Source: an uncultured Algisphaera sp. (GTDB taxonomy: Bacteria; Planctomycetota; Phycisphaerae; Phycisphaerales; Phycisphaeraceae). Taken from it: DNA of 35,349 nucleotides. The notes below the pieces were generated by a model. It did not search any database and had not been told where the DNA came from. It worked only from the letters and a program-made list of their open reading frames with translations. Made by a program: the position numbers and the translations under genes. Positions 1 to 35,349 of this stretch are shown piece after piece. How positions within the stretch are numbered: the stretch's first letter is position 1; every line of letters starts with the position of its first letter. The stretch covers positions 1 through 35,349 of the forward strand of contig CALLPP010000060.1 in NCBI GenBank assembly GCA_938015655.1, in the 5' to 3' direction.

Positions 1-253
1 AGAGTAGCTGTTTTTTGCAAGTCGGTTGCGCTCATTTTTGTCTATTAATTTTTATGGATTGTTTTAAAACATTAGGAAGACCACTTTTTAAGAATAGGTC
101 ACATTTTTTTTTGACGGCGCAATAATAGGGGGAAATATTAAGATGATTTGAGTTTTTGCAAAAAATAAAAAACAAACCACCATCCAAAAGCAAAGCTCTC
201 AAATAGTGGTTCGATAAATCAGGAAAATTTAAAATCATTAAATCAAAAACAAT

Positions 254-787
254 TTATGCTCGTTTAGCCAAAAGCATAGCATTATTGGTCATAGTGTCTT
301 CAAATATTGTCAAAATATCTGGCACATTATAGGTTTCAACAATTAATTGACAAGCTTGCTCCATTTTAGAGTAGAGTGATTCAAAAAGTTCAATATCCCA
401 AAAATAAGGGTCGGGCATATCTACATTTTGCGCCAAGCCATCTAGAAAATCAGCTAGTATCCATACCTTATCCGCTTGTGGCAGCGTGAGCGCTTTAGCT
501 CTTAGCCGATTTGCCAAATCATCATCCATCGTGATGACCATATCATATTGGTTAAAATCAGCTACTTGAAACTTTCGAGCAGTATGCCCCGAAAGGTCGA
601 TGCCATGTCTTTGAGCAACTTTTACTACTCTTGGGTCAGCGGTGCAGCCCACATATTTATTAGCTAAGCCAGCGGAGGCTATCTCCCAATTTAGACCTAG
701 TTTTTTTGTCTTCTGTTGAAGAATTCCAACGGCTAGGGGCGAACGGCAAATATTGCCTAAACAAACAAATAATACTTTCATAGTCAT
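254..787 (-). CDS. Low-molecular-weight protein tyrosine phosphatase
   Basis: The 177-residue product has the phosphatase loop CLGNICRS near the N-terminus (Cys9, five residues, Arg15). Cys9 would form the phosphocysteine intermediate. A DPY motif with Asp126 supplies the general acid. These are the defining features of the cytosolic low-molecular-weight phosphotyrosine phosphatase family, and the length fits (usual 150-180). Substrates cannot be read from the sequence; in bacteria such enzymes often act on tyrosine kinases of polysaccharide export, but no such kinase is visible here. Two starts six bases apart are possible (787 or 781); the second begins directly with MKVLFVC, the usual family start. 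It lies in the AT-rich, Bacteroidota-like left end and so probably does not belong to the planctomycete genome that follows. Confidence 0.93.
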   Translation of the reverse strand: MTMKVLFVCLGNICRSPLAVGILQQKTKKLGLNWEIASAGLANKYVGCTADPRVVKVAQRHGIDLSGHTARKFQVADFNQYDMVITMDDDLANRLRAKALTLPQADKVWILADFLDGLAQNVDMPDPYFWDIELFESLYSKMEQACQLIVETYNVPDILTIFEDTMTNNAMLLAKRA

Positions 788-922
788 CCAAATAAATGTG
801 TGTTTAAATGATAGTCAGCAGTTACCTAACTTTGGGGAAATAGCTCAAAAGTGGGAATAATGCTACCTCCCTAAAGTAGTTACTGCTTTTGCATGCATAT
901 CAATTTTGCCACAAATTATACC

Positions 923-1090
923 TTATAAATATTGTCTTTCCTCTTCCATCCAGCCTAAATAAGGGCTTAGGTCGAAATCGGTGATTTCATCTTCGTCTTC
1001 AATAGCTGATGGATAATCTGCTAAAACTGTCCGTCTGGACTTTGCCCATTTCCATTTAGCCAATCGGAAATATGCTTTTATTCTAGTCAT
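923..1090 (-). CDS. Small hypothetical protein (55 aa)
   Basis: An ATG-to-TAA reading frame of 55 codons, too short for the supplied track. It starts MTRIKAYFRLAKWK and ends with an acidic stretch followed by LGWMEEERQYL. The basic, aromatic N-terminal half and acidic C-terminal half look protein-like rather than random AT-rich translation. No Shine-Dalgarno sequence is visible, as for the other genes in this AT-rich section. It has the same strand as the phosphatase gene downstream, about 135 bases away. No known family was recognised. It could be a lineage-specific small protein or a chance frame. Confidence 0.5.
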   Translation of the reverse strand: MTRIKAYFRLAKWKWAKSRRTVLADYPSAIEDEDEITDFDLSPYLGWMEEERQYL

Positions 1091-1424
1091 GTTCAAAAGT
1101 GTTTGTTTTTTTCTTCTTGTAAAAAATTAGAGAAGAAAAAAGGGGGATTTTGAAATATGGGTTTCACAAATAATAAGAAGACTATTTTTTTTAAAAATGG
1201 TCACCCTACCACCTTTTTATTTCAACTAAGAAAAATAATGATTGCAATTAGCACCTTAATTCTGAATTAAAAATGAATTTTTTGGTGACCAAATAAAAAT
1301 TAATCGTCTTTGTTTGGACTTCTTTTTTTGAGGGTAGATTTAGATAGGATTCCTTCAGTTTTAATTCAGTATTGGGATATAACATTGCGCCCATTTTAAA
1401 CAAAGATTAACGAATAAAACGACC
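1091..1424. other. AT-rich intergenic region, divergent promoters
   Basis: A gene-free stretch of 334 bases between the small minus-strand gene and the plus-strand arginine decarboxylase. It is very AT-rich with several A and T runs and must hold the promoters of both divergent genes. No clear consensus promoter, hairpin terminator or RNA gene was recognised. A GGTCACC near 1199 and a GGTGACC near 1281 are reverse complements but too far apart and too short to interpret. Confidence 0.5.
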
Positions 1425-2372
1425 ATGAAAAATAATTTTTCAGACTTAATTGACCAGACTTATTATTTCCCACAAGAAGGTTTTGATTTACGAAACGGCT
1501 ATTTGCATTTTCATGGCGTGTCTATCAAACATTTGATTGAAGAACATGGCACTCCATTCAAATTAATCTATTTACCAAAGATTGGCGACCAGATTAAACG
1601 GGCGAATAATTGGTTCAAAAAAGCCATGAAGAAAAATAGTTATAAAGGGAATTATCAATATTGCTACTGTACCAAATGTTGTCATTTTCAGCACGTAATA
1701 AGTGAGGCATTGTCACATGGCACTCATTTGGAAACCTCTTCTAGTTTTGATATTGATTTGATTCTAAAGTTATATGAAGAAGGGAAAGTCTCAAAAAGTA
1801 CGATTCTAGTGCATAATGGCTATAAAACAGAAGATTATTTACAGAAAATCATCCAATTAAATAAAATGGGGTTTAAAAACTCTATCGCTGTTTTAGACAA
1901 TATGCGAGAGTTGGACCGCCTCAATAAAATGACTCGCAAGTCTATCAAGATAGGTTTGCGGATGGCAACCGACTTACAGCCGCAATCAGATTATTATACG
2001 TCTCGTTTGGGGATTCGTCCTTCTGAATTATTAAAATTTTACAAAAAGGAAATTGCTCCAAAAAAGAAATTAAAACTAAAAATGCTCCACTTCTTTGTGG
2101 ATTCTGGTATTAAAGACACCCTTTATTATTGGGAAGAATTCCAAAAGGGACTCAATATGTTTGTGGAGTTGAAAAAGGCTTGTCCAGAACTTAAAGCATT
2201 AAACATTGGCGGCGGCTTTCCGATTAGAAATAATCTAGGCTTTGAGTATGACTACGCTTATATGGCAGACGAGATTGTTCGCAATATTAAAGAGATTTGT
2301 ACCAACGAAGGTATTGAAGAACCTGACCTTTTTACCGAGTTTGGTAAGTACACCGTTGGTGAAAGTGGAGCA
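1425..2372 (+). CDS. speA: Biosynthetic arginine decarboxylase, 3'-truncated
   Basis: This is a pyridoxal-phosphate enzyme of the fold-type III (alanine racemase-like) group that converts arginine to agmatine for polyamine synthesis. The lysine of YCTKCCH (Lys84) fits the cofactor-binding position. Other family landmarks are ESSSSFD-like text (LETSSSFDIDL), the HFFVDSGI segment and the glycine-rich IGGGFPI. About 316 residues look authentic, against well over 450 in full-length bacterial enzymes of this type. After the codons for GESGA the frame continues for 29 codons in GC-rich, unrelated sequence (SKSSTWRAG...) to a chance stop at 2459. The 3' third is therefore missing at the composition break. 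The ATG lacks a Shine-Dalgarno sequence, as is common in Bacteroidota. An alternative call would be another member of the Orn/Lys/Arg decarboxylase-2 superfamily. Confidence 0.82.
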
Positions 2373-2578
2373 TCGAAAAGCTCAACGTGGCGGGCCGGGG
2401 CTTCTTCTTCGCCCTTCTTGCCCTTGCACTTGCCGCCTTCGCAGCCTTCGCCAAGCTGAACCAAGGCACCAACCGGACTCGCAGCTCCGGTCACCCACGC
2501 GGGCGAGGCTGTGGCCGACGAGAACGCGAGGGTGGCCGCACCGGCGGCTAGCACGGCAAAAAAAGGTTTAACGATCAT
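2373..2578 (-). CDS. Small secreted protein with Cys/Gly/Lys-rich motif, 3'-truncated
   Basis: The first gene of the GC-rich part, read leftwards and cut by the composition break. The start at 2578 is preferred over the track's 2632 because a GGAGA lies just upstream and the product then begins with a signal peptide (MIVKPFFAVLAAGAATLAF...ATASPA). The mature part is short and holds a low-complexity motif GEGCEGGKCKGKKGEEE before the frame runs into the AT-rich DNA near VELFDA. The motif recalls the EGKCG-type repeats of HvfA-like secreted metallophore precursors, but with only one repeat and no partner genes (DUF692) in view this is only a resemblance. No function is assigned. Confidence 0.6.
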
Positions 2579-2652
2579 CACTGGTGTCTCCAAAAATAGG
2601 ATACGGGTCGGCCGGAAGCCGGAAGCCCGCAATACTAGGCGGCGGGTCGCCG

Positions 2653-2729
2653 CGGGGCAAAATATCGTTTTACGCGGTTAAAACGCGTCCGAGATACTAA
2701 TATTGCCGGACGATCGTTTTTTTGCCCCG
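2653..2729. repeat. Intergenic nested inverted repeat
   Basis: CGGGGCAAAA at 2653 is matched by its exact complement TTTTGCCCCG ending at 2729. Inside sits a second palindrome, CGTTTTA-CGCGGT-TAAAACG. It lies downstream of the coiled-coil lipoprotein gene and upstream of the small secreted gene, both on the minus strand. The structure could act as a transcription terminator or be a small palindromic repeat; its total length is longer than usual for a terminator. Confidence 0.5.
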
Positions 2730-2737
2730 AAGCCAAA

Positions 2738-4117
2738 TCAGCCCGGCAGCCGTGCCGCGTAGCCGTCTAAGGCCTGCAAAAACGTGACCGACGCGGCCCC
2801 CAATTGGGGGTCGCTAACCAGTTCACCGGCGTATTCGCGGCCCTCAGCGATCAACTTCGTGACCCACTCGGTCGCCTCGGCAGCCTCGATCTTGAGGGCT
2901 TCGTGTCCGCTATTGTAGGCCGCCGCATCGGCCCCGTTCAACGCCGGACTGGCGGCAATCCCCTCGCCCTGCGCCAGGAAAGCCGCGGTCGTGGTGATGC
3001 GCTGGGTCAGGGCGTTGATCAACTCGATCTCGGCAGTGAACCGACCAAACCGCACCGACTTCCGGCCGCCGTTGGCCGGTGTGAGGTCGCCCGCCTGACG
3101 GTATTCCTCCAGGGCCTGCTGAGTTTCGTTCACTGCAACCTCAAGCTGCGCCAACACCGTCGTATCGTACTGGGCGCTTAGCTCCGCCCAGGCTTGCTCC
3201 AGCCCGCCAAGTTCCACCGTGCGATTTTGCTCCCCGGCACTGTGCGCGTCGCGGCGGGCCGAAGCTTCCTCGCGGTGCTCTTCTTGCAACGCCGCCAAAC
3301 GCTCGGCCATGCGATCCCACAACCCCAGTTCACTTTGCAGTGGTGTCTGCTCCGAGGCGATCCGCTCCGCGGCGACCTGAGCCACTTGGGCCTCCAGTCG
3401 GTCGGCTTCACCCCGAATCTGCGCGGCATAGGCCGCCCGCAAAGCCTTTTCTTTTTCCGCCACATTGTCGGTGGCAAAACCGATTTCGTCGGCCTGCCGG
3501 GCCTGCTCCAACGCGGCCGCGGAACGCTCGTGGGCGGCCCGGGCTGCTTCTATCTGGGCTTCGCGCCGCGCGCCCAACTCAGCCAACCGTTGCATGACCG
3601 CCTTACGGCTGGTCGCGATGGTCGCGGCCCCTTGCTCCAGCGCCTGAGCAACCGAGCGGCCGTCGCCGGTATGAGCCAAGATCACATGGTTAATCGAATC
3701 GATCGTCGCCAACTGATGCGAGAGGTTCGCCCCGGACACACTCAATTTCGCAAATGCCGCATTGGCCGCACGGATTTGCTCCCGGGCCCCGGCAATCCGT
3801 ACGTCGGCAAGCAGACGCAGGGCCCCGGCTCGTGTAATTGGATCTTCCACACCGCCCACAAGATCCGTCAGCCGCGTGCGGGCTTCCGTGAGTTTCGCGG
3901 TCCGTTGGGCGTCCGGATCGACGCCTTCGCCTCCACTGAAGCTCTCCTGTGCTTCGGCCACTAAATCCGCAGCCTGCGCAAGCTTAGTGCGCGCGGCATA
4001 GGTCGCCGCCACGTCCTGATCACACCCTACGCCCCCGAGTCCGGCCAACCCCGTGACGACCGTCAACAGGGCCCCGGTAAGTCCAGACGAACGGGTTCCG
4101 AAAGGTTCGGTGGTCAA
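2738..4117 (-). CDS. Coiled-coil putative lipoprotein, unknown function
   Basis: A 459-residue protein with a hydrophobic N-terminal segment (LTGALLTVVTGLAGLGGVGC) ending in a cysteine near residue 32. This suggests a lipoprotein signal, although the residues before the cysteine are a poor lipobox. The rest is rich in Ala, Glu, Arg and Gln with long heptad-like stretches (for example EAQIEAARAAHERSAAALEQ), so an extended alpha-helical coiled coil facing the periplasm is likely. The start is a TTG with AAAGG upstream; no better start precedes the hydrophobic segment. It is on the same strand as the neighbouring unknown gene, about 200 bases downstream of it. No family was recognised. Confidence 0.72.
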   Translation of the reverse strand: MTTEPFGTRSSGLTGALLTVVTGLAGLGGVGCDQDVAATYAARTKLAQAADLVAEAQESFSGGEGVDPDAQRTAKLTEARTRLTDLVGGVEDPITRAGALRLLADVRIAGAREQIRAANAAFAKLSVSGANLSHQLATIDSINHVILAHTGDGRSVAQALEQGAATIATSRKAVMQRLAELGARREAQIEAARAAHERSAAALEQARQADEIGFATDNVAEKEKALRAAYAAQIRGEADRLEAQVAQVAAERIASEQTPLQSELGLWDRMAERLAALQEEHREEASARRDAHSAGEQNRTVELGGLEQAWAELSAQYDTTVLAQLEVAVNETQQALEEYRQAGDLTPANGGRKSVRFGRFTAEIELINALTQRITTTAAFLAQGEGIAASPALNGADAAAYNSGHEALKIEAAEATEWVTKLIAEGREYAGELVSDPQLGAASVTFLQALDGYAARLPG

Positions 4118-4318
4118 AACAATGGCCTTTCACAAGAGGGCGAGGCAAGCAAGGGGCGGGCGGACACGGAGACACGGCACCACGAATAAGAATACCGCAT
4201 CCCAACGGCTCGTAACAGCCGAAGCACGTTCGGCCCGCCAAGAAGGAGTTATGGGGCCTAGTTAAGGTTTCAACGCCCCGGACGGCAAGACCCATCCCCG
4301 TCCCGCCCGAACGTTAGG

Positions 4319-5527
4319 TCAACGTGCCGCCCCACGTTCCAACTCCCCCGCCGGCTCAGCGCGGATTTGCAACCTCGAATAATCCGGAGTGAACTTCACC
4401 AACCCGTCGATCCACTCCCGCAGCTGAACGCAGCGCGGGTCGTCCAGCGAGCGAAAACGCGGGCGCCACCCCGCCACCGGCGGCGCCGGATGAAGGGCCG
4501 CATCTCGGGGCAGCGCCCACTGCAGCAGCAGCGATGCTTCGGGGTTGTACCGATCAATCATGGGCCGGCCTTCATGCGTAAAACGGCACAGACGCACGAA
4601 GTTCGTGTAGGCCTCGGGCGTGGTGTTGGGGCGGTAGCGCACCAGGTCCAAGCCCGGAACCTTCCCGGCACCGAAGTGCCGAGCAAAATAACGGGCCACG
4701 TGCTGAGGATTGATCTGGCGGCGAAAAGCCGCCAAACCCTCCGGGTCGTGAAACACCAGAACCGCGCCGTACAGCGACCGCGCCTCCAAGTCGAACAAAA
4801 AAGCCAGCTGATCCCGGTCCGGAGCCGTTAGTAAAGCAGCCTGGTCCAACTCGCCCTGAGGAACCGCCGGGTGCCGGCGATGGGTCTTCATGGCTTCCCG
4901 TAAAACCGAATCTGGAACCCTCACCGCGCCGACCGGCGCGGTGCTCAGATCGATCTCGTACACCCGCACCAGATTGATCTGGGCTTCAGAGAGGTAAGCC
5001 GGACGGCGTACCGGGGAAGGCGGACGTGCAGCCCCCGGCGGCTGCGCGTCCGCCGGGCGGGACTGCTCCGCCGCTTCACGCACCAGCGCCCGCCGAGCCT
5101 CGATTGAAAAAAGCAACGCATCCAACGAAGCCCGGGCGGGCGACGCTTCGGACATCGCGGTCTGCAGCAGCACCACCTCCCAACGGGCTTCCTGCAACAA
5201 GTCCGCAGCAAACATCTCCCGGGCCACCGCCAGCCGGCCCGCATGGTCGTCGGGTTCGAGCGCCGCGCGGCGTTGGCGCAGCCCCGCGGCCACGTCGGGC
5301 ACCGGAGTCACCCCCGCCACCTCCGAGCGCTCAAACCGTGCCGGCAACCCGCCGATTTCCAACAACACGTGCGACGGCACGTCACGCACCAACTCCCCCG
5401 CGAACACCTGCCCGTTGGTGGTGCGTAGCTGCACTTTCACCGGGGGGGAACCGACCGCAGGAACCTGGGCGTCCACCGGGCCGACGAGCGCCATGACCAC
5501 AGCGCCCAGCCCGGCCCACCACCGCAT
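4319..5527 (-). CDS. Secreted protein of unknown function
   Basis: About 402 residues. The start at 5527 was chosen over the track's 5620 because it begins directly with a signal peptide (MRWWAGLGAVVMALVGPVDAQ). Residues after it (VKVQLRTTNGQVFAGELV...) look like a small beta domain, followed by an Ala/Arg-rich linker and a C-terminal region with LVRYRPNTTPEAYTNFVRL and MIDRYNPEASLLLQWALP. The NPEAS..L pattern resembles segments of planctomycete secreted proteins that end in c-type cytochrome-like domains, but no CxxCH haem motif is present. A run of nine G on the coding strand abuts the ATG. No function is assigned. Confidence 0.75.
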   Translation of the reverse strand: MRWWAGLGAVVMALVGPVDAQVPAVGSPPVKVQLRTTNGQVFAGELVRDVPSHVLLEIGGLPARFERSEVAGVTPVPDVAAGLRQRRAALEPDDHAGRLAVAREMFAADLLQEARWEVVLLQTAMSEASPARASLDALLFSIEARRALVREAAEQSRPADAQPPGAARPPSPVRRPAYLSEAQINLVRVYEIDLSTAPVGAVRVPDSVLREAMKTHRRHPAVPQGELDQAALLTAPDRDQLAFLFDLEARSLYGAVLVFHDPEGLAAFRRQINPQHVARYFARHFGAGKVPGLDLVRYRPNTTPEAYTNFVRLCRFTHEGRPMIDRYNPEASLLLQWALPRDAALHPAPPVAGWRPRFRSLDDPRCVQLREWIDGLVKFTPDYSRLQIRAEPAGELERGAAR

Positions 5528-5649
5528 CCCCCCCCCACCCCCGCGCCGAGGGGGTTTACCAACGCGCAGGTCTGCGATGGCTTTATGCACCAAGCATCTC
5601 CAAGCGGTCACCAACAGCATCCAATAAAAGCGTCCGGCGCACGGCCAAA

Positions 5650-6120
5650 TTAGTCGTTCAGCATATCCACCGCCATCACGATGAGGCGCTCCAACCGCAC
5701 GGGTTTGAGCACGTACCCATCGACTCCCAGGTCTTCGGCGTACTGCTGATGCCGCTTGCCTTCGTTGGCCGTCACCATCACCACCTTCGGCGGGTTCTCA
5801 AGCTTCTTGATTTTCTCCAGCACCAAAAACCCCGAGCGTTTGGGCAGCATCATGTCCAACACCACCAGGTCAGGGGGATCCCCTTCGACAATGCTGACCG
5901 CAGAGTTGCCGTCTCCACAAACCTGGGTCAGGGCACCCTCGGCCTGTAGTGCGTGATCCACCGCCGCACGAATTTCTGGATCGTCATCAACCACCAAGAT
6001 CTTCTTGTCGCGCAGACGCAAATCCTGGTCGTCATCATCGCGGTGGGCCATCTGGGCCTGCAGTTCGGCTTCGTCGGTCATGGTCGTCTGGGGCTCGGTT
6101 GTGTATGGAAGGGAGGACAT
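5650..6120 (-). CDS. Single-domain response regulator
   Basis: A receiver (REC) domain protein with no output domain. The acidic pocket is at VVDDD (residues 45-47 from this start), the phospho-acceptor is Asp89 in VVLDMMLP, the conserved Thr is in VMVTANE and the Lys is in YVLKPV. All switch residues are present, so it should accept phosphate from a histidine kinase. No kinase is encoded nearby. The N-terminal 38 residues are a polar, acidic tail. Starts at 6120 (MSSLPYTT) and 6081 (MTDEAEL) are both possible and neither has a good ribosome site; the track's 6408 start would overlap the divergent gene. CheY/Spo0F-type or polarity and motility roles are all possible. Confidence 0.88.
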   Translation of the reverse strand: MSSLPYTTEPQTTMTDEAELQAQMAHRDDDDQDLRLRDKKILVVDDDPEIRAAVDHALQAEGALTQVCGDGNSAVSIVEGDPPDLVVLDMMLPKRSGFLVLEKIKKLENPPKVVMVTANEGKRHQQYAEDLGVDGYVLKPVRLERLIVMAVDMLND

Positions 6121-6337
6121 CCGGTCGGCGGTCCAACCCCATTCTAACCTACCACCCGCTCCACGGCATTCGGCACGACAAACCGCACCCCCACGTCTCC
6201 CCAGTCGAAAAACCCCGGCCGCGGGGCGTCGCGCCCCGCTCAAGGGCCGAGGCCCGTGTAGCGAAGCGGATACCATCTCAGTTCTTTCGCCTGCACTCGA
6301 CGGTCCGCCCCCCCGCACCACGTCGTATAACAACGTG

Positions 6338-7228
6338 ATGTCCTTAAAAACACCGCACGACGCCCCCTCCACCGTCCATGCCATGTCTAACGAACCCCAC
6401 CGCGTCAAAGACTACTACGACGACTTCGCCGGCCACCTTCTTCGCGACTACATCCGTGGGAACGCCCGGCTTACGGCCCAACACGACTTCTGCCGTGACG
6501 CCCTGTCCCCCCGCACCGGCAGTGTCCTGATTATGGGGTGTGGGAGCGGCGAAAGTTCGTATTACATCGCGCAAAAACTTGCGCCAAAAGCCGACATCTG
6601 GGCCGTGGACATCAGCCCCGAAAACATCCGGATGGCCCAAGCACTATTCCCGCACCCGCGAATCACCTACCGGGTCATGGACATCACCCAGACCTCCCCG
6701 GGTCAACAATTCGACGCCGTCTTGCTGCCGGACGTCTACGAACACATTCCGCGGGCACAGCGCAACATCCTGCACCAAGCGCTGCACCGGCTGCTGAACC
6801 CCCGCGGCCAGGTGCTCATCACAATCCCTAGCCAATCGCACCAAGAAAACCTAATGGCCGCGGGCAAAGGCCTACAAGTTGTCGACGAAGTCGTCTCGCT
6901 CCAAGATCTGCAGGTCTTGGCCGACGACATCCAGGGTCACCTGTCCTACTACAACATCGTGAACGTGTTCCGCTCCGGCGATTACGTACACGCGGTCGTT
7001 GCCGCCGGGCCCGAAGCCGAATACCGCCTGTGCGACACCGACCGCACCGCCCTCCGCCGCGCCAACCGCCCTCGGCGCGGCCCGCGGTACCGGGTCGCCC
7101 GCCTCCGGCGGCGGTGGCGGCGCTGGAGAAACACCCGCCACGTACGCAAGGCACTGGGAGCGCCCGCCGTGGCGTCGGCGGTCAAAAAACTAGACTCGAC
7201 ACAGCCGCCCAGCGCCGAGACCTCCTAA
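6338..7228 (+). CDS. SAM-dependent methyltransferase
   Basis: A class I methyltransferase fold with the S-adenosylmethionine loop LIMGCGSGESS near residue 65, followed by an acidic residue in WAVDIS at the end of strand 2 and a VYEHIP segment typical of small-molecule or sugar methyltransferases. The C-terminus is very Arg-rich (LRRRWRRWRNTR) and may bind membrane or nucleic acid. The track ORF begins far upstream inside the divergent regulator gene. The likely start is ATG 6338 or ATG 6383 (MSNEPHR). It precedes a glycosyltransferase by 45 bases on the same strand, so a role in modifying a surface glycan or lipid is inferred. The substrate is unknown. Confidence 0.88.
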   Translation: MSLKTPHDAPSTVHAMSNEPHRVKDYYDDFAGHLLRDYIRGNARLTAQHDFCRDALSPRTGSVLIMGCGSGESSYYIAQKLAPKADIWAVDISPENIRMAQALFPHPRITYRVMDITQTSPGQQFDAVLLPDVYEHIPRAQRNILHQALHRLLNPRGQVLITIPSQSHQENLMAAGKGLQVVDEVVSLQDLQVLADDIQGHLSYYNIVNVFRSGDYVHAVVAAGPEAEYRLCDTDRTALRRANRPRRGPRYRVARLRRRWRRWRNTRHVRKALGAPAVASAVKKLDSTQPPSAETS

Positions 7229-7273
7229 CACCACCTCGCACGCCCACGGATTCGCCTTGCCAGAACCCCCGTC

Positions 7274-8476
7274 ATGCGCGTCGTCTTCTCCTTATCACGG
7301 TTCCCGGTCCTCTCTCAGACCTTCGTGCTCAACCAAATCACCGGGCTGCTTGATCTCGGTGTCGATGTTCAGATTATTTCGCACCGGCGTCCGAGACCTG
7401 AGCCGGTCCATCGTGATGTCGCGGCCTACCGCCTGCTGGAGCGCACGCACTACGCCGCGCCACCAAGCCGCACCGGCCTGAACAAGCTGTTAAAAGGCCC
7501 ACTGGATCTGCTCTGGGACTTGAGAGCGCTGCATCCAAACCCCAAAAACCGAGACCGCAAACTACGACGGGCCTGCCGCACATGGAAACGCCTTGGCGAA
7601 TCTCTGAAGCCCGACGTGGTCCTATGCCACTTCGCCCCAACCGGCGAGCTGGAGCTCTTAGCGCGGAGTCAGGGCGCTCACGACGCTCCGGTGGTGACCG
7701 TCATGCACGGTTTCGACATCGCCAAAAAACTCTTCGAACGGCAACCGATTTATCCAAGTATCCGGGAACACGGCGACCTGGTTATGCCCATCAGCCGCCG
7801 CTGGTCCGACGCCCTGCTCGACGACGGCTACGCACCGAACAAGGTGGTATTGCACCACGTGGGAATCCGCCTCGACCCCACGCTCACCCCGCGTGAAGAA
7901 CACCCACCGGGAACCGGCCTACGCCTGCTCACCGTGGCCCGCTTCGTTGAAAAAAAAGGGATCGAATACGCCCTGCAAGCCCTCGCCCTTCTGAAAAAAA
8001 CGTCCCCAACCGGTTTTCACTACACCTTGGTGGGCGAGGGGCCGCAGCTCAGCTCTCTTCAGCGCCTGGCGAACGATCTTGACTTGTCGGAACACGTGAC
8101 TTTTTTGGGCCCACTGCCCCGCGAACAAGTCGATGTCCAGTACGCCACCCACGAACTTTTCCTTCTCCCCAGCGTGACCGCTGCGGACGGAGACCAGGAA
8201 GGCATCCCCACCGTTCTCATGGAAGCGATGGCCAAGGGCCTGGTCCCCGTGGCCACACGCCACAGCGGGATTCCCGAGCTCATCGACCACCAAGTGTCGG
8301 GCGTCTTGGTGCCCGAACGGGACGCACAAGAACTTTGCCACGCCCTGGTTGAACTCGACCGGCGTCGCGATCGCTGGGCAGAGCTCCGGCGCTCGGCCCG
8401 GAACAAAGTTGCCGACGAATTCAACATCGATCACCTCAATCAAGACCTCTTGAAATTCCTCACCGCGCTCTGCTAG
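7274..8476 (+). CDS. GT4-family glycosyltransferase, WcaL/AmsK-like
   Basis: A 400-residue GT-B fold enzyme. The N-terminal domain starts RVVFSLSRFPVLSQTFVLNQ, the pattern seen in colanic acid and amylovoran glycosyltransferases of the WcaL/AmsK group. The C-terminal nucleotide-sugar domain has TVARFVEKKGIEYALQAL, the LVGEGP loop and the E-x7-E region in GIPTVLMEAMAKGLVPVA. It should transfer a hexose from an activated donor to a growing lipid-linked or lipopolysaccharide glycan on the inner face of the cytoplasmic membrane. It follows the methyltransferase closely. Its TAG stop lies at the left end of a 112-bp dispersed repeat shared with 15,815-15,926. Donor and acceptor cannot be read. Confidence 0.92.
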   Translation: MRVVFSLSRFPVLSQTFVLNQITGLLDLGVDVQIISHRRPRPEPVHRDVAAYRLLERTHYAAPPSRTGLNKLLKGPLDLLWDLRALHPNPKNRDRKLRRACRTWKRLGESLKPDVVLCHFAPTGELELLARSQGAHDAPVVTVMHGFDIAKKLFERQPIYPSIREHGDLVMPISRRWSDALLDDGYAPNKVVLHHVGIRLDPTLTPREEHPPGTGLRLLTVARFVEKKGIEYALQALALLKKTSPTGFHYTLVGEGPQLSSLQRLANDLDLSEHVTFLGPLPREQVDVQYATHELFLLPSVTAADGDQEGIPTVLMEAMAKGLVPVATRHSGIPELIDHQVSGVLVPERDAQELCHALVELDRRRDRWAELRRSARNKVADEFNIDHLNQDLLKFLTALC

Positions 8477-8628
8477 AGCACCCCATCAAATGCTCTGACC
8501 CGCTGCCGCCCGCGGGACGTGGTTCCCGCCAGGAGTTTGAAGCAGGCACACCGGTAGGGTCGCCGAAGCACACCGACGCCGCGGGAGCCGCGGCCCCACG
8601 AAACGTTTATTTTATGCCCCCCGCTCAC
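8474..8628. repeat. Dispersed repeat copy A (MITE-like)
   Basis: Bases 8477-8588 align without gaps to 15815-15926, with 84 of 112 positions identical by hand count and most differences being transitions. The left end TAGAGCACCCC matches the terminal repeat TAAAGCACCGC of copy B at 9 of 11 positions. The right end is degenerate. The left end contains the stop codon of the preceding glycosyltransferase. No open frame is conserved between the copies, so a non-autonomous mobile element or a conserved RNA element are both possible. Confidence 0.65.
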
Positions 8629-8651
8629 CGCCTTTCAGGTTTTGCACGCCG

Positions 8652-9566
8652 ATGGAAACTTCCGCCCAACTCCAGCCCTCGGTCTTGGTTGCGGTCTGCA
8701 CCCGACACCGCAACGACCTGCTAACGCGCTGCCTCAACAGCCTCGCCGCACTCTCCCCGGCTCCGGGCTGGAACGTCGCCCTGGCGGTGGTCGATAACTC
8801 CGCCGGCCAGACCGCCCGCCCGGTCGCGAAAGCCTTCGCCTCCCGGCCGGGCCTGAACCTTCATTACCTGCATGCACCACGCCAGGGGATTCCCCTGGCA
8901 CGCAACGCCGCGCTACGCTTCGGAATCGAGAACCGGTACGACCACCTGGCCTTCATCGACGACGACGAAACCGCCACGCCCGGATGGCTCATCGCCCTGC
9001 TCCACCACGCCAAACCGGGGGTGATTGTGCACGGCCAGGTCCTCCAGCAGCTCCCCCCCGGGACACCGCCGTGGGTCCAATCCGTGATCGGCCTGCAGAA
9101 AAAGAACAAAGAAGACGGGGCGTTACTGAGCTACTGCGCCACGGACAACATCCTGATCCCCCTCCACACGGTGTCCGAATACAACCTTGTGTTCGACGAA
9201 CGGCGCCCGCTGGCCGGCGGCACCGACGTCCTGTTCACCGCCGCCGCGCGGAAGCTCGGGATGAAAATTATCCAGTGCAACAACGCCACGGTCACCGAGA
9301 CCCTCACCCCCGACCGTGTGCAAATGCCCTGGCTCCGCCGTCGCAAATTCCGTGCGGGAATCGATATCGGCCGTCAAAAATCCCGTAAAGTCAAATCTGT
9401 GTGTTCCGCGGTCTTACAAATCCTGTTCCGCAGCGTGGTGTACCTGCTCGCCACCCTCACCTTCCAGACCGCCGCAAAACACAAAAGCCAGCTCAGAATC
9501 TGGCGCTCCGCCGGGGTCATCAGCGGCGCCCTGGGCGGCAGCGTCGATGCTTACGCGGACCGGTAG
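8652..9566 (+). CDS. GT2-family glycosyltransferase
   Basis: A 304-residue GT-A fold enzyme. The first 110 residues hold the canonical start (SVLVAVCTRHRNDLLTRCL), the VDNSAG donor-binding turn and the metal-binding acidic cluster FIDDDE (Asp103-105). The central LAGGTDVLF contributes a further acidic acceptor-side motif. A hydrophobic stretch near the C-terminus (LFRSVVYLLATLTF) may attach it to the membrane. It should transfer a sugar from a nucleotide donor to a surface glycan. It is separated from the preceding glycosyltransferase only by repeat copy A and converges with the CgeB-like gene on the other strand. The exact sugar is unknown. Confidence 0.92.
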   Translation: METSAQLQPSVLVAVCTRHRNDLLTRCLNSLAALSPAPGWNVALAVVDNSAGQTARPVAKAFASRPGLNLHYLHAPRQGIPLARNAALRFGIENRYDHLAFIDDDETATPGWLIALLHHAKPGVIVHGQVLQQLPPGTPPWVQSVIGLQKKNKEDGALLSYCATDNILIPLHTVSEYNLVFDERRPLAGGTDVLFTAAARKLGMKIIQCNNATVTETLTPDRVQMPWLRRRKFRAGIDIGRQKSRKVKSVCSAVLQILFRSVVYLLATLTFQTAAKHKSQLRIWRSAGVISGALGGSVDAYADR

Positions 9567-9627
9567 CTCACCGCCGCGAGCCATCCGCCGAGCACCCACA
9601 GAACACCGTTTTCGCCTCGGCATCCGG

Positions 9628-10680
9628 TCAAACCCTTCCCGGCTCTGAAGCTTCCAACCAGACGTAAGGGTGAGAAAACCGCTGCCCCGCGGCCGTCTCC
9701 ACGATGTTCTGCGCATACAGCCGGTTGTTCATCTCTTGGTGAAAAAACGCTCGCGTGCGCGCTGCACGCTCGCGCCGCTCATCATCGGCCTGCGCAAAAT
9801 ACGCGATCTTCTCCCGCAGGTCGTCCACGTCCGCGTAGTACACCGCGCTGTCTTCGGGCAGCAGAGTCTGAAAACCATTGTCTTGGTGGGTGATCACCAA
9901 AAGGCCGTTGCCCGCCAGCTGGGCCATCCGGGCCGAGGAATACCAGGCGTGGCCCTCGTCCCGGTTCAGGTTCAAGCCCATGGCCGACCGGCTCAGCACC
10001 CGGTCGTACGCCCGGCCCCAGACCGCCGGCGTGCCAAACAGGCCGAACGTATCGAAACGCACGTCCGGCGGAAGCTGCTCCTTCAACGCCCGCAGCACCT
10101 GTTCCCGGCGGGTGTGCTTGGTTGCGTTGCCGCAGAACACCAGGTCCCGGTCCAGCTCATCCCCAGCCTGCTGCGAGACGTCAAAACGCTCGATCGCCGG
10201 ATCCACCGGGTTGGGCATGTGGAACAGCCGGTCCTTGAAATCGGGGAAGAATTCATCCAGGGTCGGTTTACCCGTGGACACAAACAAAAAATCGCAGCAG
10301 GCCGCCCGCCGGCGGATGCGCTCCACGTTGCTGGGCACAAACAACGGGTCGTTGTTCAGATCGATCAGCGGCACCCCGTGCCGCCGCTTAAGGCGCCGCA
10401 GCGTGGCGTCGGTGATCAGGTCCGCGTGCCCGGTCATGATCATCGTCGGCTCGAACGCCTCGGCGGTCTCAAGCAACCGCCGGTTGGCCTTGCCCCGGCC
10501 CAGATCACGCCAGCCGAAGGGCGCCTCGAAGGCGGCCACATCGCGGTCGCTGAAAAACAACACGTCGTGGCCGTTCTGGATCAGCCCCCGGTGCAGCTTG
10601 TTGAACCAGCTCACCCGCGTGTGGCCGTAGCGCCGCAGCTGGGCAAAACCAATAAGCAAGATGCGTTCGAACGTCGGCAT
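9628..10680 (-). CDS. CgeB-like glycosyltransferase (GT1-type C-terminal domain)
   Basis: About 350 residues from ATG 10680 (MPTFERILLIGFAQL), preferred over the track's 10707. The N-terminal half has WFNKLHRGLIQNGHDVLFFS and the pattern of CgeB/DUF3880-type proteins. The C-terminal half carries SSARMAQLAGNGLLVITHQDNGF and the FFHQEMNNRLYAQNIV tail, typical of Glyco_trans_1_2 domains. These GT-B enzymes decorate surface or spore polysaccharides. It is the only minus-strand gene between the two plus-strand glycosyltransferase groups and is divergent from the next one. The long plus-strand ORF 9670-11961 covers it antisense and is not coding in that part. Confidence 0.87.
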   Translation of the reverse strand: MPTFERILLIGFAQLRRYGHTRVSWFNKLHRGLIQNGHDVLFFSDRDVAAFEAPFGWRDLGRGKANRRLLETAEAFEPTMIMTGHADLITDATLRRLKRRHGVPLIDLNNDPLFVPSNVERIRRRAACCDFLFVSTGKPTLDEFFPDFKDRLFHMPNPVDPAIERFDVSQQAGDELDRDLVFCGNATKHTRREQVLRALKEQLPPDVRFDTFGLFGTPAVWGRAYDRVLSRSAMGLNLNRDEGHAWYSSARMAQLAGNGLLVITHQDNGFQTLLPEDSAVYYADVDDLREKIAYFAQADDERRERAARTRAFFHQEMNNRLYAQNIVETAAGQRFSHPYVWLEASEPGRV

Positions 10681-10911
10681 AAACAGAGGATAATAGAAAC
10701 CACCCAAGCCGAACCCCGGCGTCGCTCACGACCCCCGGGTCAGCCCTTGCCCCCGTCACCGGGCCGGCGGCGACGCTCCAAACCCCAGATTCGACTATTC
10801 TCCCTCAAACAACGGTGCCCGCATCACACGATGCAAATCCATTTTTTTGTACGAAGCCACGAACGGCCCCGCCGCCTTCTATTCGCAACACCCCGTCGGG
10901 AGCGTGAGACA

Positions 10912-11961
10912 ATGCGCGTCATGCATGTGATGGCAGGTGCGGCCGAAGGCGGCGCCGAAAATATTATGCTGGAGTCGGTGTGTGCCCTGGCGGACGCAGG
11001 CCTCGAACAGCACGTCATCACCCGGCCGCACAACCCGTTCCGACTGGAAACGTTCGCCGGCCTGGGCATCGGCTGCACAACCTGTTCTTTCAACCTGCGT
11101 TGGCCTTTCCCCACCCGGAAAAAAGTTCGCGAGGCCATCCAGCGTTTCCAACCCGACGTTATCGAGTACTGGATGGGCCGGGCCGGGCAGTTTGCGGTAG
11201 CCGAACACCGGTCGCGCTCGTTGGCCTGGTACGGCGGGTACTACAAGCTTGAACGCTTTGTCAACTGTGAGTGGCACATTGGCTTGACCAAAGACCTGCT
11301 ACGGCACATCCGCGGCCAGGGGGTGGCCGAAGACCGCTCGCTGATCGTGCACACCTACGCCAACTTCGAAGACGCCACGCCGACCGACCGCGACAGCCTC
11401 GACACCCCCCCAGACGCACCGGTCGCCCTCGCCCTCGCTCGGCTGCACGAGAAAAAAGGCCTTGATACCCTGCTGGACGCCACGCAGCAGGTCCCAGGCC
11501 TCTACGTCTGGATTGCCGGCGACGGGCCGCTGGAAGCAGCATTAAAACAGCAGGCCCACGCGCTAGGTCTGGAAGACCGGGTGCGCTTCTTGGGCTGGCG
11601 CAACGACCGGGGCTCCCTGCTGGCTGCCTGCGACTTCGTCGCCTTTCCCTCCCGCTACGAACCGTTCGGCACCGTGACCGTTGATGCCTGGGCCGCCAAC
11701 AAGCCACTCGTCGCCGCCGACGCGGTCGGCCCGGCCGCTTACGTAGAAGACGGGGTTTCGGGGCTCATGGTTCCCAAGAACGACGTCGAAGCCCTGGCCC
11801 GGGCCATGCGCCGCGTGGTCGAAGAAGAGGGGCTGGCCGCAAAGCTCGTTGCCGGCGGACAAGCGGCCTACCAGGCGCAGTTTACGCAAGAAGCTTTCGT
11901 ACGCGACCAGATCGCCGCCTACGAGCGTGTGATCGCCGCGGACCAGCGCACGCAGGCCTAG
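10912..11961 (+). CDS. GT4-family glycosyltransferase
   Basis: The real gene is the second half of the track ORF starting at 9670. The start is ATG 10912 (MRVMHVMAGAAEGGAEN), a typical GT4 N-terminus with a glycine-rich acceptor loop. The C-terminal donor domain shows ALARLHEKKGLDTLLDA, WIAGDGPLEAAL and YEPFGTVTVDAWAANKPLVA. The second Glu of the usual E-x7-E motif is replaced by Asp, a tolerated variant. With 349 residues it is a normal length for the family. It should add a sugar to the same surface glycan as its neighbours and is followed by a YrbL-like gene 54 bases on. The specificity is unknown. Confidence 0.91.
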   Translation: MRVMHVMAGAAEGGAENIMLESVCALADAGLEQHVITRPHNPFRLETFAGLGIGCTTCSFNLRWPFPTRKKVREAIQRFQPDVIEYWMGRAGQFAVAEHRSRSLAWYGGYYKLERFVNCEWHIGLTKDLLRHIRGQGVAEDRSLIVHTYANFEDATPTDRDSLDTPPDAPVALALARLHEKKGLDTLLDATQQVPGLYVWIAGDGPLEAALKQQAHALGLEDRVRFLGWRNDRGSLLAACDFVAFPSRYEPFGTVTVDAWAANKPLVAADAVGPAAYVEDGVSGLMVPKNDVEALARAMRRVVEEEGLAAKLVAGGQAAYQAQFTQEAFVRDQIAAYERVIAADQRTQA

Positions 11962-12015
11962 ACAAACGGCACCCAGCGGCGCCCCCGCGGCCGGGGAAAG
12001 CGGCCTCACCAAGCC

Positions 12016-12648
12016 ATGCACCAAACCTTAGCCCTGAAAGACCAAGAACCCCTGTCTTTTGGTACGACCAAAGAGGTTTACCAACACCCCGCCGATCCGT
12101 CCCTGCTGATTAAGGTGGTTAAAGAATCTTCCGGACGCCACCGACCCCCTGCGGGTCTGTTGCGTCGCGTGGGTCACTACCACGAATACATCACTGAAAT
12201 CATCGAATACCTCGCGACAAAAAACGTTGCCCCAGAAAACGCCCGCTACCTCGAAACCATCGTCGGCCTCGCCGATACCGACCTGGGCGTCGGCCTGGTG
12301 GTCAAAGCGATCACCACCCGGGAAGGTGATTTGGCCCCCACGCTCGCGCAGCTGGTCGCAAAAAACGGTCTGTCCGAAGTCCAATCCGACGCGCTGGATT
12401 CCATTCTTATGTGGGTTTCGTGCACCAACGTCATCGTGCGCGACTTCTCCATGAACAACCTTCTATGGGATGAGCAAACGAATCACTTTGTGATCATCGA
12501 TGGCGTGGGTGCCAAGCCGGCTTATTCACTGCGACCGCTGTGGCGACGGTACAACATTCACGCCAACCGCAAAAAGATAAACAAACTAAAATCGCGTATC
12601 CACAACGTGATGCGGGCCCGTAGCCCTGCGCCCCAAAGCCGGCAATAA
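12016..12648 (+). CDS. YrbL-like kinase-fold protein (copy 1)
   Basis: A 210-residue protein of the PhoP-regulated YrbL family, which has a protein-kinase-like fold. The start LSFGTTKEVYQHPADPSLLIKVVK resembles the kinase glycine loop and the Lys-containing strand 3. IVRDFSMNNLL corresponds to the catalytic loop and FVIIDGVG to the metal-binding DFG-like loop. In enteric bacteria YrbL is induced by PhoP and by envelope signals but its substrate is not established. The location inside a glycan locus suggests phosphorylation of a sugar or lipid A part, as WaaP/KdkA enzymes of the same superfamily do. That role is inference. A paralogue follows about 200 bases downstream. Confidence 0.82.
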   Translation: MHQTLALKDQEPLSFGTTKEVYQHPADPSLLIKVVKESSGRHRPPAGLLRRVGHYHEYITEIIEYLATKNVAPENARYLETIVGLADTDLGVGLVVKAITTREGDLAPTLAQLVAKNGLSEVQSDALDSILMWVSCTNVIVRDFSMNNLLWDEQTNHFVIIDGVGAKPAYSLRPLWRRYNIHANRKKINKLKSRIHNVMRARSPAPQSRQ

Positions 12649-12852
12649 ACCAGCAGGCGCGGCGCCAATAAACTTGCGCCCCGGCAGGGCAGCCGCTCTG
12701 GCAGAGAACCCAGGCGGCGGAGGCTCTACAAGGCAGGCATCCTTTGCATCGCGGGCCCGTCTGGACTTGGCGCCCCCTGCTTGACCACCGCCACCGCGGC
12801 GCCCGGCCGGGTCAAACTGAACGCCGTTGGGCGCCCCCCTTTCCGAACCCCC

Positions 12853-13527
12853 ATGCTGAATCTTTCCTCACACGAGCCTTTTGCGATCGGTGGGCGGCGC
12901 GCGTGCTACGTCGCCCCGGACGCCCCGGATCAGTGCGTGAAGGTCTTGCGGGCCGACCGCTCCACCCGGGCACGCCTGTCCGGAAACTCTTGGGTTCCCG
13001 CGGCCTGGCGCCGGGCGTACGACAACAACGCCGACGAGCAGCACGCGTTGGAGTCTTTGCAGCGGCGGCTGGGGCCCGGGATCACGTCACAGCACCTGCC
13101 GCTGTGCCACGGCGTGTGCGCGACCGATCTGGGCCCGGGCCTCCGGCTGGACCTGATCCGCGACCCGGACGGGGCGATCTCGCGCGACCTGAGACACCAC
13201 GCGCGGGCCGGCGCCCGGGCGGCGGAGTTCCGTCCGGCGTTCGAGGCTTTTGGCGCTTGGTTGCTGGAGCACCGGGTGATGACCCGGGTGCTGCACGACC
13301 ACAACCTGGTGGCGCAGAAACAGGCCGGTGGCGGGTGGCGGCTGGTGCTGATCGACGGGATCGGCGACCGGGCGTGGATCCCGCTGCGCCGCTGGGTGGC
13401 CCCCGCGGCGCGGCGCGCGGTGCGGCAAAGGCTGGCGACCGGCTGGCCCCGCATCGAGGAACGCTTCGCGCGGGCGGCTCAACCCGCCGCGGACTCGGCC
13501 CCCTCGGTGCCGACCAGCCCCGCGTAG
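12853..13527 (+). CDS. YrbL-like kinase-fold protein (copy 2)
   Basis: The preferred start is ATG 12853 (MLNLSSHEPFAIGGRRACY), giving 224 residues; the track start 12781 adds an unlikely tail. It shares the layout of the preceding gene: GGRRACYVAPDAPDQCVKVL at the nucleotide-loop position, MTRVLHDHNLV as catalytic loop, and LVLIDGIGD as metal loop followed by a conserved WIPLRRW. Sequence identity to copy 1 is low, so this is an old duplication or two separate acquisitions. It is much richer in Arg and GC than copy 1. Its last 49 bases overlap, tail to tail, the 3' end of the convergent glycosyltransferase gene. Confidence 0.75.
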   Translation: MLNLSSHEPFAIGGRRACYVAPDAPDQCVKVLRADRSTRARLSGNSWVPAAWRRAYDNNADEQHALESLQRRLGPGITSQHLPLCHGVCATDLGPGLRLDLIRDPDGAISRDLRHHARAGARAAEFRPAFEAFGAWLLEHRVMTRVLHDHNLVAQKQAGGGWRLVLIDGIGDRAWIPLRRWVAPAARRAVRQRLATGWPRIEERFARAAQPAADSAPSVPTSPA

Positions 13528-14606
13528 ACCGCCAGGGTTTTCTCGCACATCGCCGCCAGGCTAAAGGGCCCCACCCCACCGGGCACCGGCGGGGCGCCCC
13601 GGGCGTGCCAGCCGACCAAGATTTCTTCGGCGTGGTCCAGGTCGAGCGGCCGCACCAGTCCCGCGGGATACAAAGCTTCCAGCTGCTCTTGTACGCCGCC
13701 ATGGGCGTAGCCCAGCGTCGGCACGCCCAGGCTCAAGGCCTCGAGCGTCACCCGCCCAAACGCCTCTGGGTCTTTCGACAACGAGATCACGGCATCGGAC
13801 ACCGCCAGCACCTCGCGTAGGTCGTCGCGGTGCCCCAAAAAACTCACCGCATCGGCCAGCCCGCGCTCCGACGCCACGGACCGCAGCGCGTCGAAAAATC
13901 CCTGGCGGCGTGGGTGAGGGCCCCCGGCGATCAGCCCGTGGACCGGCACGCCGCGACCCCGAAGCCGCGCCACCAGGTCGAGAAACTCGGCCTGACCCTT
14001 CCAGCCGGTCACCCGGCCCGGCAGCGTAAGCAGGTAATCCTTGGGCCGGGCCTCGCGGATCTTGGCCGCCGGGCTGCCGGCAGGCGCACGGTGCCCCGTC
14101 GGCATCGCTTCAGGGTCCACCCCGCGGTGGATCACCTTGAGACGCGATTCGGGGCACCGTGGGTAGTGCTCCCGCACATAGCCATGCACCGCTTGGGACA
14201 CGCACACCACCGCTTCGCCGAAGGTCATCACCGCGGAGTACGCGTTCACCGAGTAAAAGCCGTGAACCGTGGACACCAGCCGGGGGCGCTGCTTCCGCGG
14301 CAGGCTGCGCCACGCCAGATAGACCAGCCACGCGGGCACGCGCGAGCGCACGTGCACCACGTCGGGCCGCTCGCGCCGCATCCACGACCGCAGCTTCGGG
14401 ATCGCCGGCAGCGAGCGTGGGGATTTGCGATGAACCGGCAAAAGGGTGTGCGTGGACCCCTCGTCTTCCAACCGCTGCACCTGGCGCCCGCCCGCGGAAA
14501 TCACGTGCGACGCGTGCCCTTGGCCAACCAGAAAACGTCCCAGTTCCAGCGTCCCCCGCTCCACGCCGCCCGCGTTGAGCTCGGGCAATACCTGCAACAC
14601 TTTCAT
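13479..14606 (-). CDS. GT4-family glycosyltransferase
   Basis: A 375-residue enzyme from ATG 14606 (MKVLQVLPELNAGGVERGT), the classic GT4 start with the GGVERG acceptor loop. Donor-domain landmarks are LTLPGRVTGWKGQAEFL, GLIAGGPHPRRQ and EAFGRVTLEALSLGVPTLGY with the E-x7-E pair. N-terminal HVRSRVPAWL and STVHGFYSVN match the family of lipopolysaccharide core or O-antigen glycosyltransferases. It is divergent from the ELM1-family gene and overlaps the convergent kinase-like gene by 49 bases. The track start (14711) is upstream of the natural N-terminus. The sugar transferred is unknown. Confidence 0.92.
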   Translation of the reverse strand: MKVLQVLPELNAGGVERGTLELGRFLVGQGHASHVISAGGRQVQRLEDEGSTHTLLPVHRKSPRSLPAIPKLRSWMRRERPDVVHVRSRVPAWLVYLAWRSLPRKQRPRLVSTVHGFYSVNAYSAVMTFGEAVVCVSQAVHGYVREHYPRCPESRLKVIHRGVDPEAMPTGHRAPAGSPAAKIREARPKDYLLTLPGRVTGWKGQAEFLDLVARLRGRGVPVHGLIAGGPHPRRQGFFDALRSVASERGLADAVSFLGHRDDLREVLAVSDAVISLSKDPEAFGRVTLEALSLGVPTLGYAHGGVQEQLEALYPAGLVRPLDLDHAEEILVGWHARGAPPVPGGVGPFSLAAMCEKTLAVYAGLVGTEGAESAAG

Positions 14607-14788
14607 GGTAAATATCCAAAGGTTGGCCAGTGTCACCGCGCAGCTCCCGGGCCGGGCTGAAGCGGGCGCACCGCAGACAGGCGCACCACGATAGCCGCAG
14701 CCGGTCCACACCGGCTCTGGTCACACCGCACGCCGAACCGCGTGCGGCCCGGCCAACCCGCGGACGGAGGCTGCTAGACTCGCCGGTC

Positions 14789-15748
14789 GTGCAGACGCCA
14801 ACTGACTCCGACTCCGACACCCGCCCTGTGTGGTGGTTTACCGACGGCAAACCGGGCCACGTTTCACAAGTCCACGGTCTGCTCAACGCCTTGCGTGTGC
14901 GGCAGGACGTCGAGCTCACCACCGTCGATTGCGCCCCCAGCGCCCGGCCTCTGAAACTGCCCCCAACTCCTAAGCAGACACCGTTGCTGCTCGGGGCCGG
15001 GCGGGCCACCCACCGCCCCCTGCTCACCGCCAAGCGGGTCACCGGTGGCTTGGCGGTCGTGCTTATGAACCCGGTTGGACCCACCGGCCGCCACAAGCGA
15101 GGCTTCGACCTCAAAGTGATCCCGGAACACGACGGCGTGGCGCCGCACGATGGGGTGATCCTCACCGTCGGCGCACTCAACCCCCTGACCGCCGAGGGGC
15201 CCCACGCCCCGGATCACGGCGTCATGCTAATCGGCGGACCCTCGCGCCGCTTCGGCTGGGACGCCCAAGGCACCCTCGAAAACCTCCGGGACGTGATCAA
15301 ACGCAGCCCCGGTGTTCACCAATGGGCGGCGACCAGTTCGCGCCGCACCCCCGCGGCGTTTCTCGACGCCATGGCGCAGCTAAAACCTGCCGTCTCGTTC
15401 ACCCCGGCCGCCGACACGCCGGCGGGCTGGGTGGGGCAACAGCTGGCCCGGTCCCAGACCGCCTGGGTGACCGAAGACAGCGTGTCAATGGTCTTCGAAG
15501 CCCTGACCGCCGGATGCCGCGTGGGCCTGCTGCCCGTGCCCCGCAGACGGGGGCTCGCCCAGCGGCTGCTGGGCCGCGGCCCGGGGCGGGTGGTTGCCGG
15601 TGCCCAACGGCTGATCAGCGACGGCCGTGTGACGCGCTACCAAGACTGGCGAGGGGGCCAGGCGCTACCTCCCCCCCGCCCTCTGGCCGAAGCCCAGCGG
15701 GTGGCCCGGCTTGTGTTGGAGCAGTGGAACGCCCATGCGCTGGCCTGA
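14789..15748 (+). CDS. ELM1-family (mitochondrial fission ELM1-like) protein
   Basis: About 319 residues from a GTG at 14789 (VQTPTDSDSDTRP...). The N-terminus has WWFTDGKPGHVSQVHGLLNAL, and the body has LLLGAGRATHRPLL, LIGGPSRRFGWD and TEDSVSMVFEALTAGCRVGLLPV. This pattern matches the ELM1 family (COG3660), which looks like a GT-B fold related to glycosyltransferases. In bacteria it is usually found in lipopolysaccharide or lipid A loci, often with Kdo transferase or acyltransferase genes. Here it converges with the LpxL-like gene, which agrees. The biochemical activity in bacteria is not established. The name refers to a plant organelle-fission protein and should not be taken literally. Confidence 0.85.
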   Translation: MQTPTDSDSDTRPVWWFTDGKPGHVSQVHGLLNALRVRQDVELTTVDCAPSARPLKLPPTPKQTPLLLGAGRATHRPLLTAKRVTGGLAVVLMNPVGPTGRHKRGFDLKVIPEHDGVAPHDGVILTVGALNPLTAEGPHAPDHGVMLIGGPSRRFGWDAQGTLENLRDVIKRSPGVHQWAATSSRRTPAAFLDAMAQLKPAVSFTPAADTPAGWVGQQLARSQTAWVTEDSVSMVFEALTAGCRVGLLPVPRRRGLAQRLLGRGPGRVVAGAQRLISDGRVTRYQDWRGGQALPPPRPLAEAQRVARLVLEQWNAHALA

Positions 15749-15811
15749 TACGGCGCCCAAGTTCCTGCCCCCGCGAAACCCGCGGCAACCCACCGCGGGC
15801 GCCGCCCCCCC

Positions 15812-15973
15812 TAAAGCACCGCATCAGATTATCTGACCCGCTGACGCCAGCGGAATGCGGCTCCCACAAGGAGGTTGAAACAAGCAATCCCAAAAAGTTG
15901 CCGATGAAAACCGACACCGCGGGGGCGACATCTTGCAAGGCGGGACGGTTAAATAATGTGGCGCGGTGCTTTA
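15812..15973. repeat. Dispersed repeat copy B with terminal inverted repeats (MITE-like)
   Basis: The element is bounded by a perfect 11-bp inverted repeat, TAAAGCACCGC at 15812-15822 and GCGGTGCTTTA at 15963-15973, both ending in TA. Its interior (15815-15926) is 75% identical to copy A at 8477-8588. It lies between two convergent genes, and its right end supplies the TAA stop of the LpxL-like gene. TA ends recall elements moved by IS630/Tc1-type transposases; no transposase is present in the window. Confidence 0.68.
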
Positions 15974-17032
15974 AGTTTCCAACTGCTTGGTCACGCGTCT
16001 TTTTTTCTTCTTTTTTTCCACCTTGTCCACCGGCGGTGGGTTCTCTAGCCGGGCCATCAACGCGTCATCCATCCACGGCAGGTCTTCGAGCTTGCGGCGT
16101 AGCCCCCCGGGGATGGGCTTACCCAGCTGTTCGTGGCGAGGGCGGTGCTTCCAGCGCCGGTGGGTCCACAAGAACTGGTCGGGCCGCAGCCGCACCATGC
16201 GCTCAATCGCCCGGCAGTAGCGTGCGGTGATGTAGTAGAGCGGGTCTTCTCGGGACTCCCACTCTTCGGGGTGAATGATGTCCGAAGTGCCGACTTCAAA
16301 GCGAAAGTTCCCGGGCAGCCGGTGCCCATAGCCGATGATGATTGGCGTGCGGTAGTTCATGGCCAGCAGGCCAATGCTCTTGTACGTGCTCGCCAGACGG
16401 CCGAAAAACGGTACAAAAACACCTTTAGAACCCGCGTTTTGATCGGCCGTAAAGGCCAGCAGCCCGCCGTTTTCCAGCACCGAGGTCATCCGCTGGGTCG
16501 CGTCAAACTTGGTGACGATGCGCATGCCGTGCCGCTCACGAATACCCAGCAACCAGTCGTTGATCAGCCGGTTGTCCAGCGGCCGGGCGATCGTGCTGGT
16601 GTGGTAACCCAGCATCGCCAAGAAGTACCCCAGCACCTCCCAGTTGCCCAAGTGAGCGCCCAATAAAATCCGGGGCCCGTCGGCATTCAGCACGTCGATC
16701 GCCGGCCCCAGCTCGCGGGTCTCAATGTGGTCGCGCCAGCTGTCGGCGTTGAGGACCTGCGGGGTCTGCAACACCTCAAACGCCAGCTGCATCAGGCTCC
16801 GCGTCGATTCACGGGCGCAGTCCGCCACCTGCTGCTCGGTCCACTCCGGAAAACAAATTCGGATGTGGTACCGAGCCCGCATCCGGTGTTTGTGGTCAAA
16901 GCGGTCAAATAGATCACCGATTCGCACAGCCATACGCTGATTGGCGCCGGGCGGAAACGAGGTTGCGGCCGCGGATAACAACCGCGCCGCAACGTATTCA
17001 AACTTCTCGTAGAGGGGGCCGCGTTTCGCCAT
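15971..17032 (-). CDS. lpxL: Lipid A biosynthesis (lauroyl-type) acyltransferase
   Basis: A 353-residue membrane-associated acyltransferase of the LpxL/HtrB family, which adds a secondary fatty acid to the Kdo-lipid A precursor at the inner face of the cytoplasmic membrane. The catalytic HX4E motif is HLGNWE (His127, Glu132). Further landmarks are TIARPLDNRLINDWLL, FTADQNAGSKGVFVPFFG and the C-terminal FLWTHRRWKHRP. Length is slightly above the usual 300-320 because of a Lys-rich tail (KVEKKKKKRRVTK). The stop codon lies within the right end of the MITE-like repeat, so the basic tail may have been altered by that insertion. Its presence indicates lipid A-bearing lipopolysaccharide in this organism. 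Confidence 0.93.
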   Translation of the reverse strand: MAKRGPLYEKFEYVAARLLSAAATSFPPGANQRMAVRIGDLFDRFDHKHRMRARYHIRICFPEWTEQQVADCARESTRSLMQLAFEVLQTPQVLNADSWRDHIETRELGPAIDVLNADGPRILLGAHLGNWEVLGYFLAMLGYHTSTIARPLDNRLINDWLLGIRERHGMRIVTKFDATQRMTSVLENGGLLAFTADQNAGSKGVFVPFFGRLASTYKSIGLLAMNYRTPIIIGYGHRLPGNFRFEVGTSDIIHPEEWESREDPLYYITARYCRAIERMVRLRPDQFLWTHRRWKHRPRHEQLGKPIPGGLRRKLEDLPWMDDALMARLENPPPVDKVEKKKKKRRVTKQLET

Positions 17033-17100
17033 AGACCGTTAAAGACCGTCACAAGAACCGGGCCGCGCCAGCCCGGCTTCACGCGGGCGGTGCAGCGCAT

Positions 17101-17123
17101 AAAAAGACCCGCCGATGGGCGGG
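17101..17123 (-). terminator. Intrinsic terminator of the coiled-coil gene
   Basis: Read on the minus strand, CCCGCC-CATC-GGCGGG forms a six-pair GC stem and is followed by TCTTTTT. It sits about 30 bases after the stop codon of the gene at 17152-18429, as expected for a Rho-independent terminator. Confidence 0.8.
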
Positions 17124-17151
17124 CACGGTGCGGAATACAACCGCCGGAGGA

Positions 17152-18429
17152 TTAACGCTCGTAGTAGCCCACAAGGTCTAAAAAGCGACTTTGGTTCAGC
17201 ACCGGGATACCCAGGCCCTGGGCCTTGCCCAGCAGGTCTTGGTAGGCCTGAAAATTTTCTAATTCAACACGAAACTCTCTCATCAAAATCAGGTCCAGCT
17301 CATCGTCGGGCTTGTCGGGATAGGCCGGCTCGGATCCGAGTACCAGATAGTCGGTGTCGAAACTCAGCGCGTCCACCAGCTCGCCTCCCGCCAGGCTCAC
17401 GATGGTTTCGATGCGCTCACGGTCACCGATCTCGGACTTGCCGTCGTAGTCCAAGTCGTACTGACCGTACACATGGAAAGAGAACGTTCGGTTGGGGTCG
17501 TAAACCACGTTCACTAGCACGTCCCCCTCGTCGATTCGGGCCCGGGCGTTGCGGCTGACAATCCGCCCCACCGACTTGTCCGAGTCCACGTTGATGATCT
17601 CGACGATGGCCTTGCCCTGAGCCTGGGCATCGCTGAGCTTCACCAGGTCGTCGGCATCGAACACATTAAAAGCCATGCCCAGACGCAGACCGTGCTGACG
17701 GCCGATGTCCAAGAAGACTTTTTGTTCGTTGGTGTTTTGAGCAACCACCCGTGCATCGGGCAGTGTGACCGCGGGGCTTTCCACCACCGCGCCCCGCAGA
17801 CCGTCGATGGTCGTTTTCAGTTCGCGGTTGGCATCGCTGGCCGATGCCAGCTGGCCGCTGAGGTCGTCCAGCTGCTTCTGCTTCTCTTCAAACAGCCGCT
17901 TGCTGCTGGTGTCCAGCCCCGCAATCTGCTCGTCGATCAGGCGGTTGAGCCGCTGGTTCTCGGCGCTCACTGCTTGAACCTTGCCGGTCAGCGCATCGAC
18001 CTCAACGCGCAAGGCCGCTTCCAGGTCTGCCTTGGATTTCTGGGCTTCGACATAGTCGGCCTGGGCCGTCGAGGCGGCTTCGGACTGAGCCCTGAACGCA
18101 TTCTCGGAGATCTCCAGCTTGCTGGTCACCGCCTGCAGTTCGCCCTGCAGCGACTGGCTCTGGTTGCGAAGCGATTGGACTTCGGCCAGCAGCTTACCCA
18201 CCAGCGTGCCACCACCCTCGCGGGCTTGGATCTCGTCGACGGTGGCGCTGTTGCGTTCGCCGGCGTTGATGACTTGGTTCAGTTCCGACTCTGCTGCGGC
18301 CCGGTCTTGTTGATACTTGCCGGTCTGGCTATAGAGAATGATGGACAGCAAAAGGAAGATGAACGAGGCCACCCCGAACACCACCATGCCCACCGTAGAG
18401 CCATTGTTATTGGATCGGACGCGTGCCAT
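17152..18429 (-). CDS. Membrane-anchored coiled-coil protein, unknown function
   Basis: About 425 residues from ATG 18429 (MARVRSNNNGST); the longer track start adds an unlikely leader. One transmembrane helix follows (VGMVVFGVASFIFLLLSIILY). Residues roughly 40-210 form a predicted coiled coil rich in Ala, Gln, Glu and Leu (for example LQGELQAVTSKLEISE). The C-terminal 200 residues are globular, with VFLDIGRQHGLRLGMAFNVF and GDVLVNVVYDPNRTFSFHVYG, which looks like a small beta-barrel domain followed by an alpha/beta end domain. The layout (one helix, coiled coil, beta domain) is like MreC and other envelope scaffold proteins, but no family was confirmed. It is monocistronic, with its own terminator. 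Confidence 0.78.
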   Translation of the reverse strand: MARVRSNNNGSTVGMVVFGVASFIFLLLSIILYSQTGKYQQDRAAAESELNQVINAGERNSATVDEIQAREGGGTLVGKLLAEVQSLRNQSQSLQGELQAVTSKLEISENAFRAQSEAASTAQADYVEAQKSKADLEAALRVEVDALTGKVQAVSAENQRLNRLIDEQIAGLDTSSKRLFEEKQKQLDDLSGQLASASDANRELKTTIDGLRGAVVESPAVTLPDARVVAQNTNEQKVFLDIGRQHGLRLGMAFNVFDADDLVKLSDAQAQGKAIVEIINVDSDKSVGRIVSRNARARIDEGDVLVNVVYDPNRTFSFHVYGQYDLDYDGKSEIGDRERIETIVSLAGGELVDALSFDTDYLVLGSEPAYPDKPDDELDLILMREFRVELENFQAYQDLLGKAQGLGIPVLNQSRFLDLVGYYER

Positions 18430-18591
18430 AAAACAAGACTCCGTGGGACCGGTGAACGAGAGGCCGTTAGGGCCGGGTGAGGAACCGTCAGTGTCGGCCC
18501 CCCGCCAGACCTCGTCAAGCGGTGTGCTCGCCAAACCCCACCTCAGCCCCCGATAACCGCTGGTTGCGAGCGAAATTCTCTGCCGCGCAGC

Positions 18592-18624
18592 AAAGCACCC
18601 GGGGGCGTCAACGCCTCCGGGTGC
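18592..18624 (-). terminator. Probable terminator of rnpB
   Basis: On the minus strand GCACCCGGAGGCG-TTGA-CGCCCCCGGGTGC forms a long, nearly perfect GC-rich stem with a TTGA loop, followed by TTTGCTG. It begins nine bases past the inferred 3' end of RNase P RNA. The U-tract is short. Confidence 0.7.
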
Positions 18625-18632
18625 CGTACAAA

Positions 18633-19075
<443 letters not shown>

Positions 19076-19082
19076 CAGACGT

Positions 19083-20132
19083 ATGCTACCCCATCCGGAG
19101 CCTCTTTCCTTTCTTCCTCCACCGCACCGGTACACAACGTTGTTGACCCCGACCCTGGCCCCCGAAGTCGCCGTCTGGACCAGCCCCGACCGAGCGCCCG
19201 TGGCCGCCGACATCATCGATTTGATGGGTGCCGCCATCCACCCCATCGCGGTCGGTGGGCCACGAAGCGCCCCGGTCGAGCGATTGGCCACCGACCTGGG
19301 GCTGGACCCGGGCAACGACTTTCGGCAACTACAGATCGATCACCCCGCCGCGTTTTTGCTGCTGACCACCCTCGACGGCGTCTCCACCAACGACCTGCGG
19401 GCCGCCGTAACCGCCGGCACCCGATTGATCAGCCTCGAGCCGCTGGCCACCGACCTGGCGGGCGCCCCGGGCGCCCGCTTCCCGGGGTCTCCCGGCGCGG
19501 CTTCTTTTGCCCCGGCTTTTGTACACGGCACCGGCTACCGGGCTGCGGCCGACCCGCAGGATTCCCTCGGCCCCCCGCGGCTAATCCGCATCACGCATCT
19601 CGGGCGGCAGACCCAGGGGTCGCTCCTGGCCCGGCTGTTGGACGCTTGGACCGCCGTGCTGCGCTTCACGCCCCGCCCCGAGGCGGTGACCGCCACGCTT
19701 ACGGGCCCCACACACGACCCGCAAGTCGCCTCGGGGTTTCTCGCCGCCCACGCCCGGGTGCCTGCTGGCCCTGGTGTGGTACTGGAAATCAGCGATCGGG
19801 CCAGCCATTGCAAACGCGTGCTCTCAGTCCTCAGCGACGCCGCGCAGCTCACCCTCGACGACATCGGATACGACCTGCGCGGTGCCGGGGGCGAGCCGCT
19901 GGACGGCGCCTCCGTCGGGCCACCGGACGAAACCCGCACCGTCGCCGCGGTGGCCTACGCCCGGTGCGTGGCCGACCAGTGGCGACGCCTCATCGACCGC
20001 CCCACCGCCGCCCTGCTCGTAGACCCTGCCGCGGCGGACGACGCCCTGGCCTGCACCGAAGCCTGCCTGCTCAGCGCGCGAACCGGCCAGCCCGAAGATC
20101 CAGGCCACCTCTTGCGGCTCGCCGGGCGTTAG
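19083..20132 (+). CDS. Hypothetical protein, weakly Gfo/Idh/MocA-like
   Basis: The track ORF starts inside the RNase P RNA; the first sensible ATG is 19083, giving 349 residues. That ATG falls on the likely -10 box of rnpB, so a later TTG near 19140 (LLTPTLAPEVAVWTS) may be the true start. The protein has alternating hydrophobic strands and helices (VAVWTSPDRAPVAADIIDLMG, AAFLLLTTLDGVSTNDLRAA, TRLISLEPLA), an arrangement like the Rossmann domain of Gfo/Idh/MocA sugar dehydrogenases. A clear GxGxxG motif is missing. The central region (RLIRITHLGRQTQGSLLARLLDAWTAV) and the C-terminal acidic helix are unremarkable. The codon pattern supports coding. Function not assigned. Confidence 0.65.
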   Translation: MLPHPEPLSFLPPPHRYTTLLTPTLAPEVAVWTSPDRAPVAADIIDLMGAAIHPIAVGGPRSAPVERLATDLGLDPGNDFRQLQIDHPAAFLLLTTLDGVSTNDLRAAVTAGTRLISLEPLATDLAGAPGARFPGSPGAASFAPAFVHGTGYRAAADPQDSLGPPRLIRITHLGRQTQGSLLARLLDAWTAVLRFTPRPEAVTATLTGPTHDPQVASGFLAAHARVPAGPGVVLEISDRASHCKRVLSVLSDAAQLTLDDIGYDLRGAGGEPLDGASVGPPDETRTVAAVAYARCVADQWRRLIDRPTAALLVDPAAADDALACTEACLLSARTGQPEDPGHLLRLAGR

Positions 20133-20166
20133 CCGACAGTCAGCGCCCGCGTGGCGGGCCACCGCG

Positions 20167-20194
20167 TTGACACGCCCGGGCGGTCCACTAAACT
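20167..20194 (+). promoter_or_regulatory. Probable sigma-70-type promoter
   Basis: TTGACA at 20167-20172 and TAAACT at 20189-20194 are separated by 16 bases. This is the best match to the vegetative consensus seen in the window. It points towards the small broken frame at 20203 and the tRNA-Gln gene about 200 bases downstream. Confidence 0.6.
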
Positions 20195-20202
20195 CTGTCT
20201 CG

Positions 20203-20412
20203 ATGGCAGGACCGATCGCAGCGTGTACGCGGTGCGGACAGTGAAGCGTGGCCCCCGGCGGTACCGCTCCGAGCCCTGCCTGATTGCCGGCCCTTCTTCG
20301 CCCCCAACGCCACACCGCGTTGCCGGGCTAGGGTCATCACTCCAACCTGGTGGACGCCCTACGCACCGCCAAATTCGGATGTTGGTACGACCCGTTTAGG
20401 CCTATGGTGTAA
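20203..20412 (+). pseudogene. Possible frameshifted small zinc-ribbon gene
   Basis: No frame is open throughout, but pieces in all three frames look like one small protein. Frame 1 begins at ATG 20203 (MAGPIAACTRCGQ, then stop). Another frame continues with KRGPRRYRSEPC, a further one with PDCRPFFAPNATPRC, and frame 1 ends with GHHSNLVDALRTAKFGCWYDPF just before the tRNA. The spaced CTRC and PDC pairs would suit a zinc ribbon. A promoter lies directly upstream. Either the gene has decayed with several frameshifts, or the resemblance is chance and the region is a tRNA leader. Confidence 0.3.
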
Positions 20413-20469
20413 TTGGCAACACTCCAGTTTTTGGTACTGGCATTTCAGGTTCGAGTCCTGGTGGGCCTG
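20398..20469 (+). tRNA. tRNA-Gln (anticodon TTG)
   Basis: A complete cloverleaf can be drawn. The acceptor AGGCCTA pairs with TGGGCCT (one G-T pair). The anticodon stem CCAGT/ACTGG encloses the loop TTTTGGT with anticodon TTG, reading CAA for glutamine. The T arm CAGGTTCGAGTCCTG has the standard GGTTCGA loop. The CCA end is not encoded. It is 66 bases upstream of glmU on the same strand and may be co-transcribed with it. Confidence 0.95.
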
Positions 20470-20534
20470 TTCTTTTTCTTAACGACGCGGCTTCCGCGCC
20501 GGCGATCCGCGTCGGTTTCTTGGTTTTATCTCCG

Positions 20535-21361
20535 ATGACTACCGATGCAACGGACCGGTCCACCCTGCCCCCGCAGGCCATTCTTCTGGCCGCGGGCAAG
20601 GGCACCCGCATGGGTAGCGACCTGCCCAAAGTCCTGCACCCGGTGGCAGGCCGTCCCATGCTCCGCTGGGTGGTCGATGCCTGCCTTGAAGCCGGGGTGG
20701 AGCGATGCGTGGTGATCGTTGGTTACCGCGGCGACGACGTGCGGGCCGCGCTGGCCGACGAGCCGCGCTGCGTTTTTGCCGAGCAAACCCAGCAACTGGG
20801 CACCGCCCACGCCGCGGACATGGCCCGCCCCCTTTTCCAAGACCTACCGTCAGGCGACGTGTTCGTGCTTGCAGGCGACGGGCCGCTAATCCGCTCGGCC
20901 ACCCTGTCCCGCCTGCTTGAAGTACACCGCGCCACCCAGGCCGCCGCCACCCTGGCCACCGCTCGACTCGAAGATCCCACGGGCTACGGCCGGGTGCTGC
21001 GCACCGCCACGGGCGGCTTCGACCGCATCGTCGAACAAAAAGACGCGGGCCCCGACGAACTCGCCGTGCGTGAAGTGAACCCCAGTTACTACTGCTTTTC
21101 CGGCAGCGCCCTGTTCGACGGCATTACCGCAGTGGGCAACCAAAACGCCCAAAACGAGTACTACATCACCGACGTGCCCGCGCTGCTGCGCGACCGCGGA
21201 CACACCGTCACCTTGGTCGATGCCGTGCCCGCCCAAGACGTCTTAAGCATCAACAACCCCGAACAGCTGACCGAAGTGGATCGCGTGCTGCGTGCCCGCC
21301 AACGCGCCGCAGCCTCGGGCCCGTCCACCACCACCACCACCACCGCCACCGGGGACACACC

Positions 21362-21365
<4 letters not shown>
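20535..21365 (+). CDS. glmU: UTP-GlcNAc-1-P uridyltransferase (GlmU N-terminal domain only)
   Basis: The product makes UDP-GlcNAc, precursor of peptidoglycan and lipid A. The nucleotide loop LAAGKGTRMGSDLPKVLHPV, the QLGTAHA motif, the metal-binding AGDGPLI and the NPSYYCF and NEYYITD segments all match the GlmU uridyltransferase domain. It is 276 residues from ATG 20535, against about 450 for the bifunctional enzyme. The left-handed beta-helix acetyltransferase domain is absent and replaced by a short Thr-rich tail. Acetylation of GlcN-1-P must therefore be done by another protein, or the enzyme uses a different sugar phosphate. Its TGA overlaps the GTG start of prs by the GTGA arrangement, so the two are translationally coupled. 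Confidence 0.9.
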
Positions 21366-22348
<983 letters not shown>

Positions 22349-22355
22349 TCCTTCG

Positions 22356-22452
22356 CGAGCCGCTAGCCGTTAACTACTAGCCGCCAGCAAGTAACCGAAA
22401 CTGCTTTAAGACCTTTTTTACTCACGGCCAGCCGCTGACCGTTAGCGGCTCG
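22356..22452. repeat. Inverted-repeat element upstream of rplY
   Basis: CGAGCCGCTA (22356-22365) and TAGCGGCTCG (22443-22452) are exact complements. The ends also carry short reiterations of a TAGCCGC/TAACGG-like heptamer (GCTAGCCGTTAACTACTAGCCGCC on the left, GCTGACCGTTAGCGG on the right). The core is AT-richer. It separates prs from rplY and ends 22 bases before the rplY start. It may be a repeat element or a leader structure for rplY. Confidence 0.55.
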
Positions 22453-22474
22453 TAAAACCAACCAAGGAAAAATC

Positions 22475-23104
22475 ATGTCCCACGAAACCCCCGTCCTCGA
22501 AGCCGAAACCCGCACCAAACTCGGCAGCCGCTACGCCATCCGCTTGCGCGAAGCCGGGCGCCTGCCCGCCGTCGTCTACGGCCACAAGCAGGGCCCCGTG
22601 CACGTGTCGATCGACACCCGCAGCTTCAATGACATCGCCGACAGCTCGGCCCACCTGATCGAAGTCAAAGTAGACGGAACCCCCGAGCCCTGCCTCATCA
22701 AGGCGATCCAGTACGACCACCTGGACCGCCACCCCGTCCACGTGGACCTGGCTCGTGTGAACCTCGACGAAGCCGTCGAGATCGAGCTCGACGTCGAGTT
22801 CACCGGCGAAGCCGTGGGCCTCAAAGAGTCGGGTGCCATGCTCGACGTGCCGCACAACAGCGTCGTAGTCAGCTGCAAGGCCAACAACATCCCCGACAAG
22901 CTCGAACACGACATCGCCGAGCTGGCCGTGGGCGCCGCGGTCCACGCCAGCGACCTCAGCCTGCCCCAGGGTGTCGAACTGGTCACCGAAGGCGAACTCA
23001 TGCTCGCTCACATCGTCGTGCAGGCCGCCGTGGCCGACGCCGGCGACACCGCTGAAGGCGGCGAGCCCGAAGTAATCGGCGGCGACAAAGGCAACGACGC
23101 CTAA
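22475..23104 (+). CDS. rplY: 50S ribosomal protein bL25 (CTC/TL5 form)
   Basis: A 209-residue two-domain bL25. The N-terminal 5S rRNA-binding domain has ETRTKLGSRYAIRLREAGRLPAVVYG, and the C-terminal TL5 beta domain has HPVHVDLARVNLDEAVEIELDVEFTGEAVGLKESG and the end region GVELVTEGELMLAHIV. The C-terminal tail is acidic and Gly-rich, as usual for the long form (general stress protein Ctc). AAGGA lies just upstream of the ATG. It binds 5S rRNA in the large subunit and is the third gene of the glmU-prs-rplY-pth cluster. Confidence 0.96.
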   Translation: MSHETPVLEAETRTKLGSRYAIRLREAGRLPAVVYGHKQGPVHVSIDTRSFNDIADSSAHLIEVKVDGTPEPCLIKAIQYDHLDRHPVHVDLARVNLDEAVEIELDVEFTGEAVGLKESGAMLDVPHNSVVVSCKANNIPDKLEHDIAELAVGAAVHASDLSLPQGVELVTEGELMLAHIVVQAAVADAGDTAEGGEPEVIGGDKGNDA

Positions 23105-23135
23105 ACACGCCCCCCATCCACCGGACACGGTGTCT

Positions 23136-23184
23136 GATTGCCACGACTCAAAGGCCCTCGAAAGCCTTCGCAGTCGTGGCAATC
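23136..23184. repeat. Long hairpin between rplY and pth
   Basis: GATTGCCACGACT (23136-23148) pairs perfectly with AGTCGTGGCAATC (23172-23184), and AAGGC/GCCTT inside extends the stem. No U-tract follows on either strand, so it is not a standard intrinsic terminator. It may be an RNA-processing site or a palindromic repeat. It ends 22 bases before the pth start. Confidence 0.65.
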
Positions 23185-23206
23185 GTTCTATGTAGAGAAC
23201 CGGACC

Positions 23207-23770
23207 ATGAAACTCATCGTCGGCCTGGGCAACCCCGGCAAAGAATACGAGCGGACCCGACACAACGCCGGCTTCATGGCCCTCGAAACCCTCGCCCGGC
23301 GCCACGGGTTGTCGGGCATCAAACAAAAGTTTCACGCCGGCGTGCTCGAAGGCCGCATCGCCGACCAGAAGGTGATGCTCATGCAGCCGCTGACCTTCAT
23401 GAACCGCTCGGGGCTCGCGATCGGTGAGGCCGCGGCTTTTTTCAAGCTCGCCGCCGACGACATCCTGGTGCTCGTCGACGACCTGGCCTTTGCCTGTGGC
23501 CAGCTGCGCGTACGCAGCACCGGCTCGGCGGGCGGCCACAACGGGCTCAAAGACATCGAGCGGGTGCTGGGCACCCGCGACTACCCGCGGCTACGCATCG
23601 GCATCGACCCCCGCGGCCGAATCCCCCAGGTGGACTATGTCCTGGGACGTTTTACCGAGCCGCAGCTCGAACTGTTCGAGCCGGCCCTATTCACCGCCTG
23701 CGACGCCATCGAAACCTGGCTCGCCGACGGCATCGACGCCGCAATGAACAAGTTCAACCCGAAGGGGTAG
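23207..23770 (+). CDS. pth: Peptidyl-tRNA hydrolase
   Basis: It frees tRNA from peptidyl-tRNAs that drop off the ribosome. The start at ATG 23207 gives MKLIVGLGNPGKEYERTRHNAGF, the standard N-terminus with the catalytic His in RHNAGF. Other conserved parts are QPLTFMNRSG, LVDDLAFACGQLRVR, GSAGGHNGLKDIE and PRLRIGIDP. Length is 187 residues, normal for the family. The track start (23138) would read through the hairpin upstream and is rejected. It is the last gene of the glmU-prs-rplY-pth group. Confidence 0.97.
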   Translation: MKLIVGLGNPGKEYERTRHNAGFMALETLARRHGLSGIKQKFHAGVLEGRIADQKVMLMQPLTFMNRSGLAIGEAAAFFKLAADDILVLVDDLAFACGQLRVRSTGSAGGHNGLKDIERVLGTRDYPRLRIGIDPRGRIPQVDYVLGRFTEPQLELFEPALFTACDAIETWLADGIDAAMNKFNPKG

Positions 23771-24167
23771 GTACGGCCACTTGGCGTGGCTCGGGGCGTA
23801 CCACGTCAAGCCGTGAGGGCTCGCTGCGCTTGCAAGTTGAGTTGGGCCCACGGCGAACATCGCTCCGACCACTCGAGGCCCTGCACGGCCACGTTCGGGC
23901 CACGACGTATTGCGAAGGGACGAAGTGAAGCCGGCGACAGATGAAACGCCGGGCCGCACCGTGCGGCCAACGATCAACAAAGCAAGTCCGGTTCAGATTC
24001 TTCCGCCTTGTCGCCTTTCTCCGTGTCCTTCGTGAAACTTGGTGCCCAGCACTTGGACAAGTAACGACCCGGCCACCCGTCTGCGACCATCAAACCCAAC
24101 CGCCGTCAACTTGCGATCGCAGCGAGCCCAACCCGCCTTGCGCGCGTCGCAGCAGACGAGCCCAACG
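23771..24167. other. Intergenic region with no recognised feature
   Basis: A gene-free stretch of 397 bases between the convergent pth and glycoside hydrolase genes. No reading frame with credible coding character, tRNA, strong terminator or dispersed copy of the repeats described elsewhere was found. Short frames in the track here are low in complexity and overlap each other on both strands. It may be decayed sequence. Confidence 0.5.
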
Positions 24168-25988
24168 TCACTCCGGCTCCTCCACCGCCGCCTCCCGGTC
24201 GTATACGATGTCGTCCAGATAGAACGTCAGCGGCTCGCCCTGCCCCGCCAGCGTCCAGTAGAAGCCGGTCTTGATGCGGCTCAGCTGCTTGCCCGCCAGC
24301 GGCAGGGTGATCTGCTTCCACGCCCTGGTCAGCGTCACCTCCACCTCGTCCTTGTCGGTGTCGAAGAACGCCTTGTCGCGGCCCAGCAGGCCGTAGCCAA
24401 ACTTCACCCGCTCGCCGCCCGCCGCGCCACGCACCCAGAAACTCAGGGTGGCGGCGCCCGTGAGGTTAAAGCCGCCGTCCACCTCGCCCCAATCGTTGGC
24501 CGGGCTCTGCCACACCACGCCGGCCCAGTTGCCCGTTTCGCGGTAGGTCACCTTCAGGCAGGTCTTGCCGGCGTGCGGCCGGCGGGTGCTCCGCTCGTCC
24601 ATGATCACCGACGCGGCCTGGCCCATGTAGCCCGACGGCACGTAGGGCGTCGCGCCACCGTCCCCGTAGACCACCAGCGGCAGCGCCGTGGGCACGCCCT
24701 GGGGTACGGCCACCCCATCGTCTTTCACTCTCAGCGGCAGGTTGGCCACCGCCGCCCCGCCCGAGCCGTCGCGGGTGTAGGCAAACAGCCGGTAGTTGCC
24801 CGCCCGTTGGGGCATGGTCACCCTCGCCCGGCCGTCGCCCAGGTCTTCGATCGCGTCAGGAAACGTCGGCGGCGTGGGCCGGTAGTCGCCCATGCTCTCG
24901 AACACCTCCATCTCTTGGAACAGCACCCACTCGGTGCTCAGCGCGGCCCCCTCGGGGTCGCGGGCATCCAGCGTGGCGGTGACCGCCGCGCCGGGCGCGA
25001 CCACCGGCTCGCCGGTGATCGACAGCGACGCGATCTGGGGCGTCAGATCCGCGGCGGGCTCGCCCGACCAAGCCTCGGTCATCGCGTCCACTGCACCCAG
25101 CTTGCTGCCGTCGGGCAGCACCATGCCGAACCAGGTCGCCGTGGCTTCCTGTTTAAAGCCCCACGTAAAGGCAAACGAACCCAAGCACGACGGGTCGGCG
25201 TGCAATGCTCTGTAAGCCTGCGCGTAAACGTCGGCCTTGGCCGTGCTGCTGAGCTCTTCGGGCACGTCCCAGCCGTTACGCGGGATTTCCCAGGTGCCCG
25301 GCGGGCCAAATTCGGTCACGATGTAAGGCCGGTCCATGCCCGCCTCGGCGTAGCGCGTGGGGATCGAGGTCACCCCGCCGTAGGTGTTGATGCCCACCAC
25401 GTCGACCGCCGGGCAATACTTTTTGATCGACACCAGCTTGTCGCCCCCGATCTCGGCGATCACCGTCATCGTCGGGTGGTCCGGGTCCACCTGCTTAATC
25501 ATCGCCGCGATGTCGTTCACCGCGTTCCACACCCGCGGGTCGGTGGTCGCCGCGTACTCTTCCATCTCGTTGCCCACCCCCCACATCAGCACCGCCGGGT
25601 GGTCTTTGTACGCCAGCACCGCGGCCTTGGCGTCGTCGAACTGCTGCTGGATCTGCTCCGGGTCGCCGTAGTCAAAGCCGTGCCGGGCGTGGCCGATCCA
25701 GATGCCCAGGGCCACCTTCAGCCCGTGGGATTGGGCTTCGTCGAGCAGGGCCGGGGTTTTTTCGTCCACCCCCCAGGTGCGAAAGGCGTTGGCCCCGCTG
25801 GCGGCCAGCAACGTCTTATCGCCGTCGCCTCCGGCGCCTTTGATCTCAAACCGCTGGCCATCGACCTGCAAAACGTGGCCGGCCGTCTGCTCGACCACCC
25901 GCACCGTTCCGGCCGGGGCCGCAGCGTTCAGCGACAAAACCAAGCCGACCACGGGCACACAACGTTTGGGCAACGCAAGAAACATCAA
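24168..25988 (-). CDS. Secreted GH2-like glycoside hydrolase with C-terminal carbohydrate-binding-like domain
   Basis: A 606-residue secreted protein. A signal peptide (CVPVVGLVLSLNAAAPAG) is followed by a TIM-barrel domain of the GH2 catalytic type. FEIKGAGGDGDKTLL and ANAFRTWG match its N-terminal strands, MWGVGNEMEE holds the acid/base (Glu141) and YIVTEFGPPG holds the nucleophile (Glu226). The sandwich domains of full GH2 enzymes are lacking. After about residue 320 an Ig-like segment (PVVAPGAAVTATLDARDPEG) is followed by a beta domain (LSFWVRGAAGGERVKFGYG) resembling carbohydrate-binding modules. It probably cleaves a beta-linked polysaccharide outside the cell. It shares a strand with the pseudopilin, PEP-CTERM and LacI genes upstream. 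Confidence 0.85.
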   Translation of the reverse strand: MMFLALPKRCVPVVGLVLSLNAAAPAGTVRVVEQTAGHVLQVDGQRFEIKGAGGDGDKTLLAASGANAFRTWGVDEKTPALLDEAQSHGLKVALGIWIGHARHGFDYGDPEQIQQQFDDAKAAVLAYKDHPAVLMWGVGNEMEEYAATTDPRVWNAVNDIAAMIKQVDPDHPTMTVIAEIGGDKLVSIKKYCPAVDVVGINTYGGVTSIPTRYAEAGMDRPYIVTEFGPPGTWEIPRNGWDVPEELSSTAKADVYAQAYRALHADPSCLGSFAFTWGFKQEATATWFGMVLPDGSKLGAVDAMTEAWSGEPAADLTPQIASLSITGEPVVAPGAAVTATLDARDPEGAALSTEWVLFQEMEVFESMGDYRPTPPTFPDAIEDLGDGRARVTMPQRAGNYRLFAYTRDGSGGAAVANLPLRVKDDGVAVPQGVPTALPLVVYGDGGATPYVPSGYMGQAASVIMDERSTRRPHAGKTCLKVTYRETGNWAGVVWQSPANDWGEVDGGFNLTGAATLSFWVRGAAGGERVKFGYGLLGRDKAFFDTDKDEVEVTLTRAWKQITLPLAGKQLSRIKTGFYWTLAGQGEPLTFYLDDIVYDREAAVEEPE

Positions 25989-26004
25989 AAATCCCTCAGG
26001 CTGG

Positions 26005-26042
26005 AAAAAAGGCCCGCCAACGCAGCGATGCGCCGACGGGCC
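26005..26042 (-). terminator. Intrinsic terminator after the pseudopilin gene
   Basis: On the minus strand GGCCCG...CGGGCC with an inner GCGCA/TGCGT pairing and a TCGC loop is followed by TTTTTT. It lies about 20 bases after the pseudopilin stop codon and just before the glycoside hydrolase start. That suggests the hydrolase is made partly by read-through or from its own promoter. Confidence 0.85.
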
Positions 26043-26063
26043 AGGTCTGGTGTCAAGAAACGT

Positions 26064-26855
26064 TCAACGATCCGCCCGGATATTTCGCCTGAGCAGGTCA
26101 CCACGCTGGGTGCTCGCCGCGTGGCCGTCGGCAAAGAGCAGGTTCACCGCACCACCGTCGCTGCCGCTCTCGCGGCCGCCGCCCGAGTGACGCCAGCGTG
26201 GCTGAGCCAGGGCCAGCTGGCCGTTCGCCGAACCATCAACGTTGGGCCCCGCGTCGATCGGGTCGTCGTTGTCGGTATCACTCGAACTGAAGAACGGCGG
26301 CGGCGAACCAAAACCCGCACCATCGATCCCGTCGTAACCCGAGAAACTATTGCCCTGGTCGTTCTGCCCCGCATCGCCAAGCCACATCACCTCGGAACCG
26401 CGAACCGTGTTGTCGATGTTGTAGAGCTTGTTGAGAGGAGCGTTCCCGATATTCCCGTTAAAGAACACCGGCATCGTGAGTACGTTGGCGCCGTAGTTGT
26501 TACGCCCGCCCTCGATTGCGGCCTGCGGACACAGGAAGATCGGGCTTTGCCCGGCCGAGTCCTCAGTGGTCCGCTCGCTGTCGGTGGCGATAAACGCCGA
26601 GATCAGAGTGACGAAGTCCGACGTTCGCGGGCTGAACGAAGAGTTGTCAAACGACGGCGGCAAGAACTGCTTGTTTTCGCTGGCGTAGGTGTAAAACCCC
26701 ACCCCCATCTGGCGCTCGTTGGAGAGACAAGACATGTCCCGTGCGGTGCTGCGCGCCGCCCCCAGCGCCGGCAGCAAAATACCGATCAGCAAAGCAATGA
26801 TCGAGATCACCACCAACAATTCAATCAGGGTAAACGCGGTATAACGGTGTTTCAC
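26064..26855 (-). CDS. Type II secretion-like pseudopilin (planctomycete type)
   Basis: The N-terminus [31 protein letters not shown] is a prepilin leader and hydrophobic helix: short basic leader, cleavage before the Phe of FTLIE, and Glu5 of the mature protein. The C-terminus ends with [12 protein letters not shown], the ADGH signature common in the very numerous planctomycete pseudopilins. It is 263 residues long. It would be processed by a prepilin peptidase and built into a secretion pseudopilus or held at the membrane. Its position between PEP-CTERM and glycoside hydrolase genes suggests a link with export or surface handling of polysaccharide. It has its own terminator. Confidence 0.93.
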
Positions 26856-26963
26856 GGGAGGCTCCTAATCAAAGGGGGTTGGAGCGGGTGGGGTTGCGTG
26901 GACGACCCGCGGGAGGGGAACGCCGCTGCCCGCCGTCAAGCGGGCAACGGACAAAGGGATGTA

Positions 26964-27755
26964 TCAGGCCACACGGCGACGACGCCCCAGCAGGGCCAGG
27001 CCGCCCGCACTCAGCAGCGCCAGCGATGCGGGTTCAGGGATGGTCAGCGAGAGGTTGTCGACGATGACCGCGGGGTTTTGGCCGTCGGCAAACGAGTTGC
27101 GAACACCGAACTGCAGGGTCTGGCCGGCGAGCGCCGGGGCCGACAGATCCAAAGTCAGCTGCCCCGACTCGGTCACGCCCTCGACCGCACCGCTGAGGTC
27201 AAACGACACTTCGTTGGTGGTGGCGAAACCGTTGTTGGGGTCCAGCGTCAGTAAGAATGCTTCGACGGAAGTGGATGCCGCGGTGTTGAGTGCCCCCGGG
27301 GCACCGCTGAAGAGGAAGTCGAAGACCACGGTGGTGCCCACGTCCGCGGCGCTGATGGTCTGCTGCTGGAACACGTTCAGGTTCAGCACGCGGGGGTCGG
27401 CGTTGACCGCGGGGTCATCCTGAAAAAGCCCGCTGTTGACGTCGGCAAAGAAGACCAGGCTCTGATCACCGTCCAGCGCGTCGTCGCCAAAGGCCACCGT
27501 GACGATGGACGGGCCGGCGATGTTCAGCCCCGGGGCCGACGGGATAAAACCCGTAAAGTCACCGAAGGCCGCGTTGCCACCGCTGCTGGAAAAGAAGAAA
27601 TCGAAACCCGCGTCACCCACCGCACTGCCGCTGTTCGGGTCGAAGCCAGGGGCTTCGAAGTCGATCACAGTCGAAGCCAGCTGGCCGTAAGAGGACCCGG
27701 CAAGTGCCGCGCTCAGCAGCCCGGCAGTGGCGATCGTAAAAAGAGGCGTTTTCAT
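26964..27755 (-). CDS. PEP-CTERM sorting-domain secreted protein
   Basis: A 263-residue exported protein with a signal peptide (MKTPLFTIATAGLLSAALAGSSYGQ). The C-terminal tripartite sorting tail is IPEPASLALLSAGGLALLGRRRRVA: a PEP motif, a hydrophobic helix and a basic end. Exosortase-type enzymes recognise such tails in bacteria that make extracellular polysaccharide. The body is a beta-rich, Asp/Gly/Asn-rich domain (TVIDFEAPGFDPNSG, FDFFFSSSGG), possibly a lectin-like or carbohydrate-binding jelly roll. No exosortase gene is in this window. GGAG lies seven bases before the ATG. Confidence 0.93.
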   Translation of the reverse strand: MKTPLFTIATAGLLSAALAGSSYGQLASTVIDFEAPGFDPNSGSAVGDAGFDFFFSSSGGNAAFGDFTGFIPSAPGLNIAGPSIVTVAFGDDALDGDQSLVFFADVNSGLFQDDPAVNADPRVLNLNVFQQQTISAADVGTTVVFDFLFSGAPGALNTAASTSVEAFLLTLDPNNGFATTNEVSFDLSGAVEGVTESGQLTLDLSAPALAGQTLQFGVRNSFADGQNPAVIVDNLSLTIPEPASLALLSAGGLALLGRRRRVA

Positions 27756-27837
27756 CAGAATTCTCCAAGGGGGGGGAAGGTGAAGCGACGGCTTCGGGGT
27801 GAATAGGAAAGGACCAAAAGAAAAGTTGTTCGCTGCG

Positions 27838-28842
27838 TCAGGCCGGCGGCCCCGCGGTGGACTTGTGGATTTCCAGCCAGGCCCGCAGCGACTTGCGGAC
27901 CGGCACGGTGTTGATGGGGCCGCCCTCGATCACGTCGTTCAGGGCGGCCAGGGCCTCGCGGCCCATCGCCGCGGTGTCCTGGCACACGGCGGACATCTCG
28001 GGAAACACATCGAAACGCGAGTCCCCGTCATCAAAGCCGACCACCGACAGGTCGCCGGGGATGTCCAGGCCCATCGCGCGGGCCTCTTTCACGGCGCCCG
28101 CCGAGGTGGCCGGGTCGGTGATGAAAAGGGCCGTGGGCCGGTCGGCCATCGCCGCCACCCGGCGGATGAGCTGAGCGCCCCCGGGGCGGTTGGCCGGCGT
28201 GCGGATCACCAGCTTGCGGTCCCAGGCCAGGCCATGTTCTTCCATCGCCTGGCGGTAGCCCAGGAGGCGGTCGGCGTGGTCCGAGTCGTCCACGTTGTTC
28301 AGACAGATGCCAATGCGGGTGTGCCCGAGGGCGATCAGGTGCTCAACGGCCTCGCGGCTGGGCTCGCGGGAGTCGGAGTACACAAAGCGCACGCCCTCGT
28401 GCTCAAATCGATCGCCGATGACCACCGCCGGGAAGCCCTCGTCGGCGATCGCGAGGCAGACGTTGCGGGTCGCCAGCGTGGTCCGCAGCACCAGGCCGCG
28501 GACGCCTTTGCGCATCAGCATCTGTGAATAGGTTTCCCCCGGCTGCATGGAGCGCTTGGCGTCCAGTACCATCAGATCGAAGTTGTATTCCTCAAGCCCC
28601 GAGGTCATGCCCCACATCAGCTGGGCATCAAAGGGCGAGCCAAGCGAAAGTTCACCGGTGTAAAGCAGCGCGACGTTCGCGGTCGAACGCTTGCTGACCT
28701 GGGCGACGTACCGTTTCTCGTTGGCCGCCGCGAGCACCTTGTCGCGGATCCCAGGGCTGACCCGCGGGTGGTTGTTCAGCACGCGCGAAACCGTGGCGAT
28801 GGATACGCCAGCTTCGCGAGCGATGACGCGGACACTTGACAT
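27838..28842 (-). CDS. LacI-family transcriptional regulator
   Basis: A 334-residue repressor-type regulator. The N-terminal helix-turn-helix VRVIAREAGVSIATVSRVLNNHPRVSPGIRDKVL with its hinge is diagnostic. The rest is a periplasmic-binding-protein-like sensor domain (VRFVYSDSREPSREAVEHLIALGHTRIGI, LFITDPATSAGAVKEA, DLSVVGFDDGD). LacI regulators usually respond to a sugar. The PEP-CTERM, pseudopilin and GH2-like genes directly downstream on the same strand are probable targets. An inverted repeat GGAACAG-18-CTGTTCC, 50-81 bases upstream of the start, could be its own operator. The effector cannot be read. Confidence 0.95.
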   Translation of the reverse strand: MSSVRVIAREAGVSIATVSRVLNNHPRVSPGIRDKVLAAANEKRYVAQVSKRSTANVALLYTGELSLGSPFDAQLMWGMTSGLEEYNFDLMVLDAKRSMQPGETYSQMLMRKGVRGLVLRTTLATRNVCLAIADEGFPAVVIGDRFEHEGVRFVYSDSREPSREAVEHLIALGHTRIGICLNNVDDSDHADRLLGYRQAMEEHGLAWDRKLVIRTPANRPGGAQLIRRVAAMADRPTALFITDPATSAGAVKEARAMGLDIPGDLSVVGFDDGDSRFDVFPEMSAVCQDTAAMGREALAALNDVIEGGPINTVPVRKSLRAWLEIHKSTAGPPA

Positions 28843-29185
28843 ACGGATGTTCCCTTAGCAATCGTGCGGAAGAGGGCAGTGAACACATTCGGGAACAGAT
28901 GGGACAAGAAAAGTAACTGTTCCACACTTGTGTCTTGGAATCGTAGCCCTGCCCCAAGACCTCGTCAAGCATCAAGATCAGAAAAAGTTATCGCCAGGGC
29001 ATTCCCCCCCCCTACACACACACTGACGGCGAACGCACCACATGATGACGAGCCACGCTCGTCACCTCCTGAAGCCCGACGACGCCTCGGGTTATCTAAC
29101 TCCACAACCACGCTTTACGCGTCAACTGGCATCGATGTCGGGCCACGCCCAAGTTTGCACCGCCCCGAGCTTCTAGACTGATTCC
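28843..29185. other. Divergent LacI/ispH intergenic region
   Basis: A gene-free stretch of 343 bases that must carry the promoters of lacI-like (minus) and ispH (plus). The only clear structure is the GGAACAG/CTGTTCC inverted repeat near 28892-28923. A run of nine C at about 29,004 followed by a CA repeat has no evident role. No RNA gene was recognised. Confidence 0.5.
28892..28923. promoter_or_regulatory. Possible LacI-family operator
   Basis: GGAACAG (28892-28898) and CTGTTCC (28917-28923) are exact complements spaced by 18 bases, upstream of the LacI-family gene. The spacing is wider than in typical LacI operators, so the assignment is tentative. Confidence 0.3.
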
Positions 29186-30130
29186 ATGCAAATCATCCTT
29201 GCCAGCCCGCGCGGCTTCTGCGCCGGCGTACACATGGCCATCGACACCGTACAAGAGTTGGTGGACCTCATCGGCACACCGCTCTACGTCTACCACGCGA
29301 TCGTGCACAACAAGCACGTGGTCGAACGTTTCGAGCGGCAGGGGGTGACGTTCGTGGAGTCGATCGACGAGGTTCCCCTGGGTGAAACCGTGGTGTTTAG
29401 CGCCCACGGCGTCAGCCCCGCGGTCCGCGAGCAGTCGGCCGACCGCGACTTGAGGATGATCGATGCCACCTGCCCGCTGGTGACCAAAGTCCACGTCGAG
29501 GCCCGGCGCTACGCCAAAATGGGCCACCAGATTCTGCTGGTTGGTCACGAAAACCACCAGGAAATCAAAGGCACCTACGGCGAAGCCCCCGAGGTCATGC
29601 ACATCGTCGAAAGCCCCGCCGACGTGGCGCGGCTCGACTTCCCCGCAACCCAGCCACTGACCTACCTCACCCAGACCACGCTGAGCATCGACGACGCCAA
29701 CACTATCATCGGCGCTATCAAGGAGCGATTCCCGTGGTGCAACGCGCCCCCAAAGGAAGACATCTGTTACGCGACCACCAACCGCCAACACGCGGTGCGC
29801 CAGCTGGCGCCCAGCGCCGACCTCACCCTGGTGATCGGCAGCCACAACAGCAGCAACAGCGTGCGACTGAAAGAGCTAAGCGAGACCGACGGCACCCCAG
29901 CCCACCTACTCGATGATAAAAGCGAACTGAAAGATACCTGGTTCAATGGAGTGGAGCGGGTGCTGGTGACCGCCGGCGCCTCGGCTCCCGACGATCTGGT
30001 CCGAGGGGTGATCGACGAACTGGTCGCTCGCTTTGACGGCAAGATCGACGAGAGCGAACTCGTGAAAGAAGATATGACCTTCGCCCTGCCGGTGCAGCTA
30101 CGGATTTTGAAGCACGAGATGGATTTGTGA
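29186..30130 (+). CDS. ispH: 4-hydroxy-3-methylbut-2-enyl diphosphate reductase
   Basis: The last enzyme of the MEP pathway, an iron-sulfur protein that makes isopentenyl and dimethylallyl diphosphate for quinones and lipid carriers. The three cluster-binding cysteines are present: Cys12 in RGFCAGV, Cys96 in DATCPLV and Cys194 in EDICYATTNRQ. HNKHVVERF, FSAHGVSPAV, TQTTLSIDD and GSHNSSNSVRL are further signature segments. Length is 314 residues, as usual. It is transcribed alone, divergent from the LacI-family gene. Presence of IspH implies the MEP rather than the mevalonate route here. Confidence 0.97.
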   Translation: MQIILASPRGFCAGVHMAIDTVQELVDLIGTPLYVYHAIVHNKHVVERFERQGVTFVESIDEVPLGETVVFSAHGVSPAVREQSADRDLRMIDATCPLVTKVHVEARRYAKMGHQILLVGHENHQEIKGTYGEAPEVMHIVESPADVARLDFPATQPLTYLTQTTLSIDDANTIIGAIKERFPWCNAPPKEDICYATTNRQHAVRQLAPSADLTLVIGSHNSSNSVRLKELSETDGTPAHLLDDKSELKDTWFNGVERVLVTAGASAPDDLVRGVIDELVARFDGKIDESELVKEDMTFALPVQLRILKHEMDL

Positions 30131-30182
30131 ACATCCGACGGGGCGATGCGGTCAGCTGATCACGCGGGGCATATAGTCTAAG

Positions 30183-30369
30183 TACGCCAAGACGCCAAAA
30201 ACGGCCGCAAGGGTTTTCACGTCGAGACGCCGCGCAGCAAGAGGCACCGCTTGTCGTCCCCGGCAGTGTTTTATAGTGAATTTTTTGGGTGCTCGACGCC
30301 GTGCCAACAACGTTCCTCGGCCATGAACGAGATGCGCAATCGCTTGCGTCTTCTCGGCGTCTTGGCGTA
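30183..30369. repeat. Inverted-repeat element between ispH and lipoprotein gene
   Basis: TACGCCAAGACGCC (30183-30196) and GGCGTCTTGGCGTA (30356-30369) are perfect 14-bp complements, and the element begins and ends with TA. The 159-bp interior holds no convincing open frame. The CGCCAAGA heptamer is reiterated within the ends. It fills most of the space between two convergent genes. Confidence 0.6.
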
Positions 30370-30399
30370 AAACCAAGTATCCACCAGCCTAAGCCGAAC

Positions 30400-31329
30400 T
30401 CATTCCGGCTCGTTCAAACTCTCTACCTTCGCCGGCCGCAGCTTCTTTCGCAGGTCCTCAAACCGGAACCACGTGCCGCGGATACGCTCGGGTTTCTGGG
30501 GGCTTTTGAGCACGACGGTCATGCGTGAACCGTCGCCCTGCGGGTACAGCTCAATCGTGCCCGGCAGCGTCGCGGTAGGTCCCGAAGGCGTCGAGGCGGG
30601 CACCGTCAACTCTCCGGTGAGCACGGCGCTCAGCACGCTGGCCCCGGCAAAGTCAGTGAGCTCCACGCGGGTCAGCCGCCCGGTCTCAGGATGCATCTGC
30701 ATGCGCAGGTTCAATCCCGGCGGCTCAATTACCGCGTAGCCGTTGATCAGTTCGACTTCAGGCGCCGCGGGGCGGCGGTCCGGATCCAGCGGCATCAAGC
30801 CCAGTAGATAAGGCATGACCTCAGGCTGAATCGGCAGGGGCAGTCGACGGCGGATGGGCTGGCCATAATCACCGTGGTAAGCGGTTTCGGTGTCGAACAA
30901 GTCGAACATCCAGAACGCGCGATCGTCGCTGCCCGCCCAGATCTTCACGTCGCCCAGCACCTCCACCGTGAGGGCTGTGTCTAGGGGCCGACGAAAAATC
31001 AGCCGACCGTCGCCGCTTTCGCGCCGCTCGCGGCCGTCGTCTTCACGCCAGCGCAGCGCCACGTCGGTCTTCACGTACACGCGATCCACGGCGCTGGCGT
31101 TGGCGTTGTAGGCCCGGACCAGGTCGGCGTAGTCGGGCGCTGCGGCGGTGGGGATCGGGACGGGGTTGAGGTCGCGTGGGACGATGGGCCCCCGGGCGGT
31201 GCATCCCCCGAGCGCAACGGCCAGCGCGACCCACCCTCTCAGAACGTGTGTGAGAAGCCCCGCACGCCTGCGTGCGGCAAGCACGTGGCTTCTCACACAC
31301 AGTCTCAGCACGGCGTAGCGGGTTTTCAC
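30400..31329 (-). CDS. Outer-membrane-type lipoprotein, LolA/LolB-like fold likely
   Basis: 309 residues from a GTG at 31329, whose GTGA overlaps the stop of the upstream gene, so translation is coupled; the track start at 31431 is rejected. The mature part begins at the lipobox cysteine in ALGGCTARG. It has long beta-strand-like stretches (DVALRWREDDGRERR, DGRLIFRRPLDTALTVEVLG, AFWMFDLFDTETAYHGDYG) and a C-terminal ELYPQGDGSRMTVVLKSP, an arrangement like LolA/LolB lipid-carrier barrels, but no family was confirmed. The signal peptide is odd: 22 extra codons formed by a palindromic insertion (31237-31311) lengthen the N-region. Without them it would read KTRYAVLR-GWVALAVALGGC, a normal lipoprotein signal. 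Confidence 0.78.
   Translation of the reverse strand: MKTRYAVLRLCVRSHVLAARRRAGLLTHVLRGWVALAVALGGCTARGPIVPRDLNPVPIPTAAAPDYADLVRAYNANASAVDRVYVKTDVALRWREDDGRERRESGDGRLIFRRPLDTALTVEVLGDVKIWAGSDDRAFWMFDLFDTETAYHGDYGQPIRRRLPLPIQPEVMPYLLGLMPLDPDRRPAAPEVELINGYAVIEPPGLNLRMQMHPETGRLTRVELTDFAGASVLSAVLTGELTVPASTPSGPTATLPGTIELYPQGDGSRMTVVLKSPQKPERIRGTWFRFEDLRKKLRPAKVESLNEPE
31237..31311. mobile_element. Palindromic element inserted in frame in a signal peptide
   Basis: GTGTGTGAGAAGCC (31246-31259) and GGCTTCTCACACAC (31287-31300) form a perfect 14-bp inverted repeat around a CGCACG/CGTGCG inner stem. The palindrome is flanked by the near-identical direct repeats TCTCAGAAC (31237-31245) and TCTCAGCAC (31303-31311), which look like a 9-bp target duplication. 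Insert plus one repeat is 66 bp, exactly 22 codons, so the lipoprotein frame is preserved. Confidence 0.7.
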
Positions 31330-31916
31330 AGCTCGGCCTCCAGCACTTCGCCCAGCTGCTCGGTCACCTCGGCGATCTGCGACTCGTCCAGCTGCGGGTC
31401 CAGCACTCGCAGGGCGTCGTCCTCGTTCCACTTGCCAAAGTGGCCCTTGGTCACGTCAAGCTTGGGCGTAAACAGCCACCACTGCTGCACCGGCCCGTCG
31501 CCGTCGGGGTCATCCAGGGCCTCGGTGCCATCGTAGCGCAGCAGCTTCTTACGCATCAAAATGAGCGACACCACGAAGCGGAACGACTGCCGCCGCGGCT
31601 CGTCGGTGTCTTCCAGGCGTCGCAGCAGGTTCATCAGCATCCCGTCGTCCACGAAGGTCTTCTTCTTGGCGTTGGGTTCGGGCACCGTGGTCTTCCAGAA
31701 GCTGAACAGGCGGTCGGGGCGGTAGCCGTCTTCCCACGCCGCGTCGCCCACGTCCACGCGGCGCATGCCCAGCGTGTCTTTGGGGTCGCGCTCTTCAGCC
31801 GGAATGTCAACCAGGGCCGACCAGCAGGTGTCGCCGGGCGCGAGTTCGTCGCCCGACGCGACGCACACGCCCGAGGTTTTCTGCACGTCGTAGCTGGAGG
31901 CGGAGTATTTGGCCAT
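31326..31916 (-). CDS. Conserved hypothetical protein of planctomycete type
   Basis: A 196-residue soluble protein. Landmarks are the N-terminal CVASGDELAPGDTCWSALVD, then LFSFWKTTVPEPNAKKKTFVDDGMLMNLLRRLED, then RQSFRFVVSLILMRKKLLRYDG. I recall the same order of motifs in small uncharacterised planctomycete proteins, where the N-terminal cysteines may form part of a metal site; this is memory, not a search. The C-terminus is acidic. It precedes the lipoprotein gene with a four-base GTGA overlap, so the two are expressed together. That coupling hints at an envelope-related role, but no function is assigned. Confidence 0.75.
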   Translation of the reverse strand: MAKYSASSYDVQKTSGVCVASGDELAPGDTCWSALVDIPAEERDPKDTLGMRRVDVGDAAWEDGYRPDRLFSFWKTTVPEPNAKKKTFVDDGMLMNLLRRLEDTDEPRRQSFRFVVSLILMRKKLLRYDGTEALDDPDGDGPVQQWWLFTPKLDVTKGHFGKWNEDDALRVLDPQLDESQIAEVTEQLGEVLEAEL

Positions 31917-31974
31917 GGTGTCTTGGTAGGGGCTTGACGTGCGAGCGGCGCCGGTGTCGCTGAGCAGGGCACGT

Positions 31975-32164
31975 AGGCGTTAGGTTTTAGGCGTTAGGTC
32001 CTAGGAAGACGCAAGCGGGTGCGGGGCGCGAAAGGGGAGGGCGAACCTTCAGGTGGGCCGTCGTTGCATGGTACGCCGGCTCACCAGAAGGTTCGCCCTC
32101 CCCGCGGATGATCCCGACCGCGGCAGCGCTCTTCCTAACGCCCAGGCCCTAACGCCTAACGCCT
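31975..32164. repeat. Nested palindrome with CCTAACGCC heptamer arms
   Basis: Outer arms are AGGCGTTAGG (31975-31984 and 31989-31998) against CCTAACGCC copies at 32134, 32148 and 32155. The inner core is a perfect 17-bp inverted repeat, GGGGAGGGCGAACCTTC (32034-32050) and GAAGGTTCGCCCTCCCC (32087-32103), with a further GGTGGGCCG/CGGCTCACC pairing inside. It lies between folD and the conserved hypothetical gene. This is far larger than an intrinsic terminator and resembles a short palindromic repeat element. Confidence 0.7.
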
Positions 32165-32204
32165 CCATGGGGTACGCCCTGCGGCCCGCAATCCCCAACG
32201 ACGC

Positions 32205-33053
32205 TCATGCCCCAGCCACCGCCGCTTCGGCGGCGTCCACCGTCTGATCGATCAGCGTGGCGATGGTCATCGGTCCCACGCCGCCGGGCACGGGGGTGAT
32301 CATGCCCGCGTTCACTTGGGCGGCTTCGAAGTCCACGTCGCCCACGTTGCCCTCGTTGTAACCCGCGTCCATGACCACGGCGCCGGGCTTGACCCAGTCG
32401 CCCTGCACAAAGTTGGCCCGCCCCACCGCGGCCACGATGATGTCCGCCGTACGGACAATGTCGGCGATGTTCTGGGTGCGGCTGTGGCAGATGGTGACCG
32501 TGGCGTTGCGGTCCAGCAGCAGGCCGGCCATGGGCTTACCCAGGATCGCGCTGCGGCCGATGACCACCGCGTGCTTGCCCTCGATGGGCAGGTCGTAGGC
32601 GTCCATGAGCCGCACGATGCCGCCGGGGGTACAGCTGGCGAATCCCCGCTCGCCAAACCACATGTTCGCGAAGCTGCCGAAGGTCACCCCGTCCACGTCT
32701 TTGGCCACGGGGATCGCCTCAAACGCCGCCCGCTCGTCCACGTGAGCCGGGGCCGGGTGCTGCAGCAGGATGCCGTGGACCGACGGGTCGGCGCCCAGAT
32801 CGGTCACGACCTTCACCAGTTCTTCGGTGGTGGTTTGTTCCGGCAGCTCGACCTTGCGCGAGCCCATGCCGATTTTCTCGCAGCGTTTGCGCTTCATCTG
32901 CGTGTACACGATCGACGAGGGGTCGCTACCCACCAGGATGGTCACCAGGCAGGGCGTCACCCCGTGGTCGCGCTTCAGCGCGGCGACGCGGGCCTCGGCC
33001 CGGGTCAGGGTTTCTTTCGCGACACGGCTTCCGTCGATGATCTTTTCGCTCAT
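32205..33053 (-). CDS. folD: Bifunctional methylene-THF dehydrogenase / methenyl-THF cyclohydrolase
   Basis: It interconverts 5,10-methylene-, methenyl- and 10-formyl-tetrahydrofolate with NADP. The active-site region SIVYTQMKRKRCEKIG carries the conserved Tyr50 and Lys54/Lys56. GILLQHPAPAHVD, DVDGVTFGSFANMWFG, CTPGGIVRLMD, the Rossmann segment HAVVIGRSAILGKPMAGLLL and the end signature TPVPGGVGPMTIATL complete the family pattern. Length is 282 residues, as usual. It is divergent from cinA with only 38 bases between the starts, so their promoters must overlap. Confidence 0.97.
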   Translation of the reverse strand: MSEKIIDGSRVAKETLTRAEARVAALKRDHGVTPCLVTILVGSDPSSIVYTQMKRKRCEKIGMGSRKVELPEQTTTEELVKVVTDLGADPSVHGILLQHPAPAHVDERAAFEAIPVAKDVDGVTFGSFANMWFGERGFASCTPGGIVRLMDAYDLPIEGKHAVVIGRSAILGKPMAGLLLDRNATVTICHSRTQNIADIVRTADIIVAAVGRANFVQGDWVKPGAVVMDAGYNEGNVGDVDFEAAQVNAGMITPVPGGVGPMTIATLIDQTVDAAEAAVAGA

Positions 33054-33091
33054 GGCTGCAGTTTACCGCGGCGGGCTGCTAGGCTCGGGGC

Positions 33092-34384
33092 ATGCAGGCC
33101 ATTCTTGTGAGCATTGGTGACGAACTCGCTCTGGGACAGACCGTGGACACCAATTCGGCTTGGCTGGCGGGCCGGCTGGCGCAGCTGGGCATCCCCACCC
33201 TTAAACACGAAACCGTGGCGGACGACCTGCCCGAGCTTTCCCGTACGCTACAGCAAGCCACCACACAGGCCGACCTGGTGCTGGTGTCCGGAGGCCTGGG
33301 GCCGACCCCCGACGACCTCACCCGCGAAGCCCTGGCCGCGGCCATGGGTGTGGGGCTGGAAGAAGACCCGGCGGCGCTGGCCGCGCTCACCGGTTTTTTT
33401 GACAACCGGGGCTGCCCGATGCCCGAACGCAACCGCGTTCAGGCCCTCTTCCCCGTGGGGGGGCGCACCATTCCCAACGCCCGGGGCACCGCCCCGGGAC
33501 TGCGAGTGAACCTAAACGGCACGAAACTCTTTGTCATGCCCGGTGTCCCGCACGAGATGAAAGCGATGTACGTCGCGGCGGTCGAGCCGGAACTGCGGGC
33601 GGAGCTTGACGGGGCCTCGGGCGGGCGCCCGGCCATCCTCACCCGAAAGATCAACACCTTCGGCATCGGCGAGAGCGACGCGGCCCAGCGTCTGGGGCCG
33701 CTGATGGACCGCGAACGCAACCCGACCGTGGGTACGACGGTCAGCCGCGGCTACTGCAGCATCCGCGTGCGAGCCGAATGTGCCGACCCTGCCGAGGCCC
33801 AGCGCAAACTCGACGCCACCACTCAGCAGGTCCACGAGCGGCTGGGCCCGCTGGTGTTCGGCCACGACGACGCCACCCTGGCCGCCGACCTGGTCGCCCG
33901 CCTGATCCAAAACGGGCAGAGTGTCGCCACCGCGGAATCTTGCACCGGCGGCCTGGTGGGCGGCATGATCGTCGATGTGCCGGGCAGCAGCGCGGTCTAC
34001 CCGGGGGGCTGGGTGACCTACAGCAACGCCCTGAAACAGAGCCAGTTGGGGGTGCCCGCGGCACTACTGGACGTCCACGGCGCGGTCAGCTCCGCGGTGG
34101 TACAGGCCATGGCCACCGGGGCGCGGGATCGGGCGGGGGCCGACCTTGCGGTGGCGGTCTCGGGCGTGGCGGGCCCGGGAGGTGGAACCGACGAAAAACC
34201 GGTGGGTACGGTCTGGTTTGGTCTGGCTACACCCGCGGGAGTGCAGAGCTATCGTGCCCGGCTGATGGGCGGACGCGAAGCAGTGCGCGACCGTGCGGCC
34301 AAATGCGCCCTGCAGATGCTGCGCTTCACCGTCATGGGCGAAAGCCTCCGGCAAATCCGCTGGCTGGAGCAGATGGCATCCTGA
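33092..34384 (+). CDS. cinA: CinA-like protein (nicotinamide-nucleotide amidase / competence-damage)
   Basis: A 430-residue full-length CinA. The N-terminal molybdopterin-binding-like domain (residues 1-170) has SIGDELALGQTVDTNSAWLA and SGGLGPTPDDLTREALA, the ADP-ribose pyrophosphatase region in family members. The C-terminal domain (about 270-425) has TAESCTGGLVGGMIVDVPGSS, WVTYSNALKQSQLGV and AVSGVAGPGGGTDEKPVGTVW, which acts in nicotinamide mononucleotide deamidation for pyridine-nucleotide salvage. It is divergent from folD and converges with the redoxin gene with only 15 bases between. Confidence 0.96.
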   Translation: MQAILVSIGDELALGQTVDTNSAWLAGRLAQLGIPTLKHETVADDLPELSRTLQQATTQADLVLVSGGLGPTPDDLTREALAAAMGVGLEEDPAALAALTGFFDNRGCPMPERNRVQALFPVGGRTIPNARGTAPGLRVNLNGTKLFVMPGVPHEMKAMYVAAVEPELRAELDGASGGRPAILTRKINTFGIGESDAAQRLGPLMDRERNPTVGTTVSRGYCSIRVRAECADPAEAQRKLDATTQQVHERLGPLVFGHDDATLAADLVARLIQNGQSVATAESCTGGLVGGMIVDVPGSSAVYPGGWVTYSNALKQSQLGVPAALLDVHGAVSSAVVQAMATGARDRAGADLAVAVSGVAGPGGGTDEKPVGTVWFGLATPAGVQSYRARLMGGREAVRDRAAKCALQMLRFTVMGESLRQIRWLEQMAS

Positions 34385-34399
34385 CTTGGACCGTGCGAC

Positions 34400-35041
34400 T
34401 CAGGGGATGGTCGGCGTCACCGCGCAGCCGTAGGGGGCGGTCTGGGTCACCTCCACCGGCTCGCCGTCGAGGATCGCCCTAACTGCACCAATAAGATGGT
34501 TTTGAGCGTCTTCGATGTCCGCCGCATCCTCGCTGGGCGTATCGTCAATCGCTCCCTGGTACCTCAAAACCCCAGCGGGATCAATCACAAACACCTGCGG
34601 CGTTGCAGCCACTCCGTAGAGCTTGCCGACAGTGCCGTAATCGTCCAAAAGCACCGCTGCGCTGGCCGCCTGCGTGGCGGCCACACGCTCGTTCCACACG
34701 TCCGGGCCCACGTACCCCGGCTCACCAAACACCGCTGAACAAATCGTCAGCCAGACCACCCCAGCGTCGGCCGCTTGTGCTTGCCACCGCTGCATCGCGC
34801 CGCCGTCATAAAACTTCTGCACAAACGCACATTCGGTGGCGGTCCACTCCAGCACGACGGTCTTGCCCACAAAATCCGACAGGGCGTGGGTGGTGCCGTG
34901 GCTGTCGGTCAGCGTAAAATCTGGGGCAGACAGCCCAGTGGTAACGTTGCTGGACGCGATCGTTTCCCCGTGGGCCGCGGCCGGGAGTTGCGGGGCCTCC
35001 GCAACGCAAAAGACGGCGAAAAGAAAAAAATGGCGTTTCAT
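34400..35041 (-). CDS. Secreted redoxin (AhpC/TSA-thioredoxin fold), single active-site Cys
   Basis: 213 residues with a signal peptide (MKRHFFLFAVFCVAEAPQLPAAAHG) and a thioredoxin-fold redoxin domain: SAPDFTLTDSHGTTHALSDFVGKTVVLEWTATECAFVQKFY, then LLDDYGTVGKLYGVAATPQVFVIDPAGVLRYQG. The active-site position has one cysteine (Cys71 in TECAFV) rather than CxxC. Other cysteines are Cys101 (TICSAV) and Cys206 in the C-terminal APYGCAV, and one of these could be the resolving residue. A similar pattern (ECPFVKKHY and PYGC at the end) occurs in a periplasmic redoxin group of marine bacteria and planctomycetes. It is probably a periplasmic thiol oxidoreductase or peroxidase; the partner is unknown. 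Confidence 0.9.
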   Translation of the reverse strand: MKRHFFLFAVFCVAEAPQLPAAAHGETIASSNVTTGLSAPDFTLTDSHGTTHALSDFVGKTVVLEWTATECAFVQKFYDGGAMQRWQAQAADAGVVWLTICSAVFGEPGYVGPDVWNERVAATQAASAAVLLDDYGTVGKLYGVAATPQVFVIDPAGVLRYQGAIDDTPSEDAADIEDAQNHLIGAVRAILDGEPVEVTQTAPYGCAVTPTIP

Positions 35042-35349
35042 GAATTTCTCCGGGTAAACAACACCTGGTCCGGCTTAAACGTCACGAGCCCGTACTCCGC
35101 GGGCGGGGCGCTAACCGATGACGTCTGGGAGCGACGATCTGTCTGCATCCGCAAACCACTCGGTACGGCGCGGAGCCTCAAGGCCGCAAACCTTACGAAC
35201 CCGGGGCCCAAAAGCCAGTGATTTAATTCGGTTCGCGCGACCATGCGGAACCGACCACAAACAACCCAACCTCGCCGAGATTCCCCGTTGCCGCGGACCA
35301 ATGTCCAGAGCGCGGGGTTTACATCACGACCTATCACCTACTACAGCGA
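35042..35349. other. Upstream region of the redoxin gene, no gene recognised
   Basis: 308 bases to the end of the window. It must contain the redoxin promoter on the minus strand. The overlapping short frames on both strands (for example 35038-35337) lack convincing coding character. No RNA gene or repeat was recognised. Confidence 0.45.

Follow-up and report, generated by a model that had tools for sequence, protein, structure and literature searches.

The window, which is the whole 35,349-nucleotide stretch of DNA analysed, is one of the 219 contigs (C60) of a 2.51-Mb MAG that is 78% complete. Its minus strand carries two overlapping genes, the second of which encodes a lipoprotein with a short palindromic element lodged in its signal peptide. 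The features of the locus are as follows.

31326 to 31916, minus strand: conserved upstream neighbor, 196 amino acids, no Pfam or NCBIfam match, overlapping the lipoprotein start.
30400 to 31329, minus strand: lipoprotein gene with the insertion; its start codon GTG shares bases with the stop of the upstream gene (GTGA); the lipobox Cys is encoded at 31201-31203; net insert of 66 bp, or 22 codons.
31242 to 31304, unstranded: MITE copy of 63 bp, of the short size class (terminal inverted repeats plus inner hairpin), its limits taken from about 15 further genomic copies.
31242 to 31259, plus strand: left terminal inverted repeat (TIR), GAACGTGTGTGAGAAGCC, identical to the consensus (18/18).
31287 to 31304, minus strand: right TIR, GACTGTGTGTGAGAAGCC, with two mismatches to the consensus (16/18).
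31239 to 31241, unstranded: left copy of the target-site duplication, TCA, within CTCAG at 31238-31242.
31305 to 31307, unstranded: right copy of the target-site duplication, TCA, within CTCAG at 31304-31308.
31282 to 31284, minus strand: alternative in-frame GTG inside the element, 28 codons before the lipobox Cys; GAGAAG, noted on inspection of the sequence, lies a few bases upstream.

A whole-genome search found relatives of the lipoprotein in 46 of the 51 genomes of the family, its own included, and a homolog of the same upstream neighbor is present at most of the 29 loci examined. The lipoprotein, used as a query in a scan of the genome collection, returned no close relative. The pair is conserved across the family, and the lipoprotein, like its neighbor, has no match in Pfam or NCBIfam. 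The region 30400-31916 is thus an undescribed conserved planctomycete gene pair.

The initial annotation described the element as a 57-bp palindrome with perfect 14-bp arms and flanking 9-bp direct repeats. The palindrome is present as described, with its arms at 31246-31259 and 31287-31300, and so are the letters of the flanking repeats, TCTCAGAAC (31237-31245) and TCTCAGCAC (31303-31311). However, comparison of the copies shows that the inserted unit is longer, 63 bp from 31242 to 31304. It starts with GAACGTGTGTGAGAAGCC and ends with GGCTTCTCACACACagTC, the right end carrying two substitutions, AG for GT. The duplication is correspondingly shorter, 3 bp and not 9 bp. Because the copies sit in CTNAG with TNA duplicated, the 9-bp repeat resolves into CTCAG/CTCAG and adjacent bases. 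Its last three letters belong to the element on the left (AAC) and to the host on the right (CAC), and their agreement at two of three positions is due to chance. The arithmetic by which the insert plus one repeat comes to 66 bp, or 22 codons, is correct. The translation of the insert is RLCVRSHVLAARRRAGLLTHVL. Folded as RNA, the insert has an energy of -42.3 kcal/mol (z = -5.6), and Rfam has no match in the region of the element.

The same DNA recurs throughout the genome, as the initial annotation had suggested should be checked. A search with the palindrome arm gave many copies, and about 16 of the family were catalogued in the MAG, the window copy included; the incompleteness and fragmentation of the assembly make all such copy numbers lower bounds. 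The 18-bp TIR, at up to three mismatches, occurs 15 + 17 times in the genome compared to 0 + 1 times for a reversed control pattern, so the repeats in the window are not a chance occurrence. Copies that share the TIR at both ends fall into several length classes of about 54-160 bp, and a search with a 161-bp consensus found seven near-full-length copies (145-161 bp) and a set of shorter ones. Placed side by side, the copies have the layout CTNAG-element-CTNAG, and most two-ended copies have the same middle base in both targets. This layout, together with matching flanks in related genomes, leads to the target duplication being read as TNA, with the qualification that the C and G that bound CTNAG are also the terminal letters of the element, so that sequence alone cannot separate a duplication of 5 bp from one of 3 bp. 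The features by which MITEs are recognized, a TIR of about 10-30 bp, a target-site duplication and dispersed copies without a transposase, are all present in the copy family.

In related genomes, the TIR is patchy yet widespread. It is strongly represented in the own genome (G000), G031 and G045, as well as in G108, which belongs to another family. Copies in G045, G031 and G040 are flanked by the duplications TTA/TTA, TCA/TCA, TAA/TAA and TGA/TGA. The genome-collection scan returned the exact 18-mer from planctomycete records only, those of Phycisphaerae and other planctomycetes. An exact paired-TIR pattern matched nothing in 198 genomes of the class, because it demanded two perfect ends. The inner sequences of the elements vary between planctomycete genomes, the TIR being common to them. 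One such inner hairpin, GGGTGCCACTGGCGGCTTGTCCGCCAGTG, found in elements of G040 (L182:1384-1521) and G045 (L177 and L186), occurs at about 20 further sites in G040 that do not match the TIR; it seems to be a second repeat family captured by the MITE, or the reverse.

A search for DUF4096 located a full-length insertion sequence (IS) of 850 bp in the own genome (contig C92, L124:1434-2283). Its first frame, orfA, matches PF13340 with 101.8 bits and exceeds the cut-off of NF033580 (transpos_IS5_3); orfB, which shares about 90 bases with orfA near a slip-like, A/G-rich sequence, matches PF01609 with 66.7 bits and by itself attains 96 of the 110 bits of NF033580. The IS therefore has both the DUF4096 and the DDE transposase parts that characterize the IS5 family. 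Its ends, GACCGTGTACGAAAAGCG and GAACGTGTACGAGAAGTC, match the MITE consensus at 13 and 15 of 18 positions. The left flank is a complete TCA, and the right flank stops one base in, at the end of the contig. A left IS end on contig C118 and a right IS end on C39 are both flanked by TCA, which indicates at least one more IS copy in the genome. In other genomes, the same TIR adjoins IS5 transposases: it follows the C-terminus RRLSKDYESDPRSSEAMIRLAMINLMPHRLQPG at G023:C22 and precedes the N-terminus MTRTSYPSDLTDAQWSI at G027:C72. No second end could be located for the IS fragments in G010, G018 and G022, which were examined as candidates for complete copies, and their frames look decayed. The full-length IS is itself nested in the start of another transposase-like gene (MTPIYPSDLTDEQWSLL..., L124:1380-1433).

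The IS5-type ends and the transposases that adjoin the TIR mean that the palindromes are best read as IS5-family MITEs. Mobilization in trans would be due to the C92 IS or a sister IS; since the two ends of the C92 IS have 5 and 3 mismatches to the 18-bp MITE consensus, a sister could be the real mobilizer. Like MITEs of IS5-family insertion sequences, the elements are short, have TIRs that resemble those of an IS5-family IS of the genome, duplicate 3 bp (TNA in CTNAG), lack their own transposase and occur in several size classes. Two features set them apart: the inner sequences differ between planctomycete genomes around a common TIR, and several copies lie in frame in proteins. In the open-access literature searched, they are not named, and neither this TIR nor IS5 MITEs in planctomycetes, nor MITEs in planctomycetes or Phycisphaerae at large, are described.

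The initial annotation had likened the element to the Rickettsia palindromic elements (RPEs). The likeness extends to the outcome, an in-frame coding palindrome, but not to the origin, which is an IS5-family MITE. Like RPEs, the elements are palindromic and are found in frame in unrelated protein genes, to which they add 22-45 residues here. Unlike RPEs, they have a recognizable IS5 partner and a target duplication, the copies are apparently mostly intergenic, and their coding openness is not above chance. Palindromic, protein-coding copies in frame might also suggest a REP or REPIN moved by a RAYT (REP-associated tyrosine transposase). GTAG/CGTC REPs are likewise small palindromes, some of them in genes, and have been reported in planctomycetes too (PMC3733652), but the elements described here have 18-bp TIRs and ends of the form TNA|GAACGTGTG, lack the GTAG/CGTC tag and are linked to an IS5-type DDE transposase and not to a RAYT. 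Membership of the REP/REPIN class was rejected on these grounds, and that of the RPEs is contradicted by the IS5 ends and the TNA duplication. With the exact 18-mer confined to planctomycete records in the collection scan, an RPE or RAYT-driven origin is very unlikely. A parallel among MITEs is provided by QMITE1 and QMITE2 of Coxiella burnetii, which overlap genes, sometimes in frame in the middle of an ORF, but differ in length and have target duplications of 2-3 nt and 7-11 nt with variable sequence, QMITE2 moreover containing a GTAG REP (PMC5896051).

The orthologs of the lipoprotein show what the gene looks like without the element. The G003 ortholog is 77% identical, has the same GTGA overlap and has the signal MSVFPPRSGAAGVLAAAALIAAGC without an insert. 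In the window, 40.7 codons separate the upstream stop from the lipobox Cys, compared to 21.7 in G003; the distance is about 17-27 codons at other tightly spaced loci and higher at looser ones. Subtraction of 22 codons from the window distance leaves 18.7. The expectation that orthologs would lack the 22 residues was thus borne out among those with the same upstream gene. The signal-peptide DNA cannot be aligned with that of orthologs beyond gene order, so the exact empty site is deduced from the target duplication. Long stop-to-Cys gaps in some orthologs could be taken to mean that the extended n-region is ancestral to all of them and the palindrome a native coding hairpin. This is exceedingly improbable: the closest ortholog that shares the overlap is shorter by 19 codons, G040 alone among the examined orthologs has a TIR match near its lipobox, and the same DNA is present at about 15 other loci. 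The copies elsewhere and G003 together were taken to rule out an ancestral n-region. In the G040 ortholog (L023, G040:C9), a longer element of about 239 bp occupies the same gene junction, overlaps the lipoprotein start and ends just before the signal peptide. It is apparently independent of the element in the window.

The claim of an in-frame insertion with an intact lipobox holds at the DNA level: 63 + 3 = 66 bp were added and the frame that was entered is free of stops. Whether the protein gains all of these residues depends on the translation start, which is ambiguous because a GTG inside the element could serve instead. One candidate is the GTG at 31282-31284; another, four codons further upstream, is 32 codons away from the Cys. 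The element could then effectively sit at the gene junction, with the old start displaced, translation proceeding from one of these two GTGs, the 22 residues being made in part only and the hairpin acting mainly in the mRNA. The GAGAAG upstream of 31282-31284, the great stability of the hairpin and the apparently independent G040 element, which adjoins the same signal peptide, are all in keeping with this possibility, as is a survey of REPs in which N-terminal copies were considered possibly extragenic since initiation can occur downstream (PMC3733652). However, an internal start would need initiation within a -42 kcal/mol hairpin, and both the window and G003 retain the GTGA overlap of start and upstream stop that coupled initiation at 31329 predicts. 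A displaced start is therefore possible but doubtful, and translation of all 22 residues is likely.

Beyond the window, at least three further members of the TIR family are inserted in frame, one in the own genome and two in G040. The first is a second 63-bp copy (C56:13351-13413) that lengthens a PEP-CTERM protein by 22 residues in the same frame. No orthologs of this protein were found in the family, and a paralog from the same genome was used for comparison instead; once the 22 residues are taken out, the alignment score rises from 202 to 214 and no gap is left at the site. The 4-HFC-P synthase (MfnB) of G040 contains an in-frame 132-bp element that has the same TIR and adds 45 residues. 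Pfam PF04476 matches positions 1-65 before the element and 71-226 after it, and without the 45 residues the protein aligns better to 17 of 19 orthologs. A second 132-bp copy, also in frame, is present in a DUF2169 protein, whose Pfam match falls into two stretches. In-frame insertion inside protein genes, a feature of RPEs, is observed at the window lipoprotein, C56, MfnB and DUF2169. The net length is divisible by three in all four cases. No copy with another net length (82, 95, 118, 131 and 145 bp) was observed within a gene, placement being settled for part of the copies only; a codon-bias test of intragenic placement, applied to every copy, lacked the power to classify the majority.

Taken together, the palindrome is very probably a MITE moved in trans by an IS5-family transposase into a CTNAG target, where an insertion in frame with the lipoprotein signal would have been tolerated. 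A transposase such as that of the 850-bp IS would act on the transposase-less GAACGTGTGTGAGAAGCC-ended element and insert it into CTNAG with duplication of TNA. In the window, a member of the 63-bp size class would have entered between codon 8 and the h-region of the signal peptide; with 63 + 3 bp and a stop-free frame, 22 codons are added and the lipobox is left intact, so that a protein with a longer n-region would be produced. Insertion is probably blind to coding and follows CTNAG. In this GC-rich DNA, an insertion of 66 or 135 bp would often enough leave a readable frame, and survivors would be expected at permissive sites, such as the n-region of a signal peptide, the rest being removed by selection.

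The family might instead have been domesticated, copies being kept in coding frames for a benefit of the basic peptide that they add, such as one to secretion or localization. Both clear in-frame copies of the own genome are in exported proteins, and one of them lengthens a basic n-region. However, four of the six frames of the 63-bp copies are open compared to a mean of 3.5-3.6 in randomized versions, and the G040 insertions are in unrelated proteins and use a different reading frame. Domestication is accordingly improbable, and the randomized-frame comparison does not support selection of the elements for coding. As the elements are no more stop-free than randomized sequence, passive tolerance combined with purifying selection suffices to account for them; a benefit of the in-frame insertion is possible but unsupported.

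In-frame insertion of MITEs is known from Rickettsia RPEs and Coxiella QMITEs (PMC10969869, PMC5896051), as is the presence of REPs inside genes (PMC3733652). The case in the window is a new, well-behaved example of this known phenomenon of coding MITEs, with a likely mobilizer identified. The partner IS and the repeated in-frame cases add to its interest. It is tempting to propose, although the balance tips slightly against it, that an IS5-driven MITE superfamily of the Phycisphaerae, defined by one common TIR, recurrently delivers in-frame peptide modules to unrelated proteins, including metabolic enzymes. This would be an RPE-like process outside Rickettsia with a mobilizer that can be named and tested. 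The entry of palindromic selfish DNA into protein genes has been hard to study in Rickettsia. The present system offers the element, its CTNAG target rule and size classes, a likely transposase and several occupied sites for which relatives without the interruption are available, which makes the rate of survival as an added peptide measurable. The same system can show whether only lengths divisible by three persist in genes. For annotation, a long n-region or an internal insertion in a protein of the Phycisphaerae may come from a MITE and calls for caution.

Another copy in the own genome, 159 bp long (L047, C89:16441-16599), lies in an open frame just before a different lipoprotein-like signal (VVWRGVVAGAVLAAVLSGAC). 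The real start of that gene may be a GTG downstream of the element.
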